Shown here: in pieces, positions 1 to 59,424 of the stretch
How the letters are laid out: each line of letters starts with the position of its first letter
Numbering within the stretch: the stretch's first letter is position 1
Assembly: GCA_024232835.1 (NCBI GenBank)
Contig: JAAEPI010000290.1
Coordinates: 1 to 59,424 of the forward strand
Direction of reading: 5' to 3'
DNA: 59,424 nucleotides
DNA from: Cytophagales bacterium
GTDB taxonomy: Bacteria; Bacteroidota; Bacteroidia; Cytophagales; Cyclobacteriaceae
Notes under the pieces: generated by a model
Seen by the model: only the letters and a program-made list of their open reading frames with translations
Told to the model about the DNA's origin: nothing
Database searches by the model: none
Position numbers and translations under genes: made by a program

Positions 1-178
1 GTTGGTTAAAATCCGAATATTGGATATTTCAGGCAAGCTTATACAGAAAGAGCAACAAATGAAGGCTGGTCAGATATTAAAGGTACCGATCACATTAGAG
101 AATTTGAAATCAGGGGTACATATGGTCGAGATTAGTATTGGTGATCAGCGAGTTGTGAAAAGGATCATAAAAAATTGA
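1..178 (+). CDS. C-terminal fragment with type IX secretion sorting domain (5' truncated by window)
   Basis: Frame from nt 2 reads LVKIRILDISGKLIQKEQQMKAGQILKVPITLENLKSGVHMVEISIGDQRVVKRIIKN*, typical T9SS type A C-terminal domain pattern. Confidence 0.75.
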   Translation, partial: LVKIRILDISGKLIQKEQQMKAGQILKVPITLENLKSGVHMVEISIGDQRVVKRIIKN

Positions 179-218
179 ATCGTACTAAGGCAGTCAGTTT
201 TTTTAAAAAGCTGACAAG

Positions 219-247
219 GCCATCCACTTAGTGGATGGCTTTTTTTA
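219..247 (+). terminator. Rho-independent terminator
   Basis: GCCATCCAC-TTA-GTGGATGGC hairpin followed by T-run. Confidence 0.8.
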
Positions 248-286
248 TATCTTCGCAGCTCATGTTATGATTTCTAGACTTTTGAA

Positions 287-1375
287 ATGACAAATCAACC
301 GAACAAACCACCGGAACCTTTTTCGTGTACATATTCACCCAACCTTCCGGAATTGCTCCAACAATTAAATTGCACAATTGCAATCAGCACATATCAGGCG
401 GGTAAGGTTATCTTTATCAATGCAGTAGATGAAAACAACCTGATTCAATTGCCCAGAAATTTTAATAAAGCAATGGGTTTAGCTATCAAGGATCATCAGT
501 TGGCTGTTGCAACAAAAAATGAAGTTGTAGTATTAGGAAACGCTCCAGGGCTGGCACCAAACTATGGCCCACAGCCAAAAACATATGACGCACTCTACAT
601 TCCAAGAGCTATCTATTATACGGGTGAAGTAGATATCCATGATATGGAGTGGGGGGAAAAAGGATTGTATGCAGTTAATACAAGGTTTTCCTGTATTTCA
701 CTAATCAATGATCGGTTCAGTTTTGAACCTGTCTGGAATCCTTCGTTTATCACCGATCTCCAGCCAGCGGACAGATGCCATCTCAATGGCATGGTGATGA
801 AAAATGGTAAGCCGAAATATGCAACGGCTTTGGGATTATCAGATATAGGCAAGGGATGGCGAGATACGGTGGAAACCGGCGGCATCCTGATCGATGTTGA
901 AACGGATGAAATCATTTTGGAAGGACTGGCCATGCCCCATTCGCCTCGTATGTACGATGGTGATGTGTACATGGTACTATCCGCAACGGGAGAATTAATC
1001 AAAGTAAATATTGCCGAGAAGAAATATGAGGTGCTATTGACACTTAATGGCTTTCTTCGGGGAATGGCCAAGCATGGCGACTATTTGTTTATTGGCCTGT
1101 CGAAATTAAGACAGAATTCTTCGATTTTCCGTGATTTGCCAATCACCAAGAAAGCACTTCATTCCGGAGTTGAGATCATCCACCTGCCCACTGCTACATC
1201 AGTTGCCCATATTCGATACAATGCCAGTGTAGAAGAACTATATGATGTTCAAATTATTCCTAAGTTCAGTAGGCCCGGGATTTTGGGAATTGATAAGGAA
1301 GAACATAGAAGGGCATTGGTAACCCCAACAGACAACTACTGGGCAGAACCAAATGATAAGGTAGAGAACCCATAA
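287..1375 (+). CDS. TIGR03032-like family protein
   Basis: 362 aa ORF with ISTYQAGKVIFI / RNFNKAMGLAI style N-terminus. Confidence 0.7.
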   Translation: MTNQPNKPPEPFSCTYSPNLPELLQQLNCTIAISTYQAGKVIFINAVDENNLIQLPRNFNKAMGLAIKDHQLAVATKNEVVVLGNAPGLAPNYGPQPKTYDALYIPRAIYYTGEVDIHDMEWGEKGLYAVNTRFSCISLINDRFSFEPVWNPSFITDLQPADRCHLNGMVMKNGKPKYATALGLSDIGKGWRDTVETGGILIDVETDEIILEGLAMPHSPRMYDGDVYMVLSATGELIKVNIAEKKYEVLLTLNGFLRGMAKHGDYLFIGLSKLRQNSSIFRDLPITKKALHSGVEIIHLPTATSVAHIRYNASVEELYDVQIIPKFSRPGILGIDKEEHRRALVTPTDNYWAEPNDKVENP

Positions 1376-1386
1376 TCTCATTTTTT

Positions 1387-3450
1387 TTGAAAAGCTATCT
1401 TCAGCAACTCTTTTCGCATGCCATGTCGCTTTATCAACAAGGTGATTTAAAAGGAGCTGAAATTTCATTTAACCAGTTGCTAAGGGATCATCCGGATTAC
1501 CCTGATGCTTTGCATATGCTGGGCCTTGTATATGCACAGCAAAATCAATTTGATAGTGCAATTTCTCATATTGAAAGAGCAATCAGGGGAAACCCAACAA
1601 ATACGATTTTTCAAAACAATTTAGGCGAAACCTACAAGCGGAAGCGTGACGATAAGAATGCGCTTGTATATTTTGAAAAAGCCACCAAAACAGATCCGAA
1701 TTTTGCTCAGGGATATTTCAACCAGGCTACAATACGAAAAGGATTAGGGGAATTTTCGTTGGCAATTTCACTGTACAAGGAGGCGGTGGCCAGGGATCCA
1801 GGATATTTTCAAGCGTATTATAATTTGGGAAACCTTGCGCAGGAAATGGGAAATTATAAGTCAGCGATGACGTATTATGAAAAATGCCTGGCAATCAACG
1901 ATAAACACGAACTGGCACACAATAATATGGGCATAACGCTTCAGTATTGGGATAGAAGTGAGGAAGCAATTGAACAATATAACAGGTCGATTGAAATTAA
2001 TCCGAAATTTTGCGAAGCTCATTCAAACCTGGCTCAGCAATATGAGAAACAAGGTGATATTGAGAAGGCACGTGAGAGTTATGAGCACCTTATAAACCTT
2101 AAACCCAATGACGATTTATTACGATTTAAATTAAATACACTTTGCCCCATTATTTTTGAAAGTAACCGAGCCATTGATGAGTATCGAAATCGAATTGGTA
2201 GTGCAATAACCCGGTTTAAGAGTCTGCACGTACATCCAAAAGAGGTAAACACATCAGCATTCGCTACCTGTTCTGACCTGATCTATCAGGGAAGAAATGA
2301 TCTACCATTAAAGCAAGCCATGGCATCCTTGTACCAAAAGGAAATGCCAGAGATTCCGGTAAGAGATCCAAATCCCAAGCCACACATCGGATTTGTAGTA
2401 ACCAATGGACACGAGGGGGTATTTATTAAATGTATGCGTGGGTTAATAAACCACATGCCACTAGATAAATACAACATTTCAATCGTTTGTAGCTTACCGA
2501 ATGGGAAAAAAATTTTAGAGCCAGTTGTTGATAATCCAGGAGTCAAATTTATTTCCATTAATCCTCGCTTAGATTTAGCCACTCAAACTATTGTGGATGC
2601 TAAATTTGATTTCTTACACTATTGGGAAATAGGAACAGATTCAGCCAATTATTTGCTGCCATTTATGCGTCTGGCTCGGGTTCAATGCACAAGTTGGGGC
2701 TGGCCAACAACAAGTGGCATCCCAAATGTCGACTATTTCATTTCTTCTAAACATCTCGAAACTGAGGAAAGCGATGGTTACTATTCTGAAAAGTTGGTTA
2801 GACTCAACCGCCTCCCTGTGTATTATTACAAACCACCTTTACCAGATGCTGTCAAACCACTAGCCGATTTTGGGTTGCCTGCTGATAAACATTTGTATTT
2901 ATGTGCACAAAACCTTAAGAAAATTCATCCGGATTTTGACCAGTTGGTGAGTGGTATACTACAAAAGGATCCACACGCCATCGTAATTTTTATTAATGAT
3001 AAACAGGACAACATTACGCAGTTGTTAAGGAATAGACTTGAATATGTTATGCCTGAACTCTTTGCACGGATAGTATTTTTGGAACGTATGTCCGAGGAAA
3101 ATTATTTGAGCTTACTCAAGCAGGTGAATGTTGCATTAGATACCCTGCATTACGGAGGGGGCGCAAACACTTGTTACGATGCATTTGTTTGTGGTACCCC
3201 AATGATTACATTGAAAGGGAAGTTTCATCGAAGCAGATTTGGTTATGCGGCCTACAAGCAGATGGAGTTGGATGACTGCTTCGTTGCTTCTCTGGAAAAG
3301 TACGTTGACAAAGCAGTGGAGATCGGAACGAACAGCAGATTAAGAAAAGATTTAAGTGCCAGAATAATTAAACAATCCCAAGTGCTTTTCGAAGATTATA
3401 CTGCAGTAAGCGAATTGACTGACTTTATCGATTCGGTAACTAAGAATTGA
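1387..3450 (+). CDS. TPR-repeat protein with O-GlcNAc-transferase-like (GT41/SPINDLY-type) C-terminal domain
   Basis: Multiple TPR repeats, then QCTSWGWPTTSGIPNVDYFISS and GGGANTCYDAFVCGTPMITLKGKFHRSRFG. TTG start; internal ATG at 1423 is a plausible alternative. Confidence 0.85.
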   Translation: MKSYLQQLFSHAMSLYQQGDLKGAEISFNQLLRDHPDYPDALHMLGLVYAQQNQFDSAISHIERAIRGNPTNTIFQNNLGETYKRKRDDKNALVYFEKATKTDPNFAQGYFNQATIRKGLGEFSLAISLYKEAVARDPGYFQAYYNLGNLAQEMGNYKSAMTYYEKCLAINDKHELAHNNMGITLQYWDRSEEAIEQYNRSIEINPKFCEAHSNLAQQYEKQGDIEKARESYEHLINLKPNDDLLRFKLNTLCPIIFESNRAIDEYRNRIGSAITRFKSLHVHPKEVNTSAFATCSDLIYQGRNDLPLKQAMASLYQKEMPEIPVRDPNPKPHIGFVVTNGHEGVFIKCMRGLINHMPLDKYNISIVCSLPNGKKILEPVVDNPGVKFISINPRLDLATQTIVDAKFDFLHYWEIGTDSANYLLPFMRLARVQCTSWGWPTTSGIPNVDYFISSKHLETEESDGYYSEKLVRLNRLPVYYYKPPLPDAVKPLADFGLPADKHLYLCAQNLKKIHPDFDQLVSGILQKDPHAIVIFINDKQDNITQLLRNRLEYVMPELFARIVFLERMSEENYLSLLKQVNVALDTLHYGGGANTCYDAFVCGTPMITLKGKFHRSRFGYAAYKQMELDDCFVASLEKYVDKAVEIGTNSRLRKDLSARIIKQSQVLFEDYTAVSELTDFIDSVTKN

Positions 3451-3478
3451 TGAATAGCCGAAGATGGCTTAATAATCG

Positions 3479-4150
3479 TCAATCCTTTGCTGCCAAAAGA
3501 AACCCCAGAGACCATTCTACCCTGTAAACATTTCCCCCCTGTTGGTAACCAAGATCGCTGAATACTTTACGTAGTTCATTTTCTGACGGATTTTTATCTA
3601 GGTAGAGATCCCTGAAAAACGCCATGGCATCTTTCTCGTTTTCAAAATCCCAAAAATACATTTGCTCCTCGAACTCAGCCTTAAATCCCACTTCCACCAA
3701 CTCTTCAATGTCATCTTTTCCTTTTAAAAACATCCCTTTAATACCCATGCTGTTCCACTGATTGACAAATACATTTAAATAAGAGTCTACTTCGCTTCCT
3801 ACCGTTAGAACCCACATAATAAATTGCTCTTTTGACTTAAGAATCCTGAACATCTCCCGATAAAACGATGGTCAATCTAGCATGTGGTGTGAGCCAGCTA
3901 AATTCATCACTACATCTATGGATTCATCCAACAAATCTATTTTGGCCTCATCACATTTTATAATTTTAGAATTATGGTCGTCAAATCCGCATGAAAAATC
4001 GAATCCGAAATATTTCACGCCAGTAGGTAAAAAACCCTTTAAATAACCACCGCCTGCAGGAAGATCAAGAATAGAATAATTCGAATTATTAGCAATGTAG
4101 CTTACGCCGGTCTCAAACTCCTTATCACGAGCATGGGGATACCTCATCAT
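3479..4150 (-). pseudogene. SAM-dependent methyltransferase disrupted by a single in-frame TGA
   Basis: ORFs 3872-4150 (LDLPAGGGYLKGFLP...LAGSHHMLD) and 3479-3853 (MFRILKSKEQF...) are in the same frame; bridging reads SHHMLD*PSFYREMFRILK. Confidence 0.8.
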
Positions 4151-4188
4151 AGCATTATGAGGACTTCCCTCTTTTTTTGAAAATTTCT

Positions 4189-4908
4189 TTATACCCCAGC
4201 ATTTTCAAAGTGTTTTACATCCTGACAAGTTATACATTTACCGCTGGGTTTTGCTCCCTGAGTTTCACTATAAACGGGACGTCTGCACCACCAGAGATTA
4301 CCTCTGACTATTTCAGGTAGCGAATTCCAAATTTCTTCTTTAGTTTGTTCCATTACTGGAAATATGTAGGATGGTGGTTTGGGTTTGTCCAGCGACACTA
4401 CATTCTTGAAAATTGTCTGGGCCCTTTTCATTCGGATTCATAAAATTGTTTGAATTAGCATCGGTATCGGTTTTAGTCCTTCCCATCACCACAAATTCAA
4501 TATCTTTTCTTGATGTACAAATGTTACCCGCAATAAAAGCACACACCTCCATGTCAAAAGGAAATCTGTGAGATTTTAAAGATGAAAAACCTTTTGTGTT
4601 AAAGACACTTTCAGAGAATACAGATTCTAGGGAATAGTTCCTCTTATAGTAGTCAGGATTCAACTCACAGCAAAAGCTTCAGGATTTGCACGATTTTCCC
4701 GGTGGTGAATATGGATGTGGTGAATGATTAGAGGATGAGCTGAGTACTGCTTACTTGTCATCAGTTTATGCAAAACTCCGCTAGAGTCTATGCCTTCCTG
4801 AAAACATGCACAATATGGTTGATTTTCTATCCATAAGGCTTTTTTATTTGGATCAACGATTTTCAATACTAGCAAGAAATTCGATTTATTCCCATGCTCC
4901 TTATTCAT
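4189..4908 (-). pseudogene. Frameshifted PP-loop ATPase / QueC-like remnant
   Basis: Three overlapping minus ORFs in different frames chain into one protein: QEGIDSSGVLHKLM (degenerate SGGxDS loop), HHIHIHHRENRANPEAFAV, FVVMGRTKTD, PPSYIFPV, KPSGKCITCQDVKHFENAGV (QueC-like CxxC end). Confidence 0.55.
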
Positions 4909-5001
4909 TTAGGGGTTAATTCTATTTGCAATCTATGTCCAAATGGAAACATTTTCCAACCATTTGCCAAGACAGTAAATGTTTTGGTGGATGAGTCATT
5001 T

Positions 5002-5120
5002 GCCAAATTTGCTAAACTGGTAGAGCCACCTGCGATAGGCAGACGCGCACGACTCAAACTCGTGTTCCTTCGGGGGTGAGGGCCTACCTGCAAAGTCAGG
5101 TTCGATTCCCTCCTTTGGTA
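5002..5120 (+). tRNA. tRNA-Leu(CAA)-like sequence interrupted by two short inserts (5025-5043 and 5083-5100); possible tRNA pseudogene
   Basis: Anticodon arm CACGA-CTCAAAC-TCGTG, variable arm TCC-TTCG-GGG, T-arm GAGGG-TTCGATT-CCCTC and acceptor GCCAAAT/CTTTGGT appear once the two inserts are removed (about 82 nt left). Confidence 0.6.
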
Positions 5121-5249
5121 CAAAGTCCTTCGAGCAATCGTAGGGCTTTTTTGTTATCAATAATCCCTGACCAAAATCATAATAGCCTCTAGCATCCCTC
5201 ATTTGACTTGAGGAATTAAACACCCACCTTTACTCAAAAGTTATCAATC

Positions 5250-5420
5250 ATGTGGGGTATTCTAGTAGGTGTGGTGACAGTGGCCATAGCCATATATGCC
5301 ATGATAATGGTCGCAATGAGCAAGATGTCTAATGCTAAGATGATGATCTGGTTTGCGATCGTTGTTCTTATTCCACTCATTGGCCCAATCGCGTACTTTT
5401 CATTGAAGCGCCAAAGGTAA
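5250..5420 (+). CDS. Small membrane protein, PLDc_N-like (56 aa, below the ORF-track cutoff)
   Basis: MWGILVGVVTVAIAIYAMIMVAMSKMSNAKMMIWFAIVVLIPLIGPIAYFSLKRQR*; WxxIVxxxPxxGPIxYF pattern. Confidence 0.7.
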   Translation: MWGILVGVVTVAIAIYAMIMVAMSKMSNAKMMIWFAIVVLIPLIGPIAYFSLKRQR

Positions 5421-5454
5421 TCAGGCAACTATCTAAAAATCTTGTAGGGGTGAG

Positions 5455-6501
5455 CTAGAATTTAATCTTCGCAATTTCCTCTGGTTTCAGAACAGATATT
5501 TGGCTGGAGTCCACTTCAATAAAACCATCGGTTTTGAATTCTGAGAGGATTCGAATAACTGATTCTGGAGCTGTGCCAACCATTCCTGCCAGATCTGCTC
5601 GTGCGATCTTAAATGCTGTCGCTCCTTCATTACTCTTGTAGGTATCGTAGAGTTTCATCAGGGTGTCGGCGGTTCTTTTCCTAACCGTGTTGTAGGCCAT
5701 ATCCATCAGTTCCTTTTCTCTGTCTGCAAGGTTTTTTGAAAGTAACTTGATGAATTGCCCGGAGATTTCCCGGTTCTGAAATATGAGGTTTTGAAAGTCC
5801 TGACGAGGGATAAGCACCAATTCCGTTTCTTCCATAGCCATGGCAAATTCCGTCCGATCCGAGTCTTGAATCAAGGCCTTCTCACCTAAAAAACTACCAT
5901 TCGTATAGATATCGTGAATAAATTCTTTGCCATCTACATTGATTTTATACGTTTTTACTTTCCCTGTTTTGATCATGTAGGAGTAGGAGGCATAGTCTCC
6001 TTCTCGATATATAATGTCTTTTTTCTTGAATTTCCTGGTTTTTTGATTTTCCAAGATGGAGTCCACATTGTCATACTTACTGGCGGCCTCAGCAAAATCT
6101 TCTGCCGTTTCACTTTGATTTAGTCCGGCGTATTTTTTCAACCTTCTTTCTATAGCTCCCAGAAGCTCCATTTCTTGATATGGTTTCGTGATGTAGTCAT
6201 CTGCGCCCATATTCATTCCTTTCCGAAAATCAGTTTTTTCAGTCTTAGCAGTCAGAAAAATGAAAGGTATACTTGATGTCGAAGGATTTTTCATGAGTAG
6301 ATATAGCACCTCGTATCCATCCATTTCTGGCATCATAATGTCACACAAGATCAGATCCGGTGTTTTTCCCAAAGCCGATTTCACACCCTCCTTTCCATTT
6401 GCTGCTATACGAACAGTGTAATTAGATAAGTCGAGCAATTCGGCGATATTCTCACGTACGTCTTCTTGATCTTCAATTACAAGAATGGTTTTCTTGCTCA
6501 T
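5455..6501 (-). CDS. Response regulator receiver fused to Crp/Fnr-type cNMP-binding and HTH domains
   Basis: MSKKTILVIEDQEDVRENI...LILCDIMMPEMDG...TKPY receiver, then cyclic-nucleotide-binding fold and Crp HTH (ARADLAGMVGTAPESVIRILSEF). Start taken at 6501 rather than the track's 6549. Confidence 0.85.
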   Translation of the reverse strand: MSKKTILVIEDQEDVRENIAELLDLSNYTVRIAANGKEGVKSALGKTPDLILCDIMMPEMDGYEVLYLLMKNPSTSSIPFIFLTAKTEKTDFRKGMNMGADDYITKPYQEMELLGAIERRLKKYAGLNQSETAEDFAEAASKYDNVDSILENQKTRKFKKKDIIYREGDYASYSYMIKTGKVKTYKINVDGKEFIHDIYTNGSFLGEKALIQDSDRTEFAMAMEETELVLIPRQDFQNLIFQNREISGQFIKLLSKNLADREKELMDMAYNTVRKRTADTLMKLYDTYKSNEGATAFKIARADLAGMVGTAPESVIRILSEFKTDGFIEVDSSQISVLKPEEIAKIKF

Positions 6502-6730
6502 TAGCTTCTTGGTTTGGAATCTGCAAATTAGCAAATTAATAGGGATCAAGCATTTAATTGATTGCCTAAAATGATGTAATGAAAGTCATAGTATGAATTG
6601 ATGAAGGTCATGATTGATAAATCTAGAGGTATCTAATTTTGGCCTATTAAAAGTAAAAAATATTACTGATTGGTTAATTTTGAGCTTTGTATTAAATCAA
6701 TCCAAACAGTAAACCAATCTAAAATAGCTT

Positions 6731-7216
6731 ATGAAAAATGAAAATGTATTAATCGTTGCAGTGCTTCTTTTGGCAATGACGGCATGTGGAGGAGGAGGCC
6801 AAAGCCAAGCTGATAAAAGTAAAGAGCAAGCTGCAAATAAGACACCAGATCCCACAACACTTGAAGAAGCGGAGAAAAACTGGCAGAGTGATTACGGAAT
6901 TGGGCCTGTCAGTTCATTTGAATTGCCAGCTGAAGTCGATGCTGACTTGGTAGCAAAAGGGATGGAAATTTTTGATGCGAAATGTACTGCCTGCCATAAG
7001 GTAGACAAGCAATTCATTGGACCAGAACCAAAAGGCATACTAACCAGACGGACACCAGCGTGGATTATGAACATGATTCTGAATCCGGATGAAATGGTAC
7101 AGAAAAATCATATTGCAAAACAACTATTGATAAAATTCAATGGATCTCCCATGGCAAATCAAAATTTGACAGAAGAGGAAGCCAGAGCTGTCCTTGAGTA
7201 TTTCAGAACCTTATAA
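6731..7216 (+). CDS. c-type cytochrome lipoprotein of the nos cluster
   Basis: Lipobox LLAMTACGG and heme motif CTACHK; directly upstream of nosZ. Confidence 0.85.
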   Translation: MKNENVLIVAVLLLAMTACGGGGQSQADKSKEQAANKTPDPTTLEEAEKNWQSDYGIGPVSSFELPAEVDADLVAKGMEIFDAKCTACHKVDKQFIGPEPKGILTRRTPAWIMNMILNPDEMVQKNHIAKQLLIKFNGSPMANQNLTEEEARAVLEYFRTL

Positions 7217-7245
7217 AATCGAGTTTCACTTAACAAAAATCTATC

Positions 7246-7827
7246 ATGAGAAAAATCAGTAACATTTTAATTCTGAGTGCATTGATTGTCGGGACTTGGT
7301 CTTGTTCCAACTCCGGTTCACAATCAAGCGAAGGCTCAGGTGACGGTAGCGTTGTGGCTGAATCTAGTCATCCGCTAGGCCAGGCATCCTATTCGGATGA
7401 TGTATCCGATGCTAACATTCTTCAAATAGCCATTGGATCTAAAGATCATACAACATTGGTCGCTGGTGTGCAAGCAACGAAAATTGAGCATGTGTTAGTA
7501 AATGCAGGTCCACTTACAGTGTTTGCACCTACTAATGATGCATTTGGTCTTTTACCAGAAGGTACACTTGAAAACTTGCTCAAGGAGGAGAACTTGCCAA
7601 CATTGGCCAATATTATCACCAACCACGCAACTCCGGGTTCATTTACTATCGAAGGCCTTAAGAAAGAAGCGAGCAAGGGGAGAAAGATTTATATGGCAAC
7701 TGGTAATTATGTTGAAATTGTAGTCGATGGTGATGATGTGACTGTAGGAGGAGCCAAGATTCTTGGTACTGTAGAAGCGTCAAATGGTATCGTTCATGTA
7801 GTTGATAAAATCATCCTTCCTGAATAA
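7246..7827 (+). CDS. Fasciclin-domain lipoprotein
   Basis: FAPTNDAFGLLPEGTLENLLKEENLPTLANIITNHATPG ... SNGIVHVVDKIILP, fasciclin H1/H2 motifs; lipobox GTWSCS. Confidence 0.85.
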   Translation: MRKISNILILSALIVGTWSCSNSGSQSSEGSGDGSVVAESSHPLGQASYSDDVSDANILQIAIGSKDHTTLVAGVQATKIEHVLVNAGPLTVFAPTNDAFGLLPEGTLENLLKEENLPTLANIITNHATPGSFTIEGLKKEASKGRKIYMATGNYVEIVVDGDDVTVGGAKILGTVEASNGIVHVVDKIILPE

Positions 7828-7860
7828 ATTTTGAATAAAGAACTCTTAACAACTAAAAAT

Positions 7861-9825
7861 ATGAAAAATATGAAAATCATGACTACTCTTGGCTTTTCAG
7901 CACTTTTGCTGTTCGCCATTTCGTGTGGTCAATCAAACTCAAATGACAATGGTGGGGCGCTTGGAGGGAATCTAGCCGATCGTTCTTATGTTGCTCCTGG
8001 TGAGCACGATGAATTTTATGGCTTTATATCTGGTGGATTCAGTGGTCAGTTGGCCGTTTATGGTCTGCCTTCAGGTCGATTGTTCAAAGTCATCCCTGTT
8101 TATTCTGTAGACGCAGAAAAAGCGTATGGCTTTAATGAGGAGACTAAGCCTATGCTAAATACGTCTTTTGGTGAAATTCCTTGGGATGATTCACATCACC
8201 CGGACTTGTCACAGACTAATGGTGAAATCGATGGAAGGTGGTGTTTCATTAATGCCAACAATACACCACGAATTGCACGTATAAGCTTATCTACTTTCGA
8301 GACAGAAGAGATCATCGAATTACCTAATAGTGCTGGTAACCACAGTTCATCCTTTGTCACTGAAAACACGGAATACATTGTTGCAGGAACACGTTTTTCT
8401 GTACCAATTCCGCAACGAGATATGCCGATTGATGAGTACAAAGGCAATTTCAAGGGAGCCATTTCTTTCATTAAGGTAGATCAGGAGTCTGGTCGATTTG
8501 ATCTTAGTTTTCAGCTTAAGATGCCAGGTTTTGATTATGACCTAGCACACCCTGGAAGAGGTCCTTCTCATGGTTGGATGTTTTTCTCAACATATAATAC
8601 TGAGGAGTCGAATACTTTGATGGAAGTGAATGCTTCTCAAAATGACAAAGACTACATCGCAGCGATCAATTGGAAAAAAGCTGAAGAATTAATTGCTAAT
8701 GGTGATTTTGAAACTGTACCCTCTGAATATGCACATAATGTGTGGGATGAGTCTACTCAAATGGCTACTTCTACAATTAAGAAGGAAGTTAAGATGATTG
8801 ATGCATCGAAATATCCAGGTCTTGTTTATTTCCTCCCAACACCAAAATCACCTCACGGATGTGACGTGGATCCTACCGGTGAATACATTATCGGAAGTGG
8901 TAAACTATCTGCGTCTATGACAGCTCATTCATTTACGAAGATGATTGATGCTATTGAGAATGAAAAATTTGATGGAGATGCGTATGGTATCCCAATTCTT
9001 AATTATGATGATGTCGTAGCTGGAGTTGTGAAGCAGGCAGGTCTTGGTCCATTGCATACTGAATTTGACGGTAGAGGAAATGGATATACTACTTTCTTTA
9101 TTTCTTCAGAAGTAGTGAAATGGAAAGTCGGTACTTGGGAAGTTCTTGATAGAGCGCCTACTTATTATTCCGTTGGTCACTTGATGATTCCAGGAGGTAA
9201 CTCTCAAAAGCCATATGGTAAGTATTTGGTAGCCTTGAACAAGATCACCAAAGACAGATATCTGCCAACTGGACCTGAGCTAGCTCAGTCTGCCCAATTG
9301 TATGACATTTCGGGAGATAAGATGGAGTTATTGCTGGATTTTCCAACCGTAGGTGAGCCTCACTATGCTGCAGGTGCTCCAGCAGATTTGATTAAGCCAA
9401 ACCAAATGAAGCTGTATCAACTTGAGGAGAATAATCATCCCTACGCGGTGAAGAGTGAGAAAGACACCAAAGTGACCAGAAATGGCAATGAGGTTCATAT
9501 ATACATGACAACAATCAGAAGCCACTTTGCACCAGATAATATTGAAGGTATTCAAGTGGGCGATGAAGTATTCTGGCATGTGACCAATTTGGAGCAAGAC
9601 TATGATGTGCCTCACGGAATAAGTATGATTGGTGCCCAGACATCTGAGCTTTTAATCATGCCGGGTCAAACAGAGACGTTCAAATGGTTTCCAAAAAGAG
9701 TTGGTGTGTGGCCTTTCTACTGTACAGATTTTTGTTCTGCACTTCATCAGGAAATGCAAGGATATATAAGAGTTTCTCCAAAGGGATCTAGTGTTCCACT
9801 CAAGTGGTCGTTAGACGGAGAATAG
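7861..9825 (+). CDS. nosZ: Nitrous oxide reductase NosZ, Sec-type (clade II-like)
   Basis: CuA motif WPFYCTDFCSALHQEMQGYIRV; HGCDVDPTGEYI; Sec/lipoprotein-type N-terminus LLLFAISCGQ with no twin Arg. Start taken at ATG 7861; the track starts at TTG 7831. Confidence 0.95.
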   Translation: MKNMKIMTTLGFSALLLFAISCGQSNSNDNGGALGGNLADRSYVAPGEHDEFYGFISGGFSGQLAVYGLPSGRLFKVIPVYSVDAEKAYGFNEETKPMLNTSFGEIPWDDSHHPDLSQTNGEIDGRWCFINANNTPRIARISLSTFETEEIIELPNSAGNHSSSFVTENTEYIVAGTRFSVPIPQRDMPIDEYKGNFKGAISFIKVDQESGRFDLSFQLKMPGFDYDLAHPGRGPSHGWMFFSTYNTEESNTLMEVNASQNDKDYIAAINWKKAEELIANGDFETVPSEYAHNVWDESTQMATSTIKKEVKMIDASKYPGLVYFLPTPKSPHGCDVDPTGEYIIGSGKLSASMTAHSFTKMIDAIENEKFDGDAYGIPILNYDDVVAGVVKQAGLGPLHTEFDGRGNGYTTFFISSEVVKWKVGTWEVLDRAPTYYSVGHLMIPGGNSQKPYGKYLVALNKITKDRYLPTGPELAQSAQLYDISGDKMELLLDFPTVGEPHYAAGAPADLIKPNQMKLYQLEENNHPYAVKSEKDTKVTRNGNEVHIYMTTIRSHFAPDNIEGIQVGDEVFWHVTNLEQDYDVPHGISMIGAQTSELLIMPGQTETFKWFPKRVGVWPFYCTDFCSALHQEMQGYIRVSPKGSSVPLKWSLDGE

Positions 9826-9837
9826 TTTAGGTTGGTG

Positions 9838-9870
9838 AGCAGTCCCGAGTCTCGGGGCTGCTTTTTTTTA
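9838..9870 (+). terminator. Rho-independent terminator after nosZ
   Basis: AGCAGTCCCGA-GTC-TCGGGGCTGCT followed by T-run. Confidence 0.8.
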
Positions 9871-9885
9871 TTATAAATTTGTAAA

Positions 9886-10479
9886 ATGAGAAAGTCACAA
9901 CTCCTCATGTTTGTGGGGTCATTACTCTTGCTGTCTTTGTTTGTGTTCCCACTATGGAATATAACATTAGAGGCACCTCAATACCCAGAAGCCATTGGCA
10001 TGGATATTTATATCAACAAATTTGTTGATAAAAATCCCAATGATATTAAGAACATCAATATTATGAATCATTATGTTGGGATGGAGGATATTCCAGAGCA
10101 AATTCCAGAGTTTGAGATTTTTCCTTCAGTGGTAATTGGGATGGCCGCTATTGGAGCCATCTTCGGATTTATTGGGAAAAAGAAGTTATTCGTGGCTTGG
10201 TTTACAGTAATGATCATCCTTGGATCCATAGGAATGTATGATTTTTACATGTGGGAATATGAATATGGCCACAACCTAAAAGAAACTGCTGCAATTAAAT
10301 TTACCGATGAAGATGGCGAACCCATGTCATATCAACCACCGCTGATAGGCAGCAAAATGATATTAAACTTTAAAGCCATCTCAATGCCAAGATTAGGGGC
10401 ATATTTAATGTTTGTAGGGATGTCTATGACATTAGCCGCCTTTGTAATTGAAAAAAAAGAAGATTCAAAGGAGACATAA
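9886..10479 (+). CDS. Membrane protein of nos cluster (NosB-like position)
   Basis: About 4 hydrophobic segments; lies between nosZ and nosL. Confidence 0.5.
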   Translation: MRKSQLLMFVGSLLLLSLFVFPLWNITLEAPQYPEAIGMDIYINKFVDKNPNDIKNINIMNHYVGMEDIPEQIPEFEIFPSVVIGMAAIGAIFGFIGKKKLFVAWFTVMIILGSIGMYDFYMWEYEYGHNLKETAAIKFTDEDGEPMSYQPPLIGSKMILNFKAISMPRLGAYLMFVGMSMTLAAFVIEKKEDSKET

Positions 10480-10487
10480 TAAAGAGC

Positions 10488-10928
10488 ATGTTCGAGAAGG
10501 TCTTCCAATTCGCATGTGTCTTGATTCTGGCTATCGGCTGTGAAGTTAAGCCAGCTGAAATACGTTATGGGACAGATGCTTGTCATTTTTGTAAGATGAC
10601 AATCGTAGACAAGCAGCATTCAGCTGAAGTAGTGACTATTAAGGGCAAAGCTTTTAAATATGATGCTGTTGAATGCATGATGAATGATCTGGTGCAGTGG
10701 TCAGAAGCAGAGCCACAACTTTATTTGGTGGCCGATTATTCTAATCCGGGAATATTAGTAGATGCGTCTGTTTCGCAATATTTAATTTCTGATAAAATCC
10801 CTAGTCCAATGGGAGCCTTTTTGACCGCTTTCGAAGCTAAGGAATTGCGTGATTCCTCGTTGTGGGAATTGGGAGGAGAATCAAAGGATTGGACGCAGTT
10901 ACGAAAAGATTATAATCTAAAGAATTAA
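10488..10928 (+). CDS. nosL: NosL-type copper lipoprotein
   Basis: GTDACHFCKMTIVDKQHSAEVVT...YDAVECMMNDL...SPMGAFLTAF. Confidence 0.85.
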   Translation: MFEKVFQFACVLILAIGCEVKPAEIRYGTDACHFCKMTIVDKQHSAEVVTIKGKAFKYDAVECMMNDLVQWSEAEPQLYLVADYSNPGILVDASVSQYLISDKIPSPMGAFLTAFEAKELRDSSLWELGGESKDWTQLRKDYNLKN

Positions 10929-10939
10929 TTCTAAACATT

Positions 10940-12304
10940 ATGAGGAAGTTAAATATCATATGGTTGATATGCGGGATTATTATATCCGCATTTGGCCAAA
11001 ACAAACCAAGTGCGATAGAATGTTCTTTCTGTAAAATGGATATCAATGACAACCGATTTGCGGCAGAAGCTCGCGATAAGGACAATGTGTACAATTTCGA
11101 TGCGTTGGAATGTTTGATCAATTTCATAAAGACGAGGAAAGAGTCAGATTTTGAGCGAGTATTAGTTGCCAACTATTCGAACGAGGGGCAGTTGATAGAT
11201 GCTAAAACGGCCACCTACCTTAAAAGCAATGGTATTGTCAGCCCGATGGGAGCTAATTTGTCTGCGTATGAGACAAGGCAGAAAGCGGAAGATATGAAGA
11301 AGCAAGTCGGGGGGGAACTATTTAATTGGAAGGAAATAAAGGCTAGGTTTGCAACCTCAAAATTTGGCCAAAATCATCAAGGACATCACAATCATCAAGA
11401 GCCGAATGCTTATGCTCCGGTAGGGGTAATGGGTGATCACCAACACTATAAAGGTGGAGTCATGTTCAGCGTGCGATACATGGAAATGAACATGGAAGGA
11501 AATCTTTCTGGCTCAACTTCTATTCAGGATATGGAAATTTTTCAGAACTACATGGTAGCACCCCTATCCATGACTATGCGGATGTACATGATTGGGGCTA
11601 TGTATGCCCCTACTGATAAACTGACACTCATGGTCATGCAAAATTTTGTAGCGAAGAGCATGAATCTTTCTACGATGATGGGCGCGAATTTTTCTACTCA
11701 AGCAAAAGGAGCTGGGGACTTGAGCTTGACAGCACTTTTTAGCATAATACGTGATACTCGCTCCACAGTCCATCTCAACGGTGGTATTAGCTTGCCATTA
11801 GCGAAAATCAATTATAGTGATGATACACCTATGATGGAAACCATGAAGCTTCCTTACACCATGCAGCTCGGCAGTGGGACAACAGATTATAGTTTTGGTG
11901 CCACCTTCAAAACGGAGGTTAGTAATCTAACCCTGGGTGTCCAACAATCGAACACTTTTAGAAGCGGAGAGAACAATCATGGATATAAACTAGGAAATTT
12001 GCATGAGCTGAATGTATGGGCTGGGTACGAAGTGGCCTCATGGATAAATATAAATGCAAGAATGAAAGGGGTTTCGAATGGCCAAATTGATGGAGCTGAT
12101 GAGGATCTAAATCCTATGATGGTGACCACAGCAAATACCGACAACACAGGATTCAAAAAAGGGTATGCCTTTCTAGGGTCGAATCTGATTTTTAAGGGCT
12201 TTATATTAGGACTAGAATATGGTTTACCAATCTATCAGGATGTTCGGGGAATACAAATGGATGAAGGCAGTACATTTGCCGCCGGATTGCGTTTCTCCTA
12301 CTAG
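10940..12304 (+). CDS. NosL-like domain fused to Met-rich outer-membrane beta-barrel-like domain
   Basis: N-term IECSFCKMDINDNRFAAEARDKD...YNFDALECLINF...SPMGANLSAY (NosL); linker NHQGHHNHQEPNAYAPVGVMGDHQHYKGG; C-term YRYMEMNMEG..MTMRMYMIGAMYAPTDKLTLMVMQNF...LRFSY barrel-like end. Confidence 0.8.
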   Translation: MRKLNIIWLICGIIISAFGQNKPSAIECSFCKMDINDNRFAAEARDKDNVYNFDALECLINFIKTRKESDFERVLVANYSNEGQLIDAKTATYLKSNGIVSPMGANLSAYETRQKAEDMKKQVGGELFNWKEIKARFATSKFGQNHQGHHNHQEPNAYAPVGVMGDHQHYKGGVMFSVRYMEMNMEGNLSGSTSIQDMEIFQNYMVAPLSMTMRMYMIGAMYAPTDKLTLMVMQNFVAKSMNLSTMMGANFSTQAKGAGDLSLTALFSIIRDTRSTVHLNGGISLPLAKINYSDDTPMMETMKLPYTMQLGSGTTDYSFGATFKTEVSNLTLGVQQSNTFRSGENNHGYKLGNLHELNVWAGYEVASWININARMKGVSNGQIDGADEDLNPMMVTTANTDNTGFKKGYAFLGSNLIFKGFILGLEYGLPIYQDVRGIQMDEGSTFAAGLRFSY

Positions 12305-12310
12305 AGCAAG

Positions 12311-13543
12311 ATGATCAAAAGGGTTTTTCTGATTTACATAATTTCTTTTCTGACATATGGTGCTTCAGCTTTTACTACCGAAGTGTGCCATACTTGTGAA
12401 GTCAACAACCTAGCAGACGCGATTCGATTGAGTCATAGAGGGGATACCGTTTTGGTAAAACCAGGAATTTATGAATGTAGTGATCAGGAACTAAGAAAGC
12501 CCATTACCCTGATAGGGGAGAAAGGGGCTATTCTTGACGGGCAGATGACCGGATACATTCTCAAAATACTTTCTGATAGTGTGACAATCCGAGGGTTCAA
12601 ATTCATTAATTCAGGGAAGAGCTATACAAAGGACTATGCTGCTATCTACAGCTACAGAGTCAGGCACTTCAATATAATTGGAAATGAAATCGAAAATCCT
12701 TTCTTTGGGGCACTTTTGGAAAAATCCCATGATGGCGTAATCAAGGACAATTTAATATTTGGAGAATCGAAACAAGAGGATGACTCAGGCAATGGCATTC
12801 ATGCGTGGCACTGTTCTAATTTATTAATTAGCAACAATACCCTTCATGGTTTAAGAGATGGAATATATCTTGAATTTGTCACCGAAAGCGAGATTTCTAA
12901 CAACCTCTCTCATGATAACATTCGCTATGGCCTGCATTTTATGTTTTCAAATAATGACAAGTATTTGAGTAATACTTTCCAAGACAATGGTGCCGGAGTG
13001 GCGGTTATGTTTTCAAAGTTCATCGTGATGAAGGAGAATAAATTCATTGAAAACTGGGGTACAGCGTCATATGGCTTACTATTGAAGGAAATCAATGATG
13101 CAGAAGTTGAGAACAACACTTTTAGGGAAAATACAATAGGTGTTTTTGTAGAGGGCTCGAATCGGGTGAATTATGTAGACAACAGATTTGAGAGTAACGG
13201 ATGGGCAGTGAAGGTGTCTGGTGGCTGCTATGAAAACTATTTCATGAGAAATAATTTCATAAGCAATTCATTCGACCTTGCCTATAATGGCAAACTGAAT
13301 GATAACAAATTTGAAGGAAATTTTTGGAGCACATATAGCGGATATGATTTGGATAAGAACGGAATTGGGGATGTACCCTATCGGCCAGTAAAGCTTTTTT
13401 CTTACGTAGTGAACAAAACACCTGAGGCAATTATATTGCTACGAAGCTTGTTTGTAGATATTATCAATTTTTCTGAGCAAGTGTCACCAGTTTTTACTCC
13501 AGACAATCTTGTTGATCCTCAACCATCCATGAAACCATTCTGA
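12311..13543 (+). CDS. nosD: NosD, periplasmic copper-binding right-handed beta-helix protein
   Basis: Parallel beta-helix repeats (NNTLHGLRDGIYLEFVTESEISNNLSHDNIRYGLHFMFSNND), position in nosDFY. Confidence 0.9.
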   Translation: MIKRVFLIYIISFLTYGASAFTTEVCHTCEVNNLADAIRLSHRGDTVLVKPGIYECSDQELRKPITLIGEKGAILDGQMTGYILKILSDSVTIRGFKFINSGKSYTKDYAAIYSYRVRHFNIIGNEIENPFFGALLEKSHDGVIKDNLIFGESKQEDDSGNGIHAWHCSNLLISNNTLHGLRDGIYLEFVTESEISNNLSHDNIRYGLHFMFSNNDKYLSNTFQDNGAGVAVMFSKFIVMKENKFIENWGTASYGLLLKEINDAEVENNTFRENTIGVFVEGSNRVNYVDNRFESNGWAVKVSGGCYENYFMRNNFISNSFDLAYNGKLNDNKFEGNFWSTYSGYDLDKNGIGDVPYRPVKLFSYVVNKTPEAIILLRSLFVDIINFSEQVSPVFTPDNLVDPQPSMKPF

Positions 13544-14244
13544 TGCTGTCAATAAAAAATCTACATAAGAAATTTGGTAAGCTGAAGGTGCTGGATGGAG
13601 TGAGTTTTGATATTCCGACAAGTGGAACTATCGCCGTGCTTGGGCCAAATGGTTCAGGGAAGACGACAATAATGAAATGTATTTTGGGCATGGTTATTCC
13701 CAACAGTGGAGACATAACGTTAAATGATATGCCTGTGCTGAAACAATGGGACTATCGACGCGAAATTGGGTATCTGCCTCAAATCGCACAGTTTCCGGAC
13801 AATCTTACCGTCCAAGAACTGATCAATATGATCAAGGACTTGCGTAGTGCTCCAGCCAACGAATCAGAGTTGATTGATCGCTTCGAGTTGCATCCTTTCC
13901 TGTCTCAGAAACTTTCGAATCTTTCAGGAGGCACTAAGCAGAAGGTGAACATTGTTTTGACTTTTATGTTTGATTGCCCACTTTATATTCTGGATGAGCC
14001 AACAGCCGGGCTGGATCCGATATCCATGATCCGATTGAAAGAGCTAATTGATAGGAAAAAGAACGAAGAAAAGACCATCATTGTCACCACCCATATTATG
14101 AGTTTGGTAGAAGAGTTGGCGGATGAAATCTTCTTTTTGCTAGATGGGAAAATTTATTTTCGCGGCACGGTAGATCAGTTGAAAAAGGAAACCATACAGG
14201 AAGATTTGGAGCATGCCATCGCAAATATTTTAACGAATGATTAA
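13543..14244 (+). CDS. nosF: NosF, ABC transporter ATP-binding protein
   Basis: Walker A GPNGSGKTT, signature LSGGTKQKV, Walker B LYILDEPTAGLDP. Confidence 0.9.
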   Translation: MLSIKNLHKKFGKLKVLDGVSFDIPTSGTIAVLGPNGSGKTTIMKCILGMVIPNSGDITLNDMPVLKQWDYRREIGYLPQIAQFPDNLTVQELINMIKDLRSAPANESELIDRFELHPFLSQKLSNLSGGTKQKVNIVLTFMFDCPLYILDEPTAGLDPISMIRLKELIDRKKNEEKTIIVTTHIMSLVEELADEIFFLLDGKIYFRGTVDQLKKETIQEDLEHAIANILTND

Positions 14245-15019
14245 AATACTTAAATACAGTTTTTTCGATTTGATTAGAAGTAGATGGAGCTACGTGTATC
14301 TTCTATTTTATTTGATCATTGGGTTTGCGCTTCTTTTTCTCAATAACAATTTGTCAAAGGCCATCATTACGTTAATGAATATCGTAGTGGTATTGGTCCC
14401 TATGATTGGAACCATCTTCGGAGTGATGTATTATTACAGTTCGCAAGAGTTCACAGAGCTACTTCTTGCACAGCCGATTAAAAGGAGAACAATCTTTTTA
14501 GGACAGTATTTGGGTATCGCCTTGTCTTTGTCTTTTAGTTTGTTAGTAGGGCTTGGGATTCCGTTTCTGGCGTATGGTTTGATGCAGTCAGGGGAGATTT
14601 GGAATTTCGGTTTGCTGCTGATTGTTGGCACTTTCCTTACCTTCATTTTTGTTGCACTGGCATTCGCTATTTCTCTTCGAAACGAAAATAAGATCAAGGG
14701 TTTTGGTTATGGCATTTTGCTCTGGTTATTTATGGCTGTAATTTATGACGGACTATTCTTAATACTCCTTGTGACCTTTGACGATTATCCATTGGACAAG
14801 TTCACTTTGGCAGCTAGCTTTCTAAATCCTATTGATCTGTCTAGAATTCTAATACTTCTTAAGCTTGATATTTCTGCGTTACTTGGCTACACAGGGGCAT
14901 TGTTTCAACAATATTTTGGAACTGGAACGGGCATGATCATGTCGCTGAGTTCTCTTGCCATTTGGACAGTTGTACCTATGTGGATGATAGTGAGAAGTTC
15001 GGGGAAGAAGGATTTTTAA
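14237..15019 (+). CDS. nosY: NosY, ABC transporter permease
   Basis: Six-TM-like permease overlapping nosF end; FTELLLAQPIKRRTIFLGQYLG. Confidence 0.9.
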   Translation: MIKILKYSFFDLIRSRWSYVYLLFYLIIGFALLFLNNNLSKAIITLMNIVVVLVPMIGTIFGVMYYYSSQEFTELLLAQPIKRRTIFLGQYLGIALSLSFSLLVGLGIPFLAYGLMQSGEIWNFGLLLIVGTFLTFIFVALAFAISLRNENKIKGFGYGILLWLFMAVIYDGLFLILLVTFDDYPLDKFTLAASFLNPIDLSRILILLKLDISALLGYTGALFQQYFGTGTGMIMSLSSLAIWTVVPMWMIVRSSGKKDF

Positions 15020-15039
15020 TCAATACGCGGTTTAATTCC

Positions 15040-15116
15040 CCGACCCTCTGGGTCGGAAACAATTACGTTTGCGAAGCAAACTTTATTTGATACCCCGATG
15101 GCTCTGCCTCGGGGTA
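15040..15116. repeat. Three consecutive hairpins between convergent genes
   Basis: CCGACCC-TCT-GGGTCGG (15040-15056); GTTTGC-GAA-GCAAAC (15067-15081); TACCCCGA-T-GGC-TCT-GCC-TCGGGGTA (15091-15116). Confidence 0.7.
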
Positions 15117-15195
15117 GTTCATTTCCAATCACATGATGTTGCCTTTTCATTTTCATGAGAATTATTGCCTAATACAAATCCTAGACTGTTAGTGT

Positions 15196-16530
15196 TCAAT
15201 TGCTATTGCTAGTCTCCTTAATCGGAATCCTCACCACAAATGTGCTTCCTTCTCCTTCTTTACTCCTAAACGAAATCTCACCTCCAAGTATGTCTACATA
15301 CTTTCTTACAATATGAAGTCCCAATCCTGTTCCCTGGATATTGGTCACATTGCCAGCTCTGAAGAATCTCGTGAAAAGGTTCTTCTGTTCCTTTTTGGGG
15401 ATCCCAATGCCCCTATCTATAACTTCGATTTGTAGGTTGTTCCCTTTGACTTTACCGAGTACCTTAATCTCTGCTCCCTCGTCAGAATACTTGCTTGCAT
15501 TTGAAACCAAATTGTAAAGCAAATTTTTAAATAAGTGTGGGTCTGTATTGACAACTAAATCCTCCCTACAAGAGCATTCAATGTGTTGATTTTTCTTGAG
15601 AGTAAGACTCATTTCCTGAATAGTCTCATCCAGTATTTCATGCATGTTGACTTCCGATTTCTTTATAGAAACTGTCCCGCTTTCTAATTTTTCCATAGAG
15701 AGGAAATCATTTAAAATTCCAATGAGATTTTTAACACTATTGTTGATCCTATCTACATGCTTTGCTCGTTTCTCCTGCTGTTCAGTATCAGGATATTTGT
15801 CAATGAGGTTAGCAGAGGAGGCAATGGTGGATAAGGGGGTTCGAAATTCATGACTGGCCATTGAGACAAATCGAGACTTAAGTTCACTAAGCTCTTTTTC
15901 TTTTTCGAGTGCTTTCAATATTTTCTTTTCAGCTCGTTTGACATCTTCCAAGCTTTTCTTGAGTGCCACTTCTGCCAATTTCCTTTCTTGAATTTGACTT
16001 TGGAGTCCCATATTGAGATGTTCCAGCTCTACAGTTCTCACCTTCACTTTGGACTCCAACTCAGATGTGTATTCTTCTAATTTGATGCGTTGCTTTTCCA
16101 GTGCCTGTTCTTGTTTCTTTCTTAAAGAAATATTGGTGATGAAAGCGACAACAGTCGTTTTGCCCTCGTACTTCATGTAGTTCAAGCTAATTTCTATCGG
16201 AAACGTTTCGCCTTTTGAATTTAACCCCACTAAGTCTAAACCGCCTCCCATACTTCGTACAGTCGGGTTTTTAAGATATTTGTCTCGTTGATTGATATGT
16301 GAATCTCGATTACTTTCCGGGACTAGCACCTCCATTTTTTGACCCAACAACTCTGATTCGCTATACCCAAACATCTCCTCCGCTCGGGGATTCAGGGCGT
16401 CTATTTCACTGTGCTCGTTAAAGTATATAATACCCTCACCAGAGCTGTAGAAAAGCTTTCGAAGCAATTCTACCCCCGATTCTGACATAAGAAAATCTTT
16501 CTTTGATTTCATACTTGAGGTGTCACTCAA
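15196..16530 (-). CDS. PAS-domain sensor histidine kinase
   Basis: PAS (GEGIIYFNEHSEIDALNPRAEEMFGYSESELLG), H-box ASHEFRTPL, N box NLVSNASKYS, G boxes DRGIGI / GTGLGL. Confidence 0.9.
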   Translation of the reverse strand: MSDTSSMKSKKDFLMSESGVELLRKLFYSSGEGIIYFNEHSEIDALNPRAEEMFGYSESELLGQKMEVLVPESNRDSHINQRDKYLKNPTVRSMGGGLDLVGLNSKGETFPIEISLNYMKYEGKTTVVAFITNISLRKKQEQALEKQRIKLEEYTSELESKVKVRTVELEHLNMGLQSQIQERKLAEVALKKSLEDVKRAEKKILKALEKEKELSELKSRFVSMASHEFRTPLSTIASSANLIDKYPDTEQQEKRAKHVDRINNSVKNLIGILNDFLSMEKLESGTVSIKKSEVNMHEILDETIQEMSLTLKKNQHIECSCREDLVVNTDPHLFKNLLYNLVSNASKYSDEGAEIKVLGKVKGNNLQIEVIDRGIGIPKKEQKNLFTRFFRAGNVTNIQGTGLGLHIVRKYVDILGGEISFRSKEGEGSTFVVRIPIKETSNSN

Positions 16531-16670
16531 TTGGTTTTTTGTTGGTTAAACTTGGCGAACTAAGTTAATAATTCCGATCTATCATGATGACTAAATTCAA
16601 AAAATATACTGATAGAAATCAGACAACTAGCTTTTGAGGCCGATTATTTTTGAAGAATATTTCACACTGG

Positions 16671-17105
16671 ATGTTCCAAACGATTCTTATTCCTACAGAT
16701 TTTACTCCTGCGGCTTGGAAGGCTATGTATGTTGGTGTGGCCTTAGGGGAATCTCATAAATCCCATTTGACACTACTTCACGTTTATCCCAATTCAGACA
16801 AATTTTCGAAAGAAAAATTAACAAAGGATATATCCGACGAACTAAAGAAGATAAAGGACAATATGGAAAAAATGAGCAAAGAGATAGCCCAGGAAAAGGG
16901 ACTGAAAATTTCTTCAGTAGTTTTATCAGGGAATGTCGAAGAGCAGTTAATTTCTTTTGTCAAAGAGCACCCAACTGATTTAGTCATTATGGGTGTGAAT
17001 AGTAACGGGGATGATAACAACCCAGGCAGTCACACTGTGGAGATCATTCAGCAAAGTTCCGCACCTTTGCTGATCGTTCCAAACAGCTATTCAATTGACG
17101 AATGA
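16671..17105 (+). CDS. Universal stress protein
   Basis: MFQTILIPTDFTPAAWKA...DLVIMGVNS...VEIIQQSSAPLLIVP. Start taken at ATG 16671. Confidence 0.85.
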   Translation: MFQTILIPTDFTPAAWKAMYVGVALGESHKSHLTLLHVYPNSDKFSKEKLTKDISDELKKIKDNMEKMSKEIAQEKGLKISSVVLSGNVEEQLISFVKEHPTDLVIMGVNSNGDDNNPGSHTVEIIQQSSAPLLIVPNSYSIDE

Positions 17106-19476
17106 AACCAAAATAGATCAGAAGGTATTGTGTCGTCATTGCGGAGATCCTTGCGATGACGAGTCTATTCATATTGCCGATCATATTTTTTGTTGTTATG
17201 GTTGTCGGGCCGTTTCTGAATTGTTAGACGGGACGAATCTAAGCACCTATTATCAGGAAACTTCCGAACAGAACAAATCTATCTCCGACCTGAAGTCAGA
17301 AAGGAAGTTTGGATTTCTTGCTGACGAAAAGGTTCAGGAGCAGGTTCTTAAATATCATGACGATGAACTTTCAGTGGTTAAGTTTGATCTACCTGGTATT
17401 CATTGCAGTTCGTGCATTTTTTTGTTGGAGCATCTCCCCAAACTTGAGGGTGCCATTATTCGTTCAGAAGTCAATTTCATCCGTAAGGAGATCACGATAA
17501 CTTTTCATCATAAGGAGAAGTCTTTGAAAGACATAGCCATACTTCTAGCCCAGCTTGGCTATCCTCCAGAGATCAACCTGAATTCTTCTGATCAAACAAA
17601 AAGAAGATTATCCAAAAATCAAATTGGGACCAAAATAGCTGTTGCAGGATTTTGCTTTGGCAATGCGATGCTCATGAGCATGCCAGAGTATTTGGATACC
17701 AATTTTTTACTGACTGCTCGATTCAAAGAATTATTTGGATGGATCAGTTTGGGCATGGCCCTCCCAATCGTTTTTTATTCAGGGCGGGACTATTTTGTCA
17801 GTGCTTGGAAGAGCTTAATGTTTGGGAATATTCACATTGATGTACCAGTGGCTTTGGGTATTGCTACTCTTTTCGGAAGGAGTGTTTTTGAGATTCTTAC
17901 CCAGACGGGTGGCGGCTATGTGGATTCATTGGCAGGGCTTGTTTTCTTTCTCCTTATCGGAAAATGGTATCAAAGCAAAACGTACCAGGCTTTGTCCTTC
18001 GAAAGAGATTATAAATCCTATTTCCCTGTTTCGGTCATTTGTCTCAATGAAGGAAAGGAAGGAAATGTTTTGTTGAAGGATTTAAAAGCCGGAGATGTCG
18101 TGATCATACACAATGATGAGCTCATTCCTGCTGATGGTGAAATTGTGGATGGAAATGCTATCATCGACTACAGCTTTGTGACAGGTGAATCAGCACCAGT
18201 TGAAAAGAGCCTAGGTGATCGGGTGTTTGGTGGCGGAAGGCAAAAAGGCAGTCAGCTCACGGTGAGATTAGATCAATCGGTCAACAATAGCGAACTGACG
18301 CAGCTTTGGAATCAAGAGGAAAAGGAAGGTGATGGAAAGAATTTCAAGAGTCTGATTGACCAAATAAGTAAATACTTCACGGCTGCTGTGATATTGATAG
18401 CCATCGGTACAGGAATTTATTGGCAGGTTACCGATCCCTCGATAATTTGGAATTCTGTTACTGCGGTTTTGATTGTGGCATGTCCTTGTGCCCTGGCATT
18501 GACGTTACCCTTTGCTCATGGCCATGCCATGCGTATTTTAGGAGAGAATGGGCTCTATTTGAAAAATGCAGGCGTGATAGAGACTCTATCAAAAGTCAAA
18601 TCTATAATTTTTGATAAAACAGGCACCTTGACATCCAATGAATCCGAGCAGGTGACCTTTGTTGGAGAGGCACTAAATGAAGGTGAGCAGGTTCAGATCG
18701 CGTCAATACTGACAAACTCAGCACACCCGTTGAGCAGATTGGCATTGGAGGCAATTCAAGCTACTGAAAAGAAGCCTGTGAGTGAATATGAAGAAGTGCT
18801 GGGGAAGGGGATGAGGGGCAATATTGATGGCGTTGAGATTAAAGCAGGTTCGGCAGAATGGATTGGAGTGGAAACTGTGGAGGTAATGAATGAATCACGC
18901 GTTTATATTCAGATTGACGCTCAATTTCGTGGATACTTCGCCTGTCAATCGGCATATCGAAAAGGGGCAATGGATATGCTAAATAATGTAAGGAGTCAGT
19001 TTTCTATGCATTTGCTGTCTGGTGATAATGATTCTGAAAGGAAACACCTGGAGCCGTATTTCAAGCACTTATCATTCAACCAGAAACCTATGGACAAAAG
19101 AGCTTATCTGGAAAACATTTACGAACCATCACTGATGATCGGTGATGGCCTCAATGATGCTGGAGCATTACAAGTGGCTGACGTAGGTATAGCCGTTTCT
19201 GAAGATATTCATCGGTTTTCACCTGCATGCGATAGCATTATAAGTTCGAAGAGCTTATCAAAAATTCCGAGTATTATGAATTTTTCTAAAGGCGTGAGAA
19301 CGATCATTATTCTAGCTATGATCATTTCGTTGCTCTACAATGTGGTTGGGCTTTCGTTTGCAATGGCGGGTCAGTTAACGCCGTTGGTCTCAGCTATACT
19401 CATGCCAATCAGTTCCATTTCAGTTGTGGGGTTTGTAACGTTGATGGTTGCTTGGAGGGGGCGATTGCTAAGATAA
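17095..19476 (+). CDS. ccoI: Heavy-metal P-type ATPase for cbb3 oxidase assembly (CcoI/FixI)
   Basis: N-term CRHCGDPC..CCYGCRAVSELL, GIHCSSC metal site, CPCALAL, DKTGTLT, GDGLNDAGAL. Confidence 0.9.
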   Translation: MTNETKIDQKVLCRHCGDPCDDESIHIADHIFCCYGCRAVSELLDGTNLSTYYQETSEQNKSISDLKSERKFGFLADEKVQEQVLKYHDDELSVVKFDLPGIHCSSCIFLLEHLPKLEGAIIRSEVNFIRKEITITFHHKEKSLKDIAILLAQLGYPPEINLNSSDQTKRRLSKNQIGTKIAVAGFCFGNAMLMSMPEYLDTNFLLTARFKELFGWISLGMALPIVFYSGRDYFVSAWKSLMFGNIHIDVPVALGIATLFGRSVFEILTQTGGGYVDSLAGLVFFLLIGKWYQSKTYQALSFERDYKSYFPVSVICLNEGKEGNVLLKDLKAGDVVIIHNDELIPADGEIVDGNAIIDYSFVTGESAPVEKSLGDRVFGGGRQKGSQLTVRLDQSVNNSELTQLWNQEEKEGDGKNFKSLIDQISKYFTAAVILIAIGTGIYWQVTDPSIIWNSVTAVLIVACPCALALTLPFAHGHAMRILGENGLYLKNAGVIETLSKVKSIIFDKTGTLTSNESEQVTFVGEALNEGEQVQIASILTNSAHPLSRLALEAIQATEKKPVSEYEEVLGKGMRGNIDGVEIKAGSAEWIGVETVEVMNESRVYIQIDAQFRGYFACQSAYRKGAMDMLNNVRSQFSMHLLSGDNDSERKHLEPYFKHLSFNQKPMDKRAYLENIYEPSLMIGDGLNDAGALQVADVGIAVSEDIHRFSPACDSIISSKSLSKIPSIMNFSKGVRTIIILAMIISLLYNVVGLSFAMAGQLTPLVSAILMPISSISVVGFVTLMVAWRGRLLR

Positions 19477-19605
19477 TTTAGGCAATATTTTTTTGGCATC
19501 ATCATTCTTCAATAAATCAGATAATAAAATGATAAAAATTATCCATATTTCTGTTAATTCTTTGGGTCGTTTTAGCACTACAAGCTAATTTTGCGCCAAA
19601 TTATT

Positions 19606-19803
19606 ATGAGTGTAATAATTCTACTTATTGGATGCAGCCTTGCAGTTGCGTTGCTTTTTTTAGGAGCCTATTTGTGGGCAGCTAGATCAGGACAGTACGA
19701 TGATGATTATACTCCTTCAATTCGCATGTTATTTGATGACGAGCTAAACCAAGATTCATGTCAGACACCACCCAAAACCAGTCGGAAGGAAAGACCAGCG
19801 TAG
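19606..19803 (+). CDS. ccoS: cbb3 oxidase assembly protein CcoS
   Basis: Small protein MSVIILLIGCSLAVALLFLGAYLWAARSGQYDDDYTPSIRMLFDDE. Confidence 0.85.
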   Translation: MSVIILLIGCSLAVALLFLGAYLWAARSGQYDDDYTPSIRMLFDDELNQDSCQTPPKTSRKERPA

Positions 19804-21917
19804 ATACCTTTTATTACGACAATCAGATTGTCCGGATGTTCCTTATTGCCTGTGTTATTTTCGGCATTGTTGGAATGACGGTCGGATTGTTGGTCGCTTT
19901 TCAGCTTGTTCTACCTGAAGCAAACTTCGGATTGCAATACACCACTTTTGGTAGAGTGCGTCCGCTTCATACGAATGCGGTCATTTTTGCCTTTGTGGGA
20001 AATGGAATTTTCGCAGGAGTGTACTACTCTATGCAACGATTGCTCAAAACTAGAATGTTCAGTGACCTATTAGGTCGAATTCATTTCTGGGGATGGCAAT
20101 TAATCATTCTGGCAGCAGCTATCTCGCTTCCTTTAGGACTGACAACCGGTAAAGAATACGCAGAACTCGAATGGCCGATTGATATTGCGATAGCCCTGAT
20201 ATGGGTTGTATTTGGTATCAACATGCTTGGTACATTGATTAAGCGACGCGAACGTCATATTTATGTTGCCATTTGGTTTTATCTAGCCACTTTCGTTACA
20301 GTTGCGTTGCTTCACATTGTTAACTCTATTGAGTTACCGATTAGCTTGATGAAAAGCTACTCTTGGTATGCTGGCGTGCAGGACGCACTTGTACAATGGT
20401 GGTACGGACACAATGCAGTGGCATTCTTCCTTACGACTCCCTATCTCGGCTTGATGTACTATTTCGTACCCAAGGCCGCTAACCGACCTGTTTATTCTTA
20501 TCGACTTTCAATTGTCCATTTTTGGGCATTGATATTTATTTATATCTGGGCAGGCCCTCATCACTTGCTATATACTTCTTTACCAGATTGGGCTCAGTCA
20601 CTCGGAGTTGTTTTCTCTATTATGCTGATTGCTCCATCTTGGGGAGGAATGTTAAATGGCCTCCTTACACTTCGTGGAGCTTGGGATCGAGTTCGAGAAG
20701 ACCCAGTGCTTAAGTTCATGGTTGTAGCCACTACATGTTACGGTATGTCAACTTTTGAAGGTCCAATGATGTCCTTGAAAAGTGTGAATGCTATTGCCCA
20801 TTTTACTGATTGGATTGTTGCACACGTGCACGTTGGAGCACTTGGTTGGAATGGTTTCATAACATTTGGAATGTTATATTACTTAATTCCGAAGATGTAT
20901 GGAACCAAGATATTCTCACTCAAATTGGCTAATACGCATTTCTGGTTAGGAACACTCGGAATCATATTCTATGCACTCCCATTGTACTGGGCAGGGTTCA
21001 CTCAGAGTTTGATGTGGAAGCAATTTAATCCTGAGGGGACATTGGTTTATTTCAATTTTTTGGAAACGGTGACTCAAATACTACCCATGTACTGGATGAG
21101 AGCATTTGGAGGCACTATCTATCTCATTGGTGCCATTGTTATGGTGTATAACCTGATAAAAACTGCAAAAGCTGGAACCTTCTTAAAAAATAGTCAAGCT
21201 GAGGCAGCTCCTTTGGAGAAAGGGTTTACAACTCCCAAAGGCGAGCATTGGCATAGACGAATTTTTGAAGCTAAGCCACTTAGACTTACACTTTTTGCTC
21301 TGGTTGCTGTGGCCATTGGCGGTATTGTTGAGTTTGTGCCTGTATTCCTTGTCAAGGAGAATATACCAACAATATCAAGCGTACAACCATATACCCCACT
21401 TGAATTACATGGGCGAGATATTTATGTTAGAGAGGGTTGTCACAACTGTCATTCACAAATGATTAGACCTTTTAGGTCCGAAACTGAGAGATATGGTGAA
21501 TATTCCAAGGCTGGAGAATTTGTTTATGATCATCCATTCCAATGGGGTTCTAAGCGAACAGGTCCTGATTTGCATCGTATAGGTGCAAAGTATCCAGATA
21601 GTTGGCACTTCTACCATATGCTGGATCCAACTAGTATGTCGCCGGGATCAATTATGCCACCATATCCATGGATTTATGATCAGGACTGGGACAAAGAAAG
21701 CACTGAAGTAAAAATACGAGCCATGCAAACGTTGGGCGTTCCTTATCCAGAAGGATACGACCAGCAGGCTTTAGCTGACGCTGAAAAGCAAGCTCAGGAA
21801 ATTTCGGACAGATTGAAGCAACAAGATCAAATTGATATGGCCAAGGATGCAGAGATCATTGCTCTAATTGCTTATTTGCAACGAATGGGAACTGATATTA
21901 ATTCAAATCGAGACTGA
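19758..21917 (+). CDS. ccoNO: Fused cbb3-type cytochrome c oxidase subunits I and II (CcoN-CcoO)
   Basis: CcoN core (VRPLHTNAVIFAF, HNAVAFFLT, VHVGALGWNGF) then CcoO-type LHGRDIYVREGCHNCHSQMIRPFRSETERYGEYSKAGE. Confidence 0.95.
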   Translation: MSDTTQNQSEGKTSVDTFYYDNQIVRMFLIACVIFGIVGMTVGLLVAFQLVLPEANFGLQYTTFGRVRPLHTNAVIFAFVGNGIFAGVYYSMQRLLKTRMFSDLLGRIHFWGWQLIILAAAISLPLGLTTGKEYAELEWPIDIAIALIWVVFGINMLGTLIKRRERHIYVAIWFYLATFVTVALLHIVNSIELPISLMKSYSWYAGVQDALVQWWYGHNAVAFFLTTPYLGLMYYFVPKAANRPVYSYRLSIVHFWALIFIYIWAGPHHLLYTSLPDWAQSLGVVFSIMLIAPSWGGMLNGLLTLRGAWDRVREDPVLKFMVVATTCYGMSTFEGPMMSLKSVNAIAHFTDWIVAHVHVGALGWNGFITFGMLYYLIPKMYGTKIFSLKLANTHFWLGTLGIIFYALPLYWAGFTQSLMWKQFNPEGTLVYFNFLETVTQILPMYWMRAFGGTIYLIGAIVMVYNLIKTAKAGTFLKNSQAEAAPLEKGFTTPKGEHWHRRIFEAKPLRLTLFALVAVAIGGIVEFVPVFLVKENIPTISSVQPYTPLELHGRDIYVREGCHNCHSQMIRPFRSETERYGEYSKAGEFVYDHPFQWGSKRTGPDLHRIGAKYPDSWHFYHMLDPTSMSPGSIMPPYPWIYDQDWDKESTEVKIRAMQTLGVPYPEGYDQQALADAEKQAQEISDRLKQQDQIDMAKDAEIIALIAYLQRMGTDINSNRD

Positions 21918-21918
21918 T

Positions 21919-22107
21919 ATGAAGCTAATTAAACATCACTTGGAAACGATCACGGGTATTGAAATATACCCGCTCATCTCATTCGTCATATTCTTTCTTT
22001 TCTTCACAGGGCTTTTTATTTATGTCTATCGAATGGACAAGTCTAAAATTAAAGAAATCACCAATATTCCACTAGATTCTAAAGAAACAGAAGATGAAAA
22101 TAATTAA
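21919..22107 (+). CDS. ccoQ: CcoQ-like small subunit
   Basis: Single-TM protein MKLIKHHLETITGIEIYPLISFVIFFLFFTGLFIYVYRMDKSKI between ccoNO and ccoP. Confidence 0.75.
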   Translation: MKLIKHHLETITGIEIYPLISFVIFFLFFTGLFIYVYRMDKSKIKEITNIPLDSKETEDENN

Positions 22108-23023
22108 ACAACTATTCATTTTTATTGGGATACTAATGCTTCCTGCATTGTCTCAGGCTCAAGATGCTAGTCAAAGTTATAAAGTCGAAATGGTTATTAC
22201 CCTGATCATCATTATTTGTGCAGTTGCTTTGCTGATACTTTTTGTTGCACGGAGGGGTAAGCGATCAGTAATGAATGCAAATGATGGAGCTGAGCAAGAT
22301 ACGGGATTCCTTTCAGCACGATCAGGTGAAGAGCACATGGGATTCTGGGGTCGATTGTGGAGCCACATGAACTATTCGGGATCCATTCAAGATGAGGTAT
22401 CTGTTGCGACTGAGCATGAATACGATGGTATCCGTGAGCTTGATAATAAACTTCCACCTTGGTGGCTTTATGGGTTTTATTTTACTATTATTTTCGGGAT
22501 AATTTATTGGATCCGATTTGAGGTATCAGAATCAGGACCTAGTCAGGAAGAAGAATATAAGGCAGAAATGGCCAAAGCTGACGCAGACGTTCAAACATAC
22601 TTAGCATCATTAGGAAATTTGGTAGATGAAACTAATGTAGAATTGGCAACCGATCAGGCTGATTTGGATGCCGGACAAGCTATCTATGAAAAAAATTGTG
22701 CAGTATGCCATGTAGTAGATGGTGGTGGTAGTGTTGGACCGAATTTTACAGATAAGTTTTGGTTAAACGGAGGAGACATTAAATCGATTTTTTCAACTAT
22801 AAAATATGGAGTTCCTGCAAAAGGGATGATTCCTTGGGAGAGTCAACTTTCAGCCGAGCAAATCAAACAAGTTTCTAGCTACATATACAACTTGGAGGGC
22901 ACCACGCCAGCTAACCCCAAGGAGCCCCAAGGCGAATTGTTCGAGAGGTCTGGGAGTGCTGCAGAAGGAGATGCTTCCGAGGAGAGTACAACAGAAGAGA
23001 GAGCCAAGGAGGAAGCTTCCTGA
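22094..23023 (+). CDS. ccoP: cbb3 oxidase subunit III CcoP (one CxxCH)
   Basis: DNKLPPWWLYGFYFTIIFGIIYWIRF N-term domain; heme motif CAVCHV. Confidence 0.9.
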   Translation: MKIIKQLFIFIGILMLPALSQAQDASQSYKVEMVITLIIIICAVALLILFVARRGKRSVMNANDGAEQDTGFLSARSGEEHMGFWGRLWSHMNYSGSIQDEVSVATEHEYDGIRELDNKLPPWWLYGFYFTIIFGIIYWIRFEVSESGPSQEEEYKAEMAKADADVQTYLASLGNLVDETNVELATDQADLDAGQAIYEKNCAVCHVVDGGGSVGPNFTDKFWLNGGDIKSIFSTIKYGVPAKGMIPWESQLSAEQIKQVSSYIYNLEGTTPANPKEPQGELFERSGSAAEGDASEESTTEERAKEEAS

Positions 23024-23032
23024 TTTTAAAGT

Positions 23033-24469
23033 ATGGTAGAGGAGCTAAAGGATGTATATGAGGAGCAGAATGACGCGGAGAACACCTTTAGAGACAGCTT
23101 AGCTACAGTAGATGAAGAGGGTAAGCGAATATGGCTATATCCAAAGAAGCCTAAGGGGAGGTTTACCAATTGGCGAAATGTTGTCAATTCCATTTTATTA
23201 ATCATTTTAATAGGTAGTCCGTTTGTCACGGTTGGTGGGCAGCCTCTAATGCTGTTTGATATCTTTGAAAGAAAGTTCATCCTATTCGGTCAAATATTCT
23301 GGCCTCAGGATTTCCATCTTTTTGTTATTGCAATGACCGTTCTGGTACTATTTATTGTCCTGTTCACGGTCGTCTATGGGCGTATATTTTGTGGTTGGAT
23401 ATGTCCACAAACGATTTTTATGGAAGGTGTATTCAGAAAAATCGAATACTGGATCGAAGGGGATTACGTGGCTCAAAAGAAACTAGATAAACAACCCTGG
23501 AATTCTGGAAAGATCCTAAAGAAATCAGGTAAACAATTTCTCTTTATAGTTGTGAGTACGGTCATTATGCATACGTTCATGGCCTACCTGATTGGGGTTG
23601 AAAGTACTTGGGAAATAATAGTCTCCGGCCCGGCAACAAATCCCGGTGGATTCGTAGGGGTAGTGGTTGTAACTGGCCTATTCTACGGTGTTTTCAGCAT
23701 AATGCGTGAGCAGGTTTGCACAACCATTTGTCCATACGGACGCTTGCAGGGTGTGCTACTAGATCGTAATTCTGTGATTGTGGGGTATGATCATATACGA
23801 GGGGAGTCACGTAGCAAATTTCGAAAAGATGAGGATAGAAAAGTAGCTGGTAAAGGTGACTGCATTGACTGTAAACAGTGCGTGTACGTGTGCCCTACTG
23901 GAATTGATATTCGGAATGGCACCCAACTTGAATGCGTGAATTGCACGGCTTGTATAGACGCCTGTGATTCTATCATGGATAGAATTGATAAACCGAGAGG
24001 TTTGGTTCGCTATGCGTCTGAGGCCAATATTGCTGACAACAAGTCTTTTGAATTTACGGCACGTATAAAAGCATATTCGGTTCTTCTCGTTTTATTGATT
24101 GTGGCCTTGGTGAGCCTATTAATTATCAGATCTGATTTTGAAACAACCATTCTTCGACAGCCGGGAATGACTTTCCAAAAGCGTGATGATGGAAGAGTCA
24201 GCAACTTGTATCAGATGAAGATGGTAAATAAAACATCTTTGACAATGAATGTACGTTTTGAGCTATTGAGGCCAGCAGGAGAACTACAAATGGTGAAAAG
24301 TGATGATATCTTGCTTGAAGAGCAAGGAATTGCCGAGGGAGCATTTTTTGTGATTATAGATCCGAAAGATCTGGATGGAATGAGTAGTAAAATCGAAATA
24401 GGGGTCTTTTCAGGAGAAGAACAAATTGAGACGGTCAAGACTAAATTCCTTGGCCCCATGAGTCGATGA
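23033..24469 (+). CDS. ccoG: Cytochrome oxidase accessory protein CcoG (4Fe-4S)
   Basis: YGRIFCGWICPQTIFMEGVFRKIEYWIEGD, CIDCKQCVYVCPTGIDIRNGTQLECVNCTACIDACD. Confidence 0.95.
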   Translation: MVEELKDVYEEQNDAENTFRDSLATVDEEGKRIWLYPKKPKGRFTNWRNVVNSILLIILIGSPFVTVGGQPLMLFDIFERKFILFGQIFWPQDFHLFVIAMTVLVLFIVLFTVVYGRIFCGWICPQTIFMEGVFRKIEYWIEGDYVAQKKLDKQPWNSGKILKKSGKQFLFIVVSTVIMHTFMAYLIGVESTWEIIVSGPATNPGGFVGVVVVTGLFYGVFSIMREQVCTTICPYGRLQGVLLDRNSVIVGYDHIRGESRSKFRKDEDRKVAGKGDCIDCKQCVYVCPTGIDIRNGTQLECVNCTACIDACDSIMDRIDKPRGLVRYASEANIADNKSFEFTARIKAYSVLLVLLIVALVSLLIIRSDFETTILRQPGMTFQKRDDGRVSNLYQMKMVNKTSLTMNVRFELLRPAGELQMVKSDDILLEEQGIAEGAFFVIIDPKDLDGMSSKIEIGVFSGEEQIETVKTKFLGPMSR

Positions 24470-24573
24470 ATTTGAATATGTGTTCATTAATTGGAGATCG
24501 AAATATGCAGGTGTCATCCTGAGGTTCTAGAAGGGTGTACTCAAAAACAGCTAAAAACTTGTAACTTAAAGAG

Positions 24574-25008
24574 ATGAATTGGGGAGTTAAAATAACTATT
24601 GCCTTTGTCCTATTTGCCGGATTCATTCTGTACATGGTCGCACGCTCTTTTCAGCACGAAATTAATCTTGTGTCTGATTCGTATTATTCAGAGGAGATCA
24701 ATTTTCAAGATCGTATTGATCAAAAAGCAAACCTAAAAGCGATTGGGGAAGAAGTGAAGGTTTCAATAATAAGCAAGGATATTGTACTATTGGAATTTCC
24801 AGAAGATCATGAGTCAGCGAATGGTGAGATCCATTTTTATCATGTATCTCATCAATTATTTGACAAGAAATTTCCAATACAACTTGATTCAATTGGTCAA
24901 CAGCGCATGAACACTGAAAAGTTGGCGGCTGGTCGCTATCGTGTCAAGTTGAGCTGGGAGGTAGGAAAAGAAGGGTACTTTCAAGAATCAGAAATTTTCA
25001 TCAAATGA
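24574..25008 (+). CDS. fixH: FixH family protein
   Basis: MNWGVKITIAFVLFAGFILYMV...DSYYSEEINFQDRID; follows ccoG. Confidence 0.85.
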   Translation: MNWGVKITIAFVLFAGFILYMVARSFQHEINLVSDSYYSEEINFQDRIDQKANLKAIGEEVKVSIISKDIVLLEFPEDHESANGEIHFYHVSHQLFDKKFPIQLDSIGQQRMNTEKLAAGRYRVKLSWEVGKEGYFQESEIFIK

Positions 25009-25679
25009 TTTCAGCTTTTATTATAGGTCTAGCAGGGAGTCTCCATTGTGTGGGGATGTGCGGTCCGCTCATGATAAGCTTGAAGTCCAATCAATCCAGG
25101 CAATCTTTCGTCATCTATCATGTAGGTAGGTTGATGGTGTATTCAATACTTGGACTTGCATTCGGGATCATCGGACAGGGGTTGGTTCTGTTAGAAGCAC
25201 AACGAGTACTTGCAATTACAAGTGGCCTGGTATTAATACTATTGTATGCTGTTCCTACTAGTCGAAAATGGGTTGAAAAAAAGTACTACGAATCCCATTT
25301 TTTTATTGGAGTTCGTAAGCGAATGAACGCTTATTTCACAACGGGCGGGAAGTGGTTTGTTGCTGGCGCACTAAACGGATTAATACCATGTGGTCTTATA
25401 TATTTAGCTGTTGCAGGTTCTTTGATTGTGGCGGATCCAATGCAGGGAGCGATATTTATGCTTCTTTTTGGACTCGGGACACTTCCAGCACTAGCGCTTG
25501 TTGGTTTCTTTGAGACGCTTGTACTCACAGGCCTTAAAAACAGATTCTCAGGTGTATTCTCTGGAATAGCCATTATTGCTGGTTGTATATTAGTTTTCAG
25601 AGGGTTGTCAGATTATCCATCAATAAATGAGTTTATGATAATGAGTGTGAATCGGATGATTACCATTTGTGGAATGTGA
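25005..25679 (+). CDS. Sulfite exporter TauE/SafE-like membrane protein of cbb3 cluster
   Basis: MISAFIIGLAGSLHCVGMCGPLMISL...LNGLIPCGLIYLAVAGS. Confidence 0.85.
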   Translation: MISAFIIGLAGSLHCVGMCGPLMISLKSNQSRQSFVIYHVGRLMVYSILGLAFGIIGQGLVLLEAQRVLAITSGLVLILLYAVPTSRKWVEKKYYESHFFIGVRKRMNAYFTTGGKWFVAGALNGLIPCGLIYLAVAGSLIVADPMQGAIFMLLFGLGTLPALALVGFFETLVLTGLKNRFSGVFSGIAIIAGCILVFRGLSDYPSINEFMIMSVNRMITICGM

Positions 25680-25750
25680 AAACAGGGGTTGAGCCTTCTA
25701 TCCCGACCCCAGTTACCAGTGAATTGACTGTTAATCCGCAACTCTACCTA

Positions 25751-26239
25751 CTACGACCTAACCTCGAAATATTCGAAAAAGAGCATCAATGATTTGCTTA
25801 GTGCTGCATTATTTTCTTTTATCTTATCTATATCCTGACCATTTTTAATAGCATCTACATTATCCAGCATCGGTACCAATACAATATGTAACTGATCATG
25901 ATCCTCACCCTGCATACTGCACTGACTAATAATGTCTTTATTTATGTTGGACAGTGTCTCACCAAGAGAATTATAGTCGGTGATTGTTGGTGAATCCTTT
26001 TCACCAAAATCTGTAAGGGCGGTTTTTAGCCTTTCCATACCCGAGTAAGTTGATTCATCCGAATTCCACTTGACCCCATTGTTGAGGGTTAAATTGACTT
26101 CAGAATTTTCATGTGAACTATGGTTGTTCGCTTCCTCTGAAGTTGTGTTCTCACTGTGTTTTTGTTCTTGTAAGTTTCCACAGGAAAAGGTAATTCCAAG
26201 TGCGACTACAGATGCTGTTATTATTGTAGTTTTTATTTT
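25751..26239 (-). CDS. Lipoprotein lacking a canonical start codon in frame (ORF track shows only 25751-26038)
   Basis: Open frame upstream of 26038 reads KIKTTIITASVVALGITFSCGNLQEQKHSENTTSEEANNHSSHENSEVNL, a lipoprotein signal; preceded by TGA AAA ATA with no ATG/GTG/TTG. Confidence 0.55.
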   Translation of the reverse strand, partial: KIKTTIITASVVALGITFSCGNLQEQKHSENTTSEEANNHSSHENSEVNLTLNNGVKWNSDESTYSGMERLKTALTDFGEKDSPTITDYNSLGETLSNINKDIISQCSMQGEDHDQLHIVLVPMLDNVDAIKNGQDIDKIKENNAALSKSLMLFFEYFEVRS

Positions 26240-26251
26240 TCAAATGTAGGG

Positions 26252-27490
26252 TTAAAAGCTGTATTTAATTCGTGAATAGATCATGTCGTTGGTGTTGTAT
26301 TGGCCAAAGGCACCTTCAGTTCCTAGGAAAATGTTAGTGCCTAATTCTATACTTACTGCATCTTGAGGATAATAGAATCCACGAAACCGTATGAGGGCAT
26401 CTTCATCGTTAAATCCATGATAGGAAAACCATTCCAGTCGCACGGTCTCACGAAACAAGGACCGGCTAACTAGTAATGTTGCCAGATTATCGATCTCATC
26501 ATTGTAGATTCCTTTTTCGTATCCATTAATTCGTTTTTGGATAAACTGCGAACTGAATTTCCAGTCCCTAACTGTTTTATCAAGTCCCACCACATAATTG
26601 AGATAATCCTTTTTTATCAACGCATCATTCGCTGATATATCAGTTGTTTGCCAATATTTACCAAAATAATAAGCTCCCTCACCTCTTAGAATAAAGTCCG
26701 CTATCTGCGTATTGAAACTCATCCCAGCAAGGGATAATCGATGATGTTCAGGTTGGATAAGCAGACCTGGAGTAGGATCAGTAATTGGGCTCATGTGCAA
26801 GGAGGGTGCATCATCCCATGTGTAGGCGCCAATCAGTTGAATATCTGCCCAGCTTTTACTCAAGCTGTATTTGGCAAAAAACTCACCATTTCCAAATATA
26901 TTACCCCTTGTTTGGTTGCTGTAATCAAATGTGGGTGGTGCCATAAAGTCCATGTCGGGTTGCCAAATCGATCCCTCTTGCGGAGAAATTGACGGTGTGA
27001 AAGATTGAACCCAGATCATTTCAAAATTATGATCATTATGTGGATAGTAGTTGACCTTTACAGCATTTACGCCTATTCTGATCTCATTGAAATCGCGTAG
27101 CAGAAAATCAGTCAAATCCAGAGGGGAGACAATGTCCGTGATGAAAACGCCATCTGCCTGACCCCAAACGATTTGTTGCTTACCAATCCTGAAATCAAAC
27201 TTGTCGGTGACTAAATCAATGTACAGTTCCCTGATGTCGAATACATCCTCTTGATCAGCATACTGATAGTAATATGGGTTGGCATATAGCCCGAATTTTT
27301 CTGTTTGCAATTTGAATTCAAGATTAAGGGTATTCTGATTAATGCTGAATTTGTTGGGTGGTGCAGTTAAGACACCCATGTAATTCCTGATAAATCCATT
27401 AGTCTCCAGTTTCTGCTCAGCTTCCTGTGCTTTGATGAAAAACGAAAAAGCAAACAGGAGTGCTACTATTGAAATGATTCTAGTCTTCAT
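26252..27490 (-). CDS. Outer-membrane beta-barrel, DUF1302-like
   Basis: Signal peptide; FDIRELYIDLVTDKFDFRIGKQQIVWGQADGVFITDIVSPLDLTDFLLRDFNEIRIG. Confidence 0.7.
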   Translation of the reverse strand: MKTRIISIVALLFAFSFFIKAQEAEQKLETNGFIRNYMGVLTAPPNKFSINQNTLNLEFKLQTEKFGLYANPYYYQYADQEDVFDIRELYIDLVTDKFDFRIGKQQIVWGQADGVFITDIVSPLDLTDFLLRDFNEIRIGVNAVKVNYYPHNDHNFEMIWVQSFTPSISPQEGSIWQPDMDFMAPPTFDYSNQTRGNIFGNGEFFAKYSLSKSWADIQLIGAYTWDDAPSLHMSPITDPTPGLLIQPEHHRLSLAGMSFNTQIADFILRGEGAYYFGKYWQTTDISANDALIKKDYLNYVVGLDKTVRDWKFSSQFIQKRINGYEKGIYNDEIDNLATLLVSRSLFRETVRLEWFSYHGFNDEDALIRFRGFYYPQDAVSIELGTNIFLGTEGAFGQYNTNDMIYSRIKYSF

Positions 27491-27851
27491 TTTTAGATGT
27501 TTTAAAATTTAGAATAAGAATGACGATCCAAATAGCAATTCTGAATGTCATGGCTTTCATGCTTTCCATAGCAGCAAGATCACTAAAAACAGTAGCAAGA
27601 AGAATCAAAACTGAACCATGGGCGGCAACCATAAATGCAGAAGCACCTATTACTAAGAAATGTTTCTTCCAGATCAATACAGATACTACCATTGCTAAGA
27701 TTCCTGTCAGAACATTGTAACCAACCAGCCACTCGAGAACGTTGTAGTCTGGTGTACTTATGCCGAGTAATACACTTGACCCTGCAATGACAGACATCAC
27801 TCCTATAAAAAGGGCCAGGGCTGCTGCTATTTTATGTTTTGAGAATTTCAT
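27480..27851 (-). CDS. Small integral membrane protein of the MMPL operon
   Basis: MKFSKHKIAAALALFIGVMSVIAGSSVLLG..., four hydrophobic segments. Confidence 0.6.
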   Translation of the reverse strand: MKFSKHKIAAALALFIGVMSVIAGSSVLLGISTPDYNVLEWLVGYNVLTGILAMVVSVLIWKKHFLVIGASAFMVAAHGSVLILLATVFSDLAAMESMKAMTFRIAIWIVILILNFKTSKNED

Positions 27852-27889
27852 TTCTGTGTCGTTTAATTTTAACTGCAACGAGACGTCTA

Positions 27890-28660
27890 TTACAAACCTT
27901 TGATCATGGCTCGTTGTGTAAAGTAGGTGTCCCCAATTCCATTTTCGATATTAATATTGGTTAGCCCGATTACAGTTTTGTGCTCTCGTTGTACATTTTC
28001 CATTTCCTGTGTCACGATGATCCAGTAGCCTACTAGCTTTTCGTACTCTGTGATCGATAAGATTTTGAGCAATTCTTCATCTTCATCGTAAAATTCAATC
28101 TTGAGTGGAATCCATTTGTCTTTAATAACCCACGCAACTCGTTTTGAATATTGACCTTCCTCCTTTGGCGTGCTTTCCACAACATAGCACGTTTCGCCAT
28201 TGAGTGTTTCAGTCTTCAATAACTTGTGTAAATCCTTGTTAGGATTTCTTTTCTCCATGTCTTCATAGGTAAAATCAGATCCCATGAAGTAATCGTCTTT
28301 GCTGCCACCTGAAATTCGCTTCACCTTTTTTAGTGCGGGCAAATACAGCCATTGGTCATCATCACGATCATCATCATAACTGTAGTTCATAAATGAAGTA
28401 TTCTTCACATCGGCAGGTGATTTGAAGAACATGGTTGATTTTTCAGTATCACCGTAATCTTTGAAGAATTGATGCAAGAAGCGTTGACGCTCTTTCCCTT
28501 TGCTATTAATTAGGGCCATTGTCATGTCTGATTCTCCATTTTCAGGAGCTGATCTGTTAAATACTTTGTCGGCTATTTCATTGCCTGTCTGAGCCAAAGC
28601 GTTGCTTACGCCCATTGTGCCAACAAGAGCTAGCAGGATAATTATTTTATACTTTTTCAT
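27890..28660 (-). CDS. Outer membrane lipoprotein-sorting-like protein (LolA-like fold)
   Basis: ERQRFLHQFFKDYGDTEKSTMFFKSPADVKNTSFMNYSYDDDRDDDQWLYLPALKKVKRISGGSKDDYFMGSDFTYEDM. Confidence 0.85.
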   Translation of the reverse strand: MKKYKIIILLALVGTMGVSNALAQTGNEIADKVFNRSAPENGESDMTMALINSKGKERQRFLHQFFKDYGDTEKSTMFFKSPADVKNTSFMNYSYDDDRDDDQWLYLPALKKVKRISGGSKDDYFMGSDFTYEDMEKRNPNKDLHKLLKTETLNGETCYVVESTPKEEGQYSKRVAWVIKDKWIPLKIEFYDEDEELLKILSITEYEKLVGYWIIVTQEMENVQREHKTVIGLTNINIENGIGDTYFTQRAMIKGL

Positions 28661-28685
28661 AATTTTTATGATTTTGCTATTGATA

Positions 28686-30980
28686 TTATTTTTTCTTCTT
28701 AAAGTAAATATTGGTGATATAGAGTACGAGGAACATAATTGTTACAGTACCGAAAAAGCTGGTAAACATGTTCAGTGATACGATGGCTCCAAGCGCCTGA
28801 TTAGGCAAGAACTCCGATACCAGCAACACAAGGAATCCGGCAATGACCACAATTGCATTGAACGAAATTGCACGTCCTGAGTGACTCATCGTTTTTGTTA
28901 TTGTGAGTTCTTTATCACTGGTCGCAAGTGCATTGATTTTGTATCTGTCAATAAAATGGACGGCATAATCAATACCGATTCCAATGGCAATACTTGAGAT
29001 TAAAGCAGTAGTAGTTTCTAGTGGAATATTCAACCATCCAAGTACACCAAAAGAAATTATAGCTGTGATCAAAATTGGGATAGTACCAATGAACCCTACT
29101 TTCCAGCTTTTAAACATAAGAGCTAGCAGGATTAAAACGATAAAGAAGGAAAGTACCAAACTTTTTATCTGACCTTCCAGTATCAAATTATTGAATAGAA
29201 GTAACGTGTAGCCACTTCCTGCAAAATTCACATCTACCCCAAGAGCTTTGAAGTCATTTTTATAGGTTTCCAGGTGTTCTAGTATGTCTTCAAGCGTTTT
29301 AGAATTATCTGTTTTCACCTGAAAATTGTAATTGCCAGTTTTAAAATCTTCATCAACCACTTCCCACAATTTGTCAGGATCTCCGCTCATTTCGTAGAGT
29401 AGGATGTATTGTGCAACTAAGTCACTTTTGTCAGGAATCGAATTGAATTCTTCACGATCTTCATTCAATACCTTGTTCATGCGTTTCAGAAAATCATTCA
29501 AACTGATACCTCCACCAATTTGGTCAAACTTGACAATAGTTTCATTCATCATCTTCTCTGCCAGATTAAGTACCTCAGGTGACTTGAACGTATTCTCCTC
29601 GTCCCCTTCAAGGATCACATTGATCGAGGTAGTGCCCATGAATTTATCATTGACAAAGGCATCTGTCTGAACGATTGGATTCGAGGCAGGGAATCTTTCA
29701 AGAAAACTGGAGTTGATCCAGACTTTAGAAGCACCAAAGCCAAAAAATAGGACGAATAATACAGTCCAAACAACGTATGCTTTTTTGTATTTGGTAATAT
29801 TCAAAGCAAACCATTCAGAAGCCTTTGAAAAAGTATCGGATTTCATTTCTGATCTCTTGGTTCTGCGAGGAAGTCCGAATAACTGCGTTCCTGCAGGAAT
29901 CACCACCAGAGATAGCACCATGGCAAAAAGCACGCCCAATGCTGCAAAAACAGCGAAGTACTTAATGGGGTAAACCTCAGAAGTCAATAATGAAAGAAAG
30001 CCTACTGCTGTAGTAATGGAGGTCATGACTACTGGCTTCCACATTTCAGAAATCATATTGCTGATTTTCTCCTCCTTTGTTTTGTCTTTATTGGAGGTCA
30101 TGTATAGCTGTAAATGGCTAAACATGTGAATCCCATCGGCCACACCAATGGCAATCAATAAGACAGGAATGAGTGTGGTGACTGCATAAATCGGGATACT
30201 AAATGCAGCCATGATTCCGAATGACCACATGGTTGAAAAAATGACTACCATCATGGATAGAATGGTAGCTTTAAAGCTTTTGAGAACGAACATCAATACC
30301 ACGACGATGAGAACCATGACGATGGGCAGCATGGTTTTCATATCCTTGGGCATAAGGATGGCCATTGTACCTTCTATTATTGGTTGGCCAGCGACATATA
30401 GTTTATCCCCATCCCCTTGGTATGAATCCGCCAAGTCTACAATGGAGTGATAGAAATCTTCAGTGAAGACTTCATCATCTATTTTGGTAATGATCAATGT
30501 GGCTGTCTGGTCTTCCGATACTATCAGACCATGGATCATGTCATTGGTTGTGACAGCATCGACTATGCTGAGAAGTTTTTTGTCAGCCGTTGGGACTTTC
30601 TTATAAAATTCATCGATCTCCAGTCCTTCTTCCGATCCTCTGATATTATCAGCTGTGTATAGTGAGGTAATATCAGATTTTTGTATTTCCTCCATCCTAC
30701 CAAGAGTCTTGGTCAGATCCTTCACTTTTTGGAGGGTGGTAGGATTATAGACTCCTTCCTTGTTTTCAATAGCAATGACCATTGCATCTCGAATGTCAAA
30801 AAGTTCTTCGGCTTCATCACTATTCGTAAATGAAGGATGGTCTTTGGGCATGTATTCATCCAGATCTGTTTCCAAATAGATATTCTTGACCATGACGACT
30901 ATCGAGGCAATTGTGAACAGAAGTGTCACAACCAAGATGCCGATGTTGTTTTTGAGTATAAATGATGTAATTCTATTCAT
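28686..30980 (-). CDS. MMPL/RND family transporter
   Basis: Two repeated multi-TM halves; IAIGVADGIHMFSHL and SSIAIGIGIDYAVHFIDRY. Confidence 0.9.
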   Translation of the reverse strand: MNRITSFILKNNIGILVVTLLFTIASIVVMVKNIYLETDLDEYMPKDHPSFTNSDEAEELFDIRDAMVIAIENKEGVYNPTTLQKVKDLTKTLGRMEEIQKSDITSLYTADNIRGSEEGLEIDEFYKKVPTADKKLLSIVDAVTTNDMIHGLIVSEDQTATLIITKIDDEVFTEDFYHSIVDLADSYQGDGDKLYVAGQPIIEGTMAILMPKDMKTMLPIVMVLIVVVLMFVLKSFKATILSMMVVIFSTMWSFGIMAAFSIPIYAVTTLIPVLLIAIGVADGIHMFSHLQLYMTSNKDKTKEEKISNMISEMWKPVVMTSITTAVGFLSLLTSEVYPIKYFAVFAALGVLFAMVLSLVVIPAGTQLFGLPRRTKRSEMKSDTFSKASEWFALNITKYKKAYVVWTVLFVLFFGFGASKVWINSSFLERFPASNPIVQTDAFVNDKFMGTTSINVILEGDEENTFKSPEVLNLAEKMMNETIVKFDQIGGGISLNDFLKRMNKVLNEDREEFNSIPDKSDLVAQYILLYEMSGDPDKLWEVVDEDFKTGNYNFQVKTDNSKTLEDILEHLETYKNDFKALGVDVNFAGSGYTLLLFNNLILEGQIKSLVLSFFIVLILLALMFKSWKVGFIGTIPILITAIISFGVLGWLNIPLETTTALISSIAIGIGIDYAVHFIDRYKINALATSDKELTITKTMSHSGRAISFNAIVVIAGFLVLLVSEFLPNQALGAIVSLNMFTSFFGTVTIMFLVLYITNIYFKKKK

Positions 30981-30991
30981 GATAATTTCTA

Positions 30992-31009
30992 TTAGTGAGT
31001 ATTCACTAA
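30992..31009. promoter_or_regulatory. TetR operator-like palindrome upstream of MMPL operon
   Basis: TTAGTGA-GTAT-TCACTAA, perfect 7-4-7 palindrome. Confidence 0.75.
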
Positions 31010-31165
31010 CTAAGTAGTGTAAATTTTTTTATTTTGTCAGTATCAAATAGCTTTTCAAAACGGCGTTGACTTTATGCTTGACCATTGGCTCAATCTTCAC
31101 ATAGGTTACAGCAAAAAGAGAAATTTCGGAGACAAGCCTTTCATTTTTATTTATATTTTGAATAT

Positions 31166-31756
31166 TCATTTTGGAGATTTTTTAATTAATAGTTCAATGG
31201 TTTGGAAAAGATTTTTTCCTTCTGCTCTCAAATTAAAATTGAAGTTTGATAACCTCCACTTAAGCAACATAAAGCGCATACTTCCCATGATCACCGAGGT
31301 TAGCTGATCATAGCTAATATCATTTCTGACGCTACCTTCTCCCTGACCAGTTTGAATTATTTTCCCCATCAATGTTCGCTTTTCAGTCATAATCTCAGCG
31401 ACAGCTTTAGACAGCACATTGTCATATTGAAAGCTTGTTTCGGCAAAAATGATCATAATAACGGCAGGAGATTCAGAGAAATGGTTAAACTGAAATTTGA
31501 TAATGGAATGAATTTTTTCTATTGCAGAGTAATTAGAATCTATGATTTGCGACATCCCATGTACTAGAATTTCCTTGTAATACTGAAGGACAGATTCAAG
31601 GATTTCAATTTTTCCTTTGTAATGACGGTACAAGGCTGGTTCAGAAAAACCGATTTCGGCTGCCAGATTCTTTGTTGTAAGATTCTGAATGCCCTTTTCA
31701 CCAATCAATTTCGTGACCGCTTCTATGATTTCAATTTGTCTTGGGGTGTAATCCAT
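31166..31756 (-). CDS. TetR family transcriptional regulator
   Basis: RQIEIIEAVTKLIGEKGIQNLTTKNLAAEIGFSEPALYRHYKGKIEILESVL HTH. Confidence 0.9.
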   Translation of the reverse strand: MDYTPRQIEIIEAVTKLIGEKGIQNLTTKNLAAEIGFSEPALYRHYKGKIEILESVLQYYKEILVHGMSQIIDSNYSAIEKIHSIIKFQFNHFSESPAVIMIIFAETSFQYDNVLSKAVAEIMTEKRTLMGKIIQTGQGEGSVRNDISYDQLTSVIMGSMRFMLLKWRLSNFNFNLRAEGKNLFQTIELLIKKSPK

Positions 31757-31765
31757 GATGCAATG

Positions 31766-31783
31766 TTAGTAAATGCTAACTAA
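31766..31783. promoter_or_regulatory. TetR operator-like site upstream of tetR
   Basis: TTAGTAA-ATGC-TAACTAA, same 7-4-7 layout. Confidence 0.65.
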
Positions 31784-31842
31784 CTAACCAAATTGTTTGA
31801 TTCTTTATATCTCCTAATTGTCATTTTGGTTACGTTAGTCTC

Positions 31843-31861
31843 ATCTGCTGAGCTAGCAGAT
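31843..31861. promoter_or_regulatory. Inverted repeat in tetR/DUF2202 intergenic region
   Basis: ATCTGCT-GAGCT-AGCAGAT. Confidence 0.5.
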
Positions 31862-31869
31862 CGACCTAT

Positions 31870-31883
31870 GTAACAATTGTTAC
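31870..31883. promoter_or_regulatory. Perfect 14-bp palindrome
   Basis: GTAACAATTGTTAC. Confidence 0.5.
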
Positions 31884-31919
31884 GAACCCTCGCTATAATG
31901 AATACGTATTTTGAGATAG

Positions 31920-31937
31920 TTAGTATTCACAAACTAA
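31920..31937. promoter_or_regulatory. TetR operator-like site upstream of DUF2202 gene
   Basis: TTAGTAT-TCAC-AAACTAA, outer arms TTAGT/ACTAA as in the other two sites. Confidence 0.55.
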
Positions 31938-31947
31938 ATTTATTCTT

Positions 31948-32604
31948 ATGAAAACAGTAGTAATTGCCCTCCTAAGTCTCAGCTTTACAGTTGGTGCTTG
32001 TGATAGTTCATTCGACGATATCAAGTCTGAGAATGAAAGACTCACCGAACAAATAAATGTACTCCCAAAGGAACCCCTAAGTGAAGCAGAAGCATCTGCT
32101 TTACTTTTTATGAGGGAGGAAGAAAAGCTAGCGCGTGATGTTTATGACTACATGTATGACACATGGGGAGCAAAGCCATTTTCCAATATATCGGTAAGTG
32201 AGCAAAAGCACATGGACGCAGTACTACAGCTAATTGACAAGTATGAGCTAAATGATCCTGCGGGTAATAATCAACCAGGAATTTTTGTAAACACTGATTT
32301 ACAGCAATTGTACAATGCGTTGATATCACAAGGGGAAATTAGTTTGGAGCAAGCCTTTAGGGTAGGTGCTGCGATTGAGGAAATTGACATTATTGACCTT
32401 CGTGTTGCTGCTGTAGATAATCAGGATATAATTCTAGTTTTTGATAACCTGGAGAAGGGTTCAAGAAATCATATAAGAGCGTATGTTTCTAATCTTGAGA
32501 ATTTGAATGTGACTTATTTGCCACAATTTATGTCTCAAGAAGATTACGATGAAATAATTAACTCACCCATGGAGCGGGGAGGAAATGGTCGAAGAAGAAG
32601 ATAG
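31948..32604 (+). CDS. DUF2202 ferritin-like lipoprotein
   Basis: FMREEEKLARDVYDYMYDTWGAKPFSNISVSEQKHMDAVLQLIDKYELNDP. Confidence 0.85.
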   Translation: MKTVVIALLSLSFTVGACDSSFDDIKSENERLTEQINVLPKEPLSEAEASALLFMREEEKLARDVYDYMYDTWGAKPFSNISVSEQKHMDAVLQLIDKYELNDPAGNNQPGIFVNTDLQQLYNALISQGEISLEQAFRVGAAIEEIDIIDLRVAAVDNQDIILVFDNLEKGSRNHIRAYVSNLENLNVTYLPQFMSQEDYDEIINSPMERGGNGRRRR

Positions 32605-32610
32605 AAATTG

Positions 32611-32671
32611 TTGAAACCAACATGATCATAATTGTCCTGCGGATGGACGATTCGGGTTATGTTGGTTTCAA
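32611..32671 (+). other. Long nested inverted repeat (possible attenuator/terminator)
   Basis: TTGAAACCAACAT (32611-32623) / ATGTTGGTTTCAA (32659-32671) enclosing AATTGTCC (32630-32637) / GGACGATT (32645-32652). Confidence 0.65.
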
Positions 32672-32699
32672 TTTAACCCACTAAATCAATTATAAACAG

Positions 32700-33215
32700 A
32701 TGAGTAATAACATAAAGGAAGCCATGAAAAACTTAAACCAACTAAACCTCATCTTTATCACTTTGGTGCTATCCTCAATTGTCCTTTCAAGTTGTGGCAA
32801 TATAGAAACCAAAGCACAAGTTGATATGAGTTATTTGAATCTGGCAAATGCTGAAGAAGTACTTGATGCTCAAGACAAAGGATACGAACTTCTAAAGTCG
32901 ACTTGCTACGCGTGTCATAATCCTGCTGCAGGATCTCACGATGAAATGCTTGCGCCCCCTTTGGCAGGAATCAAAATGAGGTACAAAAGGGGATATGAAA
33001 ATCGTGAAGAATTCGTAGCTGCCATGTCGAAACATGTTTCAAATCCATCAGAGGAATCTGCACTTATGAAAGGGCCAATTAAACGATTTGGGTTAATGCC
33101 CAACTTGAATCTCATGGATGAGGATGTTCGGCTAATTGTCGAATATATCTATGATAATGACCTGGACGAACCTGATTGGTTCGCTGATCATGCGAAGAAA
33201 ATGCATAAGAACTAA
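32700..33215 (+). CDS. c-type cytochrome lipoprotein
   Basis: Lipobox VLSSCGN; heme motif CYACHN; LMPNLNLMDEDVRLIVEYIYDND. Confidence 0.85.
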   Translation: MSNNIKEAMKNLNQLNLIFITLVLSSIVLSSCGNIETKAQVDMSYLNLANAEEVLDAQDKGYELLKSTCYACHNPAAGSHDEMLAPPLAGIKMRYKRGYENREEFVAAMSKHVSNPSEESALMKGPIKRFGLMPNLNLMDEDVRLIVEYIYDNDLDEPDWFADHAKKMHKN

Positions 33216-33233
33216 CCTTAGATATTAACTAAA

Positions 33234-33734
33234 ATGAACAAATTACTATTATTATCCATCGTAGTTCTCAGTGCAAACTGCGTTGGAATAAAGGTAAACT
33301 CAGTCTATGATACAAGCATTGATTTTGAAACGTATGAGACCTTCTCCTGGATGCAGGGTCAAACTCAATACCAGGGGCCAAAGTATGGTTTTAGTGCTGA
33401 GCGACTTGAGACGATCCAGAGAACTATCAAGGAAGAGCTTGAGTCGAAAGGCTTTTCGAATGTAGAAAGCAATCCTAATTTATTGGTTGGCTTTCACATA
33501 GCCCTTGAGGAGAAGCAGACAAAACTTGTCAACGACTCTGAAATGTTGAATCCTTACAATGAGCAGATCAAATATTGGGACGGGCATGAAGATTATTACA
33601 ACCAGAAAGTTTATAATTTTCTGAAAGGAACTCTGATTATTGACATAATAGATGCTAAAGGAGGCAATGTGATCTGGCAAGGAACGGCACAGAGGACTAG
33701 GAGAGTGTACCTACGTAAATCCAGAAGAGATTAA
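33234..33734 (+). CDS. DUF4136 family lipoprotein
   Basis: IKVNSVYDTSIDFETYETFSWMQ...GTLIIDIIDAKGGNVIWQGTAQ. Confidence 0.8.
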   Translation: MNKLLLLSIVVLSANCVGIKVNSVYDTSIDFETYETFSWMQGQTQYQGPKYGFSAERLETIQRTIKEELESKGFSNVESNPNLLVGFHIALEEKQTKLVNDSEMLNPYNEQIKYWDGHEDYYNQKVYNFLKGTLIIDIIDAKGGNVIWQGTAQRTRRVYLRKSRRD

Positions 33735-33866
33735 GAAAGGGATAAAAAACGTGCTAAGAAATATCCTCCAGAAGGGAGTTGATTCTGATTTAAATCATTT
33801 GTAATCAAAGTCTTCATCATTTCAAATGCTACAAAGCGATTTTAGTTTTAAGTAAAGATTAGAATC

Positions 33867-34754
33867 ATGAAGACACTTCTTATTCCGACAGATTTTTCAG
33901 AAACGAGTGAGGCAGCCATAGACTTTGGCATGCAGTTGGCTGAGCGGCATGGCTATGATGTCATTCTACAACATTCGGTAGAATTTGTACCTACGTATGA
34001 GGCCATGTACATTGACGCAATTAATGTCAGATCTTTTACCCAAGAGATTGTTGAAGATTGCGAAATCCGTTTGGACAATTTAGTCCGAAAGCATAATCAG
34101 AGCCAGGTTAAGGTGACGAAGCGATTGATGGTGGGAAGCTTAATTTCTGACCTACAAAGTTTAGTTAAGGTAGAACAAATTGATTTGATTGTGATGGGAA
34201 CAAGAGGAGCTTCGGGGTTAAAAGAATTTTTTGTTGGATCTAATACAGAGAAGGTAGTAAGACTCGTTAATTGTCCTGTCATTTCTATTCCGGAAAAAAC
34301 AAAATTTAAAGAAGTGCGAAAAATATTGGTGCCTGTTGACATGCGTGAACTACGGCCAAAATTCCTTAATAAAATCTCAAAATTCCAGCAGTTATTCGCA
34401 GCGTCTATTGAATTCATTTGGGTTAAGACTCCACATTCTATTGAGAGTTCTGAATTGGTCACAGATGCGTTAAATAGTTTATTAAGTAAATACGAAATTG
34501 CCTCCAGTTCTTTTTCTATCATCCGAGATATTTTCCCTGATGAAGGAATTATAAAATATTCGAAAGAATCAGATGCAGATATGATTGCGATGGCAACTCA
34601 TGCTAGAAGAGGGCTTGCCCATTTATTTTCGGGCAGCCTGACGGAGGATGTGCTTAATCATCTAAATATTCCACTCTGGTCCTTCAAATTGGATGAATCC
34701 GAGGATATTATAGATTTAGTCGATTTTCAAGACTTTCAAGAAATGTCGAAGTGA
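33867..34754 (+). CDS. Universal stress protein, tandem Usp domains
   Basis: LLIPTDFSETSEAAIDFGMQLAERHGYD...LIVMGTRGASGLKEFFVGSNTEKVVRLVNCPVISIP; second half MIAMATHARRGLAHLFSGS. Confidence 0.9.
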   Translation: MKTLLIPTDFSETSEAAIDFGMQLAERHGYDVILQHSVEFVPTYEAMYIDAINVRSFTQEIVEDCEIRLDNLVRKHNQSQVKVTKRLMVGSLISDLQSLVKVEQIDLIVMGTRGASGLKEFFVGSNTEKVVRLVNCPVISIPEKTKFKEVRKILVPVDMRELRPKFLNKISKFQQLFAASIEFIWVKTPHSIESSELVTDALNSLLSKYEIASSSFSIIRDIFPDEGIIKYSKESDADMIAMATHARRGLAHLFSGSLTEDVLNHLNIPLWSFKLDESEDIIDLVDFQDFQEMSK

Positions 34755-34772
34755 CCAACAAACGAATAAACT

Positions 34773-35615
34773 ATGAAAAAGATATTAGTACCTGTTGACT
34801 TTTCTCCCAGTTCGGAGAATGCACTGGATTTTGCGATGCAGCTCAATGAAATTATTAAAGGAAAGATTACCCTCCTTCATGTGCTAGAGTTGCCGGCAAG
34901 TTCTGTAAACTATGGTGGAGACATGACCGCAGCGACTGCTGAAGTTGTCTATCGTCGTGAATTGATAGAAGGCACTTCTACAAAACTCCATGAGCTCGAG
35001 GATAAAGTTCGAGCCACAGGCCAAGAGGCGTCTATCAAGATGGAGTTTGGGAGTCCATATAAGGGAATTGGTAAAGAGCTATCTGAAGAGGGGGCTGATT
35101 GGATAATCATGGGATCTAAGGGAGCTTCTGGGTTGAAAGAAATATTTGTTGGGTCTAATGCTGAGCGAGTGATTAGGCACTCCAAATGTCCTGTTATTAC
35201 AATCAAAGAGAAGGTAGATTTGAGAACCATGAAGAGTATGGTATTCGCGTCTGACCTTTCTATGGATCAGGACGGAATAGCTGGCAAGGCGCAGCAGATA
35301 CAAGAATTACTGGGATTGAATATGCACATTCTTCGAGTGAAGACCCCCTACAACTATCTGACAGAAGAAGTTGCGAAAGACCAACTGGAAGAGTTTGCAG
35401 AAAGAAATGGATTAGTTGACTACTCGCTTAGCACAATTGAAGCGGATTTTTCAGAAGATGGAATCATAAAATTTGCAGAAGAACAAAAGGCAGGACTAAT
35501 TGTGATGGGTACACATGGGCGAACTGGCATTGCACATTTGTTTGGAGGAAGTAGGGCCGAAGATGTAGCCAATCATTCTAAGATTCCTTTGTTAACCTTC
35601 AAAATTGAAGGCTAG
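34773..35615 (+). CDS. Universal stress protein, tandem Usp domains (paralog of preceding gene)
   Basis: ILVPVDFSPSSENALDFAMQL...WIIMGSKGASGLKEIFVGSNAERVIRHSKCPVITI; LIVMGTHGRTGIAHLFGGS. Confidence 0.9.
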   Translation: MKKILVPVDFSPSSENALDFAMQLNEIIKGKITLLHVLELPASSVNYGGDMTAATAEVVYRRELIEGTSTKLHELEDKVRATGQEASIKMEFGSPYKGIGKELSEEGADWIIMGSKGASGLKEIFVGSNAERVIRHSKCPVITIKEKVDLRTMKSMVFASDLSMDQDGIAGKAQQIQELLGLNMHILRVKTPYNYLTEEVAKDQLEEFAERNGLVDYSLSTIEADFSEDGIIKFAEEQKAGLIVMGTHGRTGIAHLFGGSRAEDVANHSKIPLLTFKIEG

Positions 35616-35656
35616 TCGATAGATTTTCGGGAGGACATGATGTAATTGACGTGAAA

Positions 35657-35688
35657 AAAAAGGATCCCGCCTCTGGCGGAATCCTTTT
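35657..35688. terminator. Bidirectional terminator between usp and lpdA
   Basis: AAAAGGATCCCGCC-TCTG-GCGGAATCCTTTT. Confidence 0.8.
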
Positions 35689-35704
35689 GTTGAACCTATT
35701 TTCA

Positions 35705-37099
35705 TTACAAATGTATCACCTCATCATATGCTGCCGCTGCAGCTTCCATCACCGCTTCGCTCATGGTAGGATGGGGGTGTACCGACTTGATGATCTCGTG
35801 CCCGGTCGTTTCTAATTTCCTTGCCACAACTGCCTCTGCTATCATTTCCGTGACATTAGCTCCTATCATGTGTGCACCAAGCCATTCGCCGTACTTGGCA
35901 TCAAAAATCACTTTCACAAAACCATCAGACACTCCGGCGGCTTTCGCTTTTCCACTTGCTGAGAAAGGGAACTTCCCAACTTTGATTTCATAGCCGGCTT
36001 CCTTGGCGGCTTTTTCTGTAAAACCAACAGAAGCCACTTCTGGAGAACAATAAGTACAACCTGGGATGTTGTTGTAATTCAATGGTTCTACATGCATGCC
36101 CTTAATTTTTTCCACGCAGATAATTCCTTCAGCAGAAGCTACATGTGCTAACGCCTGACCTTTCACGATATCACCAATGGCGTACACGCCATTGATGTTG
36201 GTCTTGTAGTAATCGTCAACCAGAACTTTTCCCTTTTCGGTTTTAACACCAGTTTCTTCCAACCCTAAATTTTCAATGTTAGTTGACACACCCACGGCTG
36301 ACAGCACGATATCACAGTCAATCACTTCTTCGCCTTTCTTTGTCTTCACGGTTACTTTGCATCCTGCTCCTTTAGTATCAACCTTCGTTACTTCTGAACT
36401 GGTCATGATCTTCATGCCCGACTTTTTGAATGTACGGGCCAACTGCTTACTCACATCTTCATCTTCAACAGGCACGATGGTGTCCATGAATTCTACAACC
36501 GTGACTTCTGTACCGATGCTTTTGTAGAAATAGGCAAATTCAACTCCGATAGCACCAGATCCTACAACTACCATTTTCTTGGGTTGCTTAGGTAGTACCA
36601 TTGCTTCTCTGTAACCGATAATTTTCTTTCCATCAATGGGGAGATTAGGTAGTTCTTTTGAACGTGCGCCTGTAGCAAGAATGATGTGACCAGCTTCATA
36701 TACACTTACTTTTCCAGCCTCATCTTTCACTTCTACTTTCTTACCTTTCTTCAGTGTGCCGTATCCCGCGATGTGATCTATCTTGTTTTTCTTGAAAAGA
36801 AATTGAATCCCTTTGCTCATGCCGGCTGCCACCTCTCGACTTCTACTGACCATCCCTTTGAAATCCGCCTTGGCACCTTTCACTTCAATTCCATAATCGT
36901 CCGCATGATTGATGTAATCAAAAACCTGAGCGCTTTTCAGCAAGGCTTTGGTCGGAATACATCCCCAGTTCAGACAGATTCCACCAAGTTCAGAACGCTC
37001 AACAACGCCTACTTTCATGCCGAGCTGAGAAGCTCTGATTGCAGCCACATACCCTCCAGGGCCACTACCGATTACTATTAGATCATATTTAGAAGCCAT
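35705..37099 (-). CDS. lpdA: Dihydrolipoyl dehydrogenase
   Basis: GSGPGGYVAAIRASQLG, GGICLNWGCIPTKALL redox motif, HPHPTMSEAVMEAA. Confidence 0.95.
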   Translation of the reverse strand: MASKYDLIVIGSGPGGYVAAIRASQLGMKVGVVERSELGGICLNWGCIPTKALLKSAQVFDYINHADDYGIEVKGAKADFKGMVSRSREVAAGMSKGIQFLFKKNKIDHIAGYGTLKKGKKVEVKDEAGKVSVYEAGHIILATGARSKELPNLPIDGKKIIGYREAMVLPKQPKKMVVVGSGAIGVEFAYFYKSIGTEVTVVEFMDTIVPVEDEDVSKQLARTFKKSGMKIMTSSEVTKVDTKGAGCKVTVKTKKGEEVIDCDIVLSAVGVSTNIENLGLEETGVKTEKGKVLVDDYYKTNINGVYAIGDIVKGQALAHVASAEGIICVEKIKGMHVEPLNYNNIPGCTYCSPEVASVGFTEKAAKEAGYEIKVGKFPFSASGKAKAAGVSDGFVKVIFDAKYGEWLGAHMIGANVTEMIAEAVVARKLETTGHEIIKSVHPHPTMSEAVMEAAAAAYDEVIHL

Positions 37100-37220
37100 A
37101 CTATTTTTCTATTAAAACGAGGCGCAAAGATAAGTCGAGTTTGGGAGTGAATTTGAAATTTGAGCAACCATTCGCTATTATTTCTATTATTTTAGCGGAC
37201 TAATAATACAACCTTGAAAC

Positions 37221-37967
37221 ATGAAACTACTAGAAGGAAAAACAGCGCTAATCACGGGTGCATCTAAAGGAATTGGAAGAGCTATTGCACATCGATTTGC
37301 TGAGCGCGGAGCTAATGTGGCATTCACCTATTTATCAAGTGTAGAAAAGGGAGAGGCACTTGTTAGTGAATTAGAAAAAAACGGTATCAAAGCCAAAGGC
37401 TATCGTTCTGATGCTTCCGATTATGCAGCAGCTCAGCAATTAATTAATGATGTTGTAGCTGATTTTGGTACAATGGATGTTTTGATAAATAATGCTGGCA
37501 TTACTCGTGATAACTTGTTGATGCGAATGAGCGAGGAACATTGGGATGAAATTATGAATGTTAATTTGAAATCTTGCTTTAATACCGTGAAGGCTTCTAG
37601 TCGAACGTTTATGAAGCAGCGATCGGGATCAATCATAAATATGTCTTCTGTTGTGGGTGTTAAAGGGAATCCAGGACAGGCGAATTATGCTGCATCAAAA
37701 GCAGGAATCATTGGATTTTCTAAGTCTGTTGCTTTAGAGCTGGGCTCAAGAAATATACGGTGCAATGTCATAGCTCCAGGGTTTATTGAAACTGAAATGA
37801 CGGGTGCGCTAGATGAAACAGTCGTGCAAGGTTGGAGAGAGGCCATTCCATTGAAGCGAGGTGGTCAACCTGAGGATGTTGCGGATGCTTGTGTATTTCT
37901 TGCTTCGGATATGTCCACTTACATCACTGGGCAGACCATTCAAGTGGATGGGGGAATGCTTACGTAA
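37221..37967 (+). CDS. fabG: 3-oxoacyl-[acyl-carrier-protein] reductase
   Basis: TGASKGIG, NNAGITRDNLLMRM, S-Y-K triad (YAASKAG), IAPGFIETEMT. Confidence 0.92.
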   Translation: MKLLEGKTALITGASKGIGRAIAHRFAERGANVAFTYLSSVEKGEALVSELEKNGIKAKGYRSDASDYAAAQQLINDVVADFGTMDVLINNAGITRDNLLMRMSEEHWDEIMNVNLKSCFNTVKASSRTFMKQRSGSIINMSSVVGVKGNPGQANYAASKAGIIGFSKSVALELGSRNIRCNVIAPGFIETEMTGALDETVVQGWREAIPLKRGGQPEDVADACVFLASDMSTYITGQTIQVDGGMLT

Positions 37968-38020
37968 TTTGATCAACTCTATTAACATAGAGCCGTTGAA
38001 GTCAGACGGTTATTTTGTCT

Positions 38021-40051
38021 ATGGATAATTTTTTTTTAGAATTCGGCTTACCTCTTTGGTGGATATTTCCTGCCTCTCTCATAGCTGTAGGGCTGTCTTT
38101 TCTTCTATATCAAAAGAAAGGTGTGCCGTGGGGGAAGAACAAAAATCTTATATTAGGAGCAATAAGATTTTTCGCACTTCTGTTAATTTTCCTACTACTT
38201 CTCAATCCATTTATTCGACAGATTTTTAACGAAACAGAAAGACCTCTTGTGGTCATTGGAATAGATTATTCTAGCTCAATAGCTTCTGTTTATGACGAAG
38301 ATTCCTTGCAGGCGTTTACAAGTTCATTGAATAATCTGAAATCAAAACTGGAGATCAGCAAGGACTATCGTGTCGAATTGATCAGTCTTCAAGGGAAAGG
38401 GGATTCATTGGATTTTAATGAAACATCTACGGATTATTCCAAATTTTTTCGGTTGGTTGAGGATGAATTTGGAGGCAGGAATCTGGCGAGTGTAGTGGTT
38501 GCTACTGACGGGATTTTCAATAGAGGATCATCACCAGCTTATCGACCCTACAATTACCCCTTGTTCACTCTGGGTCTTGGGGATACAATTCCACAACGAG
38601 ATGTGGTTATTGCTGAAGTCAGGAACAATGCAGTGGCTTATAGTGGGAATGAATTTCCGGTTAGGGTGAAGGTGTCCGGAGAAGGATATGTGGGTAGATC
38701 GCTTGAGGTGAAAGTAACTGAACGAGGAAAAATTTTAGAAGTGAAAAAAGGAACGATTACTCAGGCAAGTAATGAGTTCACTTTCTTTCTGAATGAAGAG
38801 CAAGCTGGGGTGAAGCATTATACGATTTCGGTAACGGAATATGAAGGTGAAGTGACGCTGGTCAACAACAAACGAGAGGTTTTTATCGAGGTACTTGAAA
38901 GTAAAAAACAAGTATTGATTGCAGCAAAATCACCCCACCCGGATATTCGATCTATTCGAAGTGTTCTGGAAGAAACAGGAAATTATGAGGTGACTGTATT
39001 CATTGAACGAATGAATGATCGTCCAATAGACCAGAAATTTGATGTTCAGATATTGATGGATGGAGTGACGGCTATAGAGGGATCAAATTCGGGTGTTTGG
39101 ATAATCAATTCGAACTTTCTTGGTGACGATGTGAAAGCCATTCCATTTTTGAATATTATCGCTCAAGGGCAGCCAGATGGAGTCAGGCCTTCATACAATT
39201 CAAACTTTAGTAAATTCAAACTGACCCAAGAAGTTGATAGGCTTGCAGGGTATCCACCCATTTCTGTACCTTTTGGTGACTATAGTTTGTCAGGTCCGTT
39301 CGAGGTACTTTTTTATCAGCAAGTTGGTAGTGTGGTCACTAATAAGCCATTAGTAGCTGTCTTTGATAACGGTGATCAAAGGCTGGCTGTTACCGTAGGA
39401 CAGGGGATTTGGCAGTGGAGACTTCAAGAGGGAGCGACCAATGATGACACAAAGTTGTTCGCTGAGATTGTTCAAAAACTAGTGCAGTATTTAAGCATTA
39501 ATGAAAGCAAAAAACAGTTTAGAGTATCCAAGGGGCTTGAGACGTTCACGGATGGAGAAGTTGTTTATTTTGATGTTGAAGTCTACGATGACATATTCCA
39601 GTTGCTTGAAGGGCAGCTGTATTCTTTGGAAATTGAATCTGAGAATGAAACTACAAACCGTTTCGATTTTGTGTTTGGGTCGGAAAGCAAAGTGGCTCGA
39701 ACAGCGTCATTCCCATCGGGTACGTATTCCTTTGTAGCTCGAACGAGTGTTGGAGATAAGTCACTGACAGAGCGAGGTGAGTTTGTGGTGAATACTCTGG
39801 AGTTGGAGCAACTGCAGCTTACAGCCAACCATGATCTATTGAGACAAATGGCAGCCAAATCTGGTGGAGCTTACTTTCATCTTTCTCAGATGGATGAGCT
39901 TCAAAAGCAACTTTTGAGAACTGGCTACAAAGGGATTATTCATTCAGATAGCGATCGCACACCCCTAATTGATTCTCTTTGGGCTCTGCTTCTTATCGCA
40001 GGTCTGTTGGGTGTCGAATGGGGATTGCGAAAATTTTGGGGAGGGTACTAG
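38021..40051 (+). CDS. Membrane-anchored VWA-like protein
   Basis: N-terminal TM helices, GIDYSSSIAS MIDAS-like motif, C-terminal TM. Confidence 0.6.
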   Translation: MDNFFLEFGLPLWWIFPASLIAVGLSFLLYQKKGVPWGKNKNLILGAIRFFALLLIFLLLLNPFIRQIFNETERPLVVIGIDYSSSIASVYDEDSLQAFTSSLNNLKSKLEISKDYRVELISLQGKGDSLDFNETSTDYSKFFRLVEDEFGGRNLASVVVATDGIFNRGSSPAYRPYNYPLFTLGLGDTIPQRDVVIAEVRNNAVAYSGNEFPVRVKVSGEGYVGRSLEVKVTERGKILEVKKGTITQASNEFTFFLNEEQAGVKHYTISVTEYEGEVTLVNNKREVFIEVLESKKQVLIAAKSPHPDIRSIRSVLEETGNYEVTVFIERMNDRPIDQKFDVQILMDGVTAIEGSNSGVWIINSNFLGDDVKAIPFLNIIAQGQPDGVRPSYNSNFSKFKLTQEVDRLAGYPPISVPFGDYSLSGPFEVLFYQQVGSVVTNKPLVAVFDNGDQRLAVTVGQGIWQWRLQEGATNDDTKLFAEIVQKLVQYLSINESKKQFRVSKGLETFTDGEVVYFDVEVYDDIFQLLEGQLYSLEIESENETTNRFDFVFGSESKVARTASFPSGTYSFVARTSVGDKSLTERGEFVVNTLELEQLQLTANHDLLRQMAAKSGGAYFHLSQMDELQKQLLRTGYKGIIHSDSDRTPLIDSLWALLLIAGLLGVEWGLRKFWGGY

Positions 40052-40151
40052 CAATTTGATGATTAGAGGATGTGCCAATTTGAAGATGAAGGAATGAAGC
40101 AGCAATTGTGGATGCTAGAAACCGACACAGTACCAGATTGACAAATCGACC

Positions 40152-40375
40152 TTATTTTTCATACAATCTCTCCAACTCTTTAAGAGAAGCTATCATCAAT
40201 TTCTTTTGTACACGCGATCTATGTCGTCCAGTGATAGATTTTCCCCAAATCTTGAGCTGTTCTCCGGAAACTTCCTCCATCATGTTCATGATTTCGTAGC
40301 AGTTGTTTCGCTTTTGTTCGCCTTCAATCGTAGCTAGAAAGTCGAGGACACTTTCATCATTTGGTTTTGCCTTTC
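40152..40375 (-). pseudogene. DUF1801/YdhG-like remnant with frameshift and internal deletion
   Basis: Minus strand AELK(fs)AKPNDESVLDFLATIEGEQKRNNCYEIMNMMEEVSGEQLKIWGKSITG then RHRSRVQKKLMIASLKELERLYEK*. Confidence 0.55.
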
Positions 40376-40423
40376 AACTCAGCTATGATTTGATTTTACT
40401 TGAACAGTAATAAATACAATCGA

Positions 40424-40834
40424 TCACTGGAATCTAGTTTTTGCTTGTTTCCTCATCACATAGACGCCAACCACGGTTGTGAGTGTGGAAGCTAAAACAA
40501 CTACCAACCAAAAGAATTTATTATCAAACGCCCTTGTTCCCACTTCAGCCCAAAAGGCTGCATACAATCCAATGACTGACCCGCCCATATAATAGTAATG
40601 TCGCTTCAGCCAGTCGTTATTTTTCCTCCGTATCGCGGGAATGATTCCTGCAAGGACGCATGCAAGGCTCATTACGGCTGCAAAATGAAAAGGGCCAAAC
40701 GTCCCAAAGGTGTGCATTCCGAAAGCAGTACCGTTTAGCAGGAGCATTGATACGACGTAGGCATAGCCAATGCGTTTATGGGATACTGTTCCTTTTGGCT
40801 TGAGCAACACAATGCTACCGAGTATCATAGCCAA
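40424..40834 (-). CDS. DUF2306-like membrane protein
   Basis: VSHKRIGYAYVVSMLLLNGTAFGMHTFGTFGPFHFAAVMSLACVLAGIIPAI. Confidence 0.7.
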   Translation of the reverse strand: MAMILGSIVLLKPKGTVSHKRIGYAYVVSMLLLNGTAFGMHTFGTFGPFHFAAVMSLACVLAGIIPAIRRKNNDWLKRHYYYMGGSVIGLYAAFWAEVGTRAFDNKFFWLVVVLASTLTTVVGVYVMRKQAKTRFQ

Positions 40835-40898
40835 GATTGCAACTATAGTATGAGTTAGTCCAAGATTGGATGAACCCAGTTCGCGTATTCAAGGGCTT

Positions 40899-41426
40899 TC
40901 ATAGATTTTTGGTCAAGGTGAATTCGATGAATGGATACCATACGCTCCCATCTAGTGAAAACTCACCTTTCTCTGTCCATGCATCACCTTCAAAGGTTAG
41001 TTGGTACTTGATTGACCCATTATTAACCTCAAACCACCATTCGATTTTATTTTCTGAGATCAATTCCAACTCTGCTTTCGTTTGTTGCCCATTCTCTAAC
41101 ATGGCTTGCATGAAATATTTGTCTTCCTTTATATCATATGATATAATCCCAAGTGCATTATGGATTGATTTTCCCTCCATATCCCAGCCATTTCCATGGA
41201 TTATAAGAATGGCACCATTGAGATCCATTTCAATTTTTTCTTCTTGAGTAAATTCAGACCGAGTCCTATCTGGATTTATCATCCATCCGCCACCTGACCA
41301 CTCACCCAGCATGAAGCTGAGCTCCTTTATTTTTTCCTTACCTATGTTTTTTTCCGGTTGGGCAAGGCAAAGTGTAGCCATTAACATACCTAACATTGTG
41401 AGAATTGATTTTGTTGTCTTTTTCAT
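40899..41426 (-). CDS. DUF1579-like secreted protein
   Basis: Signal peptide; LSFMLGEWSGGGWMINPDRTRSEFTQEEKIEMDLNGAILIIHGNG. Confidence 0.55.
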   Translation of the reverse strand: MKKTTKSILTMLGMLMATLCLAQPEKNIGKEKIKELSFMLGEWSGGGWMINPDRTRSEFTQEEKIEMDLNGAILIIHGNGWDMEGKSIHNALGIISYDIKEDKYFMQAMLENGQQTKAELELISENKIEWWFEVNNGSIKYQLTFEGDAWTEKGEFSLDGSVWYPFIEFTLTKNL

Positions 41427-41468
41427 TATAATTATGGTTTATATTATAAACTGAATAGATAAAAAAAT

Positions 41469-41756
41469 TTATTCAATGTATCCTTTCAAGGCGTTCACAT
41501 AGTCTTCGAATGCTTTGATACCAAGCTTAGTGATGCTACAGGTGGTCAATGGTCTCTTGCCTTTGAATGACTTAGAAACACTTATGTAACCGGCTGTAGA
41601 AAGTTTGTCAAGCTGCACACTTAGATTCCCTGCTGTCGACTTGGTTTTCTCACGTATGAAGACAAACTCTGCTGAATCCACGCCGATTAGTAGTGACATC
41701 ACAGCCAATCTCAGTTGCGAATGCAATAGCGGGTCGAGTTGTTGAAAATTAGGCAT
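41469..41756 (-). CDS. Winged-helix transcriptional regulator
   Basis: DPLLHSQLRLAVMSLLIGVDSAEFVFIREKTKSTAGNLSVQLDKLSTAGYISVSKSFKGKRPLTTCSIT. Confidence 0.8.
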   Translation of the reverse strand: MPNFQQLDPLLHSQLRLAVMSLLIGVDSAEFVFIREKTKSTAGNLSVQLDKLSTAGYISVSKSFKGKRPLTTCSITKLGIKAFEDYVNALKGYIE

Positions 41757-42324
41757 TTTCGACTTTCTTTAGTAGGAATCCAGGGATCAAGTAGCCCGCA
41801 AATATTCCAATAGCCCCAACGAGGTACTGCTCGGTCACGGGAAGACTAAAAGCCAAGATGCTAGAAACCCATAATGCTAGTCCACCTAGTATTAGGGGCT
41901 TAAATCGTAGCATGAGACCCGAATTGAGTGTTCCTAGTCCTGCGAATAGTAGGATGATGGCATTTAGATTTGTTTCAACATTTCCAGTGAAAAAAATAAG
42001 TGTCATCACAGCCACAGCTATCGCGATCCACATTAGACCGTAGAGACGGTCGAGATGACTTCTAACCACGGTATTCTTTCCTTGTCTGGCTCCATAAATG
42101 GCTGATACAATACCAGCCGGAAAAGTAATTAGCCAAACGATATATGGTTGATCGTGAAGGTCGTATTTGTCTAAAATGTAATGGCCCAGATTAGCAAACA
42201 TCACTACCCAGCCCCATAATAGAAAGTAGAAACTTCCACCCTTGGCGATGTTCCTTTTCGCCTGGCCGATCATATTCGTGATCAAGTCTAGGCTTTCCTC
42301 TTTTGTTAGTTCTTTGTCGCTCAT
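41749..42324 (-). CDS. Multi-TM membrane protein paired with regulator
   Basis: Five or more hydrophobic segments; overlaps 5' end of regulator gene. Confidence 0.55.
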   Translation of the reverse strand: MSDKELTKEESLDLITNMIGQAKRNIAKGGSFYFLLWGWVVMFANLGHYILDKYDLHDQPYIVWLITFPAGIVSAIYGARQGKNTVVRSHLDRLYGLMWIAIAVAVMTLIFFTGNVETNLNAIILLFAGLGTLNSGLMLRFKPLILGGLALWVSSILAFSLPVTEQYLVGAIGIFAGYLIPGFLLKKVENA

Positions 42325-42437
42325 TATTGTTGGTTTATGATTTCCTATACGCAGTAAATATAAATATGTTTATAATATAAACTATAATTTTAAAGTAATT
42401 TTAGATAGATGTCTTATTGAATTATTTATCTAAGTGA

Positions 42438-42885
42438 TTATTTGCATGAACCAGTCCACTTCTCCATCTGCTTCACCTCTGATATCCGGCTTCATTTCTC
42501 CAAGAATTAGTCACTAGGTTAGAATCTCAGCAATTTCCAGTGGAGTTAATGTCGGTACTCCAGCATCATTTGATCAGATGATTTACTGTTAACCTTAATG
42601 ATCGCGACAAGTCCATATTTAATAATGCAAGCCTCTCTGTGAATATGTTCTAATAGATAATCCGATTTCTTAATCAGCGGGTAGAGTGATACCAACCCCT
42701 CACCAGAATCTAGATGGTGCATTGAGCAGTGCTTCGTGTAGAGGCCTTTCTTGTATTGTATATTGATTTTAGCGAATCTTCGTTTGTCGATCCATCTTTG
42801 GAAGATCAGAATTAGTATCCTTTGATTGACTGTAACCACACGAGATAAGCAAGCTGACCATCGGAATAATCAGAATCTTACTCAT
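42438..42885 (-). pseudogene. Decayed c-type cytochrome lipoprotein downstream of SCO
   Basis: MSKILIIPMVSLLISCGYSQSKDTNSDLPKMDRQTKIR(fs)YKKGLYTKHCSMHHLDSGEGLVSLYPLIKKSDYL..HREACIIKYGLVAIIKVNSKSSDQMM(fs)AGVPTLTPLEIAEILT(fs)ISEVKQMEKWTGSCK*; heme motif CSMCH is CSMHH. Confidence 0.7.
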
Positions 42886-43489
42886 ATTCTTTCCTTAAAA
42901 GATCGATATCCTTCAGCAGAATGTCAACTTGAACTGGCTCTAGGCCATCGTAAACTCCACGGATTCTTCTTTCTTTATCTACAAGTAAAAATGCCCCGCT
43001 ATGGATGTATCCGCCCGGAGCATCAGGGTCTTCATCGGCCATGACCAGATAGGTCTCAGCGAGCGCATAAATGCTGTCCTTTTCTCCAGTCACAAAATGC
43101 CAAACTGGGGCAGTTACACCAAGGTTGAAGGCATATTCCTTGAGAACTGCCACTGAGTCATAGTCAGGATCTATGGTGTGTGAGAGAATAGAAACATCAT
43201 TCGAATCCTCAATTTTTTCATAAACACGGAGCAGTTGAGTATTCATTTTTGGGCAGGTGGTAGGGCAGGACGTGAAAAAGAAATCGGCTATATAAATTTT
43301 ATCACTGAAAGATTCATTAGTTACTATCGCACTATCCTGATTGACTAAGCGGAATTGTCCAACTGTATGGAAGGTCGTGTCGGATTCTGTATAGATGCTG
43401 TTGCCGAGTATCGGAAGACTGTGATTGTTCCTAACATCACCGCAGGAAATGATCACAATGATCAATGAAAGCAAAGTAAGGATCCTCAT
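42878..43489 (-). CDS. SCO1/SenC copper chaperone
   Basis: IADFFFTSCPTTCPKMNTQLLRVYEK...LSHTIDPDYDSV...HSGAFLLVDKERRIRGVYDG. Confidence 0.92.
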   Translation of the reverse strand: MRILTLLSLIIVIISCGDVRNNHSLPILGNSIYTESDTTFHTVGQFRLVNQDSAIVTNESFSDKIYIADFFFTSCPTTCPKMNTQLLRVYEKIEDSNDVSILSHTIDPDYDSVAVLKEYAFNLGVTAPVWHFVTGEKDSIYALAETYLVMADEDPDAPGGYIHSGAFLLVDKERRIRGVYDGLEPVQVDILLKDIDLLRKEYE

Positions 43490-44019
43490 GAATTTCTATA
43501 TTTCTTATAAAGCCGGATTGCTAAAGCCAAAAGCACGGCAAAAATCACCAATCCTAAGGTGCCATACAACCAGTCGACAGAATTTTTCAGAATAATGAGA
43601 AAAACAATTGAAACCAGAAACAAAGTGGCGACCTCATTCCATAGGCGTAGATTATTAGAGGACATCCATTTATTCCCTTGCTGAAGTTTGGAATACTGCT
43701 TATGACACACAAAATGATATGTGTAGAGTAGTAGAAGTAGGGCTAACTTGACCCGCATGAAAGGAAGCTGCAACAGTACAGGATTAGCCCAAATAAGGCT
43801 TGTTCCAAATATCAAAGTAAGGATTGCCGAGGGCCAGGTGATTCCCAACCAAAGTCGCTTAGCCATGAGCGTAAGATGAGGGAAGAGAATTTCTTGTTCT
43901 TTGTCAGGTTTATCAAGAGCCTCCGTCTGATAAATAAATAAACGAACAATGTAAAAAAGCCCGGAAAACCAGGTCACCACAAAAATGATGTGTAGGGCTT
44001 TGAGGTTTAAGTAGACCAT
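43486..44019 (-). CDS. hemJ: HemJ/CopD-like membrane protein
   Basis: MVYLNLKALHIIFVVTWFSGLFYIVRLFIYQ...MAKRLWLGITWPSAILTLIFG. Start taken at 44019 rather than 44076. Confidence 0.75.
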   Translation of the reverse strand: MVYLNLKALHIIFVVTWFSGLFYIVRLFIYQTEALDKPDKEQEILFPHLTLMAKRLWLGITWPSAILTLIFGTSLIWANPVLLQLPFMRVKLALLLLLYTYHFVCHKQYSKLQQGNKWMSSNNLRLWNEVATLFLVSIVFLIILKNSVDWLYGTLGLVIFAVLLALAIRLYKKYRNS

Positions 44020-44125
44020 TGTTTTGGAACTATTTAAAAAGTAATTCTGTAAAGATTTAGTAAATGTGTAGAGCAAATATCCTGCTATTCAAAACATTGA
44101 ACAAATAAAGTCAACCCCCTTTTGA

Positions 44126-44806
44126 ATGAGTGATCAAAGTAGCTTATGGTATTTTGAAGAGAGTGACCTTTTTGACATCCTGTGTCCTAGAAAGACGCCA
44201 TTATTGAAGGATAAGCACGTCCCCAGTGGTTATAAAAAAGATGACTTTATTTACTTTCCCGATGAGGCCTCCAAACAGATTTATATGATCTCAAATGGTA
44301 GAGTTAAAATTGGAACGTACACAGACGAGAAAAAGGAAATTGTAAAAGCTATTTTGACCAAAGGAGAAATATTTGGAGAACTTGCCTTGGCCGGTGAAAT
44401 GACCCGAACAGATTTTGCCCAAGCTATGGACAATGACACGCGCATCTGTTTTATGACGATTGAAAACTTGCAAGACTTGATGAAAGGCAATCAGGAACTG
44501 AGCTTTAAAATTTTGAGGATTATTGGGTGGAGACTTAGAAAAATGGAATCCAAAATAGAATCACTTGTTTTCAAAGATGCACTAACAAGAATCGTTGATT
44601 TTCTGAGAGAGACTGCTCTAGAAAAAGGACAAAAGGTTGGCTTTGAAATGATGATTAAAAATCACCTCACCCACAAGGATATAGCAAGTCTTACGGGCAC
44701 ATCCCGACAAATAGTAACCACTGTTATGAATGAATTAAGGGAGCAAAACCTTATCAATTTTGACAGAAGACGAATATTGATTCGTGATATGGAGAAATTG
44801 GTGTGA
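44126..44806 (+). CDS. Crp/Fnr family transcriptional regulator
   Basis: cNMP-binding fold (GEIFGELALAGEMTRTDFAQAMDN) and HTH KDIASLTGTSRQIVTTVMNEL. Confidence 0.92.
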   Translation: MSDQSSLWYFEESDLFDILCPRKTPLLKDKHVPSGYKKDDFIYFPDEASKQIYMISNGRVKIGTYTDEKKEIVKAILTKGEIFGELALAGEMTRTDFAQAMDNDTRICFMTIENLQDLMKGNQELSFKILRIIGWRLRKMESKIESLVFKDALTRIVDFLRETALEKGQKVGFEMMIKNHLTHKDIASLTGTSRQIVTTVMNELREQNLINFDRRRILIRDMEKLV

Positions 44807-44875
44807 AGGGACAATAATCATTCGTAAAAGGAAGCAGGCAAACGGTCTGTTTAGAATTTTCGCGAAAGCATAAAA

Positions 44876-44907
44876 AAGGTCAGTCTTGATGAATCAAGAC
44901 TGACCTT
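44876..44907. terminator. Bidirectional hairpin terminator
   Basis: AAGGTCAGTCTTGAT-GA-ATCAAGACTGACCTT. Confidence 0.8.
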
Positions 44908-44924
44908 CGGGGTTTTAATAGCTC

Positions 44925-45488
44925 TTACTTAGAAGCCATCACTTTTATATTCAGCTTTATGTCATCGCTTATCGCTTTGTCAGCAAGATCGTCGAAGAAT
45001 GAATTGGAGCCATAGCGCACGTCGAACTTCGACCGGTCAAAAGTCAGCTCGGCACTGCCAGTGAAGGTACCTTCATCTTCCGATACATTTGCCGTAAAAG
45101 TGATTTCTTCAGTGGCTGCTTTTATAGTCAGATCGGCAGTAACTACTAGACTACCATCCTCACGCTCTTCCGAACTTTTGATTACAAGGCTGGCCGTTGG
45201 GTAAGTTTTCACTCCAAAGAAGTCATCAGATTTCAGATGTCCGTCCAATTTTTTTGACCCATTCTTATCTGCAATTGTGGTCATATCAATGATAAAATCA
45301 CCACTCACAAGTACTCCGTTTTTCACTTTGAAAGTTCCCTCTGAAAATTGCAATGTTCCCATTTGGGAGCTTCCCACGATTTTTTCTCCTTTCCAATTAA
45401 CAACACTTTCATCTGTGTTGATTTGATAGGTTTGAGCAGAAACCCCAATGCCTACTAATAATGATAATGTGACCAATGATAATTTCAT
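44925..45488 (-). CDS. YceI family protein
   Basis: YQINTDESVVNWKGEKIVGSSQMGTLQFSEGTFKVKNGVLVSGDFIIDMTTI. Confidence 0.92.
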   Translation of the reverse strand: MKLSLVTLSLLVGIGVSAQTYQINTDESVVNWKGEKIVGSSQMGTLQFSEGTFKVKNGVLVSGDFIIDMTTIADKNGSKKLDGHLKSDDFFGVKTYPTASLVIKSSEEREDGSLVVTADLTIKAATEEITFTANVSEDEGTFTGSAELTFDRSKFDVRYGSNSFFDDLADKAISDDIKLNIKVMASK

Positions 45489-45565
45489 ATTCTTTTAAAT
45501 TAGATGTATGTACATGTATTTATTGAACTGCAAAACGATGCAACACGGATAAAGGTTCATTAATT

Positions 45566-46174
45566 TTGAGAGAAATTCAAACAATGATTCAACTCGGTAC
45601 CACATTGTTATCTGATGACATCAAAGATGAGTCGTTTGTTTGTGACTTGCAAAAGTGCAAAGGTGCTTGTTGTGTGGAGGGGCATTTAGGAGCTCCGTTG
45701 CTTTTTGATGAGCTGGATGAAGTTGAAGATGTTGTTGCAAAAGTGAAGGCATACCTGTCCCTGGAGGCCACTGCTGTTTTGGATAAGGAAGGAGGATTCG
45801 TCTTGGATCATGAAGGTGAATTTTCTACTACTACCATGAATGGAAATGAATGTGCTTTCGCTTTCTATGATAAAAATAAAATCTTAAAGTGTAGCATCGA
45901 ACAAGCGCATCTTGACGGGAAGACGGATTTCGTGAAACCAATTTCCTGTCACCTTTATCCAGTTCGGTTAGGGAAAACAGCTCATTTTGAAACTGTTAAC
46001 TATGATAAATGGCAGATTTGTTCATCGGCTTGTGATCTTGGAAAAGAGCTGAAAGTCCCCGTGTACAAATTTCTTAAAGAGCCATTAATAAGGAAATTTG
46101 GAGCTAACTGGTATGATGAGCTTTGTAGTTTAATAGAAGAAGTACCTACCACTTCACAACAATCTTCCCTGTAG
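45566..46174 (+). CDS. DUF3109 family protein (Cys-rich)
   Basis: IQLGTTLLSDDIKDESFVCDLQKCKGACCVEGHLGAPLLFDELDEVEDV. Confidence 0.9.
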   Translation: MREIQTMIQLGTTLLSDDIKDESFVCDLQKCKGACCVEGHLGAPLLFDELDEVEDVVAKVKAYLSLEATAVLDKEGGFVLDHEGEFSTTTMNGNECAFAFYDKNKILKCSIEQAHLDGKTDFVKPISCHLYPVRLGKTAHFETVNYDKWQICSSACDLGKELKVPVYKFLKEPLIRKFGANWYDELCSLIEEVPTTSQQSSL

Positions 46175-47162
46175 TATTTCCATTTTCCAAATCATCATGA
46201 GCTTGCGCAAGCTCGGATGAAGGATACGATTTCCCGACAATTGGATTTAGTTTTCCATCTTTTGCCCATTGTACCACACCTTCAATACATCCCTTCAATA
46301 CCTCTGGTTGTTGATCACCTACGTTGAGCATATTCACTCCAATAATAGATTTTGACTGCATTAGCAGAAAGAGGGGATGTGTGAATCCCATTGAAAATAG
46401 TAAGCCGATATTAGCAAGAAATCCACCACTTTTGCCTGCTCTACTGGCTGCACCAAAAGTAAAAACTGTGCCTCCCTCGGTTATTAATTTCATATCCTTC
46501 TTGAAAGACTTACCACCCACTGCGTTGAAGCTAGTGGTAATTTTTTTGTCCGATATTTTGGAGATTTCCTTTGCGTAATCCTGTGTTTTGTAATTGATCG
46601 GATGATCGACTCCATTGTCTTTTAAGTATTGAATTTTCTCATCACTTCCGGTTGTTCCAAAAACAACGCATCCTTTTTGTTTGAGTATTTGTGTGAGTGC
46701 TGTTCCTACCCCACCTGCAGCGGAGTGTACCAGTACTGCATCCCCTTTTCTTAAAAATGCTCGATCACATGCCATGTACCAAGCCGTGCAGTATTGTGTG
46801 GCCAGTGCTGTTGCTTTTCCAGCACCCATATCTCCTATTTCGGCTAGGCCTGCTGCTTTTGTTACAGCATATTCTGCATAGCCTCCGAATCGTGTAAAAG
46901 CAGTTACCCTTGTGCCAATGATCGACTCCTCCACTCCAGACCCAACCTTCTCAACAGTACCAACCACTTCGTATCCCAAAACACATGGAATATTAGGTGC
47001 TTCTTGATACAGATCCAAACGTGCCAACACATCTGCGAAATTCAATCCGAAAGCTTCGACATGAATCAGTACTTCTCCTTCCTGAGGTGATGGAGTTGGG
47101 AGGTCTTGTTCTTCGAATGCGGATTTGGCTGAGCCATATTTTGTTAAGGTGAGTGCTTTCAT
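46146..47162 (-). CDS. MDR-type zinc-binding alcohol dehydrogenase / quinone oxidoreductase family protein
   Basis: VLIHVEAFGLNFADVLARLDLY...VLVHSAAGGVGTALTQILKQKG. Confidence 0.88.
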   Translation of the reverse strand: MKALTLTKYGSAKSAFEEQDLPTPSPQEGEVLIHVEAFGLNFADVLARLDLYQEAPNIPCVLGYEVVGTVEKVGSGVEESIIGTRVTAFTRFGGYAEYAVTKAAGLAEIGDMGAGKATALATQYCTAWYMACDRAFLRKGDAVLVHSAAGGVGTALTQILKQKGCVVFGTTGSDEKIQYLKDNGVDHPINYKTQDYAKEISKISDKKITTSFNAVGGKSFKKDMKLITEGGTVFTFGAASRAGKSGGFLANIGLLFSMGFTHPLFLLMQSKSIIGVNMLNVGDQQPEVLKGCIEGVVQWAKDGKLNPIVGKSYPSSELAQAHDDLENGNTTGKIVVKW

Positions 47163-47223
47163 AAATATTGTACAATTTCTTTCAAATATACTTTTTTGCT
47201 AATAAGACTGGGCGAGTCTATTC

Positions 47224-48069
47224 TTAGCTAGCTCTGACTACAGGTAGATCTCCCGGAAGTCCCCACTCGCTCCAGGAGCCGTCATAGACGGAAGTATTTT
47301 TGAATCCGGCCAGGTCGGCGGCAAGTGCCAGAATGCATGCAGTTAGACCAGAACCACAAGAAAACACGAGCTGTTGATCTGAAATTTCTCTCTTTTTAAA
47401 TTCCTCTTTCAATTCAATTGCTGGCAGCATTTTATTTTTTCTTAGCACATCATTGAAATGAAAATTGATTGAATTGGGAATATGCCCACCTCGAAGGCCT
47501 TTTCTTGGTTCTGGCTCAGTTCCATCAAAACGACCCTTTGATCGGGCATCCAAAACCAACGTTTCTGATTCCTTAACAGAGTCTAGGACTTCTTTTGAAT
47601 TCTTCCAGAAGTCGGATTGTGAAATTGCAACAAAATCTCCTTTATCAAACTTGGATGATCTTTTTGTTTCTATGGGTAGTGCTGCTTTCATCCATTTGGG
47701 AAGTCCACCATCCAGCACGGCTACATTTTCATGACCCATTGCTCGGAACATCCACCAAGGTCTTGGGCTAGAATAAACACCCAGATTATCATAAATAATA
47801 AGGGTGCTGGTTTTAGAAATTCCCAATTTTTGGGCCTCTAGACTAAAAGCTTCCTCTGAAAGCATCGTGTGGGGAAGTGCGCTTGAATGATCCGAGAACA
47901 CCTGTTCAATATCCAAAAATCTAGCACCAGGCAATTGTAAATACGAAAGTGGATTGCCTTCAAGGTTTGATTTTGGCTTGCGAAAACTAGCATCGAGAAT
48001 TATTAGATCTGGATGTTCAATATAGTTGGAGAGCCAACTGCTGGATACAAGAGATGAAGTAAGATTCAA
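47224..48069 (-). CDS. Sulfurtransferase (3-mercaptopyruvate/thiosulfate type)
   Basis: Two rhodanese domains; FSCGSGLTACILALA active-site loop. Confidence 0.9.
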   Translation of the reverse strand: MNLTSSLVSSSWLSNYIEHPDLIILDASFRKPKSNLEGNPLSYLQLPGARFLDIEQVFSDHSSALPHTMLSEEAFSLEAQKLGISKTSTLIIYDNLGVYSSPRPWWMFRAMGHENVAVLDGGLPKWMKAALPIETKRSSKFDKGDFVAISQSDFWKNSKEVLDSVKESETLVLDARSKGRFDGTEPEPRKGLRGGHIPNSINFHFNDVLRKNKMLPAIELKEEFKKREISDQQLVFSCGSGLTACILALAADLAGFKNTSVYDGSWSEWGLPGDLPVVRAS

Positions 48070-48179
48070 TTTGCTAGAGGGTGTTTATTTGTAATTGCAA
48101 CCTAGTCAGAATTGTTGGAATCAAAAAAATGTGAATAAACCTGTGCATATGTAGGGTATAACCAGGGTATAACTTGGTT

Positions 48180-48485
48180 TGTAATTTGTTGAAAACTAGG
48201 GATGTAGAAAGTTTGGAGATGTAAAGTTCTCATCTACTTTAGCAAAACCAAAGGAGAGATAGGAAGCTGAAACGCAAGTTTCTAACCGGACGAAGGGAAG
48301 TTGGAGTAAACTTCGGTTTGCATCAATGAAGCTCAGAAGGTTGTTGTAATAAACGGGTCTTGGGGCAACTCAGGAAAACGCCTAACAAGGAATCCGAACT
48401 GCACTTAGGAATGTTACAAGAACCACGGTTGTTGTAAGATTAAAAGGGTGAAATTTCAGCAATGAAGTCTCACCCTTTTTGTTTG
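48180..48485 (+). ncRNA. Candidate structured non-coding RNA (about 300 nt)
   Basis: No long ORF on either strand; GAAAC-GCAA-GTTTC GNRA hairpin (48269-48282), AACC..GAAGTT-ggagta-AACTTC-GGTT (48284-48318), TTACAA-G-AACC-AC-GGTT-G-TTGTAA (48414-48437), ending in strong terminator. Confidence 0.6.
48442..48485 (+). terminator. Rho-independent terminator of candidate ncRNA
   Basis: AAAAGGGTGA-A-ATTTCA-GCAA-TGAAGT-C-TCACCCTTTTT. Confidence 0.85.
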
Positions 48486-48522
48486 TAAATCTTACGCATT
48501 CTTGGGGATTTAGACTGGTTCG

Positions 48523-48903
48523 CTATCTAGTAGTTGTTTCAAGGTTTTCTAGCCTCTTGATTTTTTCTGATAATTCTGCTGTATCGAAGGGTTTGAGAAT
48601 ATAATCAACAGCACCTTTGGAGATTGCCTTTGCCACAACTCTTTGTTGCCCCACAGCACTGACCATAATTACTTTGTGATTTGAACCTTCTTCTTTGAAA
48701 TGGTCTAGTATATCCAATCCTAGCATATCGGGCAAAATGTTATCAAGAGAAATAATATCAGGGTTTAAATCAGCTGCTAACCGAATGGCTTCTTTTCCAG
48801 TTGAGGCTTCTTCTACAATTGTATAGCCCTCATCTTCCAGAACCTTTCCAACAAGTTTTCTCATGTAAATTGAATCATCTACGATTAAAGCACTCTTATT
48901 CAT
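48523..48903 (-). CDS. CheY-like response regulator
   Basis: ALIVDDSIYMRKLVGKVLEDEGY...DIISLDNILPDMLG...DYILKPFD. Confidence 0.9.
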   Translation of the reverse strand: MNKSALIVDDSIYMRKLVGKVLEDEGYTIVEEASTGKEAIRLAADLNPDIISLDNILPDMLGLDILDHFKEEGSNHKVIMVSAVGQQRVVAKAISKGAVDYILKPFDTAELSEKIKRLENLETTTR

Positions 48904-48973
48904 TTCATTTCTGTTTTATATATTGTGAATGAATTGTAAGATCATTTTGAACTATGAATTCAATAATTAATGT

Positions 48974-49576
48974 TCACTGCAAGACAGCCATATCTTTGAT
49001 CTTCGTTACAAATTCGTCCTGAACCATCCATGTGAAATGTGGAGATACTTCTAATTCTTCACCTTGGAATATCGATTTGAAATGCAGAGTAGAATTGTAC
49101 TTATTTGATTCGGCCTCTAAATACTCTTTCACTTCGTTGGATTTTATTGTATGAAGTGAGGGTACATTGCCAAACATTTCTACATCTAGAATGTTCGAAA
49201 ACTGAGATATTATTGTGGCTGATACCATATTATCAATTTCAGTTATAAATTCCAATTCCATCAATTCGAGCTCGGATGGAGCACCAGTATATAGCTCCTT
49301 TGGGAGACAGGTATCTATGATTCTTCTGATCTCCTCTTGAGTGAATATCAAATGACATACTCCCTGGATCTCACCAATAAGTTCGGTTCTCAGTAAGTCG
49401 TACGATTTGGAATCGGCTACATTAAATTTGCTCATCGAGTCAACACCAAAGTCAATTTTCTTAATTGAAATTGGACTATTTAGTATGGATGCAAGTGCAG
49501 TTGATGCTTTTCTCAACCCTTCTTTGATCATACCAGTTGCCAATGATTGCTCCTTTTTTTCTAATTGATTTATCAT
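48974..49576 (-). CDS. CheC-like chemotaxis phosphatase
   Basis: EFITEIDNMVSATIISQFSNILDVEMFGNVP fits the CheC E-x2-N-x22-P signature. Confidence 0.75.
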   Translation of the reverse strand: MINQLEKKEQSLATGMIKEGLRKASTALASILNSPISIKKIDFGVDSMSKFNVADSKSYDLLRTELIGEIQGVCHLIFTQEEIRRIIDTCLPKELYTGAPSELELMELEFITEIDNMVSATIISQFSNILDVEMFGNVPSLHTIKSNEVKEYLEAESNKYNSTLHFKSIFQGEELEVSPHFTWMVQDEFVTKIKDMAVLQ

Positions 49577-49616
49577 TTCATTTTGTGTTTTTCTATTGAG
49601 GATAACTGGGCCAATA

Positions 49617-50651
49617 TCACATTAGTGCCGTTGGTATATCATCCAAATGACAAATTTTGTTCACGCTTCCTGAGTTTATCGCTTCTTTGGGCATGCCAAA
49701 TACAATACAACTTTCCTCATTTTGAGCAATGGTATCTCCGCCAGCATTTTTCACCTCAATAAGCCCTTCTGTACCATCTTTGCCCATACCAGTCAAGATG
49801 ACACAAACAGCCTTTCTTCCAGCATGTCTGGCTGCAGATTTAAATAGAACATCAACCGCTGGTTTATGGCCACTTACAAGAGGACCATTTTTAAGTTGAA
49901 CCTTGTATCCGCCATGGTGTTTCTGAAGCAACATGTGTTGGTCTCCTGGAGCAATCAAAGCCGTTCCTTTTATTAATTGATCTCCATCTTTTGCCTCTTT
50001 TACAGTCATGTCACTCTCCTTGTCCAAACTTTCCGCAAATGAATTTGTAAACTCTTTCGGCATATGTTGAACGATAAGAATCGCTGGAAAATTTCTAGAT
50101 AACCGACGCAGGAGTTGTTTCAAAGCAGTGGTTCCACCGGCAGATGCTCCAATGCAAATTACCTTTCCATCTTGTTTCTTCAATGGAGAGAGTAAATTCT
50201 TATGGCTGAATGACAATTTTTGCTTTATTTTTGAAATTTTTCTAACCTTGGTCCTTGCCGCTTCCTTTACGATTTTGATCAGATCTTCAGCATCTGCCTT
50301 CAATGCCTCATTGGTATCGAATTTGGGTTTATTCAATATTTTAACAGCGCCGTATTCAAGAGCTTTAAGTCCGATGACAGATGCCCGATGAGTGAGAGTA
50401 GATAATATCACAACGGGAATAGGGTGCTGACTCATTAATTTTTTAAGGAAAGTGAGTCCATCCATTTTGGGCATTTCTATGTCCAATGTGATTACATCTG
50501 GTTTGTTCTTCTTTAGCAGTAGAGCTGCACTAAAGGGGTCATCTGCCGCTCCAATAAAATTTAGGTCTGGATCACTGGAAAATATATCCTCTAAAACCCT
50601 CCGTATCAAATGAGAATCATCAATGGTCAATATTTTGATTTTATTCTTCAA
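49617..50651 (-). CDS. cheB: Protein-glutamate methylesterase CheB
   Basis: Receiver (TLDIEMPKMDGLTFL) plus methylesterase (CIGASAGGTTALKQLL, VQHMP, LTGMGKDGTEGL). Confidence 0.95.
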   Translation of the reverse strand: MKNKIKILTIDDSHLIRRVLEDIFSSDPDLNFIGAADDPFSAALLLKKNKPDVITLDIEMPKMDGLTFLKKLMSQHPIPVVILSTLTHRASVIGLKALEYGAVKILNKPKFDTNEALKADAEDLIKIVKEAARTKVRKISKIKQKLSFSHKNLLSPLKKQDGKVICIGASAGGTTALKQLLRRLSRNFPAILIVQHMPKEFTNSFAESLDKESDMTVKEAKDGDQLIKGTALIAPGDQHMLLQKHHGGYKVQLKNGPLVSGHKPAVDVLFKSAARHAGRKAVCVILTGMGKDGTEGLIEVKNAGGDTIAQNEESCIVFGMPKEAINSGSVNKICHLDDIPTALM

Positions 50652-51136
50652 ACTTTGGAAACTGGAATGGCAGATTTACTTAGCAATTTCATTTGTACTT
50701 TTCCTGTGGTGGTATTAAAAATAATTTTCCTCCCAAGATTTCCACCTGTATTGATTGCAATTATTTTGATGTTGTGAGATTGTAATATTTCCTTGGCCAC
50801 ATCAACATTCCGATCCCCAATCCGCATGGTGAAATTGGCTTGATTAGCGCCTCCGAATACTTTGGCCACTAAATTTGTTTTTGAACAACCCTGATTCGTC
50901 AAGTCATCTATTAATTTGGAAATGGCGATGTTTCCAAATTTAGCTGAAGCCAAACCTGCTCCATTCCAATAGGGAAGCATGTAGTGATTGATGCCACCAA
51001 CCAGTTTGTTAGTATCAAAAAGACAAACGGAAACACATGATCCAAGTAGGGTGCTTACCAGATAGCTATCCAGACTCACAAACATGTTGGACGGATATAG
51101 ATAATGTTTATAAATTTCCTGACTGGAATTCTTCAA
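50648..51136 (-). CDS. cheD: Chemoreceptor glutamine deamidase CheD
   Basis: LLGSCVSVCLFDTNKLVGGINHYMLP. Confidence 0.93.
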   Translation of the reverse strand: MKNSSQEIYKHYLYPSNMFVSLDSYLVSTLLGSCVSVCLFDTNKLVGGINHYMLPYWNGAGLASAKFGNIAISKLIDDLTNQGCSKTNLVAKVFGGANQANFTMRIGDRNVDVAKEILQSHNIKIIAINTGGNLGRKIIFNTTTGKVQMKLLSKSAIPVSKV

Positions 51137-52023
51137 AATACTTGTTCGTTTTCGCCATTTTCAAAAAATGTATTTTCATCCAGTGAAGCAAATATATCTT
51201 CAAAGATCAAATCCCGTTCTGTTGGTATAGTTAAATCAACCCGTGTTCCTTCCATTCCATTGGATTGCACTGTAAGGCTACCTTCCATCAAATCCACCAA
51301 TGAATGTACGATGGATAATCCCAATCCATGGCCCCCATGGGACTTAGTCGTTCCGGTATTTAATTGTTCGAACCTGTCGTAAATATTTGACAAGTCAGAA
51401 TTGGAAATACCGACACCATAGTCCCTAAATGAAAATATCATATCTGATCCATTCCGAACCAATTTGATTTCTACTGATTTTCCGTCAGAACTAAATTTTA
51501 AGGCGTTTGAAATCAAATTGGATACCACCAACTGTAATTTGCTTCTATCGCAAATAATTTCGTCCGTTTCAGTTATGTCCACATTAACTTCCAGACCCTT
51601 ATCCTCTATATTATTTTCAAAGGAGCCAAGTACTTCGATTATTACATCTCCGCAAGAGAATTTTGTGAGATCCAAATTGGTTTCTCCTGCTTCCAATTCG
51701 GCGGCAATAAATATATTTTGCAGTTGAAAATTGAGGGCCAATACTTCCTGATATATCAGTTTTGTATTCGAGACGATTTTTTTCTCGTCAAATGATTTTT
51801 TAAGGTTTAAACTTAATAATCCAAGTATGGAGGCCATTGGATTATTTACCTCATTTTTGATATTTGACAAAAAATGACTCTTCACTTCTTCAGATCGAAC
51901 CAATTTTTCATTTACTTGCTTAATTTCATCCGCAAATTGTTTTTGCTCAGAAAGAAGTCTGTTTTTTTCTAAAAACCGATCCTGTAATTCCTGAATAATT
52001 CGATCATCTGTCAATTCTTTCAT
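51133..52023 (-). CDS. Histidine-kinase-like protein lacking the H-box phosphoacceptor His
   Basis: H-box reads SHFLSNIKNEVNNPMASILG (Asn at the usual His); N/G boxes intact: NLISNALKFS, DYGVGIS, GGHGLGLSIV. Confidence 0.85.
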   Translation of the reverse strand: MKELTDDRIIQELQDRFLEKNRLLSEQKQFADEIKQVNEKLVRSEEVKSHFLSNIKNEVNNPMASILGLLSLNLKKSFDEKKIVSNTKLIYQEVLALNFQLQNIFIAAELEAGETNLDLTKFSCGDVIIEVLGSFENNIEDKGLEVNVDITETDEIICDRSKLQLVVSNLISNALKFSSDGKSVEIKLVRNGSDMIFSFRDYGVGISNSDLSNIYDRFEQLNTGTTKSHGGHGLGLSIVHSLVDLMEGSLTVQSNGMEGTRVDLTIPTERDLIFEDIFASLDENTFFENGENEQVF

Positions 52024-52904
52024 CTTTCTCTAGTGTAAATGGTGGGTTTGATTTGTCGTAAATCGGAGGTTTTACCGAACAATGATTCTGAGTGTCCTAA
52101 AAATAAGTATCCACCAATTTTAAGACGATCTCTCAATTTTCGAACCACATTTATCTGCGTTTGTCGTTCAAAATATATCAATACATTTCTGCAAAAAATC
52201 ATATCGAAACTTTCGTCCATATGGTAGGTGCTGTTCATTAAGTTCAATCGTCCGAATTTTGTTTTGTTACGTAGAAATGGCTTGACCCTAACTTCATCTT
52301 GTTTTGCATCTTTGCCTTGCAAGAAGTAACGTTGTTTTAAATCTATTGGCAATTGATCTAGTCTGGAACTTTGATATACTCCAGCCTTTGCTTTTCTTAG
52401 AACATTCGCTGATATGTCAGTACCCAATATCGAATAGTCAAACCGTTTTTGATTTGATAGCCTGAAATGTTCCTCCATAACCATGGCCAACGTATATATT
52501 TCTTCTCCACTAGATGATGCGGCGCTCCATATTTTCAATCCTTTATTGGAAAAGGTATTTTCTGTTTCCTGAAGAATCACATTGGTCAAAAAGTCAAAAT
52601 GACTAGATTCTCTGAAGAAATCTGTCTTATTTGTAGAAATGGCATTAATCATTTCTTTTGTTTCCTGAGGATCTGCATCACTTAATGCAAGATCGATGTA
52701 CTCTTTAAAAGAATCCATTGTCCTTATCTTCAATCTTTTCTGTAGCCTTCCTTCAACCATGGTCTTCTTTTGAGAAGGCAACTTGATGCCATAGTTGCTG
52801 GTTACGAAGTTGCTTAGTCTTTTAAAATCAGCTTCATTTATAAACTTTTTCTTCTGCATGGGTGCAGTGGCTATATGCATGTTTTCTTTTTTTGAGTAGG
52901 TCAC
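52020..52904 (-). CDS. cheR: Chemotaxis methyltransferase CheR
   Basis: STNKTDFFRESSHFDFL, IWSAASSSGEEIYTLAM, FDMIFCRNVLIYF, GYLFLGHSESL. Confidence 0.95.
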   Translation of the reverse strand: MTYSKKENMHIATAPMQKKKFINEADFKRLSNFVTSNYGIKLPSQKKTMVEGRLQKRLKIRTMDSFKEYIDLALSDADPQETKEMINAISTNKTDFFRESSHFDFLTNVILQETENTFSNKGLKIWSAASSSGEEIYTLAMVMEEHFRLSNQKRFDYSILGTDISANVLRKAKAGVYQSSRLDQLPIDLKQRYFLQGKDAKQDEVRVKPFLRNKTKFGRLNLMNSTYHMDESFDMIFCRNVLIYFERQTQINVVRKLRDRLKIGGYLFLGHSESLFGKTSDLRQIKPTIYTRER

Positions 52905-53647
52905 AACTGGATTTTCTTCGCTGATTTCTTTTTTGGTTTGCTTTTTGAAACCTTCTTCTTCGGTTCCTTTTTCTGTTTCGATGAGGTGGTCTTCTTTCGA
53001 GTTGTCTTATTTTTTTCTTTACCTACCGTTTTCTTTTTAACTACGTCTTTTTTCTCTTGATCAGATTTACTCTCCAGAACTAGACTTTCTTCAGGGGCTG
53101 GTTCAGGTTCACTAGTTAGCTCCTCTGAGATAATATTTGATTTATGAGCACCAATTGAATCAAACATGGTGACCTCATTGACTGAAAAGATTTTATCAAT
53201 ATCAAGTAGCATTACGAAATCACTTCCATTACGAAAGATCCCTATTATGAAATCATTTTGGTCTTTGGATTCAATGTTGGGAGATGGTTGTAAATCTTCT
53301 TGTTTTAATTCTAACACTTCGAGCACTGAGTCCACAAGCACTCCGAGGTTGATCCTTCTTGACTCTATCCCAATATCTACTACAACGATGCAAGTGTTAA
53401 CATTGAATTCAGTAGGCGTGAGACCCAATTTTACTCTTGTATCAATAAGAGGCAATACCTTACCTCTTACGTCAACAATACCCGCCAAATATGATGGTGC
53501 TCTGGGAACGGGGGTGATTTTAGACACTTCCAATATCTCAATCACTTTAGTCACATTCATAGCGAAAAGCTCTTCGCCCATCGCGAAAGAAAGGACATTT
53601 TCTAATTGGCTCGCTACTGATTCCTTTTCTAATACGTTAGTTTCCAT
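52901..53647 (-). CDS. cheW: CheW with long Lys-rich C-terminal tail
   Basis: CheW core (ITPVPRAPSYLAGIVDVRGKVLPLIDTRVKLG) then KKKTVGKEKNKTTRKKTTSSKQKKEPKKKVSKSKPKKKSAKKIQL. Confidence 0.92.
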   Translation of the reverse strand: METNVLEKESVASQLENVLSFAMGEELFAMNVTKVIEILEVSKITPVPRAPSYLAGIVDVRGKVLPLIDTRVKLGLTPTEFNVNTCIVVVDIGIESRRINLGVLVDSVLEVLELKQEDLQPSPNIESKDQNDFIIGIFRNGSDFVMLLDIDKIFSVNEVTMFDSIGAHKSNIISEELTSEPEPAPEESLVLESKSDQEKKDVVKKKTVGKEKNKTTRKKTTSSKQKKEPKKKVSKSKPKKKSAKKIQL

Positions 53648-53740
53648 TTGATTTCAATTAGATTCAATGTTTTGCTGTCTCAATCATTAGTATTCAACAC
53701 GTAGATATTTATTGATTCGCTCCTGAAAAAATGCTAAGTG

Positions 53741-55759
53741 CTAGAATTCCTTAAAATCTGAATCAGAAACTACTTCTGGTTCACCCAAGTCAAGATCAAT
53801 TCCCTTATGTGCGCCATTTCCATTCGAATGTTCATTCGTTGAGGGTCTTGCAGCCTTGGTAGGCGCATAATTTAATGTGCCTACTGAACTCAAATCAACC
53901 TTGAAGAAGCCAACAGTTTCTCGAAGTTGACTGGCTTGAGCATTCAATTCTTCCGAGTTGGCTGCCATCTCCTCGGCAGTGGAGGCATTCTGCTGTACAA
54001 CATTATTCAGTTGTTGGATAGCATTATTGACTTGCTCGGTACCGTCATTTTGTTCGATACTCGCCGAGGCAATTTCTCCGATTAATTTTGATGTTTTTTG
54101 GATTTCAGGTACGATTTCCTCTAGTAGTTTACCTGACTCTTCAGCCATGCTCACTCCTTTAGAAGATACATCGTCAATTTCGGAAGCTGCGACTTGACTT
54201 CTTTCGGCAAGTCTACGAATCTCTGCTGCTACCACCGCAAAGCCTCTTCCGTGTTCGCCAGCTCTAGCTGCTTCTACTGCAGCATTAAGTGCTAATAGAT
54301 TGGTCTGTCTGGCAATTTCACCAATGATTGATATTTTATCTGTAATCAATTTCATTGAATCTACCGTTCTTCCAACAGATTCGTTGCTGGAAGAGATGTT
54401 TTGAGAAGCCAACTCAGCTATTTGTTCTGTTTCTTTCGAATTCTTAGTGTTTTGCTCTGTATTTGCTGCCATTTCTTCCATTGAAGAGGAGACTTCCTCG
54501 GCAGAACTAGCTTGATCTGAAGCACCATCAGACATTTGCTGTGATGAGGCACTCATTTGTGTACTGGCAGAGGCAATTGATTCAGACACTGAAATGACCG
54601 TTCCTATGATTTCGTTTAGCTTTGCTATCATCGATTTTACCCCGCCCAATGCGATACCAACTTCATCTCTACTAGTTGTGTCAACCCTGACAGTAAGGTC
54701 ACCATTAGACACTGCGCCCAATTTCTCAGTTAGTAATTGGAGTTGATTTAATATGGCTCTGGCAATGAGAAACGCAAATAGAGCAGTTAAGAATATAATT
54801 ACAACTGTGGATACGATATAATACATCAGAGCTTTTCCTGATTCCTCTTGCAATAGGTTAGATGATGCAATCAGTTCGCCTGAAATGCTATCTTCGATTT
54901 CTTTTAAGGAATTGATTTTTTGAGATATTTGCTGAAACCAGTCATTGGTATCTATCCCAAAATTTCCTTTGGTGGACTTTGCAAACGCTACGTCTCTCAT
55001 GGCTGCAACACTCTTAACCTCATCAGTATCCATTCTGTTATTATATAATTCTTTAAAGGATTTATCTGCCGATCCAAGAAACAACTGTTCGTAGGTTACT
55101 TGAGAGGCCACTAATGAACTGTACTTCTTGAATTGACCTTCTCCAAATCTATCTTCGGCAAATACCGAGCTCAGTATGGCCCGTTCAAGACCAGATTGTT
55201 CTTTCATTTGCAGAATATTTAGAAAGGCGCTGAAGTTTTTGTTAATGCTTGCATTTGAACTTAAATTAGATATATAAGTTATCACATCGAAAAATTTCGG
55301 GTGCATGGCTGTGTAGTAACCAAGTGCTTTATCAGATTCAATGCTTTGAGACAAAGTCGCATCTCTTTTAGAGCCTATTATGTCGAGATCTTTTCTAGCA
55401 GCTGAAAGCAGATTTTCAAATTCTTGCCCAAATTTCTTGATATCAAGTCCAGCCAGAATATTGTTTAATGCTCTTATTTTTGCGTCCGAACTTTGCGCTT
55501 GTGATCGAAGTTCACTTTCCATTTTTGCTCCGTTGCTTCCAATAAATCCAGCGGTTCTCCCTCGTTCTTTTTGGGTTTCATGAACTACTGAACTAATGAC
55601 TTGGCTTAGTTTTGCCAATTCATTAAGGTTCTCCATTTCATTTGACTCCACTCGCTTATCCATAACATTGGTTATTGAAAAGAAGAGCAATCCAAGCACA
55701 GGGAACACTAGCATAACTAGTAGCTTGGTTGAAAATTTGAGGTTGTTAATTAGTTCCAT
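53741..55759 (-). CDS. Methyl-accepting chemotaxis protein with NIT (nitrate/nitrite-sensing-like) domain
   Basis: [30 protein letters not shown] pattern, HAMP, signalling tip [42 protein letters not shown]-terminus SDFKEF. Confidence 0.85.
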
Positions 55760-55807
55760 GATATTATTCGTATAAATTTTAGTTCTTATTTATTTATCAT
55801 TCTATTA

Positions 55808-56320
55808 TTAATCCATTGTCACACCGACTTCCTGCATAAAGTCCATTTCCATTAAGGAAAAGACCTCATCGAGATTTAATACCATTGTATAATCATCTCC
55901 ATTGAGAAACCTTCCATCAATAAAATTAAGACTGTACTTAGCTTCTATACTGGGAGATGGTAGAAGAGATTCTGCGGGAATATCCATTACTTCATTAACT
56001 GCATCCACCAAGGTTCCGATTTCCATCTTATCACCCTCCACGTCAATTTCGATGACTATGATGCATGTGTTTTCCTTAAATTCTATTGGAACAAGTCCAA
56101 ACTTGATTTTTGTGTCGATGAGAGGAAGCACCTTTCCTCTCAGATTAATGATGCCGGCCATATAAGATGGAGCACGCGGTATGACAGTAATATTGGGTAT
56201 TTCTAAAATCTCTATGACTCTTTGCACTTCAACAGCAAAGCTCTCGTCATCAAGTTTGAATGTGAGATAGGAGTTAACCTCCACGTTTTCTTCGATATCT
56301 ACTTCTGTAATATTGTTCAT
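55808..56320 (-). CDS. cheW: CheW
   Basis: EILEIPNITVIPRAPSYMAGIINLRGKVLPLIDTKIKFG. Confidence 0.93.
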   Translation of the reverse strand: MNNITEVDIEENVEVNSYLTFKLDDESFAVEVQRVIEILEIPNITVIPRAPSYMAGIINLRGKVLPLIDTKIKFGLVPIEFKENTCIIVIEIDVEGDKMEIGTLVDAVNEVMDIPAESLLPSPSIEAKYSLNFIDGRFLNGDDYTMVLNLDEVFSLMEMDFMQEVGVTMD

Positions 56321-58434
56321 GCTGGCATTAATTTTTGATTAATGTTCTGTTTGGTAATGATATTAGACGCATCGAGAACAAGGGCAATTGTGCCATCTCC
56401 CAAAATGGTAGCTCCTGAAACAAATTTCTGGTTCCGATAGAATTTCCCAACGGGTTTTAAGACAGCCTGATATTCTCCGATAATTTCATCCACGCAAATG
56501 CACATCTTGTTTTCATTACTTTGAACTAAAATGATGCTACTATATTCAGGAGCGCTTTCGTCAGAATAATTAAACTCTTTTCGAAGGTCGACATATGGAT
56601 ACTGCTCTTCGTCCAGCACCACTAGTTGATTGAAGTCGTTGAGTAGATCTTCTCTTTTTAATTCGTAGCATTTGTCGACAACAGATAGTGGAATTATATA
56701 ATTGGTGTCCCCTACTGTGACCTGTAATCCATCTATTACAGATAAGGTCAGAGGTAGCTCTATTGTTATTTTCGTTCCTTGATCTACGACAGACTCTACG
56801 GAGATATTTCCTCTAAGGTCAAGTACATTTTTTCTTACCACATCCATTCCTACACCTCTTCCAGATAAGTCAGTCACATTTGCTGCAAGTGAGAACCCGG
56901 GCACGAATATTAGATCAAATATTTCTTTCTCTGTGAGGTTAGTATCTTTTTGAATCAATCCATTTTTAATGGCTTTCTTTCTGATTTTTTCTGGATCAAT
57001 GCCTTTACCATCGTCCTCAATTTGAATAAGGATTTTAGCACCTGAATAAAAAGCGGTCAACTTAATTGTTCCTTTTTCGGGTTTCCCTTTTGCCACCCGC
57101 TCCTCCTTTGTTTCAATGCCATGATCCAAACTATTTCTAATCAGGTGCATCAAAGGATCGGCTAGATTTTCAATAATCTTCTTATCCAATTCGGTCTCTC
57201 CACCAATTGTTTTGAAACTAACAGATTTGTTTAGTTGAGATGATATATCCCTTACAGACCTGTGAAATCTTGAAAAGAGATTCTCGATTTCTATCAAGGT
57301 CATGTCGAATGCTATGTCACGAAGTTGCCTGGCTAGTTTTTCAATATTATCCGCAATTGCGTCTAGTGTTGGGTCAAAATTATTCTTGGCATACAGATCC
57401 AGACCTGCTTGAGAGGTTACTAGCTCGCTCACATGATTCATGAGCTCATCCAGTTTATCAGATGAAACTCGTATACTGGAAATTGAATCAATTTTCGGTA
57501 TTGATTTCGCTTCATTTTCAGGGTCAGAATTTTCCATGTTTTTCATAGTATTATCTGATTTGGTACCCTCGGCCATTGTGTCAAATTCAGTTGTCACTTC
57601 TTCAATTTGCAAGCCGCTAACGATAGATTTTAGCATATCAACATTGACAACATTTGATGACAGGTCGCTAGTTGGTAGTTGATCAGTAAAGGATTTAATA
57701 CTTAGGAGATTTCCGTCATACAAGTGCGTGATTTCAATGTCACAATTGTCTTCAACGAAAATGAAAACATCAGAAATCAGTGTGTGATTTTCGCTAGTCG
57801 ATAGAATAATATTCCAAGAAGTGTAGCATTTCTTGGGATTAAATTTCTTTATTGACCCCAAGTCAATATGAGGAAAGGCTATTGTCTCTCCCAACTCAGA
57901 AAGCTCATCTATAAGAAGTAGTGGATTAGATCCATCATCGAATATGTCCGGATTGGGTTGGAAGGATATGTGATATGTGCTTGTTTTGTTATCAAGTTCA
58001 ATGGAATTCTGTTGAGTTTCAGATTTATCAATTTTTCCTATTCCCTCTAATATTTTGAGTATTCTTTCAGTTAGATTTTTTTCGTTTTTGATATCTTGTT
58101 CACCATTCGAGTCAGGGTCTGAAATTAGTTTTTTAATATGATCCATGGATTTTAATCCACAATCGATAATATCAGAATTGAGAAGCAAATGTCCTGCCCG
58201 GACATTATCATAGATTGTTTCCAGATTATGAACGAATTCTGTAACCCGGGTAGAGCCGATCATTCCACTACTACCTTTAAGTGTGTGAATAGATCTGAAA
58301 ACTGCGTCGATTAGCGATTTATCCTCTGGGGAGTTTTCCAGCGTCAAAAGGCCTTCTTCTATTTTATTAAATAAATCATCCGCCTCTTCTAGAAATATTT
58401 TTCTGAGGTCTAACATGTCCTTTTCACTCAACAT
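56317..58434 (-). CDS. cheA: Chemotaxis histidine kinase CheA
   Basis: Hpt FRSIHTLKGSSGMIG; LMHLIRNSLDHGIE; GRGVGMDVVRKNV; CheW-like C-term. Confidence 0.96.
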   Translation of the reverse strand: MLSEKDMLDLRKIFLEEADDLFNKIEEGLLTLENSPEDKSLIDAVFRSIHTLKGSSGMIGSTRVTEFVHNLETIYDNVRAGHLLLNSDIIDCGLKSMDHIKKLISDPDSNGEQDIKNEKNLTERILKILEGIGKIDKSETQQNSIELDNKTSTYHISFQPNPDIFDDGSNPLLLIDELSELGETIAFPHIDLGSIKKFNPKKCYTSWNIILSTSENHTLISDVFIFVEDNCDIEITHLYDGNLLSIKSFTDQLPTSDLSSNVVNVDMLKSIVSGLQIEEVTTEFDTMAEGTKSDNTMKNMENSDPENEAKSIPKIDSISSIRVSSDKLDELMNHVSELVTSQAGLDLYAKNNFDPTLDAIADNIEKLARQLRDIAFDMTLIEIENLFSRFHRSVRDISSQLNKSVSFKTIGGETELDKKIIENLADPLMHLIRNSLDHGIETKEERVAKGKPEKGTIKLTAFYSGAKILIQIEDDGKGIDPEKIRKKAIKNGLIQKDTNLTEKEIFDLIFVPGFSLAANVTDLSGRGVGMDVVRKNVLDLRGNISVESVVDQGTKITIELPLTLSVIDGLQVTVGDTNYIIPLSVVDKCYELKREDLLNDFNQLVVLDEEQYPYVDLRKEFNYSDESAPEYSSIILVQSNENKMCICVDEIIGEYQAVLKPVGKFYRNQKFVSGATILGDGTIALVLDASNIITKQNINQKLMPA

Positions 58435-58805
58435 GGTCTTACAACTTTATGTACAATTTTTAGCAATCTCTCCTGGTCGAATGGTTTTACTATCCAACCC
58501 GTAACACCAGCTTTTTTCGCCTCCTTTTTTTTATCAAGCTGGGATTCAGTTGTCAGCATTAATATGGGTGTGTACTTATAATTATCATCTTTCCGAACTT
58601 CTTTAATTAGCCCTAAACCATCCATAAATGGCATGAATAGATCCGTAATAATTAAAGAAACATGACCTTGAATGTCTCTAAGTGTTGCAAGCCCATCTTC
58701 TCCATGGACACCTTTATACACCGTATATCCAGCATCTTCAAGTGTAACTCCCACTAATTCTCTGATACTTTCTGAATCGTCAACTATGAGCACAGTTTTT
58801 TTCAT
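58428..58805 (-). CDS. CheY-like response regulator
   Basis: MKKTVLIVDDSESIRELVGVTLEDAGY...LIITDLFMPFMDGL...WIVKPFDQ. Start near 58805 rather than 58844. Confidence 0.92.
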   Translation of the reverse strand: MKKTVLIVDDSESIRELVGVTLEDAGYTVYKGVHGEDGLATLRDIQGHVSLIITDLFMPFMDGLGLIKEVRKDDNYKYTPILMLTTESQLDKKKEAKKAGVTGWIVKPFDQERLLKIVHKVVRPC

Positions 58806-59230
58806 TATTGTGTTGATTTTAAGAACATCCCACCAAAGCCACATTTTTTAATATTGTCAATTTCCAATTCATTGATGTCAAATAGGTTAACTACGTGCTT
58901 GTCAGCTTTTATGGCTGCTGTCTTAAGAAAAAAGAGCAACTGGATGATGGCCAAATCTATTTCGTGAACATTCCTAAGGATGATTGCAATACTCTGATAG
59001 GTATCGAATGAGTCAGATATATCCTTGGAAATGTCGTCGACATGCTCCACCGTCAATCTACCCTCTAGGTAAATTTTTATTTTTTCAAATCCACCCTTCC
59101 CAGAAGGACGTTTTGTAATGTTGAATTCAGGTGAATTATTTTTACTTATTGTAAGTAAATTTTCAGCCATTTCTTCTTGGAGAATTGGAGAGGCTTCATC
59201 AGTTGTTTTTATGTTAGCTGCTAGTGGCAT
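58805..59230 (-). CDS. STAS-domain protein
   Basis: FEKIKIYLEGRLTVEHVDDISKDISDSFDTYQSIAIILRNVHEIDLAIIQLLFFLKTAAIKADKHV. Confidence 0.75.
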   Translation of the reverse strand: MPLAANIKTTDEASPILQEEMAENLLTISKNNSPEFNITKRPSGKGGFEKIKIYLEGRLTVEHVDDISKDISDSFDTYQSIAIILRNVHEIDLAIIQLLFFLKTAAIKADKHVVNLFDINELEIDNIKKCGFGGMFLKSTQ

Positions 59231-59424
59231 AATTGAATTGTTAATAATTTGTAAGTGGAAAATTGAGCGGATTGACTATTTTATTTGGTTTGGTTACTTC
59301 ACAATCCATATGTATTAATAATGCGAGTTCTATTTGGTCGATGTTGCTGGTTATCATATGTTAATATTTCTTGATCAAGCGGCCGTGATAGCTCCGTGAT
59401 TTATGTTATTCACGACTCTTATAA

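What the first reader, a model, noticed from the sequence alone, without database searches (positions are those of the whole stretch)
10940..12304. NosL copper-binding domain fused to a His/Met-rich outer-membrane-barrel-like domain inside the nos operon
Seen: one continuous 454-aa ORF starts with a complete NosL-type domain (CSFCKMDI...SPMGANLSAY), passes through a His-rich linker (NHQGHHNHQEPNAYAPVGVMGDHQHY) and ends in a Met-rich, beta-barrel-like region ending in LRFSY. Known: NosL is a copper lipoprotein needed for NosZ metal-site assembly. Inference: the fusion may couple copper passage across the outer membrane to NosZ maturation. A separate stand-alone NosL sits immediately upstream, suggesting divided roles.
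Basis: partly seen in the sequence, partly recalled or inferred. Interest (0 to 1): 0.75.

Follow-up and report, generated by a model that had tools for sequence, protein, structure and literature searches.

The report
Copper chaperone fused to membrane barrel
Some Bacteroidota make their nitrous-oxide-reducing enzyme with the help of a single protein that joins the known copper chaperone NosL to an outer-membrane barrel rich in copper-loving methionines, which suggests (but does not prove) that copper is handed directly from the cell surface to the enzyme that destroys this greenhouse gas.

Summary
The finding is real. ORF 10940-12304 (454 aa) is one uninterrupted gene inside a clade II nos operon. 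Residues ~22-140 are a NosL domain (PF05573) with the clade II copper motif. Residues ~155-454 are predicted with high confidence (pLDDT 91.6) as a 12-stranded outer-membrane barrel; best solved match is the COG4313 channel 4rl8. It is no assembly artefact: the same fusion sits in the same slot (nosZ-nosB-nosL-FUSION-nosD-nosF-nosY) in 23 further genomes or loci, including single-contig genomes. Both domains form one clade and dN/dS is low. It is a minority variant: 3 of 97 nosZ-bearing genomes of the order, 1 of 80 of other orders. The barrel belongs to a large, unnamed Met-rich family, otherwise stand-alone, with an invariant M-x-D-H-x-H motif and about 12 conserved methionines that strand parity places in the lumen. 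The upstream NosL keeps a lipobox; the fusion has a signal peptidase I site instead, so the barrel replaces the lipid anchor. Most likely role: copper intake at the outer membrane handed to NosL for CuZ assembly, analogous to NosA/OprC. Fold (predicted), position and conservation are shown; copper transport is inferred. I found no published description.

The parts
10940..12304 (+). NosL-barrel fusion gene, 454 aa
   Evidence: single ORF; full-length homologues in 23 other genomes or loci
10940..10996 (+). signal peptide (residues 1-19), signal peptidase I type, likely cleavage AFG|Q, no lipobox
   Evidence: read from sequence; same pattern in all 19 named fusions, against lipoboxes in their upstream NosL
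11003..11359 (+). NosL domain (residues ~22-140)
   Evidence: PF05573 E 2.4e-11; phmmer to NosL chains of 7osf and 7znq, E 2e-5
11021..11038 (+). CSFCKM, clade II NosL copper motif CXXCXM (C28, C31, M33)
   Evidence: C28, C31, M33 invariant in 20 of 20 fusions; motif as described in PMC6530538
11240..11254 (+). SPMGA with the second conserved NosL methionine (M103)
   Evidence: invariant in 20 of 20 fusions
11360..11401 (+). short His-rich linker (residues ~141-154), partly disordered in the model
   Evidence: pLDDT below 50 at 145-148; H152 invariant in fusions
11402..12301 (+). 12-stranded outer-membrane barrel (residues ~155-454), ending in LRFSY
   Evidence: AlphaFold2, Foldseek 4rl8/FapF, PF13557 in relatives
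11429..11446 (+). MGDHQH (M164, D166, H167, H169), near-invariant motif just before strand 1
   Evidence: 0.95-1.0 conserved in 79 homologues
11459..11674 (+). strands 1-3 with the conserved methionine array (M175, 181, 183, 185, 211, 213, 215, 217, 221, 231, 233, 241)
   Evidence: 12 of 13 conserved strand Mets on the parity assigned to the lumen
10488..10928 (+). stand-alone NosL (NosL1), lipoprotein
   Evidence: PF05573 E 8.8e-8; lipobox LAIGC in sequence; lies apart from the fusion NosL clade
9886..10479 (+). NosB-like membrane protein (named by position and by comparison with PMC9697520)
   Evidence: no Pfam hit; fused to NosL in G035, G016 and G027, as reported for NosB-NosL of Dyadobacter
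7831..9825 (+). NosZ, clade II Sec-dependent nitrous-oxide reductase
   Evidence: TIGR04246, 931 bits, cut-off 625
12311..13543 (+). NosD
   Evidence: TIGR04247, 426 bits, cut-off 300
13543..15019 (+). NosF and NosY (ABC transporter)
   Evidence: adjacent ORFs; same order in all fusion clusters

Best explanation
The gene encodes a single outer-membrane protein. Its C-terminal part is a 12-stranded beta-barrel whose strands 1-3 carry a column of conserved methionines, probably on the lumen side, with a near-invariant M-x-D-H-x-H segment just before strand 1. Its N-terminal part is a complete NosL copper(I) chaperone domain that would hang in the periplasm on a short His-rich linker. Proposed working: copper is captured in the Met/His-lined barrel, passes over the MGDHxH segment and the His linker to the CXXCXM/Met site of the tethered NosL, and NosL delivers it to NosDFY/NosZ for the CuZ site, while the second, lipid-anchored NosL keeps the ordinary NosL role. 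Shown here: one ORF, two domains, barrel fold (by prediction), conserved ligands, exclusive position in nos operons, single origin, purifying selection. Inferred: outer-membrane location, copper as the cargo, inward direction, direct hand-over.
For: Barrel model with high confidence and COG4313/FapF as closest solved folds; PF13557 in relatives and in sibling fusion L063. NosL copper ligands C28, C31, M33, M103 invariant in 20 fusions, matching the clade II motif in PMC6530538. Met is 8.2% of residues in fusion barrels against 2.4% in neighbouring ORFs; 12 of 13 conserved strand Mets lie on the lumen parity; H167, H169 and most of the Mets are at or near 1.0 in 79 homologues. Position nosL1-FUSION-nosD in all 24 clusters. 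Some stand-alone barrels lie near copper genes: MbnP (L039, L043), CusF (L097). The fusion lacks the lipobox that NosL1 keeps, as expected if the barrel takes over the outer-membrane anchoring proposed for NosL. One clade for each domain; dN/dS 0.05-0.21 in resolvable pairs. Precedent for an outer-membrane copper route to NosZ: NosA/OprC (PMC7558416).
Against: No copper binding or transport was measured. The COG4313 member of known structure is nearly plugged and was judged unlikely to carry hydrophilic solutes (PMC4493636). The lumen assignment rests on strand parity, weak for strand 2, since model coordinates could not be read. Most nosZ-bearing relatives manage without the fusion. Copper-gene neighbours of stand-alone barrels are few and were not tested against a background.
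Confidence: 0.55

Rival explanations
1. Anchor only: the barrel merely replaces the lipid as the outer-membrane anchor of an extra NosL copy and carries no copper itself.
For: NosL1 has a lipobox, the fusion a signal peptidase I site; NosL is thought to sit at the outer membrane (PMC6530538).
Against: The Met array and MGDHxH motif are as conserved in the fusion barrels as in stand-alone barrels, and dN/dS of the barrel is below that of the NosL domain in the three pairs where both resolve, which is more than an anchor needs.
Confidence: 0.2
2. Copper export or detoxification: the barrel lets excess periplasmic copper out, with NosL as the loading domain, in the manner proposed for PcoB in Caulobacter.
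For: PcoB is also a 12-stranded barrel with a His/Met-rich periplasmic N-terminus and is needed for copper resistance (PMC12509749).
Against: The fusion was found only in nos operons and is tied to a chaperone that is needed when copper is scarce (PMC6530538). E. coli PcoB itself has been reported to take copper in (PMC9210255).
Confidence: 0.12
3. Channel for a hydrophobic or other small molecule (as suggested for COG4313 proteins), with the methionines serving packing or another ligand.
For: Closest solved fold is a COG4313 channel thought to serve hydrophobic molecules, perhaps by lateral diffusion.
Against: A near-invariant Met/His set is typical of soft metal sites, and the fusion to a copper chaperone would be left unexplained.
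Confidence: 0.1
4. Assembly or frameshift artefact joining two genes.
For: The window is from a fragmented assembly (1521 contigs).
Against: Same fusion in 23 other genomes or loci, including single-contig genomes G071 and G347, with purifying selection over both halves.
Confidence: 0.01

Closest known systems
NosL (PF05573), copper chaperone of nitrous-oxide reductase
   Same: N-terminal domain, CXXCXM motif, conserved second Met, place in the nos operon
   Different: no lipobox; tethered to a transmembrane barrel; a second ordinary NosL sits upstream
NosA/OprC, TonB-dependent outer-membrane copper protein for NosZ (Pseudomonas)
   Same: outer-membrane protein linked to copper supply for NosZ; Met/His copper sites in OprC
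   Different: NosA/OprC is a large TonB-dependent receptor; this is a small 12-stranded barrel without plug or receptor domains and is fused to the chaperone
COG4313 / PF13557 (Phenol_MetA_deg) outer-membrane channels, Pput2725 (4rl8)
   Same: 12-stranded barrel fold; N-terminal segment plausibly inside the lumen
   Different: Met array and MGDHxH motif; window protein itself gives no Pfam match; no link to hydrophobic substrates seen
PcoB/CopB outer-membrane copper barrel
   Same: 12 strands, His/Met-rich periplasmic N-terminal part, copper context
   Different: no Pfam CopB match; the PcoB pore is acidic and suited to Cu(II), this one is Met-rich; the N-terminal part is a folded chaperone, not a disordered tail
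NosB-NosL fusions (Dyadobacter, some Flavobacterium)
   Same: another fusion of NosL with a membrane protein in clade II nos clusters
   Different: partner is a polytopic membrane protein; in G035 both kinds of fusion coexist

Membership tests
NosL (PF05573) | Pfam profile match above gathering score | tested here: met
   44.5 bits, cut-off 24
NosL (PF05573) | clade II CXXCXM motif and second conserved Met | tested here: met
   C28, C31, M33, M103 invariant in 20 fusions
NosL (PF05573) | lipoprotein signal (lipobox) of typical NosL | tested here: not met
   signal peptidase I type site in the fusion; lipobox only in NosL1. So it holds a NosL domain but is not a typical NosL lipoprotein
NosL (PF05573) | encoded in a nos operon with nosZ, nosD, nosF, nosY | tested here: met
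NosL (PF05573) | binds Cu(I) and supports CuZ assembly | not testable with these tools
   needs protein and mutant work
COG4313/PF13557 outer-membrane channel | 12-stranded barrel fold like 4rl8 | tested here: met
   Foldseek E 5e-14, target TM 0.75
COG4313/PF13557 outer-membrane channel | Pfam PF13557 match | tested here: inconclusive
   window protein no hit; sibling fusion L063 22.4 bits, cut-off 22; stand-alone relatives up to E 3e-9
NosA/OprC (TonB-dependent receptor) | plug and TonB-dependent barrel domains | tested here: not met
   no PF07715/PF00593 match; about 12 strands predicted
PcoB/CopB | Pfam copper-resistance B profile | tested here: not met
   no such match among hits up to E 1

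The most novel reading that the evidence does not exclude
The Met-rich barrels form an unrecognised family of outer-membrane copper(I) conduits found in many phyla, and the nos fusion is a dedicated surface-to-chaperone copper relay in which import across the outer membrane and hand-over to a named metallochaperone happen within one polypeptide.
Probability: 0.4. Interest if true: 0.85.

Novelty: new variant of a known kind. Interest (0 to 1): 0.62.

Why it matters
[quoted passage not shown] How copper crosses the outer membrane for NosZ in bacteria without NosA is open (PMC7558416 speaks only of suggested alternative pathways). A fusion of the chaperone to a Met-rich outer-membrane barrel, restricted to nos operons, names a candidate entry gate and makes the question testable by one deletion and a few point mutations.

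Tried and rejected
Assembly artefact: rejected by recurrence. TonB-dependent NosA homologue: no plug or receptor domain. CopB/PcoB membership: no profile match. A nos-specific role of the whole barrel family: rejected, since stand-alone barrels do not go with nosZ (2 of 17 genomes have both, about 4 expected by chance). Multiple independent fusions: not supported, one clade for each domain. Viral spread: no relative in viral contigs. Reading lumen positions from model coordinates was not possible (no coordinate file), so strand parity was used. Promoter-like sites were no more frequent than in shuffles.

Full report
Observation. The ORF at 10940-12304 is a single 454-aa frame. Pfam finds NosL at residues 27-135 and nothing significant in the C-terminal two thirds. 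The neighbours are a cytochrome c, a fasciclin-domain protein, clade II NosZ (TIGR04246), a NosB-like membrane protein, a stand-alone NosL, then the fusion, NosD, NosF and NosY; gaps of 8, 11 and 6 bases separate nosB, nosL, the fusion and nosD. The genome has no other NosL and no other relative of the barrel by these searches.

Not an artefact. Full-length homologues at about 42-54% identity occur in G035, G071, G347 and G632 and in 19 named loci from Cyclobacteriaceae, Roseivirga, Cryomorphaceae and Flavobacteriaceae. In all of them the fusion lies between NosL and NosD behind NosZ and NosB (in G035 NosB and NosL are themselves fused). G071 and G347 are single-contig genomes. Where divergence allows an estimate, dN/dS is 0.05-0.21 over both halves (one near-identical pair, L065/L066, has too few changes for a meaningful ratio).

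Structure. AlphaFold2 with 55 sequences gives mean pLDDT 91.6 and pTM 0.77: an alpha/beta NosL domain, a disordered stretch at 145-148, and a run of long antiparallel strands from 174 to 453. I count 12 strands by splitting the last 33-residue strand; that split is mine. Foldseek against PDB puts the COG4313 channel 4rl8 and FapF first. Relatives match PF13557, and the sibling fusion L063 passes the gathering score for NosL and PF13557 together. In the solved COG4313 channel the N-terminal segment folds into the lumen from the periplasmic side (PMC4493636), so the MGDHxH segment here plausibly does the same; this is inference.

Metal-ligand pattern. Among 79 relatives from several phyla, M175, M183, M185, M211, M215, M217, M221, M241, M308, H167 and H169 are present in all to rounding, with M164, D166, M181, M213 and M233 at 0.95-0.99. 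In strands 1-3 alternate positions carry the Mets; taking the more hydrophobic parity as lipid-facing, 12 of 13 conserved strand Mets point to the lumen. The assignment is clear for strand 1, moderate for 3 and weak for 2. The NosL half keeps C28, C31, M33 and M103 in all 20 aligned fusions, the residues discussed as ligands for clade II NosL (PMC6530538).

Anchor swap. The upstream NosL has a lipobox in all 19 loci (one with the variant NSC), while the fusion has a signal peptidase I-like AQ/GQ site and no lipobox at that point (pattern hits inside the hydrophobic core of a few fusions are not at the cleavage site). NosL is thought to be held at the outer membrane by its lipid (PMC6530538). 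The barrel therefore seems to replace the lipid anchor.

Origin and spread. In the barrel tree the 22 fusions form one clade (100/100); their NosL domains also form one clade (99/86), apart from NosL1. One extra NosL copy and one joining to a barrel explain this. The fusion is a minority: 3 of 97 nosZ-bearing genomes in the order sample and 1 of 80 nosZ-bearing genomes of other orders. Stand-alone barrels are common and do not track nosZ. Some lie by MbnP or CusF, many flavobacterial ones by a TonB receptor and a PepSY protein, some proteobacterial ones beside a sensor kinase and regulator. In G027 an unfused barrel stands divergent to, and close beside, the nos operon.

Mechanism and rivals. 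I think the likeliest role is copper intake at the outer membrane with hand-over to the tethered NosL for CuZ assembly, in place of the NosA route known in Pseudomonas (PMC7558416). Rivals are a mere anchor, copper export as proposed for PcoB, and a channel for some other molecule. None can be excluded without experiments.

Known or new. Published Bacteroidota nos clusters list nosL between nosZ and nosD (PMC7477175) or NosB-NosL fusions (PMC9697520). My searches of the open-access library found no description of a NosL-barrel fusion; subscription papers were not searchable.

Noticed in passing
9837-9863 (+): Strong terminator-like hairpin (12 pairs, 7 GC, then TTTTTT) between nosZ and the nosB-nosL-fusion genes; could attenuate maturation genes relative to nosZ.
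   Followed up: no
9886-10479: NosB-like protein without any Pfam or NCBIfam match; it is fused to NosL in G035, G016 and G027.
   Followed up: partly
L102:9980-10357, L043:8431-8868, L134:3765-4136 and about 35 loci: Small unnamed protein with an LCxNK..CxGxCYL-type motif encoded close to many stand-alone barrels, same strand; no Pfam or NCBIfam family.
   Followed up: partly
L082, L088, L101, L112, L125: Stand-alone barrel divergent from a sensor kinase/response regulator pair that looks by eye like RegB/RegA (kinase domains confirmed for L082).
   Followed up: partly
L041:8164-9597, L044:8205-9593: The barrel carries a different, unnamed ~150-aa N-terminal region in a family of small-genome relatives.
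   Followed up: no
L034:6780-8993 (Methylosinus plasmid): 738-aa protein with an OMP_b-brl barrel followed by this Met-rich barrel, next to feoB.
   Followed up: no
17095-25679: cbb3 oxidase cluster (metal P-type ATPase, fused CcoNO, CcoP-like, CcoG) downstream of the nos operon: two copper-enzyme systems side by side.
   Followed up: partly
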